Origin: Pseudofrankia saprophytica
GTDB taxonomy: Bacteria > Actinomycetota > Actinomycetes > Frankiales > Frankiaceae
DNA: 64,000 nucleotides
Assembly (NCBI RefSeq): GCF_000235425.2
Contig: NZ_KI912266.1
Location: 4,782,787-4,846,786, forward strand
Direction: 5' to 3'
In this document: positions 1 through 64,000 of the stretch, one piece after another
How positions within the stretch are numbered: the stretch's first letter is position 1
Layout: every line of letters starts with the position of its first letter
The notes under the pieces: model-generated
Databases searched by the model: none
The model's input: only the letters and a program-made list of their open reading frames with translations
Told to the model about the DNA's origin: nothing
Position numbers and translations under genes: made by a program

Positions 1-760
1 GCAGCAGTCCACTGATCAGCCGCTCGTGCCGAAGGTTGATCTTCAGTAGATCGTCGCCCAGCTGCTTCACGTCCTCGGAGGCCGACCGCCGGTGCATCGC
101 CACCTCGACGAGGGCGCGACCCACGGTGAGCGGGGTGCGCAGCTCGTGGGAGGCGTTCGCGATGAACCGGCGCTGCCCGTCGAACGACCGGTCGAGCCGT
201 TCCACCATCGTGTCGAACGCGTCGGCCAGCTCCTTCACCTCGTCGTGCGGGCCGCGCAGGGCGATCCGCTCGTGCAGCCCCCGGTCGGCCGCCGGCGCGG
301 CCGCGATCCGGCGGGCCGTGTCGGTGACCCGGTGCAGGGGCGCGAGGACCCGACCGGCGACCAGCCAGCCGAAGCCGGCCGCCGCGCCGCCGACCACACC
401 CAGCGCGATCCCGCCCTGGACGAGCAGCGACCTGGTCGCCGCGCGGCGAAGCTGGTTCTGCTGGTCCCGCAGCCAGCGCTCAGCGTCCGCTCCGGTGATC
501 AGAGTGTCGCTGCCATCCGGGGAGGACGTCTGCCTGCCGAGCGAGGTGGTGGTCGTCACGTTCCCGTTGGACTCGACCCGCTGGGCGAGCACCTTCGTCC
601 CGGATCCGCGCATCTGCTGCTGGAACAGCGCATACGTGGCGCCGAGCAGCACCACCCCGGCGACCAGGAACAGCCCGCCGTAGATCAGCGTCAGCCTGGT
701 CCGCAGCAGGCGGCGCCGGGACGACGACGGTCGGACGGCGGTGGCGGTGGCAGCGGTCAT
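1..760 (-). CDS. Sensor histidine kinase, partial (C-terminus outside window)
   Basis: This is the membrane sensor of a two-component system, probably controlling the divergent efflux operon. The ATG lies at 758-760 and the reading frame stays open to the window edge, giving 253 residues. A first membrane segment spans about residues 24-46, an extracytoplasmic stretch about 47-110 and a second membrane segment about 111-135. A HAMP linker follows at about 136-190. The H-box SHELRTP carries the phospho-accepting His at residue 205. The ATP-binding domain lies beyond the edge. The start overlaps the stop of the upstream response regulator by 4 bp (ATGA), so the two are co-transcribed. The sensed signal cannot be told from sequence. 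Confidence 0.9.
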   Translation of the reverse strand, partial: MTAATATAVRPSSSRRRLLRTRLTLIYGGLFLVAGVVLLGATYALFQQQMRGSGTKVLAQRVESNGNVTTTTSLGRQTSSPDGSDTLITGADAERWLRDQQNQLRRAATRSLLVQGGIALGVVGGAAAGFGWLVAGRVLAPLHRVTDTARRIAAAPAADRGLHERIALRGPHDEVKELADAFDTMVERLDRSFDGQRRFIANASHELRTPLTVGRALVEVAMHRRSASEDVKQLGDDLLKINLRHERLISGLL

Positions 761-1413
761 GAGATTCGATAGCCGACGCCGGTGACGGTCTCGACAACCG
801 GCGGGTCACCGAGCTTGCGGCGCAGTTTGAGGATGGCCAGCCGCACCGCGCCGGTCAGCGGGTCGGCGTGCTCGTCCCACGCCTTCTCCAGGAGGAACTC
901 GGCCGACACCACGGCGCCCTTCGCCCGCAGCAGCTCGGCGAGGACGGCGAACTCCTTGCGCGACAACGGCACGTATCGGCTGTCCCGGAACACCTGCTGG
1001 CGGGCCGGGTCCAGGGTGATGCCCGCTCGGTTCAGCACCGGTGGCGCGGCCGGCCGGGCGCGCCGGCCCAGCGACTGGACCCGGGCGGCGAGTTCCGCGA
1101 CGGCGAACGGCTTGGTCAGATAGTCGTCCGCGCCAAGGTTGAGCCCGTCGACCCGGTCGGTGACCTCGGCGGCGGCGGTGAGCATCAGCACCCGGGCGGT
1201 CGCGCCGGAGGCGACCAGCTCCCGGCAGACATCGTCGCCGTGCACGGCCGGCAGGTCCCGGTCGAGCACGACCACGTCGTAGCTGTGGACGGTCAGCCGG
1301 TCCAGCGCCGCCTCGCCGTCGTACGCGACGTCCACCGCGTGTGCCTCGTCACGCAGCCACTCCGCGACCGCCTCCGCGAGCATCGGCTCGTCCTCCACCA
1401 CCAGTACCCGCAC
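757..1413 (-). CDS. OmpR-family response regulator
   Basis: DNA-binding partner of the adjoining histidine kinase, 218 residues. The receiver domain shows the acidic pair (E7, D8), phospho-acceptor D51 in the LDRDLP stretch and conserved K101 in LTKPF. An OmpR/PhoB-type winged helix occupies about residues 125-218 and ends in the usual GVGYRI motif. I chose the GTG at 1411-1413 because GGAG sits about 8 nt upstream and the receiver fold begins immediately. An in-frame GTG at 1464 would add 17 non-conserved residues. The gene is divergent from the lipoprotein/ABC efflux operon starting at 1645, so the 231-bp gap probably holds both promoters and its binding sites. Confidence 0.92.
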   Translation of the reverse strand: MRVLVVEDEPMLAEAVAEWLRDEAHAVDVAYDGEAALDRLTVHSYDVVVLDRDLPAVHGDDVCRELVASGATARVLMLTAAAEVTDRVDGLNLGADDYLTKPFAVAELAARVQSLGRRARPAAPPVLNRAGITLDPARQQVFRDSRYVPLSRKEFAVLAELLRAKGAVVSAEFLLEKAWDEHADPLTGAVRLAILKLRRKLGDPPVVETVTGVGYRIS

Positions 1414-1644
1414 GGCGCCACTCCGCTCATCCCGTCGACCCGCCGACACATGCTCGCCGACCACTCTGTTTCCTCACCGTTAGCGCAAGCTGATGATCTT
1501 GAAATCGCCCCGGTCGGAGGGCGGGCCACCAGCCGCCGACGGCGGCCATGGAAACGCCGGCGAAACGCCCCGGTGCGTTGCATCAGCGCTCGACCGGTCG
1601 CGACCAGCGCCGGTCGAGACAGAGCGACCTGGCAGGGAGACGAC

Positions 1645-2196
1645 GTGACGCGAAGGCTTTCCCGGCGAATGCCGACGGTTCTGGCGGCGCTGCCGCTGGC
1701 CCTCATGCTGGCCCTCGCCGGCTGCGGTTCGGGCGACGACAGCGGCACGGTGGCCTCGGCCGCCGGGGTCGGGTCCGGGGGCGCGGGCGCGGACGGAGCG
1801 ACCGACGGCGCCACCGCCACCAGCTCTCCGCGGCCGGGGGATCTGGCCGTCAAGTTCGCGCAGTGCATGCGCGAGAACGGCATCGACATGCCCGACCCGG
1901 TGGACGGCCGCATCGAGCTACGGATCGACCCGAGCACCCCGAAGGAGACCGTCGACGCGGCCATGGCGGCCTGCCGCGAGTACAGCCCGCAGGCGAACGG
2001 GTCCGCGGGCAGCGACCCGGAGATGGAGGCCAAGTCCAGGGACTTCGCCGCGTGCATGCGGAAGAACGGCGTCGAGGCGTTCCCCGACCCCGATCCGGGC
2101 CAGCGCGGCATCATCATCGGCCCGGAGGCCGGGGACGACCCGGACTTCCAGACCGCCCAACAGGCCTGCCAGGGCATCCTCTCCGGGAAGGCGTGA
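1645..2196 (+). CDS. Secreted lipoprotein, first gene of the efflux operon
   Basis: Predicted lipoprotein of 183 residues and unknown function. A basic n-region (TRRLSRRMPT), hydrophobic core and lipobox LAGC at about residues 23-26 indicate lipidation and anchoring outside the membrane. A low-complexity Gly/Ala/Thr linker follows. The mature part contains two related segments, FAQCMRENGI and FAACMRKNGV, each followed by a DP-rich stretch, so it looks like an internal duplication with one Cys per copy. Further Cys residues could make disulfides. The GTG start is preceded by a GGGAGA ribosome site. Its stop overlaps the next GTG (GTGA), placing it in one operon with a MacA/MacB-like exporter. 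It may be an accessory substrate-binding or sensing subunit, but this is inferred from position only. Confidence 0.8.
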   Translation: MTRRLSRRMPTVLAALPLALMLALAGCGSGDDSGTVASAAGVGSGGAGADGATDGATATSSPRPGDLAVKFAQCMRENGIDMPDPVDGRIELRIDPSTPKETVDAAMAACREYSPQANGSAGSDPEMEAKSRDFAACMRKNGVEAFPDPDPGQRGIIIGPEAGDDPDFQTAQQACQGILSGKA

Positions 2197-3446
2197 CCCG
2201 GGTGACCGTCAGGGAACAGACAGACCAGCCAGACCGGACACGGGAGTCCGGACCGACCGATAGCAACAAGCCAGCCGAGACCACCGGGCCCGCGGAAACC
2301 ATTGAGACCACCGAGACCACCGGGACCGCGGAGACCGTCGAGTCCGCCGGGAGCCGTCGGCGCGGCGGCCGCGGACGGCGACGTGGCTGGCGCGTCGCGG
2401 CCGCCGTCACCGTCGTCGCCGCGGGCGGGGCGGCGGTCACCGCGGCCGTGCTCGGCACCGCCGACGACGGCGAGGCGGGCGGGCCGACCGCCGGCGCGCT
2501 GCCGCCGAACACCGCCGAGGTGACCCGGCAGACGCTCACCGACGCCCGGACCGTCGACGGCGATCTCGGCTACGGCCCGTCGACCACGGCGGTCAGCCGC
2601 GTGCCGGGCACCGTCACCGCGCTGCCGGACACCGGCGCGGACGTCACCCGCGGCCAGGAGCTGTTCCGGGTCGACGACCAGCCGGTGACCCTCCTGTACG
2701 GGACGACGCCCGCCTACCGGCCGCTGCGCGCGGGCACCGAGGGCCAGGACGTCCGGCAGCTGGAGGAGAACCTGGCGGCCCTCGGCTACTCGGGTTTCAC
2801 CGTCGACGACTCCTACACCGGCGACACCGCCAGCGCGGTCGCCCGCTGGCAGCGGGACGTGGGGCTGCCGGAGACGGGACGGGTCGAGCTCGGCCGGGTG
2901 GTGTTCGCGCCGGACGCCGTCCGGGTGGACAGCGTCACCGCCGCGCTCGGCGCCCCGGTGGGCCCCGGCGCCCCCGTGCTGAGCTACACCGGAACCGCCA
3001 AGGCCGTGACCGTGGAGCTGGAGACCTCCGACCAGCGCCTGGCCACGAACGGCGCCGAGGTCACCGTCACCCTCCCGGATGGCGCGAGGACTCCCGGCAG
3101 GATCGACGACGTGTCGACGCGGATCGACCCGGGCAGCGGCCCCGACGCGGATCCCACCACCACGGTCGAGGTGGTCGTCGGCCTGCCGGAACAGCGGGCC
3201 GCCGATGCCTACGCGCTGGCCTCGGTCGACGTCACGTTCACCGCCGGACGGCGGCCGGACGTGCTCACCGTCCCGGTCGCCGCGCTGCTGGCGCTGCGGG
3301 AGGGTGGTTTCGGGGTGGAGGTCGTCGACGAGGCGGCCGGGACCTCGCGGTACGTCGCGGTCACCACCGGCCTGTTCGCCGACGGCCGGGTGGAGATCTC
3401 CGGACCCGGCATCGCCGCCGGCGTCACGGTGGGGATGCCGGCATGA
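2193..3446 (+). CDS. MacA-like efflux adaptor with peptidoglycan-binding domain
   Basis: Membrane-anchored adaptor of an ABC efflux complex, about 417 residues. A Thr/Glu-rich cytoplasmic tail with repeated ET and AET units (about residues 10-60) precedes one transmembrane helix at about 68-90. An HlyD-type barrel region follows, interrupted by a PG_binding_1 module around residues 180-235 ([30 protein letters not shown]), then the C-terminal barrel. This arrangement is common in Gram-positive MacA-type adaptors, where the PG-binding part is thought to dock on the wall. Start choice is between GTG at 2193 (GTGA overlap with the lipoprotein stop) and GTG at 2202. The next gene starts within its stop codon (ATGA). 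Confidence 0.85.
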
Positions 3447-4141
3447 TCGAACTGGACGACGTGACCAAGGTCTACCCGGGCGGGGTCGCCGCGCTCGCCG
3501 GCATCACCCTGCGGATAGGCCACGGCGAACTGATGGCGGTCGTCGGGCCGTCCGGGTCGGGGAAGTCGACGATGCTCAACATCCTCGGCGCGCTGGACCG
3601 GCCGACGTCCGGGACCGTGCGCATCGACGGGTACGACGTGGCCCGGCTGGCCGACGCCGAGCTGTCCGCGCTGCGGGCCAGCCGGATCGGCTTCGTCTTC
3701 CAGCAGTTCCACCTGGCGGCCGGCGTCAGCGCGCTGGGCAACGTGGCGGACGGGCTGCTCTACTGCGGCCTGCGGCCGGCGGCGCGGCGCCGGCTGGCCG
3801 CCGCGGCGCTCGAACGGGTCGGCCTCGCGCACCGGATGGACCACGAGCCGCACGAGCTGTCCGGTGGCGAACGGCAGCGGGTCGCCGTCGCCCGGGCCGT
3901 GGCCGGCGACCCGCCGCTGCTGCTCGCGGACGAGCCGACCGGGGCACTCGACTCGGTGTCCGGCGCCGGCGTGATGACGCTGCTGCGCGAACTGCACGGC
4001 GGCGGGACCACGGTCGTGGTGATCACCCACGATCGGGAGATCGCCGCGTCCCTGCCCCGGCAGGTCCGGATGCGGGACGGCCGGCTGGTGGCCGACTCGG
4101 GTGCCGGCCAGGTCCGCGAGCCGGCTGGGGAGGTGGCGTGA
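3443..4141 (+). CDS. ABC transporter ATP-binding protein, MacB/LolD type
   Basis: Cytoplasmic ATPase subunit of 232 residues. All motifs are present: Walker [10 protein letters not shown] (35-43), Q-loop in FVFQQFH (about 84-90), signature LSGGERQR (139-146), Walker B LLLADEP (159-165) and the switch His in VITHD (196). The sequence closely matches the LolD/MacB ATPase group, which energises mechanotransmission-type export rather than classic transmembrane import. It overlaps the adaptor gene by 4 bp and the permease start by 1 bp (TGATG), so the three are translationally coupled. Likely substrates are antimicrobial peptides, lipids or other toxic hydrophobic compounds, by family analogy. Confidence 0.95.
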
Positions 4142-5424
4142 TGCCGGCGCCGTCCGAGGTCGCGGCCGCCGAGCCGACGGCCCTCCCGACACGGGCGCTC
4201 CCGGCACGGGTGGGCCCGCGGGAAGGCCGCGCGCTGGCACCGGCCCGGATGTGGCCGGGGGACGTGGTGAGGGTCGGAGCGGTGGGGCTGCGCACCCGTC
4301 CGCTGCGGGCGTTCCTGTCCGCGCTCGGCATCGCCATCGGGGTCGCCGCGATGATCTCGGTGGTCGGGCTCTCGTCGTCGTCCCGCGCCGATCTGGACCG
4401 TGCGCTCGACGCGCTCGGCACCAACCTGCTGACCGTCGCGCCGGGCACAACCCTGTCCGGGGAGCAGGCCCGGCTGCCGGCCGAGGCCGAGGCGATGGTC
4501 GGCCGGATCGGCCCGGTGGAGTCGCGCTCGGCGGTCGGGCGGCTCGAGGGTGCGAAGGTCTACCGCACCGATCGGATCCCGGCGGCGCAGACGAACGGGA
4601 TCGCCGCCTACGCCGCGCGCACCGACGTGCTGGCGGCGGTGGGCGGACGGCTGGCGAGCGGCACCTGGCTCAACGAGGCCACCGGCGGCTACCCGGCGAC
4701 GGTCCTCGGCGCCGACGCCGCGCGGCGGCTCGGGATCGGCCACGCCTCACCGGACACCCGGATCCTGCTCGGCGGGGACTGGTTCACCGTGGTCGGCATC
4801 CTCGAACCGGCCCCGCTCGCTCCCGAGCTGGACACCGCGGCGCTCGTCGGGTGGCCGGTCGCCGAGTCCAGGGCGGGATTCGACGGGCGTCCGACGACCA
4901 TCTACGTCCGGGCGCGGGCGGGCCAGGTGGAGGCGGTCCGCGACGTGCTCGGCGCCACCGCCAACCCGGAGGCGCCGAACGAGGTGGAGGTGTCCCGCCC
5001 GTCCGACGCGCTCGCCGCCCAGCGGGCGGCCGGTGACGCGTTCACCGGCCTGCTGCTCGGCCTTGGCGCGGTGGCGCTGCTCGTCGGTGGGGTCGGGGTC
5101 GCCAACACCATGGTCATCTCGGTGCTGGAACGGCGCTCCGAGATAGGGCTGCGCCGCTCGCTGGGCGCGACCAGGGGCCAGGTCCGCGGGCAGTTCCTCA
5201 CCGAGTCGCTGCTGCTGTCCGCGCTCGGCGGCGCCGGCGGGGCGCTGCTGGGCGCCGCGGTCACCGTCGGGTACGCGGCGGCGCGGGGGTGGCCGCCGGT
5301 GCTGCCGGCCTGGGCGGTACTCGCCGGCCTGGGCGCGACGGTCGTCATCGGCGGGGTCGCCGGTCTCTACCCGGCGGTCCGCGCCGCCCGGCTCTCGCCC
5401 ACCGAGGCGCTGGCCACCCCGTAG
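4141..5424 (+). CDS. ABC transporter permease, MacB/FtsX family
   Basis: Membrane subunit of 427 residues with the MacB topology. One membrane segment near residues 56-77 (LRAFLSALGIAIGVAAMISV) is followed by a large extracytoplasmic MacB-PCD domain (about 80-300). An FtsX domain with three helices follows (about 302-325, 352-378 and 384-410), with the conserved ERRSEIGLRRSLGATR loop between the second and third membrane helices. A Pro/Ala-rich N-terminal extension of about 40 residues is unusual and may be partly non-functional. ATG 4141 overlaps the ATPase stop (TGATG). The 3' end overlaps the convergent nitronate monooxygenase gene by 58 bp. Confidence 0.92.
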   Translation: MPAPSEVAAAEPTALPTRALPARVGPREGRALAPARMWPGDVVRVGAVGLRTRPLRAFLSALGIAIGVAAMISVVGLSSSSRADLDRALDALGTNLLTVAPGTTLSGEQARLPAEAEAMVGRIGPVESRSAVGRLEGAKVYRTDRIPAAQTNGIAAYAARTDVLAAVGGRLASGTWLNEATGGYPATVLGADAARRLGIGHASPDTRILLGGDWFTVVGILEPAPLAPELDTAALVGWPVAESRAGFDGRPTTIYVRARAGQVEAVRDVLGATANPEAPNEVEVSRPSDALAAQRAAGDAFTGLLLGLGAVALLVGGVGVANTMVISVLERRSEIGLRRSLGATRGQVRGQFLTESLLLSALGGAGGALLGAAVTVGYAAARGWPPVLPAWAVLAGLGATVVIGGVAGLYPAVRAARLSPTEALATP

Positions 5425-6509
5425 GCGGTCTCCAGCGCCTCCAGCGCCTGCGCGTGCCACCCGGCGACCAGCTCTGCGGCGGGCACCGCGCGGCTCAGGG
5501 ACGCCGTCTCCCCCGCCCACAGGTTGACGAGCTCCGGGTCGTGGCGCCGGCGTCCCTCCGCCCGTAGCGGCGCGGTGATCCGGTGGACCCGCGGGTAGGC
5601 GGCCGGGGCGACGGGCCCGTGTTCGCGGGTGAACGCGTTGTCGAGCCCGCGGGCAAGCCGCCCGGTGAACGCCCGGCTGACGACGGTGCGCCGCCCGCCG
5701 GCCAGCGCCGCCCGGTGCACGTCGGAGGTGCCCGCCTCCGGCGTGCGCAGGAAGGCGCTCCCGAGGACGGCGGCGTGGGCGCCGGCCGCCAGCACCGCCG
5801 CGACCCCGGCCCCGTCCGCGATGCCACCCGCCGCCAGCACCGGCACGTCGACGGCCGCGCGCACCCTGGCCAGCAGCGGCATCAGCGCCAGCCGCCCGTC
5901 GGCGCCCTCCACGTCGTCCGGGTCGATGCCGCCGCGGTGGCCGCCCGCCTCCCAGCCCTGCGCGATGAGCGCGTCCGCGCCGCGGGCCGCGGCGGCGAGC
6001 GCCTGCCGCTCGTCGGTGACCGTGACCGCGACCGGTATCCCGGCGCCATGGCAGCGCGCGACGTCCTCGTGCGACGGCAGGCCGAACGCGACGCTGAGGA
6101 GGGCGGGGCGCGCGGCCACCGCCACGTCGAGCTTCGCCGCGAAGTCGTCGTCGTCCGGCGCCCCGGCCGAACCGCCGACCCCAGGAGGACCGGGGTCGCC
6201 GGGTGCCACGTCGAGGCGGGCGGCGAGCGGGCCCAGGCGCTCGGCATAGGCCGCGACGGCCGCGTCCAGGGCCTGAGCGTCGGTGCCCCGGGCCCGCTGC
6301 CCGCCCAGGAACAGGTTCACGGCGAACGGCCGGCGGGTCAGCCCACGGGTCCGCTCGATGTCCGCCGCGAACCGGTCGACGGTCAGGTAGCCGGCCGCCA
6401 GCGTCCCGAGCCCGCCGGCCTCGCCGACCGCCGCGGCGAGCTCGGGCGTCGAGGGCCCGCCGGCCATCGGGGCACAGACGATCCCGGTCGGCACGGGTGG
6501 CAACTCCAT
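5367..6509 (-). CDS. Nitronate monooxygenase (class I NMO-like)
   Basis: FMN-dependent TIM-barrel enzyme of 380 residues that oxidises alkyl nitronates such as propionate-3-nitronate to aldehydes or ketones, as in the NMO/2-nitropropane dioxygenase family. The N-terminal barrel strand CAPMAGGPSTPELAAAVGEA, the GWEAGGHRGG motif with the presumed catalytic His, and the phosphate-binding segment AAGGIADGAGVAAVLAAG followed by AAVLGSAFL are all intact. I chose ATG 6507-6509, which opens the conserved MELPPVPTGI strand. Longer in-frame starts add an unconserved Arg-rich leader. Its last 58 bp overlap the permease gene tail to tail. It may protect against nitro toxins, although the physiological substrate is unknown. 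Confidence 0.9.
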   Translation of the reverse strand: MELPPVPTGIVCAPMAGGPSTPELAAAVGEAGGLGTLAAGYLTVDRFAADIERTRGLTRRPFAVNLFLGGQRARGTDAQALDAAVAAYAERLGPLAARLDVAPGDPGPPGVGGSAGAPDDDDFAAKLDVAVAARPALLSVAFGLPSHEDVARCHGAGIPVAVTVTDERQALAAAARGADALIAQGWEAGGHRGGIDPDDVEGADGRLALMPLLARVRAAVDVPVLAAGGIADGAGVAAVLAAGAHAAVLGSAFLRTPEAGTSDVHRAALAGGRRTVVSRAFTGRLARGLDNAFTREHGPVAPAAYPRVHRITAPLRAEGRRRHDPELVNLWAGETASLSRAVPAAELVAGWHAQALEALETAYGVASASVGESRAARTAG

Positions 6510-6831
6510 GCTCGCGACCTTCCCATGGCCAGGCCCGGCATGGTGCCACCAGCGGTCCGACGAAGGTTCTCCGCGACGACGGCACCCGCACACCGCAACC
6601 AGACAATAAGAACCTGGTTCTTGCACCGAGCGGAGAGTTCCTTAGGCCTATCGTCCCTTATTTCCAGCGAAAAGAAGGCAGACATCGCGCCTCATCCAGA
6701 CGAGGCTATGCTCACGTTTCAGGCCAGAAAGGGCGGCCGACCGGGGCGGCCAGACCGTCGGCTCGACGGCGGTCGAGAGCAGTACGTACGAGCCCGCAGT
6801 GGTCCGGCGGGACACCAGCTGGGAGTCATGC
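6510..6831. other. Intergenic divergent promoter region
   Basis: This 322-bp gap separates the start of the nitronate monooxygenase (minus) from that of the substrate-binding lipoprotein (plus), so both promoters should lie here. Apart from one perfect palindrome near the nitronate monooxygenase side I see no gene, repeat or RNA feature. Base composition drops locally around 6590-6670, as expected of promoter DNA. Confidence 0.6.
6608..6622. promoter_or_regulatory. Perfect palindrome AAGAACC-T-GGTTCTT
   Basis: The 7-bp arms are fully complementary around a single central T. It lies about 100 bp upstream of the nitronate monooxygenase start and about 210 bp upstream of the lipoprotein start. 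The size and symmetry fit a dimeric regulator such as TetR or LysR. It resembles the KstR-type AAC/GTT core, but the 3-bp spacing differs from the 2-bp KstR spacing I recall. The regulator is unknown. Confidence 0.45.
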
Positions 6832-8196
6832 ATGCACGCGGCAAGCAACGGGCCTGGCACGCGCCGTCAGCCGGCGGCGGCCAGCCGATTAGTCGCTCTC
6901 GGTCGCGTACCGGTCGGCGGACGGCCGCCGCGGCAAGCGGCGCGCAGGCGAATGCGGGCGGGAACGCTTTCCCTGGCTCTGGCCGTCGTGGCGGCGGCCG
7001 GCTGCTCCGCCAAGGCGGGTGAGGAAGGCGCCGCCGCCGCCGACTGCGCGGCCCCGGGCGTGACCCCCGATGCCGTCAAGATCGGGCTGCTCTATCCGAA
7101 CACCGGGGTCCTGTCCGAGGCGTTCAAGTCGGCGCGCAGCGGGGTCGAGGGCCGGATCGGCCTGGCCAACCAGTCCGGTGGCGTCAACGGCCGCGGCATC
7201 GAACTGATCTGGCGCGACGACGCGGCCGCGGCGAGCACCAACGGCACGGCCGCCAAGGAGCTCGTCGAGAAGGACCATGTACTGGGGCTCATCGAGCTGA
7301 GCACGGCCGTCTCCGGCTCAGCGGACTACCTCGACAAGAGCGGCGTGCCGGTGACCGGCCTCACCGCCGAGTCGCTGTGGAACGACCACGCCAACATGTT
7401 CTCGTTCTCCTACCTGTTCGCCAAGGGCACCGCCGTCACCACCTTCGGCCTCTACGCCAAGGCACAGGGCGGTACTAGGGCCGCGGTGCTTGAGGACGCC
7501 GCCGACGGCCCGTCCCTGGAGATCGCCAACCAGCTGATCGCCAGTCTCGCGAGCCAGGGCATCGAGACCGTGGACCGGGTCGGGTACACGACCGGGTCGA
7601 GCAGCCCCACACGGACCGCCGACGAGATCATCGACAGCGGGGCCGACGTCATCGTCGGCACAGTGGCGATGAGCAGCATCGCCGACGTGCTGGCCGCGGT
7701 GCGCGACGCCGGCGGCCACCCCAAGGTCGTGCTGAGCCCGAGCGGCTACAGCCAGGCGCTGGTACGCGAGCAGGGACCCGCCATCGCGGGTCTGACCATC
7801 TGGGTGAACTACACCCCGTTCGAGTCCGCGTCGCCGGCGATTCAGAAGTACCAGAAGGCCATGGCCGACTTCGCCCCCGAGCTGGACGACCCCGACCAGG
7901 AGGTCGCCGTCGCCTCCTACATCAGCACGGACCTCTTCCTGCGCGGCCTGGAGGCCGCCGGCCCCTGCCCCACCCGCCAGGCCTTCATCACCAACCTGCG
8001 GAAGGTCACCGACTACGACGCAGGCGGACTCGTCCCCGGCACCATCAACCTGTCCCAGAACCGCGGCCAGCCCAACACCTGCTACGCGTTCGTGCGCGTG
8101 AACGCCCACGCCAGCGGTTTCGAGGTCGCCAAGGCCGACGGGAACGGGCAGTGGTGCGGCCAGCTCCTGCGGCAGACGCCCGCCGGCAACGGGTGA
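6832..8196 (+). CDS. ABC-transporter substrate-binding lipoprotein (Peripla_BP_6 type)
   Basis: Extracytoplasmic solute receptor of the branched-chain amino acid/amide (Leu/Ile/Val-binding) fold, about 454 residues. The signal region has a hydrophobic core and lipobox (LAVVAAAGC), so it should be lipid-anchored. The mature part starts with DAVKIGLLYPNTG, the first strand of the fold. Two Cys pairs near the C-terminus (GPCPTRQ, NTCYAF) could form disulfides. Start: ATG 6832 has GGGAG 6 nt upstream but gives a long Arg-rich n-region. ATG 6952 gives a more usual signal peptide. No permease or ATPase genes are adjacent, so it is an orphan receptor that must work with a transporter elsewhere, or as a sensor. 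Confidence 0.88.
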   Translation: MHAASNGPGTRRQPAAASRLVALGRVPVGGRPPRQAARRRMRAGTLSLALAVVAAAGCSAKAGEEGAAAADCAAPGVTPDAVKIGLLYPNTGVLSEAFKSARSGVEGRIGLANQSGGVNGRGIELIWRDDAAAASTNGTAAKELVEKDHVLGLIELSTAVSGSADYLDKSGVPVTGLTAESLWNDHANMFSFSYLFAKGTAVTTFGLYAKAQGGTRAAVLEDAADGPSLEIANQLIASLASQGIETVDRVGYTTGSSSPTRTADEIIDSGADVIVGTVAMSSIADVLAAVRDAGGHPKVVLSPSGYSQALVREQGPAIAGLTIWVNYTPFESASPAIQKYQKAMADFAPELDDPDQEVAVASYISTDLFLRGLEAAGPCPTRQAFITNLRKVTDYDAGGLVPGTINLSQNRGQPNTCYAFVRVNAHASGFEVAKADGNGQWCGQLLRQTPAGNG

Positions 8197-8209
8197 CCCG
8201 ACCGCGGCC

Positions 8210-8246
8210 GGGCGGTCCCGCGGGCAGGCCTCGCGCGGGACCGCCC
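8210..8246 (+). terminator. Hairpin terminator after the substrate-binding lipoprotein
   Basis: A perfect 13-bp stem (GGGCGGTCCCGCG against its complement) with an 11-nt loop begins 14 nt after the lipoprotein stop. There is no T-tract, which is normal for GC-rich actinobacterial terminators. Confidence 0.7.
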
Positions 8247-8371
8247 CGACCGGGCGCGGTGTAGATTCATCCGCTACCGCCGCCGCGGGTCCACAGCTTC
8301 TGGAGGCCGCCCAGGGTCCCTGGACCGGCGTAGCGGGAGCTCGGAGGGCACGCGAGGTCGACGGAGGTCCG

Positions 8372-9010
8372 GTGGTGGTCGATCAGCCCTCCCCCGCTCG
8401 CGGGCGGGGCCGCCCCCGGGGTCTTTCCGAGCGGGTCCGCCGGGACGTCTTCACCGCCGTCCGGTCCATGCTCATGACGGTCGGCTACGAGGCGTTGCGG
8501 ATCGACGACGTCGCCACCGCGGCCGGCGTGCACAAGACGACGCTCTACCGGCAGTGGTCGAGCAAGGCCGACCTGGTACGCGACGTGCTGGTCGCCGCCG
8601 AGACCGCCGCGATGCCGCGGCCGGACGAGGGCAGTTGGGTAGGCGACCTCGAGAAGCTCGCCGAGGGCCTGCAAAGACTGTTCAACCACCCTACGACGCT
8701 GGCCCTGCTGCGGACCAGGATGACGGCGAACGACGAACGGCTGACGGCGGGCCTTCAGGAGGTCGCCACCAGCGAGATGGAGTTCGTCGGCGCACCCTTC
8801 CGACGAGCCGTCAGCCGTGGGGAGATCGATCCCGACGCGGACGTGTCGATGCTGGTCGAGTGCATGCACTCGATGCTCATCACCCGGGCGACCTTCTCCC
8901 GGCGCCCCATCGACGACGAGTTCATGGACCGGCTCGTCCGCCTGATCAGGACCGCCGCCGGCACCGGCCCGTCGGCCCCCGCGACGTTGCCGCCGGCCAC
9001 GGACGCCTGA
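8372..9010 (+). CDS. TetR-family transcriptional regulator
   Basis: Ligand-responsive repressor of about 212 residues. The N-terminal helix-turn-helix (about residues 25-70) shows the typical pattern LRIDDVATAAGVHKTTLYRQWSSKADLV. The rest is an all-helical ligand-binding and dimerisation domain that resembles the TetR_C_11 group. GTG 8372 and GTG 8375 are both possible, since GGAGG at 8363-8367 favours the second by spacing. It lies between the orphan substrate-binding lipoprotein and the thiolase on the same strand, but hairpins and a 222-bp gap suggest separate transcription units. It may control the thiolase through the palindrome at 9111, which is inference from proximity. Confidence 0.92.
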   Translation: MVVDQPSPARGRGRPRGLSERVRRDVFTAVRSMLMTVGYEALRIDDVATAAGVHKTTLYRQWSSKADLVRDVLVAAETAAMPRPDEGSWVGDLEKLAEGLQRLFNHPTTLALLRTRMTANDERLTAGLQEVATSEMEFVGAPFRRAVSRGEIDPDADVSMLVECMHSMLITRATFSRRPIDDEFMDRLVRLIRTAAGTGPSAPATLPPATDA

Positions 9011-9110
9011 GCGAGCTCCACCCGGAACGTCCGCTCCACCTCGCCGTCCGCTTCACCGTGCCGTCCGCTTCACCGCGCCGCCGGCGGACCGTTTGACGCA
9101 GTCATTGGTT

Positions 9111-9123
9111 GCATAAATTATGC
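9111..9123. promoter_or_regulatory. Palindromic operator GCATAAATTATGC
   Basis: Perfect palindrome (6-bp arms, central base) 110 bp upstream of the thiolase start. Closely related 13-bp sites occur at 22800-22812, between the P450 and LLM genes, and at 42799-42811, upstream of the Rieske operon. The consensus is G-S-ATAA-R-K-TAT-S-C. In DNA of this GC content such AT-rich palindromes are unlikely by chance, so a shared regulator is plausible. Which one is not known. Confidence 0.5.
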
Positions 9124-9232
9124 GAAGACAGGCGGGCGAACGGGTTCCCCTCCCCCGGAGCCGTCAGCCCACGAACCAGCCGCCGCGCCGACACCCGCCC
9201 TCCGGGCACCTTCCATCCTCCTGGAGTTCACC

Positions 9233-10402
9233 GTGACCGAAGCAGTCATCGTCTCGACCGCCCGCACGGCGATCGGGCGGGCCCGCAAGGGCACCCTCGT
9301 CGGCCTCGACGCCTTCGACCTCGCCGAAGCCGTCGTCCCCGCCGCCCTGGAACGCAGCGGCATCCCCGCGACCGACCTCGACGACCTCATCCTCGCCGAG
9401 TCCTACCAGGGCGGCGGCGTCATCGCCCGGCACACCGCCGTCCGTCTCGGCCTCACCGGCGTCTCCGGCGCCGCCACCAACCGCCACTGCGCCGGCGGCC
9501 TGACCGCCGTCGCCATCGCCGCTGGCAGCATCCGCGCCGGCATGGACCGCGCCGTCATCGCGGGCGGCACCGAAAGCCTCAGCAACCAGGTGCTCGGCTC
9601 CAAGCGCGACGCCGAGGGCAACCAGAAGATCTGGATGTCGCCACCCAACCCCGACACCCCCGAGGCCCCCGCCTTCGACATGTCCATCACCGTCGGCGAG
9701 AACACTGCCCGCGAGATGGGCCTCACCCGCCGCGACGTCGACGAGTGGACCGTCTACACCCAGGAACGCGCGATCGCCTCCATCGACTCCGGGGCGTTCG
9801 TCGACGAGATCATCCCCCTCGACGTGACTCGCCCCGACGGCACGACGGTCCGGTTCGACACCGACGAGCACCCCCGCCGTGGCACCACCCTCGAGAAGCT
9901 CGCCACCCTCAAGGTGCTGCACCCCGAGCTGCCCGACGCCACCGTCACCGCCGCCAACGCCGCCGGCCTCAACGACGCAGCCGCCGCCGTGACGCTGACC
10001 AGCGACACCTACGCCACCGCCCACGGCCTCACCCCCCTCGCCCGCATCCGCGCCTGGGCCACCGCCGGCATCGAACCCGCACTCACCGGCCTCGCACCCA
10101 CCCTCGCCATCCCCAAAGCACTCGACCGCGCCGGCCTCACCCTCGCCGACATCGACCTGTTCGAGATCAACGAGGCCTTCTGCTCCGTCCCCGTCGCCGC
10201 CATCCGCAAACTCGGCATCAACCCCGAGATCGTCAACGTCAACGGCAGCGGCGCCAGCCTCGGCCACCCCATCTCCGCCACCGGCGCCCGCATGGTCGTC
10301 ACCATGATCGGCGAACTACGCCGCCGCGGCGCCACCCACGGCTGCGTCTCCATGTGCGCCGGCGGCGGCATGGCCGCCGCCATGATCATCGAGATCGTCT
10401 AG
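9233..10402 (+). CDS. Thiolase (acetyl-CoA acyltransferase)
   Basis: Catalyses thiolytic cleavage of 3-ketoacyl-CoA, the last step of beta-oxidation, or the reverse condensation. The protein has 389 residues, the usual thiolase length. The acyl-accepting Cys is C86 in NRHCAGGL, and the C-terminal active-site signatures EINEAFCSV, GHPISATGAR and CAGGGMAAA (second catalytic Cys) are intact. GTG 9233 is preceded by GGAG. Codon use is exceptionally C-rich at third positions even for this window, suggesting good expression. The gene stands alone: the flanks hold a TetR gene and a gene-poor stretch, so the partner hydratase and dehydrogenase must be elsewhere. It probably belongs to the degradative acyl-CoA metabolism seen around it. 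Confidence 0.93.
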   Translation: MTEAVIVSTARTAIGRARKGTLVGLDAFDLAEAVVPAALERSGIPATDLDDLILAESYQGGGVIARHTAVRLGLTGVSGAATNRHCAGGLTAVAIAAGSIRAGMDRAVIAGGTESLSNQVLGSKRDAEGNQKIWMSPPNPDTPEAPAFDMSITVGENTAREMGLTRRDVDEWTVYTQERAIASIDSGAFVDEIIPLDVTRPDGTTVRFDTDEHPRRGTTLEKLATLKVLHPELPDATVTAANAAGLNDAAAAVTLTSDTYATAHGLTPLARIRAWATAGIEPALTGLAPTLAIPKALDRAGLTLADIDLFEINEAFCSVPVAAIRKLGINPEIVNVNGSGASLGHPISATGARMVVTMIGELRRRGATHGCVSMCAGGGMAAAMIIEIV

Positions 10403-11121
10403 CGTGCGGGCCTGACCTGCGCATACTGACGCAGGCATGCCGGGCGGCGTTCCGAGCCGTTCTCGTTGTCGTCGAGCACGGTCGCGAGCCATGCTGGCTG
10501 ACGGTCGATGAAGCCTCTGTCGACGACGGCCCGAGCACACGATCGGCGTGGATCCAGTCAGTCGCCGCAACGAAACGGCGAACCGCGTACCAGTCGGCGA
10601 CGTGGAACTCGTCGGTGCCGGGCCGAGTAGCGACCGCGCAGGCGTCAGGGCGGCAGCGGCAGCCGACAACGTCGATCCCCAAGCCGACCTGGCGCTGGTT
10701 ACCGGCCTCGTCCCACCCGTCTCCGAAGATCGCCACGTGTGTACGCGGATCCGAACTCCGGGCCGTGACCAGTTCGGATCTGGATACAGAACTGGTGATC
10801 AAGCTCGCCGAGCGCGGAGGCCTGGGCTGTTTGGCACGGTGTGGGGCCAAGTGGCGGGCGGCCTGTGGACGTCGCCTCCTGGTTGGCTGACGGTCTTCGA
10901 CGTAGCGAACACCGCCATCGGTCATCGACCGCAGCGAAACGGCGAACCATATAGCCACATATAGCCAATAGCGACTCGGGTCGCACAGTGGCCCCATGGT
11001 CCTGGAGTGCCGTCTCAGACCACGGGCGTGTGGTCGATGAACGCGGCCATCGGAACGCGTGCCTCAAGACATGCAGGAGAGGTAGTGGATGGCTGCCGAT
11101 CAGCCTCGCGTGCTGTTGGGC
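10403..11121. other. Gene-poor, probably decayed region
   Basis: This 719-bp stretch lies between the thiolase and the STAND-gene array. Open frames exist on both strands, but none has a family signature, a convincing ribosome site or the third-position GC bias of neighbours. Short phrases recur: GAAACGGCGAACC occurs near 10571 and again near 10937, each next to similar CGCAACG/CGCAGCG sequence, and variants of GGCTGACGGTC occur near 10496 and 10886. GC content is lower and less periodic than in real genes here. I read it as remnants of duplicated and inactivated sequence at the edge of the tandem array. No transposase could be recognised. Confidence 0.5.
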
Positions 11122-11164
11122 GCCTCATCGCACGAGAGCACTACTACTCACGGATCGTTGATCT
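11122..11164. repeat. Fourth, outermost copy of the array boundary block
   Basis: This 43-bp block is about 80-85% identical to 13851-13893, 16455-16496 and 18545-18587. Those copies mark the upstream ends of the three STAND genes. Here the adjoining promoter segment (GTGAGTAATTTCGG) is missing, so only the 3'-flank side of the tandem unit remains. The match continues through the stop of the first gene. It marks the left boundary of the duplicated unit. Confidence 0.6.
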
Positions 11165-11197
11165 AACTTCCGCACCGACCGACGCCTGGGCCAGCCC

Positions 11198-13684
11198 TCA
11201 ACCACCATCAAGATCGTCTAGTGACGCCCTGGCGCGGATCGTGGCTGGGTGATCCTCGCCCAGCACCCGCCGACGCCGAGCCAGCACGTCCTCCCCCAGG
11301 GCACGCGCAGCCGGATAGTCACCCAGGTCCGCCAGGATTGCCGCGAGGTTCGCCGCCGCGCGGATCGTGTCCGGATGATCCTCACCCAACACCCGCCGAC
11401 ACCGGGCCAGCGCGTCCTCCCCCAGGACACGTGCAGCCAGATAGTCCCCCTGGTCCGCCAGGGTGACCGCGAGGTTCGACGCCGCGAAGATTGTCTCCGG
11501 ATGATCCACACCCAGCACCCGCCGACGCCACACCAGCACGTCCTCCTGCAGGACACGTGCAGCCGGAAAGTCCCCCTGGTCCGCCAGGGTGACCGCGAGG
11601 TTCGACGCCGCGCCGATCGTGTCCGGATGATCCTCACCCAACACCCGCCGACGCCGAGCCAGCACGTCCTCCCCCAGGACACGGGCAGCCGGATAGTCGC
11701 CCAGGTCCGCCACGGTGGCCGCGAGGTTCGACGCCGCGCCGATCGTGTCCGGATGATCCTCACCCAACACCCGCCGATAGCGGGCCAGCGCGTCCTCCTT
11801 CAGGACACGCGCAGCCAGATAGTCCCCCTGGTCCGCGAGGGTGACCGCGAGGAGAGACGCCGCGAAGATCGTGTCCGGATGATCCTCACCCAACACCCGC
11901 CGATAGCGGGCCAACACGTCCTCCTTCAGCGCACGCGCAGCTAGATAGTCCCCCTGGTCCGCCAGGGTGACCGCGAGGTTCGACGCCGCGCGGATCGTGT
12001 CCGGATGATCCTCACCGAGCACGCGCCGACGCCACACCAGCACGTCCTCCTCCAGGACACGCGCAGCCGGAAAGATACCCTGGGCCCACAGTGTGTCCGC
12101 GAGGTCCGCCGCCGCACGGACCGTGTCCCGATGATCCTCACCGAGTGAGGTGGCCCACCGATCGTGGACGTGTTCACCGATGCGGCGACTGGTCGGATAG
12201 TCGCCCTGGTCACGCAAAGCCTCGGCCAGCGCCAGCACGAAATCCCGGCCCGTGTCACTGTCGGTATCCAACAGACCCGTCGCCAGGACATGCGGATACA
12301 ACTGCGCGTACCGGCCCCAGCCCGCAGGAGTCGTCCGATCGGGCGGATGGCCCCGGGCAAGCAGCCCCTGCGCCACCCGGCGCAGCACTGGCCGAAGCGC
12401 CTGCGGGGTGTCGTCCCGCAAAACGGCATGGACCAGCCGGTGCATCACCACCTGGTCACCCTCAACTAGTCGCACCATCGCAGCACGCACCAGCGTCCCG
12501 ACGACATCCCGCAACGCCAACGGATCACGCACAGCCTCATCCAACGGCGCAGGCAGCAGATCTGCGACCTGCGGTCGGATCAGGTCCACCGGGATCGGCT
12601 CCGGACCGAACTGCGCCCACAACCGCACCAACAACACCGCCGACTCATCCAGCCCACGTAGCGCCACCGTCCACGTCGCCGCGACCGGCACATGATCCAG
12701 CGGCGTCCCCCGGGCCATCACCTCAGACACCCGCTCGCGCAGCAGATCCACATACTCACCAGCAGGCATACCGGTCTCCGCCAGCCACGCACCCGCCTGC
12801 TCCAACGCCAACGGCAAATCGTCCACCGCCGCCGCGATCCGCTCCGCCTCCGCCACCGACAGCCGCGGCGTTCTCTCCCGCAGCAGTGCCACCGACCTGT
12901 CACGGGGCAGCACATCGACCTCCACCGTGCCGGCAAGCCGCGACCAGGTCGGATCTCGGGTGGTCACCAGCACATGCCCACCACCACCAGCCGCCGACAG
13001 CACCCCACACAGGTCGTTCGGCGTTTCCGCGTTGTCAACGATCAACAGCCAACGCGCGAAACGGCCCCCCTGGCGCAGCAGCTCCACCACCGCGCGGACC
13101 GACTCGTCCGCCTGCCCAGCCACCCCGACCCCGACCCGATCCGCCAACGCCGCCAACGCACCCAGCACCAGCGCCAGATTCTCTGCCGGCACCCACCAGA
13201 CCAGGTCATAGTCACCGGCATGCCGGTAGGCGTACTGCACGGCAAGCTGCGTCTTGCCGACCCCACCCAGACCGTGCAGGGCCTGCGGTACAGCCACCGC
13301 CCGACCATCCCCCACCAGACGGGCCCGCAGATCCGCCAGCTCCCCCTCACGGCCCGTGAAATGCGGATTCCGCGGCCACGGCAACGACCACACCACACCA
13401 CCCGCCGCCGCCGCCGAGCCTGAACGGGCAGCATCCGCCCGAAACACCGGATTCGCCGGAAACAGCTCCAGGGCAGCCGCACACAGTGCTGCCCGACCGT
13501 CCTCGATCAGCCCGTTCGCCAGCAGCCCCGACACCGCCGACCAGAAACCCAGACCATCCGTCACCGCCCACGACGGCAACCGCTCCACCGGCACACCCGC
13601 AGCCACCAGCACCCGCCCAGCCGAACCCGCATCCGGGAACACCCTCGCGAACTCCGCGACCTCACCCACCGACAAGCCACCCAC
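11198..13684 (-). CDS. STAND ATPase: EAD1-like + NB-ARC + 7 TPRs (paralogue 1)
   Basis: Signal-transduction ATPase of 828 residues. Residues 1-82 resemble effector-associated domain 1: [20 protein letters not shown], a central GFWSAV and a terminal [10 protein letters not shown]. Such domains recruit effectors carrying a matching domain in bacterial conflict systems. A linker ends in [10 protein letters not shown], then NB-ARC: P-loop GLGGVGKT (138-145), Walker B LLIVDN (213-218), a sensor-like VLVTTRD, and [12 protein letters not shown] corresponding to the GLPL motif. A helical region follows, then seven kinesin-light-chain-like TPRs of 42 residues (about 517-810) and a partial eighth. GTG 13684 is the first good start after an in-frame stop. 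It is largest of three tandem paralogues, with no effector gene adjacent. Cytoplasmic; the trigger probably binds the TPRs. Confidence 0.88.
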   Translation of the reverse strand: MGGLSVGEVAEFARVFPDAGSAGRVLVAAGVPVERLPSWAVTDGLGFWSAVSGLLANGLIEDGRAALCAAALELFPANPVFRADAARSGSAAAAGGVVWSLPWPRNPHFTGREGELADLRARLVGDGRAVAVPQALHGLGGVGKTQLAVQYAYRHAGDYDLVWWVPAENLALVLGALAALADRVGVGVAGQADESVRAVVELLRQGGRFARWLLIVDNAETPNDLCGVLSAAGGGGHVLVTTRDPTWSRLAGTVEVDVLPRDRSVALLRERTPRLSVAEAERIAAAVDDLPLALEQAGAWLAETGMPAGEYVDLLRERVSEVMARGTPLDHVPVAATWTVALRGLDESAVLLVRLWAQFGPEPIPVDLIRPQVADLLPAPLDEAVRDPLALRDVVGTLVRAAMVRLVEGDQVVMHRLVHAVLRDDTPQALRPVLRRVAQGLLARGHPPDRTTPAGWGRYAQLYPHVLATGLLDTDSDTGRDFVLALAEALRDQGDYPTSRRIGEHVHDRWATSLGEDHRDTVRAAADLADTLWAQGIFPAARVLEEDVLVWRRRVLGEDHPDTIRAASNLAVTLADQGDYLAARALKEDVLARYRRVLGEDHPDTIFAASLLAVTLADQGDYLAARVLKEDALARYRRVLGEDHPDTIGAASNLAATVADLGDYPAARVLGEDVLARRRRVLGEDHPDTIGAASNLAVTLADQGDFPAARVLQEDVLVWRRRVLGVDHPETIFAASNLAVTLADQGDYLAARVLGEDALARCRRVLGEDHPDTIRAAANLAAILADLGDYPAARALGEDVLARRRRVLGEDHPATIRARASLDDLDGG
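11201..12136 (-). repeat. 126-bp TPR-coding tandem repeats, 7 full + 1 partial
   Basis: Each unit encodes 42 residues with the pattern [20 protein letters not shown] followed by [22 protein letters not shown]. Neighbouring units are nearly identical at DNA level, and variation concentrates at a few positions: the residue after DTI, ADQ/ADL, VLK/VLG/VLQ and RYRR/RRRR/WRRR. The array has one unit more than paralogue 2, which exactly accounts for the 42-residue length difference. Such arrays expand and contract by recombination. Confidence 0.9.
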
Positions 13685-13893
13685 CGGCAGCCACCCCCGT
13701 CACCGACCAGCCACCAGCCGTGGCACGCCAGTGACTCAGACAAACATCATCCCACCAGGGACGCAGCTACAACCAGCACCACCGAACACATCACCAGACA
13801 CCACTGGGTGACCGACATCACAACCTGAGGGTGAGTAATTTCGGTTCCTTGCCTCATCACAAGAGAGCACTACTACGCGAGGATCGTTGATCT
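13685..13893 (-). repeat. Conserved leader of STAND paralogue 1
   Basis: This 209-bp non-coding block runs upstream from the GTG of paralogue 1. It is nearly identical, roughly 90% by eye, to 16288-16496 and 18379-18587, which precede paralogues 2 and 3. It includes the predicted promoter and a long 5' untranslated segment of about 140 nt that contains a very short open frame, ATGATGTTTGTCTGA on the minus strand at about 13737-13751. Conservation of a non-coding leader equal to that of the genes shows that the duplicated unit includes its own promoter. Confidence 0.75.
13834..13862 (-). promoter_or_regulatory. Candidate promoter of STAND paralogue 1
   Basis: On the minus strand a -35-like TTGTGA (13857-13862) and a -10-like ATTACT (13834-13839) are separated by exactly 17 nt. 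The same arrangement is kept in front of paralogue 3 (TTGCGA) and, with a weaker -35, paralogue 2. The AT-rich -10 segment stands out in this GC-rich region. Predicted only. Confidence 0.4.
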
Positions 13894-13926
13894 CTTCCCG
13901 CACCGATGAACGCCAGGGCCCAGCCG

Positions 13927-16287
13927 TCAATCGCCGTCAAGATCGGCTAGCACTACTCTGGCGCGGATCGCGGCCGGATGATCATCACTTAGCACCCGCC
14001 GATACCGGGCCAGCACGTCCTCCTTCAGGGCACGCGCCGCCGGATAGTCCCCCTGGGCCTGCAGGGTGACCGTGAGGTTCGACGCCGCGAGGATCGTGTC
14101 CGGATGATCCACACCCAGCACCCGCCGACGCCACGCCAGCACGTCCTCCTTCAGAACACGCGCCGCCGGATAGTCCCCCTGGGCCTGCAGAATGACCGCG
14201 AGGTTCGACGCCGCGAGGATCGTGTCCGGATGATCCACACCCAACACCCGCCGATACCGGGCCAGCACGTCCTCCTGCAGAACGCGCGCCGCCGCATGGT
14301 CGCTCTGCTCATGCACGGTAGCCGCGAGGTTCAACGCCGCGCCGATCGTGGCCGGATGATCATCGCCCAACACCCGCCGACGCCACGCCAGCACGTCCTC
14401 CTTCAGGACGCGCGCCGCCGGATAGTCACCCTGGCCATGCAGGGTGACCGCAAGGTTCGACGCTGCGCGGATCGTGGCCGGATGATCATCGCCCAACACC
14501 CGCCGACGCCACGCCAGCACGTCCTCCTTCAGGACGCGCGCCGCCGGATAGTCACCCTGGTCATGCAGGGTGGCCGCAAGGTTCAACGCCGCGCTGATCG
14601 TGTCCGGATGATCCACACCCAGCACCCGCCGACGCCGAGCCAGCGCCTCCTCCTGCAGGACACGCGCAGCCGGATAGTCCCCCTGGGCCCACAGCGTGCG
14701 CGCGAGGTTCAACGCCGCGCTGATCGTGTCCGGATGATCCACACCGAGTTCGGTGGTCCACCGGTCGTGGACGTGTTCGCCGATGCGGCGGCTGGTCGGG
14801 TAGTCGCCCTGGTTACGCAAGGCCGCAGTCAGCGCCAGCAAGAATTTCCGGCCCGTGTCGCTGTCGGTATTCAGCAGACCCGTCGCCACGGCATGGGGAT
14901 ACAACTGCGCGTACCGTCCCCAGCCCGCAGGAATCGTCCCATCGGGCGGATGGCTCTGGGCAAGTAGACCCTGCACCGCCCGGTGCAGCATCGGCCGAAG
15001 CGCCTGCGGGGTGTCGTCCCGCAAAACGGCCTGGACCAGCCTGTGTATCACCACCCGGTCACCCGCAACCAGACGCACCATCGCCGTCCGCACCAACGTC
15101 CCGACGACATCCCGCAACACCAACGGATCACGGGCTGCCTCGCCCAACGGCGCAGGCAACAGACCGGCGACCTCAGGTCGGACCAGGTCCACCGGGATCG
15201 GCTCCGGACCGAACTGCGCCCACAACCGCAACAACAACACCGCCGACTCATCCAACGTCCGTAGCGCCACCGTCCACGTCGCCGCGACCGGCACATGATC
15301 CGCCGGGACGCCGCGGGCCATCACCTCCGACACACGCCCTCGCAGCAGATCCACATACTCCCGGGCCGAGATTCCGGTCTCCGCCAGCCACGCGCCGGCC
15401 TGCTCCAACGCCAACGGCAAATCGTCCACTGCCGCCGCGATCTGCCCCGCCTCGGCCACCGATAGCCGTGGCGCCCTCTCCCGCAGCAGTGCCACCGACC
15501 GGTCCCGCGGCAGCACGTCCACCTCTACCGTGCCCGCCAGCCGCGACCACGCCAGATCCCGCGTCGTCACCAGCACATGCCCACCACCAGCTGCCGACAA
15601 CAACCCGTACAGATCGTCCGGCCCACCCGCGTTGTCCAGGATGATCAACCAGCGCGGGAACCGCTGACCATGCCGAAGCACCTCTACAACCGCACGCGCC
15701 GATTGCTCCGCCTGCCCAGCCGCCGCCATCCCGACCCGCGCCGCCAACGCCGCCAAAGCCCCCAGTGCCAACGCCGGATCCTCCGCAGGCACCCACCACA
15801 CCAAGTCGTAGTCACCCGCATGCCGGTAGGCGTACTGCACCGCCAATTGCGTCTTCCCGACCCCACCCAGACCGTGCAGGGCCTGAGGCACCGCTACCGC
15901 CCGGCCATCCCCCACCAGACGGGCCCGCAGGTCCGCCAGCTCCTCCTCACGGCCCGTGAAATGCGGATTCCGCGGCCACGGCAACGACCACACCACACCA
16001 CCACCCGCCGCCGTCGCCGAGCCCGAACGTGCAGCACCTGCCCGGAACACCGGATTCGCCGGAAACAGCTCCAAGGCCGCCGCACACAGAACGGCCGGGC
16101 CGTCCTCGATCAACCCGTTCGACAGCAGCCCTGACACCGCCGACCAGAAACCCAGAGCATCCGACGCCGCCCACGACGGCAACCGCTCCACAGGCACACC
16201 CGCAGCCACCAGAACCCGCCCAGCCGAACCCGAATCCGGGAACACCGTCGCGAACGCCGCGACCTCACCCACCGACAAGCCACCCAC
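13927..16287 (-). CDS. STAND ATPase: EAD1-like + NB-ARC + 6 TPRs (paralogue 2)
   Basis: Second tandem paralogue, 786 residues, co-linear with paralogue 1. The EAD1-like domain spans 1-82. The P-loop GLGGVGKT is at 139-146 (one Gly longer in the linker), with Walker B LIILDN near 213-218, VLVTTRD, and [12 protein letters not shown]. The helical arm carries [20 protein letters not shown], and six full 42-residue TPRs span about 517-768. Length differs from paralogue 1 by exactly one TPR. Repeat sequences differ from paralogue 1 mainly in the helix-A/B loop (LQAQGD, LHDQGD instead of LADQGD), so the concave recognition surface has diverged while the ATPase core stays almost identical. It has its own leader and GTG start. 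Its 3' flank forms the upstream region of paralogue 1. Confidence 0.88.
13930..14739 (-). repeat. 126-bp TPR-coding tandem repeats, 6 full + 1 partial
   Basis: Six 42-residue units and a truncated seventh ending [12 protein letters not shown]. Internal similarity is higher within this gene than to the arrays of the other paralogues. For example, units 2 and 3 share [19 protein letters not shown]. This suggests local homogenisation or expansion after the gene duplicated. Confidence 0.88.
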
Positions 16288-16496
16288 CGGCAGCCACCCC
16301 CGTCACCAACCAGCCACCAGCCGTGGCACGCCAGTGACTCAGACGAACATCATCCCACCAGGGGCGCAGCTACAGCCAGCACCCACCGAACACATCACCA
16401 AACACCACCGAGTGACCGACATCACAACGTGAAGGTGAGTAATTTCGGTTTCTTGCCTCAGCACGAGAGAGCACTGCTACTCGAGATCGCCGATCT
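16288..16496 (-). repeat. Conserved leader of STAND paralogue 2
   Basis: Second copy of the 209-bp leader. It differs from copy 1 by scattered substitutions and a one-base insertion in the segment near 16385, which shifts any reading frame there. This argues that the leader is non-coding. The final 20 bp overlap the 3' end of paralogue 3. Confidence 0.75.
16438..16466 (-). promoter_or_regulatory. Candidate promoter of STAND paralogue 2
   Basis: The -10-like ATTACT (16438-16443, minus strand) and 17-nt spacer are conserved, but the -35 position reads TCGTGC (16461-16466) instead of TTGTGA or TTGCGA. If this is the promoter, paralogue 2 may be expressed more weakly. Confidence 0.35.
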
Positions 16497-18378
16497 GGGA
16501 ATCCGGTGGTAAAGTCCGCAGCCGCCCCCAGCCGTCAGGATCGGCTAGTGCTGCCCTGGCGCGGATCGTGTCTGGATGATCCTCACCCAACACCCGCCGC
16601 CCCCGGGCCAGCACGTCCTCCTGCAGGACACGCGCGGCCAGGTAATCACCCTGCTCATGCAGGGTGGCCGCGAGGTTCGACGCCGCGACGATCGTGTCCG
16701 GATGATCCTCACCCAACACCCGCCGCCCCCGGGCCAGCACGTCCTCCTGCAGGACACGCGCGGCCAGGTAATCACCCTGGTCCGCCAGGGTGGCCGCGAG
16801 GTTCGACGCCGCGACGATCGTGTCCGGATGATCCTCACCGAGGCTCGTGGCCCACCGGCCGTGGGCGTGTTCGCCAATACGACGGCTGGTCGGATAGTCA
16901 CCCTGATCACGCAAAGCCGAGGCCAGAGCTATCAGGAAATCCCGGCCCGCGTCGGTGTCGGTGTCCAGGAGACCGGTTGCCAGGACATGGGGATAGAGCC
17001 GGGCGTACCGGCCCCAGCCCGCAGGAGTCGACCTGTCCGGCGGATGGCCCTCGGCAAGCAGCCCCTGCACTACCCGGCGCAGCACCGGCCGGGCCGCCTC
17101 CGGGGTGTCGTCGCGCAAAACGGCCTGGACCAGCTGGTGCATCACCACCTGGTCATCAGCGACCAGACGCACGATCGCTGTCCGGGCAAGCCTGCTCACG
17201 GTGTCCCGGAACCTGATGGGATCATGGGCGACCTTGCGGAGTCGTCGCGGGAGCAGGCGCGCGACCTGCGGCCGGATCAAGTCCACGGGGATGGGCTCCG
17301 GGCCTAGCTGCGCCCACAACCGCGCCAGCACCACCGCTGACTCATCCAGACCACGTAGCGCCACGGTCCACGTCGCCGCCACCGGCACATGATCCGCCGG
17401 AGTGCCCCGGGCCATCACCTCCAACACCCGCACCCGCAGCAGATCCACGTACACCCCCGCCGGCATACCCGTCTCCGCCAGCCACGCCCCCGCCTGCTCC
17501 AACGCCAACGGCAAATCCTCCACCGCCGCCGCAATCTCCCCCGCCTCCACCTCCGACAGCCGCGGAGCCCGCTCCCGCAACAACACCACCGACCTGTCCC
17601 GCGGCAGCACGTCCACCTCCACCGTGCCCGCAAGACGCGACCAGCCCGGATCCCGCGTCGTCACCAACACATGACCACCGCGACCAGCCACCGACACCAC
17701 CCCGTACAGATCGGACGGCGCCTCCGCGTTGTCAACTATCAGCAACCAACGCGCGAAACGGTCCCCCTGGCCTAGCAGCTCCACCACCGCACAGGCGGAC
17801 TCCTCCGCCTGCCCAGCCACCCCGACCCCGACCCGCTCCGCCAACGCCGCCAACGCCGCCAACGCCAGCGCCGGATCCTCCGCCGGCACCCACCACACCA
17901 GGTCATAGTCACCGGCGTGCCGGTAGGCGTACTGCACCGCCAATTGCGTCTTCCCGACTCCACCCAGACCATGCAGAGCCTGCGGTACGGCCACCGCACG
18001 ACCATCCCCCACCAGCCGGGCCCGCAGGTCCGCCAGCTCCCGTTCACGGCCCGTGAAATGCGGATTCCGCGGCCACGGCAACGACCACACCCCAGCCCCC
18101 ACCGGACCACCCGAAGGCAAAGCACCCGCCCGAAACACCGGATTCGCCGGATACAGCGCCAACGCCGCAGCACACAGGACCGCCCGGCCGTCCTCGATCA
18201 GCCCATTCGCCAGCAACGACGACACCGCCGACCAGAACCCCAGCGCATCCGACGACGCCACCCACGACGGATGCCGACTCACAGGCACACCCGCCGCCAC
18301 CAACACCCGGCCCGCCGCCAGCGCGTCCGGGAACACCTCCGCAAACGCCCCAACCTCATCCGCCGACAAACCACCCAC
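16477..18378 (-). CDS. STAND ATPase: EAD1-like + NB-ARC + 2 TPRs (paralogue 3)
   Basis: Third tandem paralogue, 633 residues, and probably the first transcribed. The EAD1-like domain (1-82) is the most diverged of the three (ADEVGAFAEVFPDALAAGRV). The P-loop GLGGVGKT is at 137-144, with Walker B LLIVDN near 213, VLVTTRD and [12 protein letters not shown]. Only two full TPRs (about 516-599) remain, followed by a partial repeat and a 16-residue C-terminal extension (WGRLRTLPPDSQIGDLE). Here the reading frame runs past the point where the paralogues stop, into the conserved 3' flank. The short TPR array may be a contracted form, so it may respond to a different or no ligand. It could act as an adaptor for the other two. 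Confidence 0.86.
   Translation of the reverse strand: MGGLSADEVGAFAEVFPDALAAGRVLVAAGVPVSRHPSWVASSDALGFWSAVSSLLANGLIEDGRAVLCAAALALYPANPVFRAGALPSGGPVGAGVWSLPWPRNPHFTGRERELADLRARLVGDGRAVAVPQALHGLGGVGKTQLAVQYAYRHAGDYDLVWWVPAEDPALALAALAALAERVGVGVAGQAEESACAVVELLGQGDRFARWLLIVDNAEAPSDLYGVVSVAGRGGHVLVTTRDPGWSRLAGTVEVDVLPRDRSVVLLRERAPRLSEVEAGEIAAAVEDLPLALEQAGAWLAETGMPAGVYVDLLRVRVLEVMARGTPADHVPVAATWTVALRGLDESAVVLARLWAQLGPEPIPVDLIRPQVARLLPRRLRKVAHDPIRFRDTVSRLARTAIVRLVADDQVVMHQLVQAVLRDDTPEAARPVLRRVVQGLLAEGHPPDRSTPAGWGRYARLYPHVLATGLLDTDTDAGRDFLIALASALRDQGDYPTSRRIGEHAHGRWATSLGEDHPDTIVAASNLAATLADQGDYLAARVLQEDVLARGRRVLGEDHPDTIVAASNLAATLHEQGDYLAARVLQEDVLARGRRVLGEDHPDTIRARAALADPDGWGRLRTLPPDSQIGDLE
16480..16833 (-). 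repeat. TPR-coding repeats, 2 full + 1 partial
   Basis: The two full 126-bp units are almost identical to each other. Both read DHPDTIVAASNLAATL and then [22 protein letters not shown], differing chiefly at ADQ versus HEQ. That level of identity indicates a very recent duplication or contraction. Confidence 0.85.
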
Positions 18379-18587
18379 CGACAGCCACCCCCGTCACCAA
18401 CCAGCCACCAGCCGTGGCACGCCAGTGACTCAGACAAACATCATCCCACCGACGATGCAGCTACAGCCAGCACCCACCGAACACATCACCAAACACCACT
18501 GAGTGACCGACGTCACACTTGAGGGTGAGTAATTTCGGTTCCTCGCCTCGTCGCAAGAGAGCACTACTACGCGAGGACTGTTGATCC
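18379..18587 (-). repeat. Conserved leader of STAND paralogue 3 and right array boundary
   Basis: Third copy of the 209-bp leader. The similarity ends at about 18587, which marks the right boundary of the tandem array. The remaining bases to 18679 show no gene or feature. They precede the stop of the acyl-CoA ligase, which is on the same strand, so any ligase read-through would enter the array. Confidence 0.75.
18528..18556 (-). promoter_or_regulatory. Candidate promoter of STAND paralogue 3
   Basis: Minus-strand -35-like TTGCGA (18551-18556), 17-nt spacer and -10-like ATTACT (18528-18533), as in the leader of paralogue 1. It lies about 150 bp upstream of the GTG. Confidence 0.4.
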
Positions 18588-18679
18588 GACTACCCGCGGA
18601 GACGTTCCGAATGGCATGGTCCTGCCGAGCCGTTCGCCGGCCGCCAGCTGGGCACCGCTCGGCCGCCAGTCCTTTCTCG

Positions 18680-20227
18680 TCAGGCCGGCGAGTCGGCCAG
18701 GTACTCCTCCCGGAGCTTTCCCTTGGCGAGTTTGCCGGTGGGCATCCTCGGCAGCTCCTCGCGGAACACGACGACCCGCGGCACCTTGTAGCCGGCGATG
18801 CCGCGACGCAGGTAGGTACGGAGTTCCTCGGCCAGTTCGGGCGAGCCCTCGACGCCGTCGGCGAGCTGTACCACGGCGTGCACGTACTCCCCCATCTCGG
18901 GATCCGGCAGCCCGAACACGGCGACGTCGGCGACCAGCGGGTGCATGACCAGCGCGGCCTCGATCTCCGCCGGGTAGATGTTCACGCCGCCGGAGATGAT
19001 CGTGAAGCTCTTCCTGTCGGTCAGGTAGACGTAGCCGTCCTTGTCGAGGTAGCCCATGTCGCCGGCGGTCGCCCAGGTGGGGTGGCGTGGGTGGCGGCTC
19101 TCCCGGGTCTTCTCCGGGTCCCGGTGGTACTCGAACGGCTCCTCGTCGCGTTCGAAGTACAGCGTCCCGGCCTCGCCGGTCGGCAGCTCCCGCCCGGCCT
19201 CGTCGCAGACGTGCGGGGTGCCTATCAGCGGCCGGCCCACCGAGCCCGGGTGCGCCAGCCAGTCCTCGGCGCCGATGTAGGTGAGCCCGGCGCCCTCCGT
19301 CCCCGAGTAGTACTCGTCGACGATCGGGCCGAGCCAGTCGATCATCTGGCGCTTCACGTCCACCGGGCACGGAGCGGCGGCGTGGATCAGTCGCCGCAGG
19401 CTGGACAGGTCGTACCGGAGCCGCACCTCGTCGGGCAGCTTCAGCAGCCGGACCAGCATCGTCGGCACCACCTGGACATGGGTGACCCGTTCACGCTCGA
19501 TGACGGCCAGCAGCTGCTCCGCGTCGAACTTGTCGAGGATGACAAGGGTCCCTCCGATCTCGTGCACGCCGGTCGACCACTGCAGCCCGGCCGCGTGGTA
19601 CAGCGGCGTCGGGCACAGGTAAACCGATTCCTCCGTCATCCCGAACAGGAACCGCGCGAGGGTGGAGATCCCGCCCCGGCCCGGCTCGTCGACCGCGTCA
19701 CCGGACAGCCTGCGCCGGATGCCCTTGGGCCGTCCCGTCGTTCCCGACGAGTAGAGCATCACGTCGCCCCGGGGCTGCTCGGCCAGCGGCTCGGCGGAGC
19801 GGGCGGCGATGGCGGCCTCGTAGGTCTCGAATCCGTCCACGGAGCCGTCCATCATCAGCCGGATGCCGCACTCCGGCGCGAGCTGCGCCACCCGCGTCGC
19901 CAGCTCGCCGAACCGCCTCGTCGCGACGAGCGCCTTCGCCGCCGAATCGTTGACGAGGTACGCCGCCTCGTCCGCGGCGAGATGCCAGTTCACCGCCGTC
20001 AGGTAGAAGCCGGAACGCAGCGCGGCCCAGACGACCTCCAGGTAGCGCGGATGGTTCTCGGCGACGATCGCCACCGCGTCACCGGGGCGCACCCCGCGCT
20101 CCCGTAGCAGGCGGGCCAGGCGGATGGACCGCTCGTCGAGCTCCCGGTAGCTGACGCGCTCGCCCGAGGTGCCCATGACGACGGCGGCCTTTGCCGGGTG
20201 AGCGGCCGCGTGCAAGCCTGGGTACAT
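18680..20227 (-). CDS. AMP-binding acyl-CoA synthetase (FadD-like)
   Basis: Activates a carboxylic acid to its CoA thioester using ATP, 515 residues. The adenylation P-loop YSSGTTGRPKG lies at 159-169, with YYSGTEG further on. The hinge region TAGDMGYLDKDGYVYLTDRK is followed by the ISGGVNIYPAEIE turn, and the C-terminal catalytic Lys lies in MPTGKLAKGKLREEY. The length and motifs fit the FadD3/FadD17-like branch used for steroid side-chain or ring-remnant acids and fatty acids. ATG 20225-20227 has GGAGG about 8 nt upstream. It is the third gene of a minus-strand set (LLM oxidoreductase, APH-like kinase, this ligase), 73 bp after the kinase stop. Substrate is not determinable from sequence. 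Confidence 0.92.
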   Translation of the reverse strand: MYPGLHAAAHPAKAAVVMGTSGERVSYRELDERSIRLARLLRERGVRPGDAVAIVAENHPRYLEVVWAALRSGFYLTAVNWHLAADEAAYLVNDSAAKALVATRRFGELATRVAQLAPECGIRLMMDGSVDGFETYEAAIAARSAEPLAEQPRGDVMLYSSGTTGRPKGIRRRLSGDAVDEPGRGGISTLARFLFGMTEESVYLCPTPLYHAAGLQWSTGVHEIGGTLVILDKFDAEQLLAVIERERVTHVQVVPTMLVRLLKLPDEVRLRYDLSSLRRLIHAAAPCPVDVKRQMIDWLGPIVDEYYSGTEGAGLTYIGAEDWLAHPGSVGRPLIGTPHVCDEAGRELPTGEAGTLYFERDEEPFEYHRDPEKTRESRHPRHPTWATAGDMGYLDKDGYVYLTDRKSFTIISGGVNIYPAEIEAALVMHPLVADVAVFGLPDPEMGEYVHAVVQLADGVEGSPELAEELRTYLRRGIAGYKVPRVVVFREELPRMPTGKLAKGKLREEYLADSPA

Positions 20228-20300
20228 CAGCGGACCTCCAGCGTCTGTGTGCCAAGCCCCGAAGGCGGCCGAGGACTCGAGGATCGCCGCGCCCGCTCGG

Positions 20301-21503
20301 TCATGCCTCCGCCTCGATGAGTTCCAGCGCCTCCAGCTCACGGATGGCCGCGCAGGCGCCGTGGGCCATCGAGAGGAACATCCGGTCGGAGTTGTCCGAC
20401 CGGACGCCGGCGGCGTAGACGCAGCCGAGCACCGTGATCAGTGGCCCGTGCGGCAGGCCGCGCCGGTAGTCGTCGAAGCAGTCGGCCACCGTGTAGCCGG
20501 TGACGCCGAGCTCGACGAGCCGCCGGTGGTAGGCGTCGACCAGCTCGCCCTCGTGCGCGCGGCGCACGTCCGGGGACAGCGCGGTGGACAGGAAGTAGGC
20601 GAGGTCACGGCCGGGCAGCCCGATCGAGATCGTCTGCCAGTCGACCGCGCACACCCCCGGGCCGTCCGCCGGGAACAGCAGGTTGTCCAGCCGGTAGTCG
20701 CCGTGCAGTACCGAGTAGGGCGCCTCGTAGGCGCTCTGCCAGCGGTAGGTCAGCGCGGCGGCGCGCCGCAGTGTGTCCGCGTCGCGCGGGTCGAGCTCGG
20801 CCCGGTAGCGCTCGACGAAATCCGCGGTGGCCGCCACGTGCAGCTCGCCCATGAACGCCCGCGCGGCGTCGTCGGAGCGCGCGAGCCAGGACGACTCGGC
20901 GTCGAGCAGCGCGCTGTTCCAGAACGGGGCGTGCAGCCCGGCGAGGTTGCGGACGGCGTCGGCGGCCTGGTCGACGTCGCAGCCGGCCTCCTGACTGCCC
21001 GCGCGGGCCGGGTGCGCGTCGGCGAGTACCAGCGTGAAGAAGCGGGAGTCCGGGCTGATGGCCGCCTGCCAGCAGTGCGGCGTGCGGATCCGCACGGAAC
21101 CGGCGAGGTGGGCGTAGAAACCGACCTCCTTGCGGTAGCCCTGCCGGACCACGCCGCGCCCGTCCGGGTCGCCCGCGCCCATCTTGACCACCACCGTGCG
21201 CGGGGCGGTGCTCACGGCGTCATCGGGCCCGCCGCTGCCGGGCCCGCCGTCCGCGTACTCCAGGTGGAAGCGGTAGCTGGAGCCCATCTGCCCCGTGCCC
21301 ACCGCCTCGTGGCGCAGGCCGGTCACGGTGACGTCGCCAGCGCCGCCGCCGCGCAGCGCCGCGGTCATCCAGGCCGGGGTGATCTCGCCCGGGTCGTCGA
21401 CGACCTGCGCGGCCGTCCCGATGGCGTCGACGTCGTCGCCCTCACCGGGCGCCCGCCGCGCGGCTGTGTCGTCAGCCGTGGCCGTGCCGTCCGCGGCCGT
21501 CAT
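20301..21503 (-). CDS. Phosphotransferase, APH/choline-kinase fold
   Basis: Small-molecule kinase-like protein of 400 residues. The Brenner-type catalytic motif is intact: HGDYRLDNLLF with catalytic Asp, followed by the metal-binding DWQTISIG. The N-lobe has VVKMGAGDP supplying the ATP-binding Lys. Members near FadE/FadD-type genes in actinobacteria are usually annotated as phosphotransferase or acyl-CoA dehydrogenase-associated kinase, and real substrates are mostly unknown. The first 40 residues are low-complexity. ATG 21501-21503 overlaps the stop of the LLM gene (ATGA), so translation is coupled. Position between an F420-type oxidoreductase and an acyl-CoA ligase suggests a catabolic role rather than antibiotic resistance. 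Confidence 0.88.
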   Translation of the reverse strand: MTAADGTATADDTAARRAPGEGDDVDAIGTAAQVVDDPGEITPAWMTAALRGGGAGDVTVTGLRHEAVGTGQMGSSYRFHLEYADGGPGSGGPDDAVSTAPRTVVVKMGAGDPDGRGVVRQGYRKEVGFYAHLAGSVRIRTPHCWQAAISPDSRFFTLVLADAHPARAGSQEAGCDVDQAADAVRNLAGLHAPFWNSALLDAESSWLARSDDAARAFMGELHVAATADFVERYRAELDPRDADTLRRAAALTYRWQSAYEAPYSVLHGDYRLDNLLFPADGPGVCAVDWQTISIGLPGRDLAYFLSTALSPDVRRAHEGELVDAYHRRLVELGVTGYTVADCFDDYRRGLPHGPLITVLGCVYAAGVRSDNSDRMFLSMAHGACAAIRELEALELIEAEA

Positions 21504-22615
21504 GCCGACCGCCCCGGGTTGGCCGGCAGGCCGGACAGGCCGGCCGGGCGGACGCCGCGGTAGGCATGGACGACGGGCGCGAGCTCCGCGGATGTCGCGC
21601 CGTGCATGATCACTCCGGTCACGCCCAGATCGAACTGGCGCGCGACGGCCCGGGCGCACTGCTCGGGGCTGCCGGTCGCGGCCGTCGCCAGCCATTCCGC
21701 CGGGATCAGCGTGGCGATGTGCTCAAGCTGTTCCGTCGTCGCCTTGGCGTCGATCCCGCCCTTGACCGAGGTGACCACCTCGTCCGCGCGGAACCGGGCC
21801 AGCACCGCCGGGTCCCAGTCGTTGACCCGGACCATCAGGTCGCCGTAGCCCTGCAGGTAGGAGCCGAGCCGGCCGACGGTCTTGAGCAGCCGGCGGTCCT
21901 CGGGGACCTCGTCGGAGACGGTGGCCAGCACCGACCAGACCCGCACGCTCGCCGGGTCGCGGCCCGCCGCCTTGGCGCCGCGGGCGACGGCGGCCAGCGC
22001 CTCGCGGACCGCGGTGTCGGAGTAGAAGGTGTGCAGGATGACGCCGTCCAGGCAGCGGCCGGCGAGCTCCAGCGAGCGCGGCCCGAGCGCGGCGAGCATC
22101 ACCGGGATGTCGTCGTCGAAGTCGGCGTCCTGGTGCAGGTACGGCCAGGCGCCGGCCGGGCCGTCGTGGCCGAGCACCATCTCGCCGTGCCACAGCCGGC
22201 GCAGCACGCCGACGAAGTCCTCGATCTGCGCCCCGGTGATCGGCTTCAGCCCGAACGCCTGGAACAGCCGGTCGAAGCCCCGGCCCAGGCCCAGCGCGAA
22301 CCGGCCGCCGGTCAGCCGGTGCATGGTGGCCGCCATCGTCGCGGTCACGATCGGATGGCGGGTGTTGTGGTTCGTCGCGCCGGTGGCGATGCCGATCGAC
22401 GTGCTGACCGCTCCGGCGGCGCCGGACAGCGTCGCCGCGTCCTTGGTGCTGAACCGTTCGGAGATGAAGGTGGCGCCGATACCCAGTTCCTCGGCGGCGC
22501 GTACCTCGTCGACCAGGTCACGGGGTGCCGAGCTGTGCCCGGCTAACGTGTAGAAACCCAGCTCGGTGAGCTGGGGACTGCCCGTCGGCTGGTCGGGCGG
22601 CTGGTTCGGCGTCAC
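21500..22615 (-). CDS. LLM-class F420-dependent oxidoreductase
   Basis: Luciferase-like TIM-barrel enzyme of 371 residues, expected to use F420 (or FMN) to reduce or oxidise a hydrophobic substrate. Family features: LTELGFYTLAGHSSAPRDLV at the start, GIATGATNHNTRHP, LTGGRFALGLGRGFDRL, and a C-terminal VIMHGAT. The GTG at 22613-22615 has GGAGCG 5 nt upstream. It heads a three-gene operon (this gene, kinase, acyl-CoA ligase) and is divergent from a CYP125-like P450. The 457-bp gap between them carries a palindrome seen also at two other catabolic loci. F420 versus FMN dependence cannot be settled by eye. Confidence 0.9.
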   Translation of the reverse strand: MTPNQPPDQPTGSPQLTELGFYTLAGHSSAPRDLVDEVRAAEELGIGATFISERFSTKDAATLSGAAGAVSTSIGIATGATNHNTRHPIVTATMAATMHRLTGGRFALGLGRGFDRLFQAFGLKPITGAQIEDFVGVLRRLWHGEMVLGHDGPAGAWPYLHQDADFDDDIPVMLAALGPRSLELAGRCLDGVILHTFYSDTAVREALAAVARGAKAAGRDPASVRVWSVLATVSDEVPEDRRLLKTVGRLGSYLQGYGDLMVRVNDWDPAVLARFRADEVVTSVKGGIDAKATTEQLEHIATLIPAEWLATAATGSPEQCARAVARQFDLGVTGVIMHGATSAELAPVVHAYRGVRPAGLSGLPANPGRSA

Positions 22616-23072
22616 GTCGCGCTCCGTCCGGATCGGTCCGGCCGGCCGCACGCCGACCGACTGGTACTGCGGGTAGGCCTAGACGCCCCCGGGCCGTCGA
22701 TGAACGGTTCCGCGCGTACTCACCGCGCTCCTCCCGAACACCTCGGCGCGGCCGGGGGTGGACGCCCGCCGCGAGCGGCAGGCCGTGCGACCAGATGTTG
22801 CATAAAGTATCCTTTCTGCGAGCGGCAGACAACGGCCGCCGACCGGATCCGCCGGCCGCGCCGTCACGGCGGGCCAAGCACGAGCCTTCGGGCCAGTCCT
22901 GTCCCTCCACACATTTGCCAAGACTCGGCAATACCGTAAAGCGCCGGAGCCCTCGGCTCCCTGCCGCGAACGGACTCGACGCGCCGGTCCGCCCGATCAA
23001 CCGGCAGTCGCTCCGCCCGCCGTGCCACGGGAGAGGGGCCCCGCCGGCCGCGCCGTGCCCTTCGGAGGACCC
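22616..23072. other. Divergent promoter region, LLM operon / P450
   Basis: A 457-bp non-coding gap between two divergent starts. Apart from the operator-like palindrome at 22800 and AT-richer sequence around it, I see no gene, RNA or repeat. Open frames here lack third-position bias. Confidence 0.6.
22800..22812. promoter_or_regulatory. Operator-like palindrome GCATAAAGTATCC
   Basis: Second member of the 13-bp family with 9111-9123 and 42799-42811. It lies midway between the LLM operon (185 bp upstream of its start) and the P450 (about 260 bp upstream), so it could control either or both. Confidence 0.45.
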
Positions 23073-24284
23073 ATGCCGTCGCTGGACACCATCAACGTCT
23101 ACGACCCCGCCCGCTACGAGAGCGGCATCCCCCACGAGGACTTCCGGGTGCTGCGCGCGCAGGCCCCCGTCTTCCACCATCCCGACCACGAGCGCCCCGA
23201 CGGCCTCTGGGCGGTCACCCGGCACGCCGACGTCACCCGGGTGTCCCGCAACCCGGAGCTGTTCTCCTCGAACCGGTGCACCGCGAACCTGGGCGAGATG
23301 ACCGAGGAGAGCATCGCCCAGCAGCGGCTGATGATGCTGAACATGGACCCGCCGGAGCACAACCGGCTGCGCGGCCTGGTCAACCGTGGGTTCACCCCGA
23401 AGATGGTGAGCCGGATGACCCAGCACCTGCGGGACACCTGCGAGCGGATCGTCGACGAGGCGCTGGCGGCCGGCTCCGGGGACTTCATCGAGCTGTGTGC
23501 CGCCGACCTCCCGCTGATCGTGATCGCCGAGCTGATGGGCGTGCCGGTCGAGGACCGGGGCAAGCTGTTCGACTGGTCCAACCGGCTCGCCGCCGCGACC
23601 GACGGGCAGCTGGACAGCGACGGTGACGCCGCGGTCGCCGTCATGGAGGCCTACGGGTACGCCAACGACCTCGGCGCGGCCAAGCGCGCCTGCCCGGCCG
23701 ACGACATCGTCAGCCGCCTGGTGGCCAAGGACGAGCAGGGCCAGGAGCTGTCCGAGCTGGAGTTCGACCTGTTCTTCCTGCTGCTGATGTTCGCCGGCAA
23801 CGAGACGACCCGCAACGCGATCGCCGGCGGGATGCAGGCGATGATCGACCATCCCGACCAGTGGGAGCGGCTGCGCGCGGACCCCGGCCTGGCGTCGAAG
23901 GCCGCCGACGAGATCGTCCGCTGGGTCAGCCCGGTCAACGGATTCCGCCGCACCGCCACCCAGGACGTCGAGCTCGGCGGCCAGCTCATCCGCGAGAACG
24001 ACAAGGTCGTCATGTTCTACGCCTCGGCGAACTTCGACGAGGCGGTCTTCGACGACCCGTACACCTTCGACATCGGCCGCAGCCCCAACCCGCAGCTCGG
24101 CTTCGGCGGCGGCGGCCCGCACTTCTGCCTCGGCCGCCACCTCGCCATGCTCGAGATCGAGCTGATGTACCGGACGCTCGCCGCCCGGGTGCGCCGCGTC
24201 GAGCCGCTCGGGCCGCCGACCCGGCTGCGCTCGAACTTCGTCAACGGCGTCACGGCGATGCCGGTCCGCCTCATCCCGGCCTGA
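23073..24284 (+). CDS. Cytochrome P450, CYP125-like
   Basis: Soluble haem monooxygenase of 403 residues. The I-helix AGNETTRNAI (oxygen activation), K-helix EIVR (ExxR) and haem loop FGGGGPHFCLGRHLA with ligand Cys352 are intact. AGNETTRN is characteristic of the CYP125/CYP124/CYP142 neighbourhood, which hydroxylates sterol side chains or branched lipids at the terminal methyl. This suggests a steroid or isoprenoid substrate but does not prove it. ATG 23073 has GGAGG 5 nt upstream, and the protein starts at the usual point (SLDTINVYDPARYE). No ferredoxin or reductase gene is adjacent. The last 268 bp are overlapped by an antisense extension of the convergent dehydrogenase gene. Confidence 0.93.
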   Translation: MPSLDTINVYDPARYESGIPHEDFRVLRAQAPVFHHPDHERPDGLWAVTRHADVTRVSRNPELFSSNRCTANLGEMTEESIAQQRLMMLNMDPPEHNRLRGLVNRGFTPKMVSRMTQHLRDTCERIVDEALAAGSGDFIELCAADLPLIVIAELMGVPVEDRGKLFDWSNRLAAATDGQLDSDGDAAVAVMEAYGYANDLGAAKRACPADDIVSRLVAKDEQGQELSELEFDLFFLLLMFAGNETTRNAIAGGMQAMIDHPDQWERLRADPGLASKAADEIVRWVSPVNGFRRTATQDVELGGQLIRENDKVVMFYASANFDEAVFDDPYTFDIGRSPNPQLGFGGGGPHFCLGRHLAMLEIELMYRTLAARVRRVEPLGPPTRLRSNFVNGVTAMPVRLIPA

Positions 24285-25282
24285 CACGGCCTGGGAAGCG
24301 GCTTGTGACGGTGGGCCGGCGCTAGCACTGTTTCTCGCCAGCGCGCGTCTCCCGCCGGCGTGACCGGTTCAGGCGGCCGGTCCGGACCGAGCCGCCCGGC
24401 CCCGCCCTCGTCCACGTCCGGCGCCACCGAGGGGCGTACCGCGTAAAGCGCGTCGCCCATGCTGGCGGCGAGGCTCGCGGCCGGCAGGTCGAGGCCTCGG
24501 TCGCGGGCGAGCTCGACCGCGTGCCGCAGGTCCTTCTCGAGCAGCGCCGAGACGGTGGCGAAGTACTCGTGGTCGGGGTCCACCGGCTGGCCGCGGCGCC
24601 GCTCGTGGATGTTCAGGAAGACGTCGGCCTGAGCCGAGAGCGTCCCGGAGGCCCGGGTGACCTCGACCAGCAGGCCGTCGGCCACCCCCAGTGCGCGCGC
24701 CAGCTGGGCGGCCTCATAGGACGCCAGGTAGTCGAGGTAGACCATGACGTTGTGGGCCAGCTTCAGCGCGGCGCCGCTGCCCAGGGGCCCGGCGCGCACC
24801 AGCCGGCCGGTGAACGTCGCCAGCGCCGGCTCGACCGCGTCGACCGCCGCCGGCTGCCCGCCGACCAGTGCCCACATCGACCCTTCCCGGACGCCCTCGG
24901 CGCCGGTTCCCGTCAGCGGGGCGTCCACCAGGTCGACGCCGCGGCCGGCGGCCGCCGATGCGAGGTCCGCGACGGTGTCCGGGTGCACCGTCGACAGGAT
25001 GGCGACGACGTGCCCGGGACGCGCGCCCGCGAGCACGCCACGCTCACCTGACAGCACGTCGACGCACTGGGCGTCGTCGCGGACGCACACGAGCGTGACG
25101 TCACTGGCCGCCGCGACCTCGGCGGCCGTCGCGAGGCCGCGGGCGCCCGCCTCGACGGCGTCGGCGACCGGCGCGGGCCGCACGTCGTGGACCGTCGTGA
25201 CCAGGCCCGCGCCGACCAGCCGGCGCGCGATCGGCGCGCCGAGGATCCCCAGCCCGACCAGCCCGACCGACGGGTGTCCCAC
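24017..25282 (-). CDS. NAD(P)-binding dehydrogenase, HIBADH family, with abnormal C-terminal read-through
   Basis: Beta-hydroxyacid dehydrogenase-type protein. The Rossmann motif GLVGLGILGAPIARRLV opens the N-domain. Substrate-site DAPLTGTGAEGVREGSMW and the region of the catalytic Lys (GSGAALKLAHNVM) are present, followed by the helical C-domain. The family ends near residue 295. Here the domain is complete by about residue 300 (SMGDALYAVR), yet no stop occurs until residue 421. The extra 120 residues are Arg/Ser-rich and antisense to the P450 3' end (268-bp overlap), so they look like junk from a lost stop or frameshift. ATG at 25280-25282 has a GGAGG-type site. Substrate unknown. Confidence 0.8.
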   Translation of the reverse strand: MGHPSVGLVGLGILGAPIARRLVGAGLVTTVHDVRPAPVADAVEAGARGLATAAEVAAASDVTLVCVRDDAQCVDVLSGERGVLAGARPGHVVAILSTVHPDTVADLASAAAGRGVDLVDAPLTGTGAEGVREGSMWALVGGQPAAVDAVEPALATFTGRLVRAGPLGSGAALKLAHNVMVYLDYLASYEAAQLARALGVADGLLVEVTRASGTLSAQADVFLNIHERRRGQPVDPDHEYFATVSALLEKDLRHAVELARDRGLDLPAASLAASMGDALYAVRPSVAPDVDEGGAGRLGPDRPPEPVTPAGDARWRETVLAPAHRHKPLPRPCQAGMRRTGIAVTPLTKFERSRVGGPSGSTRRTRAASVRYISSISSMARWRPRQKCGPPPPKPSCGLGLRPMSKVYGSSKTASSKFAEA

Positions 25283-25373
25283 GGAGCCTCCAGGAAGGCA
25301 GGGGTGGGCCTGAGCCAGACCACCCGAGGAGCAGGGATCAGATATTGCAGGTTATATACATCCCGATCGTTTA

Positions 25374-26699
25374 CTACAGACTGTTGATCGGGTGCTGCGG
25401 ACGGTGGTAGCCGTCGAACCGCAGCTGGCCGCCGCGCAGCTCCCGGATCGTCAGGAAGTCGCCCTTGTAGCCCTTGTGGTCCCAGGGGCCGAACTGGATG
25501 TAGGTGGCCGGGCCGCCGTTGGTGGCGGGCATCCAGCGGATGCGCTCGATGCCTTCCTTGACCTCCTCGGGGGTGGCCATCGCGGCGTTGGCGACCCCGT
25601 GGATGCCCACCCGCGCCGTGTCGTAGCCCAGGGCGACGACGACGTTCTTCGACACCCGGCCGAAGCGCTTCTCGAACCGCGCGACCATGGCCTCGTAGTT
25701 CGGGTTCGTGCCCTCCACGCCGAGCTGGTCGACGCCGTGCCAGCCCTCCAGGCCCTCCGCCCACGTGTTGGTGTTGGAGTAGAACATGAACGCCGTGCCC
25801 ATGACCCGCGGCGGGTCCCAGTCGAGCGTCCTGAACGCCTCGGCGAAGTGGAAGGTGGAGTAGCCGTACCCGCCGTAGTAGATGCCGGTGATGCCGTCCT
25901 CGCGCATCGACCGGAGGTGGTCGGTGAGGCCCCGCGGGTTCGGCCCGAGCTTGATGTCGCGGGCGATGGTCAGCCCGAGGCTGTTGCACTCGTCCCGGAA
26001 GAAGCCGGCGTAGTCACGCCCCGAGCTGCCCTGCTCCCAGAACATGCCGACCTTCTGGTGCCCCTGGCTCTTCAGCCACTGGGCGCACATCACCCCCTCG
26101 GTGGGGACGTCGCCGTTGGCGATGGTGAAGCAGTACTCGCTGGCGAACCGCCAGGCGCCCGTCCAGGCGATGACGGGCACCTTGCGCCGGTTGACCAGCT
26201 CCTGCAGCGACAGCGAGTTGTCGCTGACCTCCGGGCCGAGCACGACGACGCACCCCTGGTCGCAGAGCCACTCGTAGCCGGTGCGGGTCTTCTGGAAGTT
26301 CTCCCGGGGAAGGCCGCGGGCGTCGGCGACGACGAGGCGGACCGGCCGGTCGTAGATCCCCTCGTTCAGCGCGTCCTCGAAGGCAAGGATCGTCGCGTTG
26401 ATCCAGTCGAAGATGAGCTGGCCGTTCTCGATGTCCATGAGCAGGCCGATCTTCACCGGCTCGAACGCGTCGCCCTGGGTCTGCAGGCCGCGGGTCGGGG
26501 GGTACACGACGATGTCGGCGTGTGCCTTCTCCCCGATGCGGCCGCCGCCTTCATACCACTTCGTGGCCGCGCCGGCGTCGGGCGCGTCGGTGCCCGACCG
26601 GACGTTGGTCACCGCGCGGTCGGGCTCGGCGATCCCGTGCTCCGTCGGCTCCGGGAACATCCGCTCCACGAACTCGCTGTCCGAGTACGAGTGGCTCAT
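25374..26699 (-). CDS. Substrate-binding-fold protein without signal peptide
   Basis: Leu/Ile/Val-binding (Peripla_BP_6) fold, 441 residues. The fold starts at about residue 82 (PVKIGLLMDIENGQLIFDW), followed by VVVLGPEVSDNS, VPVIAWTGAWRF, and SSGRDYAGFF. Unlike normal solute receptors it has no hydrophobic signal or lipobox. The first 80 residues are hydrophilic and acidic (SYSDSEFVERMFPEPTEHG), so as annotated it should stay in the cytoplasm. It starts 36 bp from a divergent TetR gene. Possible roles are an intracellular ligand sensor, a ligand-carrying protein, or an enzyme-like amide-binding protein. No in-frame upstream sequence could add a signal before the divergent gene. No transporter subunits nearby. 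Confidence 0.85.
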   Translation of the reverse strand: MSHSYSDSEFVERMFPEPTEHGIAEPDRAVTNVRSGTDAPDAGAATKWYEGGGRIGEKAHADIVVYPPTRGLQTQGDAFEPVKIGLLMDIENGQLIFDWINATILAFEDALNEGIYDRPVRLVVADARGLPRENFQKTRTGYEWLCDQGCVVVLGPEVSDNSLSLQELVNRRKVPVIAWTGAWRFASEYCFTIANGDVPTEGVMCAQWLKSQGHQKVGMFWEQGSSGRDYAGFFRDECNSLGLTIARDIKLGPNPRGLTDHLRSMREDGITGIYYGGYGYSTFHFAEAFRTLDWDPPRVMGTAFMFYSNTNTWAEGLEGWHGVDQLGVEGTNPNYEAMVARFEKRFGRVSKNVVVALGYDTARVGIHGVANAAMATPEEVKEGIERIRWMPATNGGPATYIQFGPWDHKGYKGDFLTIRELRGGQLRFDGYHRPQHPINSL

Positions 26700-26735
26700 C
26701 CATCGCTCCGTCGATCAGAAGGCTAGAATAATTAC

Positions 26736-27386
26736 GTGTCGCAATATAACGAAACGCACTCTAGCGACGGTTCGCCGGCCCGGGCAACACCCGGCGTCGC
26801 CGACCCCTCGCGCGGACGGCCGCGCGATCCCCAGGTCGACGAACGGATCAGGCAGGCCACGCTGGAGCTGCTGAGCGAGAAGGGATTCGCCGACACCACG
26901 ATCGCCGCCGTCGCGCGCCGCGCCGGCGTGGGAGCGCCCGCCATCTACCGCCGCTGGCCCTCGCGGACCGCGATGATCGAGAACGCGATCTTCCCCGGCT
27001 TCGACCGCCTCGTGGTGCGGCCGACCGGCGATCTGCGGCGCGACCTCAAGCGGTACGTGGACGCCTTCGTCGCGACCTTCGACCTGCCGGCGGCCCGGGC
27101 CGCGCTGCCCGCCCTGCTGAGCGTCTACCAGTCGGATCCCGAGAACAACGCGCTCGCCGGGCAGCGGGTCGGCGGCAGCGTCCGCGAGCCGTTCCGCGAG
27201 ATGCTCGCCAAGGCCGTGCCCGACCACCCGCACGCGGACGTCGACAGCGACGACGTCCTCGACATGCTGATCGGCTCGGTGCTGTTCCACCTGTTCATCC
27301 GCCGGTTCTCCGGTCGGGACATGACCAGCGACTACATCGTCGACCTGCTCGCCCGCGCCGTCCTGGCCGGCCGGGACCGACCGTAG
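26736..27386 (+). CDS. TetR-family regulator (paralogue A)
   Basis: Repressor-type protein of 216 residues. The HTH lies at about 45-90 (FADTTIAAVARRAGVGAPAIYRRW). The C-terminal ligand domain has the TetR_C_11-like phrase VRPTGDLRRDLKRYVDAF. GTG 26736 was chosen, giving a 35-residue Pro/Asp-rich leader before GRPRDPQVDE. A later start is possible. It is divergent from the signal-less substrate-binding-fold gene with only 36 bp between starts, so its operator must overlap both translation starts. Clearly homologous to the convergent TetR at 27433-28038: both share IYRRWPSR, IExAxFPG, VRPTGDLRRDL, PAARAAxPxLLxVYQS. Confidence 0.9.
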   Translation: MSQYNETHSSDGSPARATPGVADPSRGRPRDPQVDERIRQATLELLSEKGFADTTIAAVARRAGVGAPAIYRRWPSRTAMIENAIFPGFDRLVVRPTGDLRRDLKRYVDAFVATFDLPAARAALPALLSVYQSDPENNALAGQRVGGSVREPFREMLAKAVPDHPHADVDSDDVLDMLIGSVLFHLFIRRFSGRDMTSDYIVDLLARAVLAGRDRP

Positions 27387-27432
27387 CCGCGGCGGCCCCG
27401 ACTGCTCGAACGGCGGCTCGAGGGCCGAGCGG

Positions 27433-28038
27433 TCAGGAGCGAGCGTCCGCGGTCGCCGGCCGCAGAAGGCGCGCGCAGATGTCGACGAGACGCTCCAGGG
27501 GGCGGTTGCGCTGGGCGACGGTGGGGATCAGGGTTCTCGCCAGGACGCAGCCGAGCAGCGTGTCGAAGACGTCGTCGGGGTCGGCCGCCGGGTCCACACT
27601 GCCGGGTGGCGCCGCCCGGAGGATGTCGAGGAACTGCGGCCGCGCCGAGACCGCGAACCACGTCTCGGCGGCGTTCGCGCGCCCGGCCGACTGATAGACG
27701 GCGAGCAGCCCCGGCACCGCGGCGCGCGCGGCCGGACCCGCCATCGTGGCCGCGTAGGCGCGGATGAACCGGCGCAGGTCGCGGCGCAGGTCGCCGGTCG
27801 GTCGCACCGTGACCGGCGCCAGCCCCGGGAAGACGGCCTGCTCGATGATCTCGATGCGCGACGGCCACCGGCGGTAGATAGCCGACGCGTGGACCGCGGA
27901 GCGCTCGGCGATCGCCTGCACCGTCGTCGCCTCGAACCCCAGCTCCACGAGCAGCTGCCGGGCCGCCTCGAGCACGCGTACATCGATGCTCGCGTCACGG
28001 GGACGCCCCCGACGCCCGTGGGGCCGGTCCGGGGTCAT
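27433..28038 (-). CDS. TetR-family regulator (paralogue B)
   Basis: 201 residues, convergent with its paralogue A and separated by 46 bp. HTH: FEATTVQAIAERSAVHASAIYRRWPSR (about 37-63). The ligand domain shares most landmark phrases with A, so the two derive from an inverted duplication that has since diverged. It lies 111 bp downstream of an LLM oxidoreductase on the same strand. Its own upstream region carries an inverted repeat (28060-28089), suggesting autoregulation. ATG 28036-28038 was chosen. No strong ribosome site is visible. Effector ligand unknown. Confidence 0.9.
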   Translation of the reverse strand: MTPDRPHGRRGRPRDASIDVRVLEAARQLLVELGFEATTVQAIAERSAVHASAIYRRWPSRIEIIEQAVFPGLAPVTVRPTGDLRRDLRRFIRAYAATMAGPAARAAVPGLLAVYQSAGRANAAETWFAVSARPQFLDILRAAPPGSVDPAADPDDVFDTLLGCVLARTLIPTVAQRNRPLERLVDICARLLRPATADARS

Positions 28039-28059
28039 GAACAGATGCTATGGCGGGAA

Positions 28060-28089
28060 CCAATTACGGGAGAAGGTGTTCCGTATTGG
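28060..28089. promoter_or_regulatory. Candidate operator CCAATTACGG-N11-CCGTATTGG
   Basis: The arms CCAAT(T)ACGG and CCGTATTGG are complementary except for one extra T. The repeat lies 22-51 bp upstream of the paralogue-B TetR start, the usual place for an autorepressor site. Confidence 0.45.
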
Positions 28090-28149
28090 TCGGCCGGTCG
28101 ACGCGACGAGCGACGCCTGCGTGCCTGGCCGCGCACCGGAGACCGGCCG

Positions 28150-29133
28150 TCATGCGGGCCGCTGGGCGGCGGGCAGGACCTCCTCGGCCACGGTCTTGAG
28201 ATAGCGCCAGCCGATCTCGGGTGGCAGGCCGCCGACCAGGGGGTGCAGCCGGAGCATGCCGCCGCCACGCACGAGCTCCACGGCCTCGTCGACCGCGAGG
28301 ATCTGGTGGCTGCGCCGCTCCGCCCGCAGCTCCTCGGCGGTCCGCGCGAACGACAGGCTCGCGGTGTCGGTGTTGCCCTCGTTCCAGGCGGCGTAGCTGC
28401 GCACGTCGTGCATCAGGTACGGACCCAGCTCGTCCCACGCCTGGTCGACGTCCTGCGCGACGAACACCGTCGAGGGCTCGTCGGGCGAGTTCAGCATGCA
28501 CATCCCGGGCTCGTGGCCGGCCGCGCGCGCCGCTTCCTCGTAGGCCACGTGCAGTTCCTTGTTGTCGCTCTGGGCCAGGAAGCCGATGCCGTGCCGGCCG
28601 GCCCGGCGGGCGGCCGCGGGGCTGCCGCCGCCCCAGAGGATCGTCGGTCCCCCCGGCGTCAGCGGCGTCGGGGTCACCTGGACGCGGCGGCCCTCGTGCT
28701 CGAAGGCCTCTCCGGTCTTGGCACGCAGCAGGAGCGGCAGCAGCTCGTCGGCCAGCCGGCCGCGCCGGCGGAAGTCCACGCCGTACATCTCGTACTCGCC
28801 GGGCAGGTACCCGATGGCGGCGACGTAGAAGAGCCGCCCGCCGCTGAGGATGTCGAGGACCGCCATCTCCTCCGCGAGCCGGATCGGGTCGTATAACGGC
28901 AGCGGCAGGGCGGCGACGGAGAGCGGGACGACGGAGGTCCGGGCCGCCATGGCGGCGGCGAGGACCAGCGGCGCGGGCAGGTAGCCGTCCGCCGACATGT
29001 GGTGCTCGCAGAGCACCACCGTCACGCAGCCACGGGTCTCGGCCCACGCGGCCATCTCGGTCGCCGCGGCGTACAGGTCCCGCGCGGGCGCCCCCGTCGC
29101 CGGTGCCCGCATGTCGAACCGCATGATGAACAT
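28150..29133 (-). CDS. LLM-class flavin-dependent oxidoreductase
   Basis: Bacterial-luciferase-like TIM barrel, 327 residues. Typical features: CVTVVLCEHHMSADGYLPAP near the N-terminus, PLYDPIRLAEEMAVLDILSGGRLF in the middle, and GGPTILWGGGSPAAARRAGR in the phosphate-binding region. It may oxidise hydrophobic ketones or aldehydes with FMNH2 or F420H2. ATG 29131-29133 has AGGAGG 8 nt upstream. A perfect inverted repeat lies about 100 bp upstream (29230-29256). The TetR gene downstream in the same direction may be its regulator, by proximity. Confidence 0.9.
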   Translation of the reverse strand: MFIMRFDMRAPATGAPARDLYAAATEMAAWAETRGCVTVVLCEHHMSADGYLPAPLVLAAAMAARTSVVPLSVAALPLPLYDPIRLAEEMAVLDILSGGRLFYVAAIGYLPGEYEMYGVDFRRRGRLADELLPLLLRAKTGEAFEHEGRRVQVTPTPLTPGGPTILWGGGSPAAARRAGRHGIGFLAQSDNKELHVAYEEAARAAGHEPGMCMLNSPDEPSTVFVAQDVDQAWDELGPYLMHDVRSYAAWNEGNTDTASLSFARTAEELRAERRSHQILAVDEAVELVRGGGMLRLHPLVGGLPPEIGWRYLKTVAEEVLPAAQRPA

Positions 29134-29229
29134 CGCCGAACCTCCTGCGCCGGGCGACACCTGCCGAGACGGAGACCCGGCCGTCGTGTGTCTCGACCGT
29201 CCGGGTCAGCCACGCGACCGGTACGGCAT

Positions 29230-29256
29230 GATTTCGGGTTGGAACATCCCGAAATC
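29230..29256. promoter_or_regulatory. Perfect inverted repeat GATTTCGGG-N9-CCCGAAATC
   Basis: Nine-bp perfect arms with a 9-nt spacer, 97-123 bp upstream of the LLM start and about 50 bp downstream of the IclR stop. The half-site spacing of about 18 bp (nearly two helical turns) fits a dimeric regulator. Alternatively it could be a weak terminator for IclR transcription, but a 9-nt AT-containing loop and no poly-T make an operator more likely. Confidence 0.5.
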
Positions 29257-29303
29257 GGGTGGGTCTGTCAACCGGGAGCGACACGCGTCGTGCCGCGACG
29301 CAC

Positions 29304-30287
29304 TCAAACCGCGCGCGAGGCCGGCGGACGGCCGTGGGTGGCGGCGGTCAGGGCGTCGGCGGCCGCCCGCACCCGTTCACCGAGCCCGAGGATCTCGGCG
29401 CCCGGGCGCACCGGCATCCCGCCGTGGCCGTCCGCGCACACGAGGCACAGGACGACGACGACCGTGCCTGCGGCGTCGAAGACCGGCGCGTTGACGGCGG
29501 ACGCGCGGTAGCCCGCTGCCGGGTCGATGGTCGCGGGCAGGGTGTCCGCCAGGTCGAACATGCCGCCGATCTCGCTCATCAGCCGTCGCAGCGTCTCGGC
29601 ATGCTCCGCGTGGCGCTGGTCCTCGCCGAGCTCGGCGGCGAGCGTGCCGAGACGTTCCCGCACCCGGTTCTCGACCTCCAGCGCCCAGCCGCGGGCGCGG
29701 ACACCGGCCAGGCCCGGAGCCACCCGGGCCAGCGCGTCCGCCGGCCGGTCCGGGCCGAGGCGCGCCAGCCATCGGTCGACGGCCCCGTCGTCGGCCCAGG
29801 CGACGCAGACCGAGCCGAGCGGCGGCTGGGGCGGTATCCGCTGACCCAGGCGCAGGCCGAAGTAGGTGGTGACCGGCTGCTGGGCCGCGCCGCCGACCGC
29901 GCCGTCCACCACCGGCCGGCCGATCTCCGCGACCAGCAGCTCGTCGTGCTCGCCCGGGATGGCGCCGGCGACCAGCGCGAGACACATCAGGCCGGTCGCC
30001 TCGGCCATCTCCCGCACGACCGGCCGGGCGCTGTCGACCACCGGATGGCCGCGGGCCGCCGCGCGGCCCGTGGCGACGAGCGCGGGGCCCAGCCGGTAGG
30101 TGTGCCGCTGGGGATGGCGCAGCAGCCAGCCGCGGCGGGCCAGGGCAACCACCATCGGATGAACCGTGGCCTTGTTGACGCCGGCCGCCCGGGCGATGTC
30201 GGCCAGCGTGAAGCCGTCGTCGGGGCGCGTGGCCAGCAGGTCCACCAGGTCGATGAGCCGCTCTGTCTGCGGCGAGGGTCTGGTCAT
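29304..30287 (-). CDS. IclR-family transcriptional regulator
   Basis: 327-residue regulator. N-terminal winged HTH: RLIDLVDLLATRPDDGFTLADIARAAGVNKATVH, about residues 8-45. The C-terminal IclR effector-binding domain shows FGLRLGQRIP, GSVCVAW and a terminal AEILGLGERVRAAADAL. IclR proteins usually control adjacent catabolic genes and bind small organic acids. It is divergent from the SDR/ThDP-enzyme/epoxide-hydrolase run starting at 30406, so regulation of that set is likely. ATG 30285-30287 was chosen, at the first residue before the HTH. Longer in-frame frames reach deep into the divergent gene and are not credible. Confidence 0.9.
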   Translation of the reverse strand: MTRPSPQTERLIDLVDLLATRPDDGFTLADIARAAGVNKATVHPMVVALARRGWLLRHPQRHTYRLGPALVATGRAAARGHPVVDSARPVVREMAEATGLMCLALVAGAIPGEHDELLVAEIGRPVVDGAVGGAAQQPVTTYFGLRLGQRIPPQPPLGSVCVAWADDGAVDRWLARLGPDRPADALARVAPGLAGVRARGWALEVENRVRERLGTLAAELGEDQRHAEHAETLRRLMSEIGGMFDLADTLPATIDPAAGYRASAVNAPVFDAAGTVVVVLCLVCADGHGGMPVRPGAEILGLGERVRAAADALTAATHGRPPASRAV

Positions 30288-30405
30288 GGCGTCCCGACGA
30301 TAGCCGGCCAGCATGGCGGCCGTTTGCATAATGCCACCGTTGATTTGGGCACTGCATCCTGCGAGGGTCAGACGACCCCGCCCGCCGCCTACCGAGGAGA
30401 CGCCG

Positions 30406-31302
30406 ATGACCGACGCGGCGCACGACGCCCCTGGCCGCTTACCGGCCGCCGACCGTGTACCGCGGCAGGCGGGCACGGAGCCGACCCCGACGAGAGGCAT
30501 GCCGCCTGGCTGGGTCGGCGTCGTCACCGGGGCGGCGAACGGCATCGGGCGGGCCGTCGCGCGGCGCTTCGTCGCCGAGGGCGGGAAGGTCGTGGGCGGG
30601 GACGTCGACGAGGCGGGCCTCGCCGCGCTCACGGCCGAGCTCGGCCCGGACGCGTTCGCCGCGGCGCGGTGCGACGTGACCGTCGAGGAGGACGTCGCCT
30701 CGCTGATCGGCCTGGCCGGCGCCCGGTTCGGCCGGCTGGACGCCGTGGTCGCCAACGCCGGCGGCGGCTCGTCCGCCGAGATCGCCGACCACGACTTCGC
30801 CGAGTGGCGCCGGGTGGTGGACCTGTGCCTGCACGGGGCGTTCCTCACGGTCAAGCATGGCGCCCGCGCGCTGCGGGACGCGGGCCGCGGCGGCGCGATC
30901 GTCACCCTCGCGAGCCTCAACGCCGTCCAGCCCGGCCGCGGCATGGGCGCCTACTGCGCGGCCAAGGCCGGCGTCGTCGCGCTCACCGAGGTCAGCGCCC
31001 TGGAGCTCGGGCGGCACGGCATCCGGGTCAACGCGGTGGCGCCTGGCCTGGTGCGGACCGCGGCCACGGGCCCGATGTGGAGCGTGCCGGGTCTCGTCGA
31101 GGAGTTCGTCGACAACGCCCCGCTCGGCCGCTTCGCCGAGCCGGACGAGGTCGCCAACCTCGTCTGGTTCCTCGCCTCCGACCAGGCGTCCTACGTCAGC
31201 GGCGGGCTGTACGGCGTCGACGGCGGTGCGCGGACCAGGCGCTACCCGGACATGATCGCCGCGGTCGAGCGGCTCATGACCGCGAGCCCCGCCACCTCCT
31301 GA
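30406..31302 (+). CDS. SDR-family oxidoreductase
   Basis: Classical short-chain dehydrogenase, 298 residues, NAD(P)-dependent oxidation or reduction of an alcohol or ketone. Cofactor motif GVVTGAANGIG, NAG motif VVANAGGG, catalytic Ser in VTLASLNAV and YxxxK in AYCAAKAG are intact. The C-terminal GGLYGVDGGA is the usual SDR end. A 35-residue Pro-rich leader precedes the Rossmann fold. ATG 30406 has GAGGAGA 7 nt upstream. It is first of a plus-strand run with the ThDP enzyme 60 bp later, divergent from an IclR regulator. Confidence 0.92.
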   Translation: MTDAAHDAPGRLPAADRVPRQAGTEPTPTRGMPPGWVGVVTGAANGIGRAVARRFVAEGGKVVGGDVDEAGLAALTAELGPDAFAAARCDVTVEEDVASLIGLAGARFGRLDAVVANAGGGSSAEIADHDFAEWRRVVDLCLHGAFLTVKHGARALRDAGRGGAIVTLASLNAVQPGRGMGAYCAAKAGVVALTEVSALELGRHGIRVNAVAPGLVRTAATGPMWSVPGLVEEFVDNAPLGRFAEPDEVANLVWFLASDQASYVSGGLYGVDGGARTRRYPDMIAAVERLMTASPATS

Positions 31303-31362
31303 CAACCTTCGCCCGGACACGGCCGGCTGGCGCAGGCCAGCGGACAGACAGGAAAGGCACCC

Positions 31363-33093
31363 GTGGGCACGACTACTGGCGGCGAGCTGGTCGCCCGCAC
31401 GCTCGTCGACCTGGGAGTGACGCACGCCTTCGGCGTCCACGGCGGCCATCTCGACCCGTTGCTGACGGCGCTCGACGCCCTCGGCGTCACCCTCGTCGAC
31501 ACCCGGCACGAGGCGGCCGCCGGCAACGCCGCCGAAGGCTACGCCCGGGCGACCGGCGGCCTCGGCGTCGCCTTCGCGACCTCCGGCCCGGGCTTCACCA
31601 ACGCGTACGCGGCGCTGGCGAACGCCTACATCGACCGGATCCCGATCCTGCTGCTCACCAGCTCGCCGCCGCTGCGCGAGGCGGAGCTCAACGTGCTGCA
31701 GGGCGGCCTCGACCAGGTCGCGGCGGCCCGCACGGTCGCGAAGTGGGCGCATCGGGCCACCACCGCGGCGCGCCTGCCCGACCTGGTCGCGCTGGCCGTG
31801 CGGCACGCGACCACCGGGGTGCCGGGGCCGGCCGTGCTCGACATCCCGATCGACGTCATGTACCGGAAGATCGACGAGGCTGTCGCGACCAGGCCGTCAC
31901 TGACGATGCCGACGCCGCCCGCGCCGGCGTCGGCGGCCCTGCGCCGGATGGTGGAGCTGCTGCGCACCGCACGCCGGCCGGTGCTCGTCCTCGGCGGTGG
32001 CGCCGCGCTCAGCCGGGATGTCCGGCCGGCCCTGGAGGCCCTGCTCGACCAGGTGCGCATCCCGGTGGTCACGACGTCGTGGGGGCACGGCCAGATCTCC
32101 CCCGACCATCCGTGCGCGCTGGGCGGGTCGGGGGCGCTCGCCGCGCTGCCGTTCCTCGCCGAGCGCCCGGACCTGTTCGTCCTGCTGGGCGCCCGCCAGG
32201 GCATCACGCTGGGCGCCCGAAGCGGCTCGATGATCGCTCCCGGCACGCCCGTGGTCCACGTCGACGTCGACGGGGTGGAGCCGGGCCGGCTCGGCGAGGT
32301 CGAGCTGTCGGTGGTCGCCGACGTTGGCGAGACGCTGCGCACCCTCGCCCTCGCCGCGGCCGCCGGGGACCTGCCCGACTGGGAGGACTGGAACACCGCC
32401 ACCCGGGCCGCCGTCGGCGCGCATGCGCTGATGTACGCGGACGCCCCGGCCGTCACGCCCAGCGGGCGGCTGCACCCGTACCACGTGGCGCGGGAGCTGA
32501 CCGAGGCGCTGGAGGACGACGCGGTCGTCGTCTACGACGGCGGCGAGACCGCCGGCTGGATCAACTTCTTCGCCCGCGCCCACCGGCCGCGGTCCTGGTT
32601 CGGCCTCGGCATGATGGGCGGGCTCGGCGTCGGCCAGGGCTTCGCCATCGGCGCCCAGTGCGCCCGCCCCGGCGCCCAGGTCGTGCTCGTCACCGGCGAC
32701 GGCGCGGTCGGCTTCCACCTGCAGGAGTTCGACACGATGGCCCGTCACCGGCTCCCGGTGACGACGGTCGTCTACAACAACCTGTCGTGGGGCATGTCCC
32801 TGCACGGCCAGCAGGCCATCTACGGCGAGAAGACGAGCGTCGCCGTCGAACTGCCCGACACCCGCTACGACCTGATCGCGGCGGCCATGGGCCTGTACGC
32901 GGAGCGGGTCGACGACCTCGCGCAGGTGCGGCCGGCGCTGCGGCGGGCCCGCGAGAGCGGCCGGCCCGCCTGCCTCGACGTCGCCATCGCCGCCGACGTC
33001 GTCCACCCGATGATGGCCCCGCTCACCGCCGACCTCCCCGACGGCTCGATCCGCGTCCCCTACTACGAGGCGATCCCCAGCGGCGAGGGGTGA
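31363..33093 (+). CDS. Thiamine-diphosphate enzyme, acetolactate-synthase-like
   Basis: ThDP-dependent C-C lyase or ligase, 576 residues. The N-terminal pyrimidine-binding domain has the activating Glu in DTRHEAAAGNAAEGYAR. The middle domain starts near residue 190, and the C-terminal pyrophosphate domain has VTGDGAVGFHLQEFD and the metal-binding VVYNN. It belongs to the broad acetolactate synthase/benzoylformate decarboxylase family. The residues needed to tell synthase from decarboxylase or 2-hydroxyacyl-CoA lyase are not safely readable here. The absence of an adjacent small regulatory subunit and the presence of SDR and hydrolase neighbours suggest a catabolic enzyme rather than branched-chain amino acid synthesis. 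GTG 31363, GGAAAGG upstream. Confidence 0.88.
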   Translation: MGTTTGGELVARTLVDLGVTHAFGVHGGHLDPLLTALDALGVTLVDTRHEAAAGNAAEGYARATGGLGVAFATSGPGFTNAYAALANAYIDRIPILLLTSSPPLREAELNVLQGGLDQVAAARTVAKWAHRATTAARLPDLVALAVRHATTGVPGPAVLDIPIDVMYRKIDEAVATRPSLTMPTPPAPASAALRRMVELLRTARRPVLVLGGGAALSRDVRPALEALLDQVRIPVVTTSWGHGQISPDHPCALGGSGALAALPFLAERPDLFVLLGARQGITLGARSGSMIAPGTPVVHVDVDGVEPGRLGEVELSVVADVGETLRTLALAAAAGDLPDWEDWNTATRAAVGAHALMYADAPAVTPSGRLHPYHVARELTEALEDDAVVVYDGGETAGWINFFARAHRPRSWFGLGMMGGLGVGQGFAIGAQCARPGAQVVLVTGDGAVGFHLQEFDTMARHRLPVTTVVYNNLSWGMSLHGQQAIYGEKTSVAVELPDTRYDLIAAAMGLYAERVDDLAQVRPALRRARESGRPACLDVAIAADVVHPMMAPLTADLPDGSIRVPYYEAIPSGEG

Positions 33094-33286
33094 GGTCGAA
33101 CACCGGGCGGGCAACGGGTCCGCGGCGTGCGGGGGGGGGCGGTACCCAGGCCAACGGGCCGAGACCAGGGCTCCCGTATGTTCTCGGGTGGCGCTGGCGA
33201 GGGAGGTCCCACCGACCGAACGCAGGTCCGCGCCGCGGACCCGTCGCGAACGGACGGGCGGGGCGAAGCGCGGCGAGGAGACACGG

Positions 33287-34180
33287 ATGACGGACGACCT
33301 CGACGGGTCGGTAGAGCACAAATACGCGACGGTCAACGGCGTCACGCTGCACTACGTCATCGGCGGTGAAGGCCCCACGCTGCTCCTGCTCCACGGCTTT
33401 CCGGACTTCTGGTACACGTGGAAGGCGCAGATCCCGGCGCTGATCGCCGCCGGTTTCCGGGTGGTGGCACCGGACATGCGCGGGTACAACTTGTCGACCA
33501 AGCCCGTCGGCGTCTGGAACTACCAGGCCAGGGTGCTCTGCGACGACATCGACGGGCTGATCGAGCATCTCGGCGAGGACCGCGTCCATCTGGTCGGGCA
33601 CGACTGGGGCGGGCTCGTCGCCTGGTTCTTCGCCATGCGCCATCCGGACCGGCTCCACCGGCTCGCCGTGCTGAACATCCCGCACCCGGAGAGCTTCTTC
33701 GCCGGGCTCCGCACCTGGAGCCAGCTGAAGAAGAGCTGGTACATGTTCTTCTTCTGTCTGCCGATCCTCCCGGAGAAACTACTCGGGGCAAGCGGGCGCA
33801 AGGGCCTGCTGAAGGTCTACGAGACCGAGCCCAACCCGCCCTTCCCGCCCGAGGACATCGACCGGTACCGCGCCGCCTTCAAGGACGACAGCACCCTGAC
33901 CGCGACGATCAACTACTACCGCGCCTTCATCCGCGACGGGAGAGACCTGCGGCGTAACCACATGCGCCCGACGGACGTCCCGACGCTGGTGCTCTTCGGC
34001 GACCGCGACCCCCACCTGCGCAGCGACCTCGCCGACCCGCCGCCCCACCTGGCCCCCAACGCCCGGACGATCCACTACGCCGACGCGGGCCACTGGATCC
34101 AGCACGACCTGCCCGACGAGGTGACCACCCAGCTCGTCGGCTTCTTCGGCGAGAAGGACGGTTCGCCCTCTCGTCCCTGA
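33287..34180 (+). CDS. Alpha/beta hydrolase, epoxide-hydrolase-like
   Basis: 297 residues. Oxyanion-hole motif HGFPDFWYTW and nucleophile elbow VGHDWGG (Asp nucleophile) match epoxide hydrolases or haloalkane dehalogenases, followed by a cap domain rich in Phe/Tyr. The distal Asp lies in LFGDRDPHL and the base His in DAGHWIQHD. An Asp nucleophile with Trp after it is typical of epoxide hydrolases. Tyr residues in the cap (YYRAF) could activate the epoxide. It would open an epoxide to a diol in a degradation route. ATG 33287 follows GAGGAG. A run of nine G in the 193-bp gap upstream has no evident role. Confidence 0.9.
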   Translation: MTDDLDGSVEHKYATVNGVTLHYVIGGEGPTLLLLHGFPDFWYTWKAQIPALIAAGFRVVAPDMRGYNLSTKPVGVWNYQARVLCDDIDGLIEHLGEDRVHLVGHDWGGLVAWFFAMRHPDRLHRLAVLNIPHPESFFAGLRTWSQLKKSWYMFFFCLPILPEKLLGASGRKGLLKVYETEPNPPFPPEDIDRYRAAFKDDSTLTATINYYRAFIRDGRDLRRNHMRPTDVPTLVLFGDRDPHLRSDLADPPPHLAPNARTIHYADAGHWIQHDLPDEVTTQLVGFFGEKDGSPSRP

Positions 34181-34226
34181 CGCCCACCGAGCGGGTTCGC
34201 CCAGCTCCGTACCGGCGACGATGCGG

Positions 34227-34667
34227 CTATCTGTTGTCCGGCTCCAGGACGAAGACGGGGATCTGCCTGCTGGTCTTCTTCTGGTACTCCGCGTAGTCCG
34301 GGTACGCGGCGACAGCCCGGTCCCACCAGACCGCCTTCTCGTCGCCGGTCACCTCGTGGGCCACCATGCTCTGCCGGGTGGGCCCGTCCTGCAGCTCCAC
34401 CTCGGGGTGCGCGCGCACGTTGTAGTACCAGACGGGATGATTCGGAGCGCCGCCGAGCGAGGCCACGACGGCGTAGAGCCCGTCATGCTCGACCCGCATC
34501 AGCGGGCTCTTGCGAATCTTGCCCGACCTCGCGCCGACCGTGGTGAGGATGACGACCGGCCGGCCGTTCAGCATCGTGCCCCGGGTGCCGCCGGAGCTTT
34601 CGTACTCCTCGACCTGCTCGCGCACCCAATCCGAGGGGCTCGGCTCGTAGTCACCGGTGACAGGCAT
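34227..34667 (-). CDS. Deazaflavin (F420)-dependent nitroreductase family protein
   Basis: 146-residue split-barrel protein of the DDN/Rv3547-like family, which uses F420H2 to reduce nitro compounds, quinones or enones. Signature features: [58 protein letters not shown] and a C-terminal [13 protein letters not shown] 34665-34667 was chosen because the family starts just before the [12 protein letters not shown] helix. The ribosome site is weak. It is convergent with the epoxide-hydrolase-like gene (46-bp gap). Quinone protection or xenobiotic reduction are known roles of relatives. Confidence 0.9.
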
Positions 34668-34829
34668 GCGCCGATTAAACGCCGCGCCGCGCCGTGGCGC
34701 CCGTCGACCTCGGGCCGGCACCCACCAACGACGCATCCGCCGTCGGCTCGACCGCCAGGGCCGTTGCCTGGCATGGGCATCGCCGGTTGCCAACCTCACC
34801 TGAAGCGGCAACAGCCCGGGCGACGGACG

Positions 34830-34881
34830 ATGATCTGGTGGGATTTTCGGCGTCCTGACTCCGAAAATGCCACCAGATCAT
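34830..34881. repeat. Long hairpin with a third arm copy
   Basis: Arms 34830-34850 and 34861-34881 are complementary at 20 of 21 positions, with a 10-nt loop. A third copy of the outer 12 bases (ATGATCTGGTGG) follows in direct orientation at 34892-34903, just before the SDR stop at 34913. It could terminate SDR transcription (the SDR reads leftwards into it), but the arms are AT-rich compared with neighbouring terminators. The extra direct copy resembles a small mobile-element remnant. Confidence 0.5.
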
Positions 34882-34912
34882 GAGCCGAATCATGATCTGG
34901 TGGAAGGCTCGC

Positions 34913-35668
34913 TCAGCGACTGGCGACGAAGGGGACGTTCTCGGGGGCGGCCTTGCGCGCCGCGAGCAGGGTCATGGACTGTTCGCCGATCGGCACCCGC
35001 AGCGGCGGCGCCTCGAGCTCCGCGGCATCGGCGATCGCGTGGGCGACCTGTTCCGGAGTGATGAAGCTGCTGGGGTTGAAGCGGCCGGCGAGCAGGTCCG
35101 GGTAGGGATCGTCGGGCAGCCGGTAGGCCAGGGGTTCGTCGAGCGCGCCCGAGCTCACCGCGCCGGGCTCGAGCAGCGTGACGCGGATCCCGAACGCAGC
35201 GGTCTCGATGGCCAGCGACTCGACCAGGGCTTCGAGTGCCCACTTGGTGGCGGCGTACGCGGCGTTGCCCGACAGCACGAGACGGCCGACCACGCTGGAG
35301 ACGAACAGCAGCCGTCCGTCCCGGCGCTCGCGCATCTGCGGCAGCAGCGCCTGGGCGACCCGGATCGCGCCTGAGGTGTTCTGCGCGAACAGCCGCTCGA
35401 TCTCGGCCACCGGGCTCGCCTCGACCGCGGCCAGGAAGATCACACCCGCGTTGGAGACCAGGACGTCGACCTGGCCGGCGGCCTCGACGGCTTCGTCGAC
35501 GGTGGTCTGGTCGGTGACGTCGAGGCGTAGCCGCTGTGCCACGTCGAGGTCGGCGAGCGTGCGAGGGTCACGCGCGGTGGCGATGACGCGGTAACCGCGG
35601 GCCGCGAACTCGCGGGCGGTGGCCCGGCCGATGCCCTTCGAGGCCCCGGTGATCAGCACGGATGTCAT
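34913..35668 (-). CDS. SDR-family oxidoreductase
   Basis: 251 residues. VLITGASKGIGRATA cofactor loop, VLVSNAGV (NAG), Ser in LFVSSVVGR, and YAATKWA for the catalytic Tyr/Lys. Most like the extended-substrate SDRs near retinol or 17-beta-hydroxysteroid dehydrogenases (SDR_c). ATG 35666-35668 has GGGGAAG upstream. It is preceded on its strand by a TetR gene after a 272-bp gap in which I see no feature. Confidence 0.9.
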   Translation of the reverse strand: MTSVLITGASKGIGRATAREFAARGYRVIATARDPRTLADLDVAQRLRLDVTDQTTVDEAVEAAGQVDVLVSNAGVIFLAAVEASPVAEIERLFAQNTSGAIRVAQALLPQMRERRDGRLLFVSSVVGRLVLSGNAAYAATKWALEALVESLAIETAAFGIRVTLLEPGAVSSGALDEPLAYRLPDDPYPDLLAGRFNPSSFITPEQVAHAIADAAELEAPPLRVPIGEQSMTLLAARKAAPENVPFVASR

Positions 35669-35940
35669 GAGCTTCCCCTGTCAGTAGGAAAATCAGACCT
35701 ACCTACGATCGGCCACGGTAGCGCTCTTGAGTCTGAAAATCGAACCCAGTATTCCCGGCGGTTCCCACAGCGGACCGTGCCCGTCTTCCCCGGTGGTCAC
35801 GCGGGCTCCCCGGCACTCACGGCGGTGAGGCGGCCGAAGGCGGATGATGACGCGCTGCGCCGGAGGTGACGGCGCCCCGCTCAGCGAGTTGGAGGTACGG
35901 CTATCTGGCCGTCGCGCCAGCGCCGCTCCGGAACGGTCTG

Positions 35941-36588
35941 CTAGGGATCTCCCAGGACGGTGGCGATGACCTGTCCGCACAGCTCGCGGACCTGCTTCGG
36001 GTCCGCCGCGTCGCGGTGGGACAGGGACAGTGCCGCGGTTCCTCGGGCCATGCCCATGATGAGCAGGGCCGCGGCGTCGGCGTCGACGCTCCGCCGGATC
36101 GACCCTTCGTGCTGCCCGTCGCGGATGGTGTCGGCGAGGGCCCGGTGGGTGAGATCGTCGGCCTGGACCATCGCAGGGAGGTCGTAGCCGGAGGGGAAGG
36201 TCGCGCCCCACATGACGAGGACGGCGCGTTCCTCGATGCTCTGCCCCGACTCGACGATCTCAAGGAAGGTTTCGATGATCGCGCGCAGGAGATCCAGTCG
36301 GGAGAGTTGCCCGATGTCGCCCTCGGCTGGGCGGAGGGCGGCTGCCGTCGCTTCGTAGGTGCGTCCGTAGGCGTGTCCGATGAGGCGGCCGATGAGGCCG
36401 TCCTTGGAGCCGAAGTGGTAGGCCGGCATCGCGCGGCTGATGCCGGCGCGTTCCCCGACGCTGCGCAGCGACGTCCGCTCGATGCCGACCTCGGCGATGA
36501 GCTCCGCCGCGGCCCGCAGCAGTGCGGCCTCGGACGCGGCCCGGCGCTCGGCCTGCGTCCGCCGGAGTCCGCTGGCTGACGCACTCAT
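35941..36588 (-). CDS. TetR-family transcriptional regulator
   Basis: 215 residues. HTH RTSLRSVGERAGISRAMPAYHFGSKDGL at about 40-68, with the C-terminal ligand domain typical of AcrR-like repressors. ATG 36586-36588 was preferred to an in-frame TTG nine bases upstream. Two palindromes (36623-36651) lie 35-63 bp upstream and are likely autoregulatory operators. Neighbours in both directions are SDR and NTF2-like genes that it may control. Confidence 0.9.
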   Translation of the reverse strand: MSASASGLRRTQAERRAASEAALLRAAAELIAEVGIERTSLRSVGERAGISRAMPAYHFGSKDGLIGRLIGHAYGRTYEATAAALRPAEGDIGQLSRLDLLRAIIETFLEIVESGQSIEERAVLVMWGATFPSGYDLPAMVQADDLTHRALADTIRDGQHEGSIRRSVDADAAALLIMGMARGTAALSLSHRDAADPKQVRELCGQVIATVLGDP

Positions 36589-37043
36589 ACCTGACAACCT
36601 ACGGAAGATGCCTGCCGCTCGACAAGTTTTGACTTGCCTGCCGCCTGGCAGATAAGTTGCCGACCAGGCGGTCGACGCTGGCTTCCCCGACGAGCTGCAC
36701 GTGCTCGAGGCGAGTTCGTCGTCGTGTATGCCTTTCGGTAGGGAAAACGACGCCTACGCCGGCCGTGTTGCCGGTGTAGGGCGCGCTCCTACCGCCATCG
36801 ACGGCCCTGCATGCCTTGAGACCACACGCCTTCAGGTCCTCATGCCCGAACGCCGAGTACATCCCACCGTCTGCGCACTCCGGCGGACATCGTTCGAGGG
36901 TGACGGCGGCAGCGTCCGCGGCCTCCACCGAACCGATGGCTCCGCGCCCAGTCAACCGCTGGAAGGCTCCCGCATCGCGCCGCGGTTCTCGGCCGCCGGC
37001 AACCGGTTCCAGCTGCCAGCTCATCTCACGAACGGAGGTCGCA
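36589..37043. other. Intergenic region between divergent TetR and NTF2-like genes
   Basis: A 455-bp gap with the palindrome pair near the TetR side. The rest shows no family-like open frame and no RNA gene. GC content is somewhat lower than in the genes, as expected for a regulatory region. Confidence 0.55.
36623..36651. promoter_or_regulatory. Two adjacent palindromes, candidate TetR operator
   Basis: CAAGT-TTTG-ACTTG (36623-36636) is followed after one base by CTGCC-GCCT-GGCAG (36638-36651). Both are perfect 5-bp arms with 4-nt centres, just upstream of the TetR start. Either could be its operator. Confidence 0.45.
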
Positions 37044-37466
37044 ATGACACACGTGGACGACATCGAGGCGATCAAACAGCTCAAGGCCCGGTACTGCCGC
37101 TTACTCGACACGAAGGACTGGGACGGCTACCGCCTGATCTTCACGGATGACGTGGTCATCGACACCGAGGATTCCGGCGGCAACATCGTCGACGGCGCGG
37201 ACGCGTTCCTGGAGTTCCTGCGCGTCGCGCTCGCGGGCACCGTCACGGTCCACCAGTGCCACACCCCGGAGATCACCATCACCTCGCCAGCATCGGCCAC
37301 CGGTATCTGGGCGATGGAGGACCGCGTCCGCTTCCCCGACGGAAATGACCTGACCGGCTTCGGCCACTACCACGAGACCTACGAGAAGGTCGACGACGGC
37401 TGGCGCATCAAGGCCTCCAAGCTGACCAGGCTCCGGATGGACTTCAGCAAGCCGGACACCGCCTGA
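37044..37466 (+). CDS. NTF2-like (SnoaL-type) protein
   Basis: 140-residue cone-shaped alpha+beta barrel family. The start DIEAIKQLKARYCRLLDTKD is the usual N-terminal helix, followed by FTDDVVIDTEDS, VHQCHTPEITI and a last strand YEKVDDGWRIKASKLTRLRM. Members act as hydroxylases, dehydratases, isomerases (ketosteroid isomerase fold) or binding proteins. A Tyr18/Asp pair and His in the pocket are compatible with an enzyme, but the reaction cannot be assigned. ATG 37044 has GGAGG 6 nt upstream. The SDR 79 bp downstream on the same strand likely acts in the same pathway. Confidence 0.88.
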   Translation: MTHVDDIEAIKQLKARYCRLLDTKDWDGYRLIFTDDVVIDTEDSGGNIVDGADAFLEFLRVALAGTVTVHQCHTPEITITSPASATGIWAMEDRVRFPDGNDLTGFGHYHETYEKVDDGWRIKASKLTRLRMDFSKPDTA

Positions 37467-37545
37467 CCAGCTGAGGCACCAACGCCCCGCGCGCGGGGGC
37501 GTCGGCAAGTCGGGCGGCATCGGCAATCGACCGGAGGAGGACGAC

Positions 37546-38466
37546 ATGGAGTCCGAGGACCTTGCCGCGCAGGTCGCGGTCGTCACGGGGGGCGCGTCGG
37601 GGTTCGGCCAGGCGCTCGGCGAGCGCCTGGCCGAGCGCGGTCTGCGGATCGCGCTGCTCGACCGCGACGGGGAACGGGCCAAGACGCAGGCGGCGACGAT
37701 CGCCGCGCGGCACGGTGTCGCGGCGATCGGCCTCGGCGTGGACGTCGCGAGCGGGGAGGCGCTGCGCGCGGCCGCCGGCGTCGTCGCCGATCGGTTCGGC
37801 CGCGCGGACGTCGTCGTGTCGAACGTCGGGGTCCAACTGTTCGGCGCGGTGGAACGCCTCACCGAGGACGAATGGCGGTGGGTGCTGGACGTCAACGTGC
37901 TCGGCGCGGCGCGCACCGCCCAGGCGTTCGTGCCACTCCTGCGGACGGCTCCCCGCGGCCGGCTGGCATTCACGACCTCGTCGTCCGTGCTGTCGCCAGC
38001 AGCCCGGCTGGGCGTCTACCAGGCCAGCAAGTTCGCGGTCTGGGGGCTGGCGGAGACCCTACGGCTCGAACTCGCCCCCGACGGGATCGCCGTGTCCGTC
38101 ATCTTCCCGTCCGGAATGGCCTCGCGGCACCTGGAGACCAGCGCCGCCGCCCAGCCCGAGCATCTGCGCCGGGCGATCGGCGACCCTGACGACTTCGAGG
38201 CCATGGTCGCCAGCAACCCCGGCATGGTGCAGAACCCGGTCACACCCGACGAGGCGGCCGGCAACATCGTCGACGCCCTGCTCGCCGGCGAGCGCTACAT
38301 CATCACGCACGGAGACCTCGTCGACGCCGTCGGAACACTCGGCGCCGACCTGCGCCAGGCGGCCACCGCCGCCCACCCCACCCGCGACCCGCGAACGGCA
38401 CCAGACGACGCCCCGGCCGCCCCGCGGCCTCGCACGGCGGACAACGCCAACCGGAACAGTCCCTGA
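37546..38466 (+). CDS. SDR-family oxidoreductase
   Basis: 306 residues, slightly long for a classical SDR because of a Pro/Asp-rich C-terminal tail of about 40 residues. Cofactor loop VVTGGASGFGQAL, VVVSNVGVQ in place of the usual NAG (Val for Ala), Ser in FTTSSSVLSP, and YQASK for Tyr/Lys. ATG 37546 follows GGAGGAGG. It is second gene after the NTF2-like protein. It is convergent with the SDR of the Rieske operon. Confidence 0.9.
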   Translation: MESEDLAAQVAVVTGGASGFGQALGERLAERGLRIALLDRDGERAKTQAATIAARHGVAAIGLGVDVASGEALRAAAGVVADRFGRADVVVSNVGVQLFGAVERLTEDEWRWVLDVNVLGAARTAQAFVPLLRTAPRGRLAFTTSSSVLSPAARLGVYQASKFAVWGLAETLRLELAPDGIAVSVIFPSGMASRHLETSAAAQPEHLRRAIGDPDDFEAMVASNPGMVQNPVTPDEAAGNIVDALLAGERYIITHGDLVDAVGTLGADLRQAATAAHPTRDPRTAPDDAPAAPRPRTADNANRNSP

Positions 38467-38554
38467 GCCCGTCCCGGTCCCGGGCGTTGCCGCGGCGGAG
38501 CGCCGGAGTGGTGACCGAGCAATGCACCCGGCCACCATTCCGACCTCGCATCCG

Positions 38555-39457
38555 TCAGACCGGCAGCAGGTTGTGGCCGGTCTCGGTCGGGTTCTGGCCG
38601 GCGCCGAACCGCTCGGCCCGTTCGCGCAGGGTGGCGGTGGCCTCGTCCCGGCCGAGCATGAGGCAGTACTCGCCGGCCCGGATGCCGCGCAGCACATCGT
38701 CGGCGAGCTCCTCGAGCGGCTGGACCGGGATCTCCTTGCCGACCTTCGCCGCCGACTCGACGAGCGTCGCCACCGTCATCGCCGGCGTCGACCGCGGCTT
38801 CTCCCTGGCGAGCTCCGCCGGGCGGTTGCGATCGGAGGTCCACAGGCCGGTGTCGAGCAGACCCTTGCCGGACGGCAGGAACAGCGACACCGCGATCGGG
38901 TGGCCCTCCTCGGCGAGCTGCGCGCCGAGGCACTCGGTGAGGATCGACACGGCCGCCTTGCTCGCCGCGTACACCGACGCGCTCGGCATCGGCGCGACCG
39001 CGCCGTCGCCGGACGAGGTGTTCACGACGTGGCCGGGCTCCCCGGACGCGATCATGCGCGGGACGAACGAGCGGATGCCGTTGGCGACGCCGTAGACGTT
39101 GACGCCGAAGGTCCAGCGCCAGTCGTTCGGCGTCGTCTCCCAGACCTTCGCCGACGGCGGCCCGACACCGGCGTTGTTCACCAGCACGTGGGTGCGCCCG
39201 TGGCGGCGGAACACCTCCTCGGCGAGGGCCTCGACCGAGTCCGCGTCCGACACGTCGGCGACGACACCGCTGAGCTCGGCGCCGGTCGCCCCGGCGAGGG
39301 CCGCGACGGTGGCGTCGAGCGCGTTCTTCTCGATGTCGGAGAGCACCAGGACGGCGCCGGCGCGGGCGAAGGCCTCGGCGAGCGCCCGGCCGATGCCCGC
39401 GGCCCCGCCGGTGATGACGACGACCTTGCCGGCGAAGTCGGTGATGTGGGCGGTCAC
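38555..39457 (-). CDS. SDR-family oxidoreductase, last gene of the Rieske operon
   Basis: 300 residues. VVITGGAAGIGRAL, LVNNAGVGPP, Ser in NTSSGDGAV and YAASKAA are intact. The C-terminal part has a LREKP-like helix and a Leu-rich region similar to SDRs paired with amidohydrolases. The GTG at 39455-39457 overlaps the amidohydrolase stop by 4 bp (GTGA), so it is translationally coupled. It probably oxidises an alcohol made upstream in the same pathway. Confidence 0.92.
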   Translation of the reverse strand: MTAHITDFAGKVVVITGGAAGIGRALAEAFARAGAVLVLSDIEKNALDATVAALAGATGAELSGVVADVSDADSVEALAEEVFRRHGRTHVLVNNAGVGPPSAKVWETTPNDWRWTFGVNVYGVANGIRSFVPRMIASGEPGHVVNTSSGDGAVAPMPSASVYAASKAAVSILTECLGAQLAEEGHPIAVSLFLPSGKGLLDTGLWTSDRNRPAELAREKPRSTPAMTVATLVESAAKVGKEIPVQPLEELADDVLRGIRAGEYCLMLGRDEATATLRERAERFGAGQNPTETGHNLLPV

Positions 39458-40668
39458 GCGGCGGCTCCCTGGCCGTGGATGTCCTCGACCGTCAATCCGA
39501 TCCGGTCGACCACCGGGGCGAGCTTCTCGAGGTCGAAGCCGTACAGCTCGGCGGCGTTCAGGCCGAGGATGCGGCGGGTGTCGGCCACCGGCACATCACT
39601 GAACCGGTCGCGCAGCCACTCCCTGGTGCGCGGCCAGGTGCCCTCCGGATGTGGGTAGTCGTGCCCCCACATCAGCCGTTCGACGCCTATCTCATGACGC
39701 CGCTCCACCTCGACGCGGCCCATGACCGACGACGCCATCCAGACGTTGCGGTTGTAGTAGTCCGACGGCTTCATCGTCATCCCGTCGCGGAACGTCTTCG
39801 GCCCGAACTTGCGGGTGGAGTGGTCGCCCTCCCACTTCGCGTCCATCCGGGTCAGGATGTCCGGCACCCACCAGGCACCGTTCTCCGCCAGCGCATAGCG
39901 CAGCTTTGGGTGGCGTTCGAAGACACCGCCGAGCAGCAGCGCCCACAACGGCCGCGCCGCCCACCAGTACGCCTCGGTGGCGTAGATCGACAGGAAGCCC
40001 GGCGCCCAGGTGTAGTCCGTCGGCCCGACCCCGGAATGGGTGTGCACGACCAGACCGGCCTCGGCGCACACCGACCACAGCGGGTCGTACACCGGGTCGT
40101 TGTACGCCGGGTAGCTCCCCCACTTCGTCGGGATCATGATGCCGCCGCGCAGACCATGCTCGGCCGCCCACTCGGCCTCGGCCACCGCCGCCGCGACGTC
40201 GTGCAGCGCCGGGACGATCGCGATGCCGAAGCGCCGCTCCGGGTCGTGCTGGCAGAACTCGGCCGCCCATCGGTTGTGCGCCTGGGCGCCGGCCATCACC
40301 AGCACCGGGTCGCTGTCCCCGGACGAGCCGAGCCCGGAGCCGAAGGGGGACGCCGAGACCCCACCGACGCCGGCGGCGTCCGCGTCCGGGAAGACCACCT
40401 CGGCCGCCACGCCCTCGGCGTCCATCTCCTTGGTGCGGATGGTCGCGTCCCAGGCGCCTTCCATGCCGCCGTGGTCACCGATCTCGGAGTTCCACTCGGC
40501 CAGGAACTTCTGGTGGTCGTCCTCGCTCACCAGCGCCGCGGCCGTGACGTCCGCGGCGAGCGCCTCGTCGAACGCCGGCCGGTACTGGGGATCGATGTAC
40601 TCGCGGTACTGCTCGGGAGGCAGCCCGGCGTGCGTGTCCGTGGAGATGAGCAGGTATTTGTCGCTCAT
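39454..40668 (-). CDS. Amidohydrolase-family (Amidohydro_2) protein
   Basis: 404-residue metal-dependent TIM-barrel protein related to 2-amino-3-carboxymuconate-6-semialdehyde decarboxylase and LigW-type decarboxylases. N-terminal metal site is reduced to STDTHAG, middle His in VVHTHSGVG, and C-terminal metal/base region WGHDYPHPEGTWP, then a helix ending ILGLNAAELYG. Such proteins hydrolyse or decarboxylate ring-cleavage products. Third gene of the Rieske operon after a 120-bp gap. ATG 40668 is followed by the usual SDKYLLISTD start. Resembles the amidohydrolase at 48815-49990 only at the motif level. Confidence 0.9.
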   Translation of the reverse strand: MSDKYLLISTDTHAGLPPEQYREYIDPQYRPAFDEALAADVTAAALVSEDDHQKFLAEWNSEIGDHGGMEGAWDATIRTKEMDAEGVAAEVVFPDADAAGVGGVSASPFGSGLGSSGDSDPVLVMAGAQAHNRWAAEFCQHDPERRFGIAIVPALHDVAAAVAEAEWAAEHGLRGGIMIPTKWGSYPAYNDPVYDPLWSVCAEAGLVVHTHSGVGPTDYTWAPGFLSIYATEAYWWAARPLWALLLGGVFERHPKLRYALAENGAWWVPDILTRMDAKWEGDHSTRKFGPKTFRDGMTMKPSDYYNRNVWMASSVMGRVEVERRHEIGVERLMWGHDYPHPEGTWPRTREWLRDRFSDVPVADTRRILGLNAAELYGFDLEKLAPVVDRIGLTVEDIHGQGAAA

Positions 40669-40788
40669 GACCCTTCTCCTGGTAACGGGTCGTACGTGCT
40701 TCGGATGCCCGGGCTCGCCGAACGTGCCGACGGAACCGCCGACGGAGCCGGCGTTGCCGGACGGTGGGACGTCACGCCGACGCCCGGG

Positions 40789-41550
40789 TCAGTGGTCGTA
40801 GCGGGCGTGCGCGAACGGCTCGAACGCGACCGGGTCGACCGGGCCGACGACGCTGGCGCGGTTCACCGAGGACCGGGTGGTGTAGTGGATCGACACGGTC
40901 TCGAGCACCGGCAGGTCGACGACCGGGGCGGTGGGCTCGTCGCGCAGCACGAGCTTGCCCTCCACCTTCTCGACGGTCGCCGGGGTGCGGGTCTGGTCGA
41001 GGCGGACGAGCAGCGGGTCGCCGTCGAAGCCGGAACCGGAGACGGCGGGCATGAACTTGTACCACCACTGGGTGGCCGGATACGGCTCCGGCACCGGCAG
41101 GCTCTCGGTGACGTCGCCGATGATCTCGACGAAGGTCACGCCGCCCCGGGTGATCCGCCCCTCGACGTGGTCACCGTCCCGGGTGAGCTCGAGGTCGGCG
41201 AGCTTCTTCGGCTCGCCGTGCTTCTCCCGGCTGATCGAGATCGCCGACTCCAGGTCGATCGGGATCAGCAGCGGGTACTCGCCGGTCACCCCGTCGTAGA
41301 CGGCGTCGACGGCGATGTAGCCGACGAGCTCCTTGTAGTGGTACTCGCCGAAGTGCAGGTCGATGTCGGTGACCCGGACGTGCACCCGGGGCTGCGCCGG
41401 CGGGGTCAGCGGCGGCGGCAGCAGCGCGGCGAGCACCGCGGGGTCGGTCAGGTAGACGACCTCGAGCGACGGGATCGGCGGCAGGCCCGCCCCGATGCTC
41501 GCCTCGGCCTCGGACTTCTTCTCGACGGTGCGAACCCAACGGTTCCCCAT
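40789..41550 (-). CDS. Acetoacetate decarboxylase-family protein
   Basis: 253 residues. The key family segment is present: SREKHGEPKKLADLEL, aligning with GFPKKLA of acetoacetate decarboxylase, so the Schiff-base Lys pair is probably kept. The family's Glu-rich entrance and final beta-rich half are also recognisable. Relatives decarboxylate 3-keto acids or act as hydrolases or aldolases on other keto compounds, so the precise reaction is open. ATG 41550 starts MGNRWVRTVEKKSEAEA. Second gene of the operon, 115 bp after the Rieske gene. Confidence 0.87.
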   Translation of the reverse strand: MGNRWVRTVEKKSEAEASIGAGLPPIPSLEVVYLTDPAVLAALLPPPLTPPAQPRVHVRVTDIDLHFGEYHYKELVGYIAVDAVYDGVTGEYPLLIPIDLESAISISREKHGEPKKLADLELTRDGDHVEGRITRGGVTFVEIIGDVTESLPVPEPYPATQWWYKFMPAVSGSGFDGDPLLVRLDQTRTPATVEKVEGKLVLRDEPTAPVVDLPVLETVSIHYTTRSSVNRASVVGPVDPVAFEPFAHARYDH

Positions 41551-41665
41551 CAGGACCCTCCTCGTTGACGTACCGGACGTGGGAAGACGCGGACCAGCCG
41601 GCCGCGGTGGACGGCGGCCGGGCTGGTCGATCGGCGCGCCGGGACGGGCGCGGTGCCGGGTGCCG

Positions 41666-42751
41666 TCAGCGGCGGCGGGGGTCGCCCTCGGGCCAGGAGT
41701 AGAACTGCTGGCACCAGCGGCGCTGCTCGGTCACGGCCTTCTCGGACGGCCGCAGCACCGGCGGGTCCTTGAAGATCTTGTTCTCCCAGATCGGCAGGTC
41801 CTGGCTGACGCCGGCGGTGAAGCTGAGCGACGCCTTCTCGGCGGCGTCGTCGCCGAGCGACCGGGGCGCCGTGAAGATCCACCGGACGTGCACGTTCTCC
41901 TCGTCGATCGGCGTGGTCGAGGAGACGAACGTGGTGTAGCCCTTCACCCGCAGCACGCCGAGGCCCAGCCCGAAGCCCTCCCGCACGAAGTTCCCGTTCA
42001 TGCCGACCGTGCGCTTGTAATGCCCGTCGGTCTGGAACTCCTCCTCCGGGATCGACGGCGTGCCGTGCACGTACAGGAAGTGCGGAGTGTCGACGTTGTT
42101 CTCCGCCATCTCCTGGCAGCAGGTCGCGACCTCGAAGTCCTTGACCACGATCGGCAGCCAGTCGGCGTCGTGGAACTCGGCGACCTCGGGCACCTCGTAC
42201 GTCGGCTCCGCCCGCTCCAGGTGGTGCCAGGCCCAGATCATGTGGTTGCGCTCGACCACCGGGTAGGAGCGCGCGGTGGCCGTCTTCGGGATGTACGGGT
42301 TGTCGTCGTACGGCACCTCGACGCAGGCACCGCTCGCGCCGTCGAACCGCCAGCCGTGGAACGGGCACTGCAGGCTGCCGTCGACGACCTTCCCGCCGAC
42401 GCCGAGGTTCGCGCCCAGGTGCGGGCAGTAGGCGTCGAACAGGTAAGGAGTCCCGTCGTTGCCCCGGAAGAGCACCAGGTCCTTGCCGAAGTAGAACAGC
42501 GTCTTCGTGCGGCCGGGCTCGATCTCGTCGGCCCGGGCGACGATGAACCAGCCGTTCGGGACCGGGAACGGGAAACGCGGCGCCCGCTCCCGGCGGACCC
42601 GGGTACGCAGGGACAGGTCATAGAGGGTGTCCGGCCGCTGCGGCATCGGCAGGCCGACCAGGTCGTCGGCGGCCGTCGCGGCGACCGCCGACGTCCCGTA
42701 GACACCGGTCAGGCCGGACCGGCTGGCCCTGGTCTCGCCGGAGATCGTCAT
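41666..42751 (-). CDS. Rieske non-haem iron oxygenase, KshA-like
   Basis: Terminal oxygenase component of 361 residues. Rieske [2Fe-2S] ligands C109/H111 (CPHLGANLG) and C129/H132 (CPFHGW) are complete. The mononuclear-iron site is in MAENNVDTPHFLYVHG (D221, H224, H229). Overall pattern is near 3-ketosteroid 9-alpha-hydroxylase (KshA) and related oxygenases; an identification as KshA itself is not justified without alignment. It needs a separate reductase, which is not encoded nearby. ATG 42749-42751 has GGGAGG 6 nt upstream and heads a four-gene operon. A 13-bp palindrome lies 47-61 bp upstream. Confidence 0.9.
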   Translation of the reverse strand: MTISGETRASRSGLTGVYGTSAVAATAADDLVGLPMPQRPDTLYDLSLRTRVRRERAPRFPFPVPNGWFIVARADEIEPGRTKTLFYFGKDLVLFRGNDGTPYLFDAYCPHLGANLGVGGKVVDGSLQCPFHGWRFDGASGACVEVPYDDNPYIPKTATARSYPVVERNHMIWAWHHLERAEPTYEVPEVAEFHDADWLPIVVKDFEVATCCQEMAENNVDTPHFLYVHGTPSIPEEEFQTDGHYKRTVGMNGNFVREGFGLGLGVLRVKGYTTFVSSTTPIDEENVHVRWIFTAPRSLGDDAAEKASLSFTAGVSQDLPIWENKIFKDPPVLRPSEKAVTEQRRWCQQFYSWPEGDPRRR

Positions 42752-42797
42752 GTGCTGCCTCCCAGAGAGGTGCGCGCGGGGAGAGACGGAGCAAGAT

Positions 42798-42812
42798 CGG
42801 ATAAGGTATCCG
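42798..42812. promoter_or_regulatory. Operator-like palindrome CGGATA-AGG-TATCCG
   Basis: Perfect 6-bp arms, 47-61 bp upstream of the Rieske start. Its core (42799-42811) belongs to the same 13-bp family as 9111-9123 and 22800-22812. Its position close to the start makes it a good repressor site. Confidence 0.55.
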
Positions 42813-42868
42813 GTCCTGGCTGGCGGCGGGCTGTGGCGAGCCATCCACTGAACCGCCATTCAACATGA

Positions 42869-42883
42869 TGAACGTGCAGTTCA
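42869..42883. promoter_or_regulatory. Palindrome TGAAC-GTGCA-GTTCA
   Basis: Perfect 5-bp arms, 118-132 bp upstream of the Rieske start and about 240 bp upstream of the diguanylate cyclase. Distinct from the 13-bp family. May be a second regulator's site. Confidence 0.4.
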
Positions 42884-43120
42884 CAACACTGGTTTCTCGG
42901 AGCGGCGACCCTGCGGGAGGCCCGCCTCAGCCGACGAGGCGTCCACCGGGAGCGGCCCGGTCCGGCGCTGACCCGCCGCCGACGAGTGCGCGCTGGCCAC
43001 CGAGCACTCGTCGGCCACTGCCCCGGTCACCGCTTCGATCACGGCCCCAGTCACGGAACGAAAGGTTCTGACGTGTGCGGGCTCGCGCGGGCGGCGACCC
43101 TGGAGTAAAGGAGGGATGAG

Positions 43121-44851
43121 GTGTCGCACGACGGTGATCTCACGGCGGGCCGCCGCCCGCCCGCCGCGTCCGGACACCGCCGCCCCGCCGACCCGGCCCC
43201 GGGTCCGACCGAGGCGGAGGCGGCGAGCGCGCAGGTGGCGCCCAAGGCCGGGACGGTGAGCGAGCGGGCGTACTGGCGGCTGGCCGGTGGGACCGCGCTG
43301 CTGGTGCTGGCGGCGCTCGTGCCGCTGGACTTCCTGACCGGCCGGCAGCTGGTGGTCTTCCAGGGGGTGACCCTGGTCGCCGCCAGCACGTTCGCGGTCG
43401 CCCTGGCCGTCTTCTCCATCGTGCGCAGCCGAGGCGTCGAGCGCCGTTGGCGGCTGCTGCTGAGCGCTGGCCTGCTCACTACCCTGATCGGGGCGTTGTA
43501 CTGGAGCATCGGCTGGGCGGTCGCCGGCCGCACCTCGCTCCGGCTGCGCGCCGAGGACGCGGTCTACCTCGTGGCCCCCCTGCTGGGCCTGGTGGGGCTG
43601 CTGAGCATCCCGACCGGGCCCGCCGACAGGTCAGCCGGACAGCGCGCGCCCCCATCCGATGACGACGGGCGCCGGGTCGCCGCGGTGGTGGTCGCGCTGG
43701 ACAGTCTGATGATCGTGGTGTCGATGTTCCTGATCGCCTGGGTCGCGGTGCTGAAACACGTCACCGAAAGCGGCCTGCGCGGCTGGCCGTTCGTGGTGGC
43801 GCTCGCCTACCCGCTCAGCGAGGTGGCGCTGGTCGTGGTCGCCCTCCTGCTGCTGACGTTCCGACGGCCCCGCAACGGCCGGGCGATGTGGCTGATCACC
43901 GCCGGCCTGCTGTTCTTCTCCATCTCGGAGTCGGCGTTGGTGTACCTGACGGCGCGGGGGCCGTTCCACGTGGAGGACACGGCGCTGTACTGGGTCGGCA
44001 CCGTCATCGGGCCGCCGGTGCTCGCGCTGGGGATGGTGATCCCGCCGGGACCCGCCAGCACGCGACAGACCGGCTTCGGCCGGGTTGGCAGGGAGGACCT
44101 GTCCCTGTGGGCTCATGCCTACCTGCCGTACCTGCCGCTGGGCGTCGCCTCGCTGCTCGTCGTCGTGCCCGCCGTGCGGGGGGAGGCGCTGCAGGGCCTC
44201 ACCCTGCAGCTCTCGATCGCCCTCGCCACACTGGTCGCGATCCGGCAGCTGATCACGGTGGCGCAGAACACCCGGCTGATGGCCAGCCTGCGGGCGACCC
44301 AGCGCGGACTGCGCTACCAGGCGCTGCACGACCCGCTGACGGGCCTCGCCAACCGCGCCCTGTTCACGTCCGAGGTCGACCAGGCCGTCGCCGCGCACCA
44401 GGCCGACGGCCGGCCGCTCGTGGTGCTGTTCTGCGACCTCGACGACTTCAAGACGGTCAACGACACCCTGGGGCACAACGCCGGCGACGAGCTGCTGCGC
44501 GCGGTCGCCGGCCGGCTGCGCGGCGCCGTCCGCCAGGAGGACCTCACCGCCCGCCTCGGTGGCGACGAGTTCGCCGTCCTGATGCGGGACCCGTCCGACG
44601 ATCCGCGCGCGACCGGCGACGGTACCGCCTGGCGCATCCGGGAGGCGATGCGCCCGGGGTTCGAGGTGCACGGGCGGCGGCGCGACGTCCAGGCCAGCGT
44701 CGGTGTCGCCGTGGCCGACGGCGGATCCCCGGTCGCCAGCACCGAGGAGCTGCTCCACCGCGCCGACCAGGCGATGTACGCCGCCAAGAACCGCCGCCGT
44801 CGCCGCACTCGCCGGACCGTCCGCGAGCCACGCCGATCCGCTCGCCGCTGA
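43121..44851 (+). CDS. Membrane diguanylate cyclase (GGDEF)
   Basis: Makes the second messenger c-di-GMP from two GTP, 576 residues. The N-terminal half has seven to eight hydrophobic segments (about 40-395) forming a membrane sensory module. The GGDEF domain begins at DPLTGLANRALF, with the catalytic GGDEF at 480-484 and an inhibitory I-site RxxD (RQED, 471-474) exactly five residues before it, so product feedback is expected. No EAL domain. The protein ends in an Arg-rich tail. GTG 43121 follows GGAGGG. In actinobacteria such enzymes influence development and sporulation; the sensed signal is unknown. Confidence 0.93.
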   Translation: MSHDGDLTAGRRPPAASGHRRPADPAPGPTEAEAASAQVAPKAGTVSERAYWRLAGGTALLVLAALVPLDFLTGRQLVVFQGVTLVAASTFAVALAVFSIVRSRGVERRWRLLLSAGLLTTLIGALYWSIGWAVAGRTSLRLRAEDAVYLVAPLLGLVGLLSIPTGPADRSAGQRAPPSDDDGRRVAAVVVALDSLMIVVSMFLIAWVAVLKHVTESGLRGWPFVVALAYPLSEVALVVVALLLLTFRRPRNGRAMWLITAGLLFFSISESALVYLTARGPFHVEDTALYWVGTVIGPPVLALGMVIPPGPASTRQTGFGRVGREDLSLWAHAYLPYLPLGVASLLVVVPAVRGEALQGLTLQLSIALATLVAIRQLITVAQNTRLMASLRATQRGLRYQALHDPLTGLANRALFTSEVDQAVAAHQADGRPLVVLFCDLDDFKTVNDTLGHNAGDELLRAVAGRLRGAVRQEDLTARLGGDEFAVLMRDPSDDPRATGDGTAWRIREAMRPGFEVHGRRRDVQASVGVAVADGGSPVASTEELLHRADQAMYAAKNRRRRRTRRTVREPRRSARR

Positions 44852-44868
44852 GGCCTGTCCGCTGGGGA

Positions 44869-45267
44869 CTATCGACCGAACTTGGCGATGGCGTCCGGGG
44901 TGACCGGGGTGAAGAGGTTCACCAGGTTGCCGTCGGGGTCGCGGAACAGCAGCGCGCGGTTGCCCCACGGCATCGTCGTCGGCTCGTTGACGAAGTCGGT
45001 CGTGATGCCCTTGATGCGCTCGTACTCGGCACCGACGTCGTCAACGATGAACTCGGTGATCACCGTGCGGTTGGCGGCGGCCTGGGCGCAGCCCGGTCCG
45101 AACAGTGGCACGGTGCGCGAGCTGGCGATCGCCAGCGTGAACGACGACACGGTCAGCTCGGCGAAGACGTCGGCCGACCAGGTCGCCGTGGTCTCGGTGA
45201 CCTGCTCGTAGAACGCGACGAGTCGAGGGACGTCGTCGGTGATGATCCGAATCGAGACGAACCGCAT
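44869..45267 (-). CDS. VOC/glyoxalase-like protein
   Basis: 132 residues, a vicinal-oxygen-chelate fold: IRIITDDVPRLVAFYEQVTE, ELTVSSFTLAIA, then ERIKGITTDFVNEP and LLFRDPDGNLVNLFTPV. Metal ligands expected at the conserved positions are only partly visible. Some members bind drugs or repair metabolites. It is divergent from a WYL-domain regulator with 98 bp between starts, an arrangement frequently seen where the regulator controls the VOC gene. Confidence 0.88.
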   Translation of the reverse strand: MRFVSIRIITDDVPRLVAFYEQVTETTATWSADVFAELTVSSFTLAIASSRTVPLFGPGCAQAAANRTVITEFIVDDVGAEYERIKGITTDFVNEPTTMPWGNRALLFRDPDGNLVNLFTPVTPDAIAKFGR

Positions 45268-45365
45268 GATGATCTCCTTCGTCGTCGGGTCAGTTGTGAG
45301 ACTCGACAGCGACGCTAGGAGCGATACCGGACAGATTCCGCCCGGTATTGGGGAGAATCCTCGGC

Positions 45366-46466
45366 ATGGCCCGTCCGACCGCGCGCGTGCTCGCCCTGCT
45401 CGAGACCCTCCAGTCCGGAGGAACGCACACCGTCGCGGAGCTGGCGGCCCGGCTCGAGGTGGACGAGCGCACCGTGCGCCGCTACGTCGGCCATCTCCTC
45501 GACCTCGATGTCCCGGTGCGTTCCGTGCGCGGCCGACACGGCGGCTACCGACTGGCCCCCGGATACCGCATGCCGCCGTTGATGCTCACCGACTCCGAGG
45601 CGCTCGCCGTCCTGCTCGGCCTGGTCGCCGGCCAGCGTGCCGGCCTGGTGACCACTGCCGACGCGACGGCCGACGGCGCCGCGGCGATCGATGGGGCGGA
45701 GGCGATCGATGGGGCCGAGGCGATCAACAGCACGGCGGCGATCGACAGCGCCGCCGGCAAGCTGCGCCGCGTGCTCCCGGAGGCGCTGGGCCGCCGGCTG
45801 GCCGCGCTGCTGGAGACCGTCGAGTTCACGGCACCCGCCCGCCCGGCGGTCACCACGACCGAGACGGGTGTCCTCCTGCTGCTGGCCGAGGCCGCGCGCG
45901 AACGCCAGCCGGTCTCGATCAGCTACACGGCCTCCGACGGTCGGCACAGCGCGCGCACGGTGTATCCATACGGGATCGTCGCCCATTCCGGCCGCTGGTA
46001 CGTGACGGGAGGCGACTCCGAGAGCGGACAGGTACGCACCTTCCGGTTGGACCGGATCAGCCTGCCGCGGGCGCTGCCCGGGTCGTTCGACGTCCCTGCC
46101 GGGTTCGATCCGGCCGGCCAGGTCCTGGCCGGGATCGCCCGGGCGCCGTGGCGACATGAGGTCTCGCTGCGCGTCCAGGGGACGGCGGACCGCGTGCGTG
46201 CGCGGCTCCCGACCGGCATCGCGGTGGTTGGGCCGACCGGCGGGGACGAACCGGCCGACGGGTGGGTCAGAGTTCGGATCCGGGCCGAGCGGCTGGACTG
46301 GCTCCCCGAGATGATCGCCAGCCTGGGCCGGCCTTTCGTCATCGAGCGACCAGACGAGCTGCGCCAGCTGATGCGCTCGTACGGCCAGCGGCTCGCGGCC
46401 TGCGCCGCCGTCACCACCGACGCCGACGCGCGGACGGCCTGGACGACCGAACAACGGACAGAGTGA
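45366..46466 (+). CDS. WYL-domain transcriptional regulator (YafY/DeoR-like)
   Basis: 366 residues. N-terminal HTH_11 (about 5-60: ARVLALLETLQSGGTHTVAELAARLEVDERTVRRY), then a WYL-type ligand-sensing domain with RQPVSISYTASDGRHSAR, YPYGIVAHSGRWYV, and DRISLPRALPGSF, and a C-terminal WCX extension. Between them an alanine/isoleucine-rich repeat (about residues 105-128) looks like an expanded microrepeat. ATG 45366 has GGGGAGA 9 nt upstream. WYL domains sense oligonucleotides or small ligands in DNA damage or phage defence in some systems, but here it most likely regulates the divergent VOC gene. Confidence 0.9.
   Translation: MARPTARVLALLETLQSGGTHTVAELAARLEVDERTVRRYVGHLLDLDVPVRSVRGRHGGYRLAPGYRMPPLMLTDSEALAVLLGLVAGQRAGLVTTADATADGAAAIDGAEAIDGAEAINSTAAIDSAAGKLRRVLPEALGRRLAALLETVEFTAPARPAVTTTETGVLLLLAEAARERQPVSISYTASDGRHSARTVYPYGIVAHSGRWYVTGGDSESGQVRTFRLDRISLPRALPGSFDVPAGFDPAGQVLAGIARAPWRHEVSLRVQGTADRVRARLPTGIAVVGPTGGDEPADGWVRVRIRAERLDWLPEMIASLGRPFVIERPDELRQLMRSYGQRLAACAAVTTDADARTAWTTEQRTE
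45681..45749 (+). repeat. In-frame 18-bp microrepeat in the WYL gene
   Basis: About four imperfect 18-bp units encode AAIDGA-EAIDGA-EAINST-AAIDSA. The first two are nearly identical at DNA level (GGCGATCGATGGGGC). It sits in the linker between HTH and WYL domain, so copy number could change linker length. Confidence 0.75.
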
Positions 46467-46524
46467 CAACGGGACGTCGGGTCCGGTCCCGGGCCGGAGG
46501 CGGACCTCGCGAGCCTGGAGGGGA

Positions 46525-47169
46525 TCAGGCGGGCTTACGCCAGGTCACCGCATAGCGAAACAGCGGAAGTCGCCGCCAGCGCATCCCGGGAAGAACGGTC
46601 GAGGCGATCTTGCGTACCTGGGCGTAGGTGTGGGGGTAGTCCAGCTGAACCGGCGCCGTGTGGCGCCAGAGCCCACGAGTGCGCCTGTACACCTGGGTCT
46701 GGACGACGCCGACGCCATCCACGGCGAGATCGACGACGTTCCCGCTCCGCGCGCACCCGACCACGATCAACGCCCCTCCCGGGGCCGTAAGGGCGGCCAG
46801 CCTCTGCAGGCCGGCGCCCAGGTCCGGCAGATGGTGAACGGTCGCGATCGAGCCGACGACGTCGAAGTGGTTCTCGGGCAGCGCGCAACTCATCACGTCC
46901 GCCACCACCCAGTCGACGTCCGCGCCAGACCGGCGCGCGCGCTCGACCACCGCGGCGTCCCGATCGATGCCCGTCACGTTCGGAACGAGCTCCCGAAGGT
47001 CAGCCGCCAGCAGGCCATCACCGGTGCCGACGTCAAGCGCCGTCTTCGCAGCTGGCGCCACCTCGGCCAGGACCAGCCGGTGGTAGTGCGTGTTGTGGTT
47101 CCAGTGGCGACGCGGACCAGTAGGCACGTGCGCCACTCTGCCACCCACCGCCAGCCGCCTTTGCAACAC
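46525..47169 (-). CDS. Class I SAM-dependent methyltransferase
   Basis: 214 residues. SAM-binding motif I ALDVGTGDGLLAADL (about 43-57), acidic loop in VTGIDRDAAVVERA, VDWVVADVMSC and DVVGSIATVHHLPD. Methyltransf_11/25 type; the substrate cannot be told. GTG 47169 is preceded by GGTGAG; GTG 47136 is an alternative. It is divergent from the second nitronate monooxygenase. Confidence 0.87.
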   Translation of the reverse strand: MLQRRLAVGGRVAHVPTGPRRHWNHNTHYHRLVLAEVAPAAKTALDVGTGDGLLAADLRELVPNVTGIDRDAAVVERARRSGADVDWVVADVMSCALPENHFDVVGSIATVHHLPDLGAGLQRLAALTAPGGALIVVGCARSGNVVDLAVDGVGVVQTQVYRRTRGLWRHTAPVQLDYPHTYAQVRKIASTVLPGMRWRRLPLFRYAVTWRKPA

Positions 47170-47261
47170 CTGACGCGCTCACCCGTCATCCTGTCGAAAG
47201 GTGCCGCGTCCCATTCGGCCGGTGATCCGGGAGCCGCGGCCAAGCCGCCGCGGAGGCGCCC

Positions 47262-48233
47262 GTGTCCACAGATGCTCTCTTGCCCACAGACGCTCTTTCG
47301 CCTGTGCCCTTACCCAACCGGGTCTCCCGGCTGCTCGGCGTGCGGATCCCCATCGTCCAGGCACCGATGACCTACATCGCTGGAGCGAGGCTCGCCGCAG
47401 CGGTGTCGAACGCCGGGGCGCTGGGGATCATCGAGACCACCTCACCGCAGGGCCGTGAGGATCTGAAGAGGGTCCGTGACCTCACCGACCAGCCGGTCGG
47501 CGCCAACGTCGCGCTCGCGATGCGCAAGGATCCCAGCGTCATCGATCTCCTGGTGGAGGCCGGTATCAGCGCGGTGTTCACCTCGGCCGGCGACCCGACT
47601 GCGCTGACCGACCGCCTGCACGACGCGGGATTGACGGTGTTCCATGTCGTCGGGAGCCTGCGCAACGCTCTCAAGGCCGCCGATGCCGGGGTGGACGGCC
47701 TCGTCGTCGAGGGTGTCGAGGGCGGTGGGTTCAAGAGCGCCAAGGCCGCGTCGACGCTCGTGCTGCTGCCGCTGGTCGCGTCCCAGGTAGCTCTTCCGAT
47801 CATCTCGGCCGGCGGAATCTGCGACGGGCCGTCGATGGCCGCCGCTATCGTGCTCGGGGCCGAGGGCGTGCAGATGGGCACCCGGATGCTGGCGTCCCGG
47901 GAGTCGCCGCTGCACGACAACGTCAAGAACGCGGTGCTGGGGGCGGACGAGACCGGCACCGTCATGATCTCGGTCCCCGGCCTGCCGACCATGCGGGTGC
48001 TGCGGACGGCGGCGGCGGAACGGGTACTGGCCTCCGGTCGCCCGGAGGTGGGCCTGGACGGCATTCCTGCGCTCTACTTCGGCGGTGACCTCACGGCCAG
48101 CCTCGCCAACACCGGCCAGGTCGCCGGCCGCATCGAACGCGTCGAACCGGTGGCGGACATCGTCCACGAGACGTGGACCGGCTGCCGCCGCGTCCTCGCA
48201 GCGGCCAGCTCGCGCGCCAACGGTTGGCAGTGA
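47262..48233 (+). CDS. Nitronate monooxygenase-like FMN enzyme lacking the catalytic His
   Basis: 323-residue FMN TIM barrel of the NMO/2-nitropropane dioxygenase/FabK group. VQAPMTYIAGARLAAAVSNAGALG opens the barrel, and IISAGGICDGPSMAAAIVLGAEGVQMGTRML binds the FMN phosphate. The segment corresponding to EAGGHRGG, which carries the catalytic His in class I enzymes and in the gene at 5367-6509, reads VEGVEGGGFKSAKA here. Phe replaces His, so the reaction may differ (for example enoyl reduction or a non-oxidative role). GTG 47262 has GGAGG 5 nt upstream. Confidence 0.85.
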   Translation: MSTDALLPTDALSPVPLPNRVSRLLGVRIPIVQAPMTYIAGARLAAAVSNAGALGIIETTSPQGREDLKRVRDLTDQPVGANVALAMRKDPSVIDLLVEAGISAVFTSAGDPTALTDRLHDAGLTVFHVVGSLRNALKAADAGVDGLVVEGVEGGGFKSAKAASTLVLLPLVASQVALPIISAGGICDGPSMAAAIVLGAEGVQMGTRMLASRESPLHDNVKNAVLGADETGTVMISVPGLPTMRVLRTAAAERVLASGRPEVGLDGIPALYFGGDLTASLANTGQVAGRIERVEPVADIVHETWTGCRRVLAAASSRANGWQ

Positions 48234-48255
48234 ATGGTGGCCGCGGCTGACAGCG

Positions 48256-48738
48256 ATGGCTGACACTGGGGGTGTGCCAGCGCCCGTCGAGGTCCGCCGC
48301 GCCACGGCGGCCGACGCGGTCGCGATGGCCGGACTCGCGGATCGGGCATACCGGCCGTACGTAGCCCGGATGGATGGGCGACGCCCGGGGCCGCTGGACA
48401 CGGACTACGCCGCCACCATCGACCACGCCGAGGTCTGGGTCGTCGACGGGACAGCGTACCGGCTGCGTGCCTTCCTGGTGCTGGTCCCCGGACCGGACGG
48501 TCTGTTGCTCGAGAACGTCGCCGTCGACCCGGCGGCCCAGGGCCAGGGGCTGGGTGGCGCGCTGCTCGACCTCGCGGAGGAACGGGCTCGGGCGCACGCC
48601 CACACGTCGATCTGGCTCTACACCCACGTCTCCATGGTGGAGAACCAACGGATCTACGCCGCCCGCGGCTACGTGGAAACCCACCGCGCCACCGAGAACG
48701 GCCTCGAGCGGATCTTCTACCGCAAGACCGTCGGCTGA
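48256..48738 (+). CDS. GNAT-family acetyltransferase
   Basis: 160 residues, acetyl-CoA-dependent N-acetyltransferase fold. VEVRRATAADAVAMAGLADRAY begins the fold, VDPAAQGQGLGGALLDLAEE is the acetyl-CoA pyrophosphate loop (QGQGLG), and IYAARGYVETHR is the C-terminal strand. Start: ATG 48256 has no clear ribosome site; GTG 48274 would begin right at the fold. It lies 22 bp after the nitronate monooxygenase-like gene and may be co-transcribed. Confidence 0.88.
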   Translation: MADTGGVPAPVEVRRATAADAVAMAGLADRAYRPYVARMDGRRPGPLDTDYAATIDHAEVWVVDGTAYRLRAFLVLVPGPDGLLLENVAVDPAAQGQGLGGALLDLAEERARAHAHTSIWLYTHVSMVENQRIYAARGYVETHRATENGLERIFYRKTVG

Positions 48739-48772
48739 GTCAGCAGAGCGCTCGACGCCCGACGGCTGTCGC

Positions 48773-48808
48773 GCGATAGGCGGGTCCCTGACGCGACCCG
48801 CCTATCGC
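48773..48808. terminator. Bidirectional terminator hairpin
   Basis: A perfect 14-bp stem (GCGATAGGCGGGTC and its complement) with an 8-nt loop lies between the convergent GNAT and amidohydrolase genes, 34 bp after one stop and 6 bp from the other. Confidence 0.8.
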
Positions 48809-48814
48809 GGCTGC

Positions 48815-49990
48815 TCAGACTCGGTAGAGCTTGGCGGCGTTCCCGCCCATGATCTTCTGCTGGGTCTCCGGGCGCAGAGTGGCGATCTTCTCGCTGACCA
48901 TGCCGACGGGGTCCGGATGCAGGGACGTCGGGTGCGGGAAGTCGGTCTCGAACATGATGTTGTCCTCGCCGACCTGGTCGACGAGGTGCTGCAGATCCCC
49001 GCGGCCGGTCTCGAACCAGAACGTGGCGTACCAGTTGCTCTGGAAATACTCCGACGGACGCTTCTTGAGCTTCTTCGCCCACTTGGGCGCGTTCTCCTCC
49101 AACTCGTAGTCCATCGCCTCGAGCATGAACGGCACCCAGCCGATGCCGCTCTCGACGGAGACCATCTTCAGGTTGGGGTTGCGGTCGAACATCCCGGAGT
49201 AGCAGCTGTTGAGCAGCAGCTGCGAGTTGTTCTGGAACAGGGACGCGCCGCCGATCGCCGGCTTGACGTAGTCGTCCTGGCTGGGCCAGTACGTCGTGCC
49301 GAAGTAGGACAGCGACGTCTGGCTCGCGCCGATGTGGAAGTGCACCGGCAGGTTCAGCCCGGCACAGACGTCCCAGAGCGCGTCCCAGGCCGGGTCGCCG
49401 AGGTCGGGCGAGCCCGAGTCCTGCGGGTGGGCGGTCATGTTGATTCCACGGGCGCCCATCGCCGCGCAGCGCTCCGCCTCGCGGACGCAGCCCTGGAGGT
49501 CCCAGGCCGGCATGATCGGCATCGGCAGCAGCCGGTTGCCGGACTCCGCCTGGATCTCCTGCATCGCGTCGTTGTACATCTCGACGCAGAGCCGCAGGAG
49601 GTCCGTGTCCTGGACCGAGTTCCGCAGGTTCTGGCCGCCGAGCCCGATCGCGTTCGGGTAGAGGATCTGCGTGTCGATGCCCAGCTGGTCCATCAGCCGC
49701 AGGCGTTCGGCCGGGTCCCACGCCGCCGGGTGCACGTCGCCGATCCCCCAGGAACCGCCCTGGGAGTCGCGGAACGGGTGCTTCTTCCCGTCGTGGTCGA
49801 TGGTGCCGCCCGAGCCGGCCTTGCCGAACGTCTTGCCCTCGATGACCCACATGTCGACGCCGTCGATCCGCTCGACGTGCGGCACCCGGTCCTCGTACCC
49901 CTTCGGGGCCCGCTCGGTAAACAGATCGTGCCGCTCGGTCATGTGAGCGTCCGCGTCGATCACCCGCAGACCTTCAGCCAACTTGACCAC
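48815..49990 (-). CDS. Amidohydrolase-family (Amidohydro_2) protein
   Basis: 391 residues. VIDADAHMTER metal region at the N-terminus, LPVHFHIGASQ in the middle and FETDFPHPTSLHPDP near the end define the family, with an ILYPNAIGLGG stretch. Related actinobacterial proteins occur in degradation clusters as ring-fission hydrolases or decarboxylases. The GTG at 49988-49990 has AAGGAGG 5 nt upstream and begins VVKLAEGLRVIDADAH. It is divergent from a GntR regulator across an AT-rich gap of 134 bp, so that regulator probably controls it. Confidence 0.9.
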   Translation of the reverse strand: MVKLAEGLRVIDADAHMTERHDLFTERAPKGYEDRVPHVERIDGVDMWVIEGKTFGKAGSGGTIDHDGKKHPFRDSQGGSWGIGDVHPAAWDPAERLRLMDQLGIDTQILYPNAIGLGGQNLRNSVQDTDLLRLCVEMYNDAMQEIQAESGNRLLPMPIMPAWDLQGCVREAERCAAMGARGINMTAHPQDSGSPDLGDPAWDALWDVCAGLNLPVHFHIGASQTSLSYFGTTYWPSQDDYVKPAIGGASLFQNNSQLLLNSCYSGMFDRNPNLKMVSVESGIGWVPFMLEAMDYELEENAPKWAKKLKKRPSEYFQSNWYATFWFETGRGDLQHLVDQVGEDNIMFETDFPHPTSLHPDPVGMVSEKIATLRPETQQKIMGGNAAKLYRV

Positions 49991-50124
49991 TCTGGCCTCC
50001 TTGCGCCGTTCGACCACACCGGTCCCGATGCCGAGCTGAGCGTACGCTCACTTCCGAGGGTCCGCAATCTCCAATTTTTTATTTTTGATTGACGGGCGAC
50101 GATCGGGGCGGCCACGATGGCGAC

Positions 50125-50871
50125 GTGGTGGCCCACCCGGTGTTGCGGCGGACGAAGACGAGCGCGGCGGTGGTCGAGTACATCCAGCACGAGATCTTCG
50201 ACGGCCGGCTGCGCTGCGGCGACCGCGTGGACGTCGAGCGCATCAGTTCGGCGCTCGACGTGAGCCCCACCCCGGTCCGCGAGGCCCTGGTGCTGCTCGA
50301 ACGGGATGGCCTGGTCTCGACCCGGGTGCACCGCGCGACCTTCGTGCAGCACTTCGACGCCCGCACGCTGCGGGCGGACTTCCACGTTCTCGGCCTGCTG
50401 GGTGGCGTCGCGGCCGCGCGCGTCGCGAAGGGCCGCGACCCGCAGGTCGCGGCCCAGCTGAGCGGCCTCCTGCGGGAGCTCTCCAGAAGCGGCCCGGCAG
50501 GCGCCCGGCGCGACGACCTCGCCGCCGAGATAGTCCGGGTCCAGCACCGCGCGGGCGCCACGCCGCGTCTGCTGGCCGAGCTGCGCGGGCTGGGCGGTTT
50601 CCTGGAGTGGGCGGCCCGCCAGAGCGACCGGCGAAGCCATGACGACATCGTCGAGGCGCACACCCGGGTCATCGACGCGATCGTCGCCGGCGACCCGCGG
50701 CGGGCGTCGCGGGCCCGGGTCGCCGATGCGCGAGCCGCCGCGGAAGAGGTGATCGGCGAGTTGATCCGCCGCGGTGTGCTGCGCGACGACGGCAGCAACG
50801 CCGCGGTGGCACCAGAGGCCAGCTCGGTAGACCCGGCCCGCCGCCAGGTAAGTGGCATCGCCGCCGGATAA
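50125..50871 (+). CDS. GntR-family (FadR-like) transcriptional regulator
   Basis: 248 residues. Winged HTH about 10-70: VVEYIQHEIFDGRL, DVERISSALDVSPTPVREALVLLERDGLV, HRATFVQHF. The helical FCD effector domain follows (about 85-235). FCD regulators bind small carboxylates through a metal and repress catabolic genes. GTG 50125 or 50128 starts within the usual distance of the HTH. An upstream TTG would add 12 residues inside the AT-rich promoter and is less likely. Probably controls the divergent amidohydrolase. Confidence 0.9.
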   Translation: MVAHPVLRRTKTSAAVVEYIQHEIFDGRLRCGDRVDVERISSALDVSPTPVREALVLLERDGLVSTRVHRATFVQHFDARTLRADFHVLGLLGGVAAARVAKGRDPQVAAQLSGLLRELSRSGPAGARRDDLAAEIVRVQHRAGATPRLLAELRGLGGFLEWAARQSDRRSHDDIVEAHTRVIDAIVAGDPRRASRARVADARAAAEEVIGELIRRGVLRDDGSNAAVAPEASSVDPARRQVSGIAAG

Positions 50872-50886
50872 CCGCCGGACACGACT

Positions 50887-50934
50887 ACCGGCCTGGTTTT
50901 CCACCACCGTTCTGCGGCGGAAAACCAGGCCGGT
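50887..50934. terminator. Bidirectional terminator hairpin
   Basis: A perfect 16-bp stem (ACCGGCCTGGTTTTCC and its complement) with a 16-nt loop follows the GntR stop by 15 bp and lies before the convergent small secreted-protein stop. The stem contains a T-run on one strand and an A-run on the other. Confidence 0.8.
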
Positions 50935-51002
50935 CACTTCTTCCGGTCTATTTTTTGCCACCGCAGGCTTCGCCTGCGTCCGGTCTGCCTACCACCGGGA
51001 TC

Positions 51003-51218
51003 TCACACGCAGACCCAGACGGAGCGCGCGGGAACCCAGTGTCGTTGCCCGTTCACCCAGTCCCAGTGGCCGCTTTCATGACGCCAGTAACAGTGGGCCG
51101 CGGCGTTGGTGACATGGCTGGGTGTCAGCGCGGCCTCGGCCGGAGCCGCGGACAGCACCGATCCCAGCACGGCGGCGACAATCAGCAGAGGATATTTTCG
51201 GCCGTTTCGGTACGCCAT
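51003..51218 (-). CDS. Small secreted Trp/His-rich protein
   Basis: 71 residues with a clear Sec signal: MAYRNGRKYP, hydrophobic core LLIVAAVLGSVL and an APAEA-like cleavage site near residue 29. The mature peptide of about 42 residues is rich in Trp and His (CYWRHESGHWDWVNGQRHW) and has two Cys that could make one disulfide (sites 42 and 70). ATG 51216-51218 follows GGGGGGAG. No family recognised. Small secreted peptides of this size can be inhibitors, cell-wall factors or signalling peptides, but nothing in the neighbourhood decides. Confidence 0.8.
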   Translation of the reverse strand: MAYRNGRKYPLLIVAAVLGSVLSAAPAEAALTPSHVTNAAAHCYWRHESGHWDWVNGQRHWVPARSVWVCV

Positions 51219-51382
51219 GTCCGCTCCCCCCGGCGCACTGCGCCGTCTCATCGAGGAAGTTCCGGCTGAATTACCGTTCCGAGATACCCGTGGTTACTGA
51301 GAGTTAACCGTTCCTGTGACGTTGGGTAGTACAAGCCGGCGCCCGTGGTGCGAGCGCCGGGCATGGACATGAGACTGCGAAC

Positions 51383-52348
51383 ATGAGCGGCACTGCGCGG
51401 TTGACCGCCTCCGGATCGTCCGCCGGCGCAGGCGGGCGCGTGGACGCCGCGCCCGGCGTCTCGACGACCGGCCCGGCGGTCGGCGTTCTGGCCGGGCGAA
51501 CGGTCGTGGTCACCGGCGCGAGCTCGGGCATCGGAGCGGCCGCGGCGCGGCGTCTCGCCGAGCTGGGCGCCAGCGTCGTCGTGCTGGGGCGCTCCCCGGT
51601 GAGGACCCGAGCGGTCGCCGAGAGCAGCGGCGCCGTCCCGCTGCTCGCGGACTTCGCCCGGCTGGACGAGGTTCGGCGGGTGGCCGACCAGATCCTGGAG
51701 CTGTGCCCGCGCATCGACGTGCTGGCGAACAATGCCGGGGCGATGTATCCGGAACGGCTGGTCACCGTGGATGGCCATGAGATGACCTTCCAGGTCAACT
51801 ATCTCGCCGGGTACCTGCTCACCTTGCTGCTCATGCCGCGGCTGACCGCGACGCCAGGCTCCCGGGTGATCATGACCAGTAGCATCATAAACCGGATCGG
51901 GCATATCGACCTCGACGATCTGGACCATTCCCGCCGTCCCTACCGGGAGTTCCAGGCCTATGCCGACAGCAAGCTGGCGGATATTTTGTTCGTTCGCGAG
52001 CTCGCCCGCCGGGCCGCGGACCGGGCCATCGCGAGCCTGGGCACCGACGGACCGACGGCGACCGCCTTCCACCCCGGCGACGTCGCCACCAGCATCGTCC
52101 GCTACACCCGGCCACTGGCCCGGCTCAACGGCCGCTGGTGGAACCGGTTCGTCACGCTTACTCCCGACCAGGGGGCGCAGCCGCTGGTCGCGCTCGCCGT
52201 CCGCGCGGACCCACGCGCCGTCAATGGCGCCTACCTGCATCGTTTCCGGCGGCACGAGCGGCTGTTGACGTCCCGTCAGTCACGCGACCCGGATCTCGCC
52301 CGCCGCCTCTGGGACCGCAGCGCCGCCCTCGTCGACCTGCCCGGGTAA
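51383..52348 (+). CDS. SDR-family oxidoreductase, retinol dehydrogenase-like
   Basis: 321 residues. TVVVTGASSGIGAAAARRL cofactor loop at about 40-58, VLANNAGAM, Ser in IMTSSIINRIG, and YADSK catalytic Tyr/Lys, with the long form typical of RDH/WW-oxidoreductase-like SDRs. An unusually long disordered leader (about 38 residues, Gly/Ala/Thr-rich) precedes the fold. ATG 51383 is used; a shorter start at GTG around 51479 is possible. Confidence 0.88.
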   Translation: MSGTARLTASGSSAGAGGRVDAAPGVSTTGPAVGVLAGRTVVVTGASSGIGAAAARRLAELGASVVVLGRSPVRTRAVAESSGAVPLLADFARLDEVRRVADQILELCPRIDVLANNAGAMYPERLVTVDGHEMTFQVNYLAGYLLTLLLMPRLTATPGSRVIMTSSIINRIGHIDLDDLDHSRRPYREFQAYADSKLADILFVRELARRAADRAIASLGTDGPTATAFHPGDVATSIVRYTRPLARLNGRWWNRFVTLTPDQGAQPLVALAVRADPRAVNGAYLHRFRRHERLLTSRQSRDPDLARRLWDRSAALVDLPG

Positions 52349-52376
52349 CGGCCGGAGCGGCCGCCAGGGAATGCCG

Positions 52377-52416
52377 GCGGCCGCCGGCCGCGGGCTTGCC
52401 CGCGGTCGGCGGCCGC
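52377..52416. terminator. Bidirectional terminator hairpin
   Basis: Stem of 18 bp with one mismatch (GCGGCCGCCGGCCGCGGG and its near-complement) and a 4-nt loop between the convergent SDR genes. Confidence 0.75.
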
Positions 52417-52453
52417 TGAGCGCGTCGACGAAAGCTCCTGGAGCGTGGACGTG

Positions 52454-53272
52454 CTACCGCTTGTTGAGCAGGCCCGCGTCGACGGGGACGACCGTGCCGG
52501 TCACGTAGCGCGCGTCATCGGACACCAGCCATGCGATGGCGTTGGAGATGTCCAGCGGTTCCACCATGTCGACGGGCATCGCGTTGGTCAGCGCGCTCGC
52601 GAGCGCCGGCGACCTCTCCAGGATGGCGGCCAGGTTCCCATCGCCGGCCATGGGCGTGCGCACCGCCGTCGGGGCGACGCTGTTCACCCGGATGCTGTAC
52701 TGCGCCAGGTAGTTGGCCCACGACCGCATCAGCCCGATGACGCCGTGCTTGGCGGCGGTGTAGCCCAGGAATCCCGCCACGGGAATGCCCACGCCGATCA
52801 GCCCGCCCGTGGAGCTGGTCAGCACGATCGACCCGCCCTGGTTCCGCTTGACCATCGGCGGGATCGCGACGCGACCGGTGTTCCAGACACCCGTGAGGTT
52901 GACGGCGACGACGTCATCCCACTCCGCCTCCTCCGACGCGCTTCCGCCGCCCGCGCCGATGCCGGCGTTCGCCACCACGATGTCGACCGCCCCCAGCTCG
53001 GCCACGCCCTCGTCGTAGGCCTTCCGCAGCGAGGCCACATCACGCACGTCGGCCTGCCGGGCGACGATGCGCCGGCCGAGCGCCTCGACCTCCTTCACCG
53101 TCTGGGCGAGCTCTTCCGCCGTGCCCATCGGGTATGTCACCGTGGCGATCTGGGCGCAGATGTCCACCGCGATGATGTCGGCGCCCTCCTGCGCCAGCCG
53201 AATCGCGTGGCTGCGGCCCTGGCCGCGCGCGGCACCGGTGATGAACGCGACCTTGCCGTCCAGTTTTCCCAT
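52454..53272 (-). CDS. Mycofactocin-coupled-type SDR
   Basis: 272 residues. The N-terminus GKLDGKVAFITGAARGQGRSHAIRLAQEGADIIAVDIC matches the mycofactocin-coupled SDR subfamily, whose tightly held NAD is thought to be re-oxidised through mycofactocin rather than free NAD. VANAGIG, Ser in LTSSTGGLIG and YTAAKHG are intact, and the C-terminal VTGTVVPVDAGLLNK is typical. ATG 53272 starts the gene. It is followed upstream on the same strand by a P450 (68-bp gap, P450 first), so the two may act in sequence: hydroxylation, then alcohol oxidation. Confidence 0.9.
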   Translation of the reverse strand: MGKLDGKVAFITGAARGQGRSHAIRLAQEGADIIAVDICAQIATVTYPMGTAEELAQTVKEVEALGRRIVARQADVRDVASLRKAYDEGVAELGAVDIVVANAGIGAGGGSASEEAEWDDVVAVNLTGVWNTGRVAIPPMVKRNQGGSIVLTSSTGGLIGVGIPVAGFLGYTAAKHGVIGLMRSWANYLAQYSIRVNSVAPTAVRTPMAGDGNLAAILERSPALASALTNAMPVDMVEPLDISNAIAWLVSDDARYVTGTVVPVDAGLLNKR

Positions 53273-53340
53273 TACCCATCCTTAGCTCATGGTGCGGAGA
53301 TCAGGGCCGGGCATACCGCGATGACAAGCGGGCGCCCACG

Positions 53341-54534
53341 CTAGCCGACGGTGATCGGCAACGTTTCCCAACCGCGCATCGTCGACGTCGACGACAGCGC
53401 GACGTTTTTCCAGTCGACATCCCACGTCGGGAAGCGCTTCACGAACTCCTCGAGCGCGATCCTGGCCTCGAGCCGGGCGAGTGAGGCTCCGAGGCAGTAG
53501 TGGGTGCCGAACCCGAAGGTGCGCTGGTTGTTGACCTTGCGGTGGATGTCGAACCGGCCGGGCTCCGGCCAGCACTCCTCGTCCCGGTTCGCCGAGGCGA
53601 GGAGCAGCATCATGGCGCTGCCGGCGGGCACCGTCCGGCCATGCAGCTCGACGTCGGCCGTGACGTACCGGGCGACGGCGTGGCCGGTCGGCTCGAACCG
53701 CAGGGTCTCCTCGACGGTGTTCGGGACGAGCCCGGGATCGTCCACCAGCTCGGCGCGCTGGTCGGGGTGACGGTCGAGCAGCGCGGCCAGCCAGCCGATC
53801 AGCCGGGCCGTGGTCTCGTTGCCCGCGCCGGCCAGGACGGTGACGTAGGTCAGGATCTCCGCGCGGGTGAGCGTGCGGGTCGTGCCGGCCGTGTCGACGA
53901 ACTCGGCGCGCAGCAGCTCGGTCATCAGGTCGTCCGACGGGTGCTGGGCGCGCCAGTCGATGTAGTCGGCGAACAGGTCGGTGTCCATGAGCGCCTTCTC
54001 GGACACCTTCATCTGCTGCCCCGGCTCGGTGCGCAGCTTCGCGTCCGCCCGCTCGCGGACCGCCGTCTGGTCCGACTCCGGGATGCCGAGCAGCATCCCG
54101 ATCACCCGCATCGGCACCTCGTTCGCGAACTCTGTCATCACGTCGAAGCCGTCGGCTCCGGCCAGCCGGTCGAGACAGCGCGTGCAGAAGTCCCGGATCT
54201 CCGCCTCGAGCGAGGCGACCCGCCGTGGCGTGAACACCCGCGCGAGCAGGCCGCGGTGGATGTCGTGGGCCGGCGGGTCCTCCATCAGCAATGTGCCTGG
54301 CGGAATGCGGATGTTCGCCTTGATGACTTCCAGGATCGGTCCCCGGGCCGACGAGAACGTCTTCCAGTCGATCAGCCCGCGATTGATGTCCTCGTAGCGG
54401 CTGAGGGCGTAGAAGTCGTGCTTGTCGTTGTAGTAAAGGGGTGCCTCCGCGCGCAGCCGTTGGTAGACGGGATAGGGGTCGACGGCGATTTCACGGTCGA
54501 AGGGATCCCAGTAGACCGCGCCATCACGACTCAC
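53341..54534 (-). CDS. Cytochrome P450
   Basis: 397 residues. I-helix AGAGNETTARLIG, K-helix EETLR, and haem loop FGFGTHYCLGASLAR with Cys347 are intact. Resembles the actinobacterial CYP families near CYP123/CYP190 or similar; exact family not claimed. The GTG at 54532-54534 has an AAAAGGGGG ribosome site. Longer in-frame starts add 70 unconserved residues. The SDR 68 bp downstream is probably co-transcribed. No ferredoxin is adjacent. Confidence 0.92.
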   Translation of the reverse strand: MSRDGAVYWDPFDREIAVDPYPVYQRLRAEAPLYYNDKHDFYALSRYEDINRGLIDWKTFSSARGPILEVIKANIRIPPGTLLMEDPPAHDIHRGLLARVFTPRRVASLEAEIRDFCTRCLDRLAGADGFDVMTEFANEVPMRVIGMLLGIPESDQTAVRERADAKLRTEPGQQMKVSEKALMDTDLFADYIDWRAQHPSDDLMTELLRAEFVDTAGTTRTLTRAEILTYVTVLAGAGNETTARLIGWLAALLDRHPDQRAELVDDPGLVPNTVEETLRFEPTGHAVARYVTADVELHGRTVPAGSAMMLLLASANRDEECWPEPGRFDIHRKVNNQRTFGFGTHYCLGASLARLEARIALEEFVKRFPTWDVDWKNVALSSTSTMRGWETLPITVG

Positions 54535-54949
54535 CTGGCGAGCCCCCTTTTCGACGACTGCGAGACCGCGGCTCGCGCGCCCGATCGGACACGCGGAAGT
54601 ATTAACAGCCGTTCTAGCTGGGCGATCGCCCAATGTCAACAGATGCCGCCCGCCGGGCCGCCGCTCGCCGCCCCGCGGACCCACCGATCCCGACACCTTG
54701 AGCGACCATATGACTACCATCCGTGCCGCGGCACGTCGCGGCACGTCGCGGCTCGTCGCGACGAAGGCGCGCCTCCGAGCCTTCGCCGGATGCGCGCGGC
54801 ACCATCACGGGCCGAGGTCCCGAGTAGGGTCATACCGGCGACGAAAATAATCCTCCGCACCCTTTTCGTATTTCTGATGCACAGCTGAGCGAATTTTCTG
54901 ATGCGAGGCGGCTGAACAGGGTGATCGACATGGCGACGCGGATCACGGA
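54535..54949. other. Divergent promoter region, P450 / GT4
   Basis: 415 bp without a gene. Three imperfect GCACGTCGCG units occur around 54731-54760; otherwise nothing stands out. AT-rich sequence from about 54840 to 54900 probably includes the promoter of the glycosyltransferase. Confidence 0.55.
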
Positions 54950-55951
54950 ATGAAGGTCGCGATGCTGGCGCCGGTGGCGTGGCGCACCCCGCCTCGGCAC
55001 TACGGCCCGTGGGAGCAGATCGCCAGCCACCTCGCGGAGGGCCTGGTGGCCCGCGGCGTCGACGTCACGCTGTTCGCGACGCTGGATTCGCGCACGGCCG
55101 GGGAGCTGGACGGTGTGTGCCCGCACGGATACGCCGAGGACCCAGAGCTCGACGGCCGGGTGTGGGAGGCGTTGCACGTGGCCCACGCGCTGGCCCGCTC
55201 CGGCGAGTTCGATCTGGTGCACAACCATCTTGACTGGCTGCCGCTGGCGTTCGCGGCGCATTTCCGGGCGCCGATGGTCACGACGGTCCACGGATTCTCC
55301 GACCCGCGGATCGTCCCCGCCTATGCCCGGGCGGCCTCCACCTACGTCTCCATTTCCGACGCCGATCGCAGCCCGGAACTGGACTATGCCGCGACGGTGT
55401 ATCACGGCGTCGATCTGGCCGCCCTTCCGTTCTCGGCCGCCGGCGGGGAGGAACTGGTCGTCCTCGGCCGGATTCATCCCGACAAGGGCACCGCGGCGGC
55501 CATCGAGATCGCCCGCCTGGCGGGCCGGCGGCTGGTGATCTGCGGGATCGTTCAGGACGAGCGCTACTTCGCCGAACAGGTGCGGCCCCACGTCGACGGG
55601 GACGCCGTGAGCTACCTCGGGCCGGTCGGGCCGTCCAGGCGAGCGGAGGTGCTCGGTTCCGCCGCCGCACTGCTGCATCCGATCGCGTTCGACGAACCGT
55701 TCGGCCTGGCGGTCGTCGAGGCGATGGTGTGCGGCACGCCGGTCGTCGCCTACCGCCGTGGGGCCATGCGGGAGGTCGTGGACGAGGGAGTGACCGGGTT
55801 CCTGGTGGACGATCCGGCGGCGGCCGTGGCGGCGGTGGACCGCGCCACGAATCTCGACCGCGCCGCGTGCCGGGCAACGGCGAGCCGGCGGTTCTCGATG
55901 GCTCGCATGGTCACCGACTATCTCGCCCTCTACGAACGCATCCTGCGCTGA
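54950..55951 (+). CDS. Glycosyltransferase family 4-like
   Basis: Retaining GT-B glycosyltransferase, 333 residues. Start VAMLAPVAWRTPPRHYGPWE is the usual acceptor-domain N-terminus; VHNHLDWLPL and VTTVHGFSDP follow, donor domain VVLGRIHPDKGTAAAIEIAR, and the EPFGLAVVEAMVCGTPVVAYRRGAMREVV motif binds the nucleotide sugar. ATG 54950. It is convergent with the GH130-like operon (40 bp between), and together they suggest a small mannose-type oligosaccharide pathway. Confidence 0.9.
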   Translation: MKVAMLAPVAWRTPPRHYGPWEQIASHLAEGLVARGVDVTLFATLDSRTAGELDGVCPHGYAEDPELDGRVWEALHVAHALARSGEFDLVHNHLDWLPLAFAAHFRAPMVTTVHGFSDPRIVPAYARAASTYVSISDADRSPELDYAATVYHGVDLAALPFSAAGGEELVVLGRIHPDKGTAAAIEIARLAGRRLVICGIVQDERYFAEQVRPHVDGDAVSYLGPVGPSRRAEVLGSAAALLHPIAFDEPFGLAVVEAMVCGTPVVAYRRGAMREVVDEGVTGFLVDDPAAAVAAVDRATNLDRAACRATASRRFSMARMVTDYLALYERILR

Positions 55952-55991
55952 CCTGCCCGACGGTTCAGCCCCGTCAGCTCCGTCAGGCGCG

Positions 55992-57500
55992 TCAGGCCCG
56001 GTCGGCCGGCCGGGCGGTCGCCCGGGTCATCCGCGCGAGCAGGGCGTCGACCGGCACGCTCGCCACCCCGACCCGGGAGTCACCGATCCCGTAGGGGAGC
56101 CAGAGCCGCCCGTCATGGACCAGGCCGCCGCAGGAGTACACGACGTTGGGGACATAGCCATCGGTCTCGGTCCGGCCCGGGGTGAGCAGCGGCTCGGGCA
56201 GCGTCGCGACCAGGGTGGACGGGTCCTCCAGGTCGAGCAGGATCGCTCCCACGGTGTACGTGCGCATCGGCCCGACGCCATGGGTGAGGACGAGCCAGCC
56301 CGCCGACGTCTCGATGGGTGAGCCGCAGTTGCCGACCTGAATGAGTTCGAACGGCGCCCTCGGCACATGCACCGGGCGGGACGGTTCCCAGACCAGCCCG
56401 TCGTCGGATGCCGTCAGACCGGTGGTCTCCCCGTCGGATCGGCAGAGCGCGAGGTGACGGCCGCCGACGAGCCGGGGGAACAGCGCCATCCCCTTGTTCC
56501 GGGCCGCCGGGCCGGCGAGCGGAGAGGACGTGAAGATCCGCAGGTCGGGGCTGGTGAGCAGTCGTGGCACGATGTGGGTGCCGTCATAGGCCGTGTATGT
56601 CGCTCGGTAGTCGACGGTTCCGTTCGGCGCGGTGAAACGGACGAACCGCGCGTCTTCCATCCCCTTGCTCTCGCTGGCGACAGTGGGCCACAGGACCCGC
56701 TGCGTCAGGGCGCTGTCCCGCGGGAACTCGACTCCTCGCAGCGATCCGGCGATGGACCGGATCCCGGCCAGGATGCCGGCGGCCTGCGGACGGCGCAGCA
56801 GTTCCGCGGGCATGCTGGTGAAGGCCTTTTCGAGCCCGTCTCCGGCCAGACTCCTGTCGGTGGCGTCGAGGACATCGAGGACAGAGCGCGTGACCTCGTC
56901 GCCGAGGCCATGCTCGGCGAGCAGGGAGCGCAGCCGGCCGCGCTCCCACGCGACCGGTACGACCATGCCGGTGGTGAGCGGGCCGGTGCGTGACTCCAGC
57001 CGCACCGTCGGGCCTGGGCCGAGCACGCCGACCGCGAAGGCGATCGAGGACACGTGCCCTTCGCCGACGGCGCGCAGGCTGAGCACCAGGCGCAGTGCGC
57101 CGGGTGGCAGCCCCGACTGGTCGGGGTGCGCGACCGCCGACGGATTGGTGACGGCCGCGCCTTCCACCGCGTACTCGGCGGTGAAGCTCGCGCCGAGCAG
57201 CAGCGTGCGCGCCGGCGAGAGCTCGGCCGGCGCCGCGACGCGGGGAGCCACGATCGCCGCGTGCCGCGCCAGGGTGCCGCGGTAGTCCCGGTGCCGGGGC
57301 TCGAACCGGTCGAGCAGGGCGGCGACGAGGCCGTCAACCTCGTCCTCGGCCAGAGCGAGCACCCGGTCCACGATGCCCGCGGCCCGGGAGTGCCCCTCGC
57401 CGCCCTCCTCGCCGGGGAGGAAGAGCTTCGCGATGACCCTGCCGGGATCCGCGGCCAGCGTGAGCGGAAGCCGGGTGACCAGGTCCGACTCAAGGGTCAC
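55992..57500 (-). CDS. GH130-like glycoside phosphorylase/hydrolase
   Basis: 502 residues. The C-terminal half carries the five-bladed propeller pattern: MEDARFVRF, ATYTAYDGTHI, PRNKGMALFPR-type RNKGMALFPR, GNCGSPIETSAGWLVLTHGVG and YSCGGLVHDGRLWLPYGIGDS. These match the beta-mannoside phosphorylase/hydrolase family GH130. The N-terminal 190 residues form an additional domain. ATG is not used: the GTG at 57498-57500 overlaps the preceding stop (GTGA), giving translational coupling. Phosphorolysis of beta-1,2- or 1,4-mannosides is the known family reaction; which applies is not clear. Confidence 0.85.
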   Translation of the reverse strand: MTLESDLVTRLPLTLAADPGRVIAKLFLPGEEGGEGHSRAAGIVDRVLALAEDEVDGLVAALLDRFEPRHRDYRGTLARHAAIVAPRVAAPAELSPARTLLLGASFTAEYAVEGAAVTNPSAVAHPDQSGLPPGALRLVLSLRAVGEGHVSSIAFAVGVLGPGPTVRLESRTGPLTTGMVVPVAWERGRLRSLLAEHGLGDEVTRSVLDVLDATDRSLAGDGLEKAFTSMPAELLRRPQAAGILAGIRSIAGSLRGVEFPRDSALTQRVLWPTVASESKGMEDARFVRFTAPNGTVDYRATYTAYDGTHIVPRLLTSPDLRIFTSSPLAGPAARNKGMALFPRLVGGRHLALCRSDGETTGLTASDDGLVWEPSRPVHVPRAPFELIQVGNCGSPIETSAGWLVLTHGVGPMRTYTVGAILLDLEDPSTLVATLPEPLLTPGRTETDGYVPNVVYSCGGLVHDGRLWLPYGIGDSRVGVASVPVDALLARMTRATARPADRA

Positions 57501-58516
57501 GGTGTACTCGGCGCCAGCAGCCGGCGGGCGTGCTGCTCCGTGGACAGCAGGGCGAGCGCGGACTCCGCCCCCTGGTTGGCGTTGCACCCCCCGGGTTCGA
57601 GGCCGTCGTGGCAACCACCGGTCGTGGCGTCGACCAGCGGCGTGCCGGCGTCGTTCTCGCCGAGGAACCAGCCGTGCGCCTGCCCGAGGCCGGTGAGCCA
57701 CCGGTTCTGACTGGTCGCCGCGTAGGCCCGCGCGCAGGCGTCCGCGATGGCCGCCGCCTCGATGGGCTGCTGGTCGAAGCCAGGCCTGGGATCGCCCCGA
57801 GGGCGCCGGCCACCGACGGGGGTCGGCGACAGCGTTCCGTCCCTGGTCTCCACGTGGAGCAGCCAGGCCAGCAACCGCAGGCCGTCCGCGCGTGCCGTCC
57901 GGTCTGACAGGCACATGCCCGCGAGGATCAGCGCCTCCGGCACCGCCGCGTTGGCGTAGCGCAGGGTGGGCTCCGGCCAGGGCCATCCGGGACTGTCGTC
58001 GATCGGGCCGATCGCGGCGACGGCGTCGGCGAGCAGAGTACGAGCCGGCTCGTCGTCCGGGTGGGCCAGCAGCAGCTCGCCCGCTCCGAGCGCGGCGAAG
58101 GTCATGGCCCGCAGCCAGGGGGAACGGCGGGCGGCACTGACCTGGAACCCGGCCCGGGCCCGCGCCCGCAGCCGCCGGGTGGGCGCCAGCGCCGCCGCGG
58201 TGCCCAGCCCCCACAGGGCCCGGCCCCAGCAGTCGCCGAGTTCGGGGTCGTCCCGCCAGCGGCCTTCGGTGTCGCGCCGGTTGACGACCCTTCCGTCCGG
58301 CGCCTGCGCCGCCAGCACGAAGTCGAGATAGAGCTCCAGCAGCCGAATGAGTTCCAGGGGTGGCGACGGCTCGCGAGACAGCACGACCAGCCCGCGCGCG
58401 ACGTCATCCACGCAGTACCCGTACTCCCGGCGCGGCACCGAGCCAAGAGCGTGCTCGAACAGGCCGATGTCGTCGCTGAGCCGGAAAAGATGAGCGAACG
58501 AGATCGCCGGCGTCAC
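57497..58516 (-). CDS. Alpha/alpha-toroid glycan-associated protein, function unknown
   Basis: 339 residues, helical repeats suggesting an (alpha/alpha)6-barrel. Conserved-looking phrases: SFAHLFRLSDDIGLFEHA, GYCVDDVARGLVVL, DPELGDCWGRALWGLG, and a final NANQGAESALALLS. Relatives sit beside GT4 and GH130 genes in actinobacteria and cyanobacteria but lack a proven reaction. Asp pairs (DD in CVDDVAR) and a Glu near the end could be catalytic. GTG start overlaps the GT4 stop (GTGA). Likely acts on the same glycan as its neighbours. Confidence 0.78.
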   Translation of the reverse strand: MTPAISFAHLFRLSDDIGLFEHALGSVPRREYGYCVDDVARGLVVLSREPSPPLELIRLLELYLDFVLAAQAPDGRVVNRRDTEGRWRDDPELGDCWGRALWGLGTAAALAPTRRLRARARAGFQVSAARRSPWLRAMTFAALGAGELLLAHPDDEPARTLLADAVAAIGPIDDSPGWPWPEPTLRYANAAVPEALILAGMCLSDRTARADGLRLLAWLLHVETRDGTLSPTPVGGRRPRGDPRPGFDQQPIEAAAIADACARAYAATSQNRWLTGLGQAHGWFLGENDAGTPLVDATTGGCHDGLEPGGCNANQGAESALALLSTEQHARRLLAPSTP

Positions 58517-59763
58517 CGGGCCACCGTCGCCGTCGCCGTCATCGACATGGGCGTGGGCGCTGGCGCGAGCGCCCGCTGGGGCGTGGGCACGGGTGCGACA
58601 CCCGGCCTGCTCCCGGTGCGGGCGGCCAGCCCGGTGGCGAGCCGGCGGTAGCGCCGCGCCACCGCGGGCCACAGCAGCTCGGGTGCGTGGGTGGCGGCGG
58701 CGCTCGTCAGCCCGCGGGCGACGCCGTCATCGGTGAGGATGCCGCGCACCGCCGCCGCGATCTCCGCCGGGTCACCGTGTGGCACGAGCAGGCCGGTGCC
58801 GTCGCCGAGCAGCTCGACCGCGTGCGGGAAGCGGGTGGCCACGACTGGCCGCAGCGCCGCGACCGCCTCGATGAGGATGCCGGAGGTCACCTGGTCGACG
58901 GAGTCATAGGGCAGCAGGACCACGTCGGCGCCGCTGACGAGGTCGGCGAGCGATTCACTGTCGAGGTAGCGGGGGTCGAAGGCGACGGAGTCGGCCACGC
59001 CGAGCCGGCTGGCCAGCGCGGCCAGCCCTTCCCGGTACGCCTCGCCGTCCCGGGCGAGGACCTTGGGATGGGTCTGGCCCGCGACGAGGTAGCGCGGGGC
59101 CGGGTCGAGGTCGGCCAGCTGGGCCATCGCCGCGATGCCCCACTCGATGCCCTTGCCTGGCCCGAGCAGGCCCCAGGTGAGGATGGTCGGCCGGGCGGAC
59201 CGCGCCGGCGTGGCGCGGCGGTTGTCGGCCGCGCCGTGCGGGATCACCGTGACCCGGTACGGGTGGACGTGGTACCCGTCGAGCAGCCGGTCCCGCGCGG
59301 TCTCGGTCATCACGACGACGGCGTCCGCGGACGCGACCAGTGCCTCCATGACCTCGCGCTGGTGCTGGGACGGGCTCACGAGCACGGTGTGCAGGACGAC
59401 CACCACCGGCACCTCGAGATTGTCGAGAACCTCGATCACCTCGTCGCCGTCCGGCCCTCCGTAGACCCCGTACTCGTGCTGGACGACCGCGACGTCGAAA
59501 CCGTTCAGGAGCCGCGCCGCGCGGCGCGGGCCACCCGCGGTTCCGGCCACCAGGTCCCCCACGACGGCCGCTGGTCGCCGGCCGGGCCCCGCCGGCGCCT
59601 CGAGCAGTCGCACCACCCCACTGGTGGCGCCCGGCGCCGCGCTGGCCAGTTCGCCGAGAAGGGCCGCCGTGAAGGTGGCGAGCCCGCACTGCGTCGGGAA
59701 ATAGGTGCTCAGAAAGCCGTAACGGAGGGGCACGAAGGCCCGCCTTCCGGTAGTTGCCGACAC
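58513..59763 (-). CDS. Glycosyltransferase family 4-like, first gene of the GT/GH130 operon
   Basis: 416 residues, GT-B fold. YGFLSTYFPTQCGLATFTAAL is the typical N-terminal motif, VVQHEYGVYGG and VVLHTVLVSPSQHQREVM follow, and the donor domain has ILTWGLLGPGKGIEWGI and LLPYDSVDQVTSGILIEAVAALRPVVAT. A Pro/Thr-rich tail of 50 residues ends the protein. GTG 59763 is the first start; GTG 59733 (GGAAGG upstream, protein opening VPLRYGF) is an attractive alternative. It is the first gene of an operon with 4-bp GTGA overlaps throughout. A CIRCE-like element lies 143 bp upstream. Confidence 0.88.
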   Translation of the reverse strand: MSATTGRRAFVPLRYGFLSTYFPTQCGLATFTAALLGELASAAPGATSGVVRLLEAPAGPGRRPAAVVGDLVAGTAGGPRRAARLLNGFDVAVVQHEYGVYGGPDGDEVIEVLDNLEVPVVVVLHTVLVSPSQHQREVMEALVASADAVVVMTETARDRLLDGYHVHPYRVTVIPHGAADNRRATPARSARPTILTWGLLGPGKGIEWGIAAMAQLADLDPAPRYLVAGQTHPKVLARDGEAYREGLAALASRLGVADSVAFDPRYLDSESLADLVSGADVVLLPYDSVDQVTSGILIEAVAALRPVVATRFPHAVELLGDGTGLLVPHGDPAEIAAAVRGILTDDGVARGLTSAAATHAPELLWPAVARRYRRLATGLAARTGSRPGVAPVPTPQRALAPAPTPMSMTATATVAR

Positions 59764-59905
59764 CGAGTCGGCCGGCGGTCACGCGAGCGCTGCGCTCCGT
59801 GGATGCACGATGTGAGGCTCACGCCCGCGGCGAGAGGTGCCGGCACCGGCGGGGGCCAGCAACGAAAAGATGGCCATCTGGCCCAGACACTCGTCGCGCC
59901 AGAGG

Positions 59906-59932
59906 TTGGCACTCGATCCTATTGAGTGCTAA
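59906..59932. promoter_or_regulatory. CIRCE-like element (HrcA operator)
   Basis: TTGGCACTC-N9-GAGTGCTAA. The textbook CIRCE consensus is TTAGCACTC-N9-GAGTGCTAA, so 17 of 18 arm positions and the exact 9-nt spacer agree. HrcA binds this site to repress heat-shock genes such as groESL. No chaperone gene lies in either direction; the nearest gene is the GT4/GH130 operon whose start is 143 bp away (minus strand), while the MFS gene starts about 495 bp away on the other side. Confidence 0.75.
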
Positions 59933-60327
59933 CTCATTTGTAGCCCTCTCAAACCCCAAAAGCAAACGGAGACAGCCCCGGGTCTCGCCGTGTCATTTGG
60001 CGCACCAGATCGCCACTTCCGGTGGCACCCGGAGCTGGTCGCCCCGGTGTCGTCCTGGCACCCACAGGCGCGCCATCCGATGCCACGACCACCGTCGCCA
60101 TTTGCGTCCGCAAACGTGAGATTGCATACTATTACTTTCCGTCATTGTATGAGCGCAAATTGGGAATTCTCCTTCCGCGCAGGGCTGTACCGGTCGCCGG
60201 ACGCCGGTCGTCTCGACGGTCCGCCGATATGTTTCGCGGTCCGCCGACCGCGAATTCCCAGCCGTGCGGCGGGAACTCGGCAGCGATCAGGCGACGCCCG
60301 TGTCAGGACATGGGTCGCCGTCCGCTC

Positions 60328-60391
60328 GTGCATGATGCACGCCGCATGCACGATGCAGGTGAGCTGGCCAGCGCACATGATGTGCGTCATG
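60328..60391. promoter_or_regulatory. Cluster of palindromes upstream of the MFS gene
   Basis: GTGCAT-G-ATGCAC (60328-60340), GCAT-GCACG-ATGC (60344-60356), GCACAT-G-ATGTGC (60373-60385), and an overlapping CATGA-N6-TCATG (60376-60391) lie 36-99 bp upstream of the predicted MFS start. Two of them have perfect 6-bp arms around a single G. Repeated, related half-sites suggest cooperative binding of a TetR, MarR or similar repressor. Confidence 0.5.
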
Positions 60392-60426
60392 CATTCATCC
60401 AGGCCCAGCGGGTGGGGCCCCTGCCA

Positions 60427-61905
60427 GTGAGCGCCCCGCTGTCCCCGCCGGCGCCGACGCCCCCGGTGGCCCCCGTGTCCAGCCGGCGAGTCGTGGGTGT
60501 GCTGGCCGGCGCCGGCACCATGGTCTCGCTGATGCAGACCCTGGTCATCCCGCTGCTCCCCCAGCTGCCCAGGCTGCTGCACACCAGCACCGCCAACGCT
60601 TCCTGGGTGATCACCGCGACGCTGCTCACCTCGGCCGTCGCCACGCCGCTGCTGGGCCGGCTCGGGGACCTCTACGGCAGGCGCCGGCTCATGCTGACGG
60701 CCGTGGTGTCCCTGACGGCGGGCTCGCTGGTCTGCGCGCTGGGCTCGACCCTGCTCCTCATGGTCCTGGGGCGAACGCTGCAGGGCCTGGGTATCTCCGT
60801 CATCCCGCTCGGCATCAGCATCATGCGAGACGTGCTGCCGCCGCGGCGGCTGGGCCCGGCGGTCGCGCTGATGAGCTCCTCGCTCGGCGTGGGCGGCGCG
60901 CTCGGTCTGCCGCTCTCGGCCACCGTCGCCCAGCATCTCGGCTGGCACGCGCCGTTCTGGTTCGCCGCCGGACTGGGCTGCGTCTTCACCGTACTGATCA
61001 TCACCGTGGTGCCGGAATCGCCGGTCCGGGTACGGCAGCGGTTCGACGCCGCCGGTGCGGTCGGGTTGGCGGTGGGGCTGGTGGCCCTGCTCCTGCCGAT
61101 CTCGAAGGGTGGTGACTGGGGTTGGACCAGTACGCCCGTACTCGGGCTCCTCGTGGTCTCAGCGATCGTCCTCGGGTCCTGGGCGAGGTGGGAGCTGCGT
61201 GCCACGGCGCCGATCGTGGACCTGCGCAGCAGTGCCCGCCGGCCCGTGCTGATGACCAATCTCGCCACGGTCGCCGTCGGGTTCGCGATGTACTCCGCGA
61301 ACCTGCTCGGGCCGCAGATGCTCCAGCTGCCCACGGCGACTGGTTACGGCCAGGGCCTGTCCATGCTCCAGGCCGGCCTGCTGATGGCGCCCGGCGGCCT
61401 GACCATGATGGCGTTCTCCCCGCTGGCCGCGCGGATGAGCCAGGCTCTCGGCCCACGGTCCTGCCTGCTGCTCGGCAGCATGGTCATCTGCGCTGGCAAC
61501 GTCCTCGCCCAGCTGCTTATCGGCACCGCGTGGGGCGTCCTGGTGTTTAACATCGTGAACAGCGCCGGTGTCGGCTTCGCCTACGCCGCCATGCCGAACC
61601 TGATCATGAGATCGGTGCCGGTGTCCGAGACGGCCGCGGCCAACGGCCTCAACTCGCTGGCCCGTTCGCTGGGCACGTCCACCGCCAGCACGGTGGTCGG
61701 CCTCGTCCTCGGCCAGCTGACGATCCAGCTCGGATCGGTCGCCGTGCCCTCCGAGACCGGCATCCGCGTCTGCCTGGCGATCGGCGCCGCCGGAGCGCTC
61801 GTCGCCACCCTGGTCGAGCTGGCCATCCCGGTCCGCCCGGCGCCCGAGCCGCCGAAGGCCCCGATCGGCGACCTTGAGACGATCACGAGGCCCGCCACCA
61901 GTTGA
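60427..61905 (+). CDS. MFS drug exporter, DHA2 (14-TM) family
   Basis: Proton-driven efflux protein of about 492 residues. The antiporter loop motif GRLGDLYGRRRLMLTAVV follows the second helix, motif C-like GVGGALGLPLSATVAQHLGWHAPFW occurs around the fifth helix, and about 14 hydrophobic segments are countable. It belongs to the EmrB/QacA type. GTG 60427 was chosen because it is next to a GGGTGGGG site and lies after the palindrome cluster, with a Pro-rich cytoplasmic N-terminus. Upstream in-frame ATGs would pull the palindromes into the coding region and are disfavoured. Substrates may be antibiotics or the pathway intermediates nearby. Confidence 0.88.
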   Translation: MSAPLSPPAPTPPVAPVSSRRVVGVLAGAGTMVSLMQTLVIPLLPQLPRLLHTSTANASWVITATLLTSAVATPLLGRLGDLYGRRRLMLTAVVSLTAGSLVCALGSTLLLMVLGRTLQGLGISVIPLGISIMRDVLPPRRLGPAVALMSSSLGVGGALGLPLSATVAQHLGWHAPFWFAAGLGCVFTVLIITVVPESPVRVRQRFDAAGAVGLAVGLVALLLPISKGGDWGWTSTPVLGLLVVSAIVLGSWARWELRATAPIVDLRSSARRPVLMTNLATVAVGFAMYSANLLGPQMLQLPTATGYGQGLSMLQAGLLMAPGGLTMMAFSPLAARMSQALGPRSCLLLGSMVICAGNVLAQLLIGTAWGVLVFNIVNSAGVGFAYAAMPNLIMRSVPVSETAAANGLNSLARSLGTSTASTVVGLVLGQLTIQLGSVAVPSETGIRVCLAIGAAGALVATLVELAIPVRPAPEPPKAPIGDLETITRPATS

Positions 61906-61990
61906 CCGCCACCAATCATGAACGGTTCTGGTCGAATCTGGACCTTGCCGCCACGGCGGTGGGTCCCGAACCACGTGGTCTGCGAGGCTG

Positions 61991-62806
61991 GTGGCTGTGG
62001 GACGGATTGGTGCGCTGGTGCGGGCCTGTCATCCGGAGCCGGCCGCGGCGGTGACGCTGTTCGCCGTGGCGCTGGCGGTCGCCGTCGGACGGTCGGCGGC
62101 CGGGGTCGCCGCGGTCGCTGGCGCGGTCGTCACAGGGCAGCTGTCGGTGGGCTGGAGCAACGACGTCATCGACCGCCATCGGGACGCGATCGGCGGACGG
62201 CCCGAGAAACCCGTCGCCGCAGGGGGCATCACGCCGAGAACCGTCGCGCTCGCGGCCGCCGTCGCGCTGGCTGCCTGCGTCCCGTTGTCATTCGCCTCCG
62301 GGTGGCGAGCGGGGTGGGTTCATCTGGGCGCGGTCGCGAGCGCGTGGGCGTACAACCTCGGCCTCAAGGCGACGCCACTGTCGGTCGTGCCGTACGCGGT
62401 GTCGTTCGCCCTGCTGCCCACGTTCGTCGTTCTCGGGCAGGCAGGTCATCCACTGCCGCCGTGGTGGCTGCCGCTGGCGGGCGCGCTCCTCGGGTGTGGA
62501 GCGCATTTCGCGAACACCCTGCCCGATCTCGAGGCGGACGCCCAGACCGGCGTGCGCGGGCTGCCGCAACGTCTCGGAGCCGTCGGCTCGCGCTGGTCGG
62601 CCGTGCTGCTGCTCGTCGCGGGCTCCGTCGTCGCCCTGCTCGGCCCGACCGGTCCCAGCACCTGGCGCGTCGCCGTCCTCGCCCTCGTGGCCGCGCTGAC
62701 GGCGATCGGTCTCCGGCTCGGCGACAAGCACGCGTTCCGTGCCGCGCTGGCGATCGCCGCGATCGACGTCGCCCTGGTCGTCGCCAGCGGTACCCAGTTG
62801 CGTTAG
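61991..62806 (+). CDS. UbiA-family prenyltransferase
   Basis: Integral membrane enzyme of 271 residues with eight to nine hydrophobic segments. The two aspartate motifs are intact: NDVIDRHRDAIGGRPEKP (first, NDxxDxxxD type) and DLEADAQTGVRGLPQRLG (second, DxxxD). It transfers an isoprenoid or similar chain onto an aromatic or sugar acceptor; homologues include DPPR synthase-like and menaquinone or chlorophyll enzymes, so the acceptor is uncertain. GTG 61991 (or 61997). It lies 85 bp after the MFS exporter, same strand. Confidence 0.88.
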   Translation: MAVGRIGALVRACHPEPAAAVTLFAVALAVAVGRSAAGVAAVAGAVVTGQLSVGWSNDVIDRHRDAIGGRPEKPVAAGGITPRTVALAAAVALAACVPLSFASGWRAGWVHLGAVASAWAYNLGLKATPLSVVPYAVSFALLPTFVVLGQAGHPLPPWWLPLAGALLGCGAHFANTLPDLEADAQTGVRGLPQRLGAVGSRWSAVLLLVAGSVVALLGPTGPSTWRVAVLALVAALTAIGLRLGDKHAFRAALAIAAIDVALVVASGTQLR

Positions 62807-62919
62807 GGCGTTCCCGCGGCGGAGGCCGTAACCCGGGTTCCGGCCGTCCCGCCAAGGCTGAATAACGACGTTCTGGCGCAACACAGGCACGCTTGGTCAA
62901 CATATCCGCTCGCTGACAA

Positions 62920-62951
62920 CACTCTGTGTACTAGAAATGACGCACAGAGTG
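62920..62951. promoter_or_regulatory. Hairpin CACTCTGTG-N14-CACAGAGTG upstream of RCC1 gene
   Basis: Perfect 9-bp arms with a 14-nt AT-rich loop (TACTAGAAATGACG), 45-76 bp upstream of the RCC1-protein start. It could be an operator or a leader RNA hairpin. The terminator of the UbiA gene is less likely because it is over 110 bp downstream. Confidence 0.5.
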
Positions 62952-62995
62952 GCCACAACGGGATGTGGCCCGTCCTTCAGACAGAAGGAGCAGAC

Positions 62996-64000
62996 ATGTC
63001 TCAGCGACAATGGCGAACAGGGATGTGCTCGGCGGCGCTGGCCGCCGTGGGGCTGATCGTCCTGCCCACGGCCGCGACAGCTGCCACGCCCGGGCCGGCG
63101 GTCCTGGCAGGGGAAGGACCGGCGCCGGCGCTCCTGGGGTCTTCTGACCAGGTCCAATACCCGGGGCCCGGCCTTGTCCTGCCCTGGGGCGCCAACGGCC
63201 AGGGCCAGCTCGGCGACGGCACGACCACGGGCCGCCTGACGCCAGTCCAGACCGCGGGCATAGACGAAATCACCGCCGTCGCGGCCGGCGAGAGCACCGG
63301 GTACGCGATGGCCTTCGGCGCCGTCCAGGCCTGGGGTGACAACTCACACAACGAGCTCGGTGACGGCACCACCACCGACCGCCTGACCCCGGTGCAGGTC
63401 AGCGACCTGGTCGATGTGGTCGCCGTCGGGGCCGGCGCCCACAACGGGTACGCGGTGCGCAGCGACGGGACCGCCTGGGCCTGGGGGCTGAACAACCACG
63501 GCTCCGTCGGCGACGGCACCACCATCAACCGTTCGACCCCGGTGCAGGTCTCCGACCTGACCGATGTGACCGCCGTCGCCGGCGGTCTGCACACCGGGTA
63601 CGCGGTGCGCAGCGACGGGACCGCCTGGGCCTGGGGGTTCAACAACGCCGGCGCGCTTGGTGACGGCACCACGACGGACAGCCCGACCCCGGTGCAGGTC
63701 TCCGGCCTGACCGATGTGACCGCCGTCGCCGGCGGTGTGTACCGGGGATATGCGCTGCGCAGTGACGGCACGGTCTGGGCCTGGGGATCCAACAGCTTCG
63801 GCGCGCTTGGCGACGGCACCACGACGGGCAGACTGACCCCGGTGCCGGTCGCCGGCCTGACCCAGATCATCGCCATCGCGGCCGGCAGCAACAGCGGGTA
63901 TGCGCTGCGCGGGGACGGCACGGTCTGGGCGTGGGGGTACAACTACGAAGGCCAGCTTGGTAACGGCACCACGACGAACAGCCCGACCCCGGTCCAGGTC
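62996..64000 (+). CDS. Secreted RCC1-repeat protein, partial (continues past window)
   Basis: Open frame of 335 residues to the window edge. The Sec signal (SQRQWRTGMCSAALAAVGLIVLP, cleavage near ATAA at about 28-31) targets it out of the cell. From about residue 62 it consists of RCC1-like beta-propeller repeats of about 50-52 residues: WGxNxxGxLGDGTTTxRxTPVQV, followed by DVTAVAAGxxxGYALRSDGTVWA. About five and a half repeats are visible, and neighbouring ones are nearly identical. ATG 62996 has AAGGAG 7 nt upstream. In actinobacteria such proteins are extracellular; specific functions are unknown. Confidence 0.88.
   Translation, partial: MSQRQWRTGMCSAALAAVGLIVLPTAATAATPGPAVLAGEGPAPALLGSSDQVQYPGPGLVLPWGANGQGQLGDGTTTGRLTPVQTAGIDEITAVAAGESTGYAMAFGAVQAWGDNSHNELGDGTTTDRLTPVQVSDLVDVVAVGAGAHNGYAVRSDGTAWAWGLNNHGSVGDGTTINRSTPVQVSDLTDVTAVAGGLHTGYAVRSDGTAWAWGFNNAGALGDGTTTDSPTPVQVSGLTDVTAVAGGVYRGYALRSDGTVWAWGSNSFGALGDGTTTGRLTPVPVAGLTQIIAIAAGSNSGYALRGDGTVWAWGYNYEGQLGNGTTTNSPTPVQV

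Follow-up and report, generated by a model that had tools for sequence, protein, structure and literature searches.

A CIRCE element directly upstream of a sugar-enzyme operon in Pseudofrankia saprophytica (genome G000) is very probably an HrcA operator inherited from the one-time heat-shock operon groEL3-GT4-toroid-GH130, from which groEL3 was deleted and in which control was kept over GT4, toroid and GH130. The site lies in the window, that is, the whole stretch of 64,000 nt of DNA that was analysed. According to the proposed history, the ancestral groEL3-GT4-toroid-GH130 operon would have been under CIRCE, and in the ancestor of G000 and its nearest relative, G005, groEL3 would have been removed by a deletion ending in a short direct repeat, bringing its promoter, operator and leader directly before GT4. 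HrcA most likely represses the GT4 promoter at normal temperature and lets go on heat shock, so that GT4, toroid and GH130 would now be made as heat-shock proteins. The features of the window are as follows.

59960 to 59965, minus strand: predicted -35 element, TTGCTT, the same in all eight loci that lack groEL3 and keep CIRCE; TTGCAT before groEL3 of G008
59937 to 59942, minus strand: predicted -10 element, TACAAA, 17 nt from the -35 element and just upstream of CIRCE; TATAAG, TATACA or TATAAA in relatives
59906 to 59932, minus strand: CIRCE (predicted HrcA operator), in the sense towards GT4 TTAGCACTC-AATAGGATC-GAGTGCCAA, conserved 5' of GT4 orthologs
59813 to 59905, minus strand: former leader of groEL3, agreeing with that of G008 at 81 of 93 aligned bases (score 94, against 32 at most in 500 shuffles)
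59813 to 59819, minus strand: putative groEL3 deletion scar, AGCCTCA, where the leader and spacer matches overlap
59743 to 59819, minus strand: former spacer between groEL3 and GT4, agreeing with that of G008 at 69 of 75 aligned bases (score 101, against 34 at most in 500 shuffles)
58513 to 59733, minus strand: GT4 glycosyltransferase (Pfam Glyco_trans_1_4), first gene of the operon, with its GTG start at 59733 placed from relatives
57497 to 58525, minus strand: alpha/alpha-toroid protein (modelled), without a Pfam family, overlapping the end of GT4
55992 to 57494, minus strand: GH130 (Pfam domain)
54950 to 55951, plus strand: second GT4, convergent and outside the CIRCE transcript, also next to the operon in many relatives

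The operator and the HrcA regulon of the genome

The sequence TTGGCACTC-GATCCTATT-GAGTGCTAA is located at 59906-59932 and differs from TTAGCACTC-N9-GAGTGCTAA by one mismatch in 18 arm bases, with a spacer of exactly 9 bp. It is the only CIRCE match in the window with at most three mismatches, and 100 shuffled versions of the window contained a mean of 0.01 such matches (one shuffle with a match). The pattern scan and the shuffles thus bear out the preliminary description, which had reported a CIRCE element matching at 17 of 18 arm positions with exact spacing. Gene calls and Pfam searches agreed with it as well that the nearest start is that of GT4, heading a GT4/toroid/GH130 operon on the minus strand, and that no chaperone gene lies near CIRCE in the window. 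A scan of 58000-61500 against Rfam returned no match.

The assignment also held up genome-wide. Across 9,978,592 bases in two contigs, five CIRCE sites were found at a limit of three mismatches, the window site being the best of them, and the reversed pattern gave no match in the whole genome at the same limit. The other four sites precede groES-groEL1 (325856), groEL2 (1601304), hrcA (6582518) and a zinc-ribbon gene (2229098), and the groEL2 site is accompanied by an additional CIRCE copy with four mismatches, the two starting 35 bases apart. In M. tuberculosis, ruc encodes a zinc-ribbon protein and lies beside a cyclo-ligase-like gene. The CIRCE at 2229098 (L013 3099-3125; three mismatches) is followed after 17 nt by the GTG start of a Zn_ribbon_8 gene, which adjoins a 5-FTHF cyclo-ligase gene; a chance match was considered for this site and rejected because of its position before a ruc-like gene. 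A single HrcA exceeds the Pfam cut-off in the genome, its own gene has CIRCE upstream, and two groEL genes remain. The other four sites are on genes of the kinds expected of HrcA, leaving that of the window as the one outlier. Its targets, GT4, toroid and GH130, include no chaperone, although a chaperone target is usual rather than defining for the regulon, and judged by sequence the site belongs to the HrcA/CIRCE regulon.

Loss of groEL3 in Frankiaceae

Searches for GT4 orthologs (E at most 1e-40) recovered 18 loci in 17 of 35 genomes of the family. In eight loci from seven genomes (G008, G009 twice, G011, G015, G001, G018 and G019), groEL3 ends directly before GT4, in the order groEL3-GT4-toroid-GH130. 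Another eight (G000, G003, G005, G014, G017, G024, G027 and G028) have no groEL and carry CIRCE with one to four mismatches directly before GT4. The last two have neither groEL3 nor an intact operator, CIRCE having decayed to five mismatches in G004 and to six in G006, where GT4 is frame-split; retention is therefore not universal. Among the groEL3-GT4 loci, only the G008 contig extends beyond the 5' end of groEL3, and there a CIRCE with one mismatch starts 142 nt before the gene; in the other seven of the eight, the contig ends inside groEL3, so that CIRCE is not observable.

Phylogenetic analysis placed the eight GT4-linked groELs and an inverted copy from G003 in one clade (support 0.988), here named groEL3, which is sister to another Frankiaceae groEL clade with CIRCE of two to four mismatches (L067, L072, L096, L106, L110, L111, L112 and L114). 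The inverted G003 sequence is a groEL3-like C-terminus behind GH130 at the end of contig 98 (L086 10572-10901); this genome has a groEL remnant before GT4 as well, and the inverted C-terminus is perhaps a relocated copy. G009 possesses two groEL3-GT4 operons (contigs 198 and 383) from different tree clades, suggesting horizontal transfer or an old duplication.

In the tree of GT4, toroid and GH130, both arrangements are present in each of the three main clades. A hand count gave at least four changes of arrangement when gain is treated as equal to loss, and five losses when only loss is allowed (G017; G014; G024/G027/G028; G000/G003/G005; G004/G006). Loss is favoured because 5' remnants of groEL persist between CIRCE and GT4. 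Nine spacers, G028 being outside this set, were each compared with 200 shuffles, and remnants scored above all shuffles in three of them (G003, 89 versus 32; G004, 60 versus 35; and, weakly, G014, 42 versus 37); the spacers of G000 (the window), G005, G006, G017, G024 and G027 gave no groEL remnant above shuffles. In G024, G027 and G028, the GTG of GT4 is directly behind the former groEL3 Shine-Dalgarno sequence.

In the window, the matches to the groEL3 leader and to the groEL3-GT4 spacer of G008 overlap in AGCCTCA, and AGCCGCA flanks groEL3 on both sides in G008, which puts the end of the deletion in a direct repeat of 7 bp. The two flanks of groEL3 in G008 share three 7-mers, so recombination at this AGCCTCA/AGCCGCA repeat is likely, though unproven, as the event that removed groEL3. 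The preliminary description had named a remnant of a relocated groES promoter as an alternative origin of the site. It was right in that the promoter appears to be that of a lost chaperonin, but the chaperonin is groEL3 of the same operon and not groES, and the site does not have the look of a dead remnant.

Probable persistence of control over the sugar operon

A promoter-like element, TTGCTT-17 nt-TACAAA (59965-59937), precedes CIRCE on the GT4 strand, and a TA-rich hexamer is equally spaced from TTGCTT in all eight loci that lack groEL3 and keep CIRCE. The operator itself has changed far less than its surroundings: among these eight promoters, the arms show 4 substitutions in 18 columns against 82 in 78 flanking columns (P 0.00018, from 18 random columns). 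Between G000 and G005, which have a common scar, the arms differ at none of 18 positions and the flanks at 17 of 78 (P 0.02), and dN/dS values of 0.16-0.30 for GT4, toroid and GH130 indicate purifying selection on the genes. A symmetric pair of changes in the arms of G024, G027 and G028 leaves the dyad intact, TTAACACTC or CTAACACTC with GAGTGTCAA. Some of the conservation of the arms may date from before groEL3 was lost. CIRCE is apparently still kept by selection, and since its arms are more conserved than the flanks and the genes are under purifying selection, heat-shock control probably persists.

These comparisons bear on the possibility that only a dead relic of the groEL3 promoter is left at the site, with GT4 transcribed from another promoter and HrcA irrelevant. 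The absence of groEL3 from the window locus and the decay of CIRCE in G004 and G006 are compatible with such a relic, and a strict sigma-70 scan reported no promoter at CIRCE. The 120 nt upstream of CIRCE also have little likeness to G008, with no similarity above shuffles (score 20; best shuffle, 28), so that only short elements speak for homology of the promoter to that of G008. A relic is nevertheless unlikely in view of the unchanged arms in G000 and G005 amid diverged flanks, the same imbalance among the eight promoters, the promoter-like element kept in all eight loci and, in G024, G027 and G028, the start of GT4 right behind the former groEL3 Shine-Dalgarno sequence. Our conclusion is that the operator probably still works and that HrcA probably makes the GT4-toroid-GH130 operon inducible by heat. 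The earlier proposal of an HrcA operator serving the GT4 operon is thus strengthened by the retention of the site before GT4 in relatives and by the adjoining conserved promoter-like element, its heat response being a prediction from these sequences.

CIRCE is palindromic, and its other neighbour is an MFS transporter gene on the plus strand that reads away from it, so the site could in principle control this divergent gene. Such control is very improbable: G005 keeps CIRCE, yet at that place it has only residues 27-71 of the mechanical MFS ORF, without an MFS domain and with UbiA next, and the conserved promoter-like elements face GT4. The MFS gene was accordingly rejected as the CIRCE target. 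The least probable alternative, that the palindrome is a chance match or the site of another regulator, draws on the site being known from sequence, and is countered by the 0.01 matches expected per window, by the four other genomic sites at known kinds of HrcA target and by a place and sequence that are the same as those of the groEL3 CIRCE in G008; a chance palindrome was rejected by the window shuffles and the genome-wide scan.

Two further observations concern the region upstream of CIRCE. The MFS domain gene (about 60500-61905, between CIRCE and UbiA) has no counterpart at the same place in G005, indicating either a recent insertion in the window or a loss in G005. At 60125-60151, about 190 bp upstream of CIRCE, there is a 27-bp imperfect palindrome, CATACAATGAC-N5-GTAATAGTATG in the minus-strand reading, which is identical in G005 and has no exact match in the loci of the other genomes compared; a different regulator may use it as its operator.

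Products of the operon and comparison with known systems

The mechanical ORF of GT4 starts at 59763, and a Shine-Dalgarno sequence, GGAAGG, is located at 59743-59748. A structure model of the middle protein (pLDDT 87) shows an alpha/alpha toroid, with fold matches to GH9 glucosaminidases and cellobiose 2-epimerases, and 7tem is the protein's closest chain by both sequence profile and fold. The GH130 domain scored 94 bits against a Pfam cut-off of 26, and the protein reached 110 bits against the curated beta-1,2-mannobiose phosphorylase equivalog, below the cut-off of 450. Its best solved relative in a PDB search is the 1,2-beta-oligomannan phosphorylase 9fj8, with residues 267-480 of 500 matched. 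The GT4-toroid-GH130 enzymes most likely synthesise a mannose-containing oligosaccharide or glycan and also turn it over.

The operon is common in actinobacteria, with a GT4 match at 1e-50 in 48 of 393 sampled genomes of the class, Frankiaceae included. In 20 of 20 actinomycete loci outside the family, some of them on contigs that end near GT4, there was no CIRCE at up to three mismatches and no groEL. A second set, genome_contigs, gave at least 588 loci, of which the best 80 were analysed; 78 of these are from outside the family, and there is partial overlap with the 20 loci. These best 80 contained no CIRCE at up to three mismatches and no match to DnaK, GrpE, DnaJ, Hsp20 or GroES queries, and groEL occurred in two, one from Frankia and one from an Acidimicrobiia MAG. 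In the MAG (L219 5207-8128), groEL is divergent from GT4 across a short gap, with no CIRCE at up to three mismatches.

On sphingomonad plasmids, relatives of GT4, toroid and GH130 (about 36-37% identity) likewise adjoin heat-shock genes. Plasmids of Sphingobium amiense and S. xenophagum have the order groEL-manC-manA-GT4/toroid-GH130-phosphomannomutase, and in S. amiense groES is annotated too, with a CIRCE of two mismatches before it. Other sphingomonad plasmids carry manC-GT4/toroid-GH130 beside grpE and dnaK, and in one case hsp20. These operons differ from that of the window in that GT4 and toroid are fused, GDP-mannose genes are included, groEL is still present and the hosts belong to another phylum. 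Four plasmids (L130, L158, L152 and L153) have GT4/toroid-GH130 and GDP-mannose genes beside groEL or grpE-dnaK, and three of the four were typed as conjugative; a mobile heat-tolerance module is possible. In the stretches compared, the plasmid loci of Sinorhizobium, Deinococcus, Ilyobacter, Rhizobium and Novosphingobium have no annotated chaperone gene, and chaperone genes lie beside the operon in four of nine plasmid records, the four coming from two close-knit groups and the nine being a non-random sample of the 28 listed. From the gene orders in Frankiaceae and sphingomonads, we infer two or more origins for the link between the sugar operon and heat-shock genes.

Deletion of a groEL paralog, with its operator passing to sugar genes, would be a route by which the HrcA regulon gains a non-chaperone member, apparently taken several times in one family. 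It points to a sugar branch as a candidate part of the heat-shock response in bacteria, and the sphingomonad plasmids offer parallel cases. Mannogen may have a role in heat tolerance; a protective role of a mannogen-like mannan on heat shock in bacteria can be offered as speculation. We raise only tentatively, and with more doubt than confidence, the broader idea that bacteria from two or more phyla produce, within the chaperonin heat-shock response, their own counterpart of mannogen as a mannose-based protectant or reserve, GT4-toroid-GH130 having come repeatedly under HrcA or chaperone control and the Frankiaceae operon having been worth keeping in the regulon after the loss of groEL.

Excerpts of PMC8950772 describe Leishmania GT108 enzymes as having a fold and mechanism in common with bacterial GH130 and as turning over the beta-1,2-mannan reserve mannogen; that system differs in being eukaryotic and in belonging to another CAZy family. 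In Thermoanaerobacter, the excerpted text of PMC4264767 places the GH130 beta-1,2-mannoside phosphorylases Teth514_1788/1789 in a cluster with GT4 and a mannose-1-phosphate guanylyltransferase. The window operon resembles this cluster in its GT4 partner and in a GH130 that is nearest to the beta-1,2-mannoside phosphorylase kind in the PDB search, but it has no transporter or guanylyltransferase and adds the toroid protein and a predicted heat-shock operator.

Among the matches listed for CIRCE/HrcA, GH130 with groEL, and groEL, HrcA or heat shock in Frankia, titles and abstract openings named no such operon, a weak hint that it is unpublished. The HrcA/CIRCE regulon itself is known: in the portion of PMC7448276 available, that of M. 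tuberculosis comprises groES, groEL1, groEL2 and ruc. The same repressor and operator occur in P. saprophytica, where four sites are on the same kinds of gene plus hrcA. In contrast to that actinobacterial regulon, the extra member here is a chaperone-free sugar operon, putatively gained by deletion of a groEL paralog, and this inheritance of CIRCE by a sugar operon is the new part.
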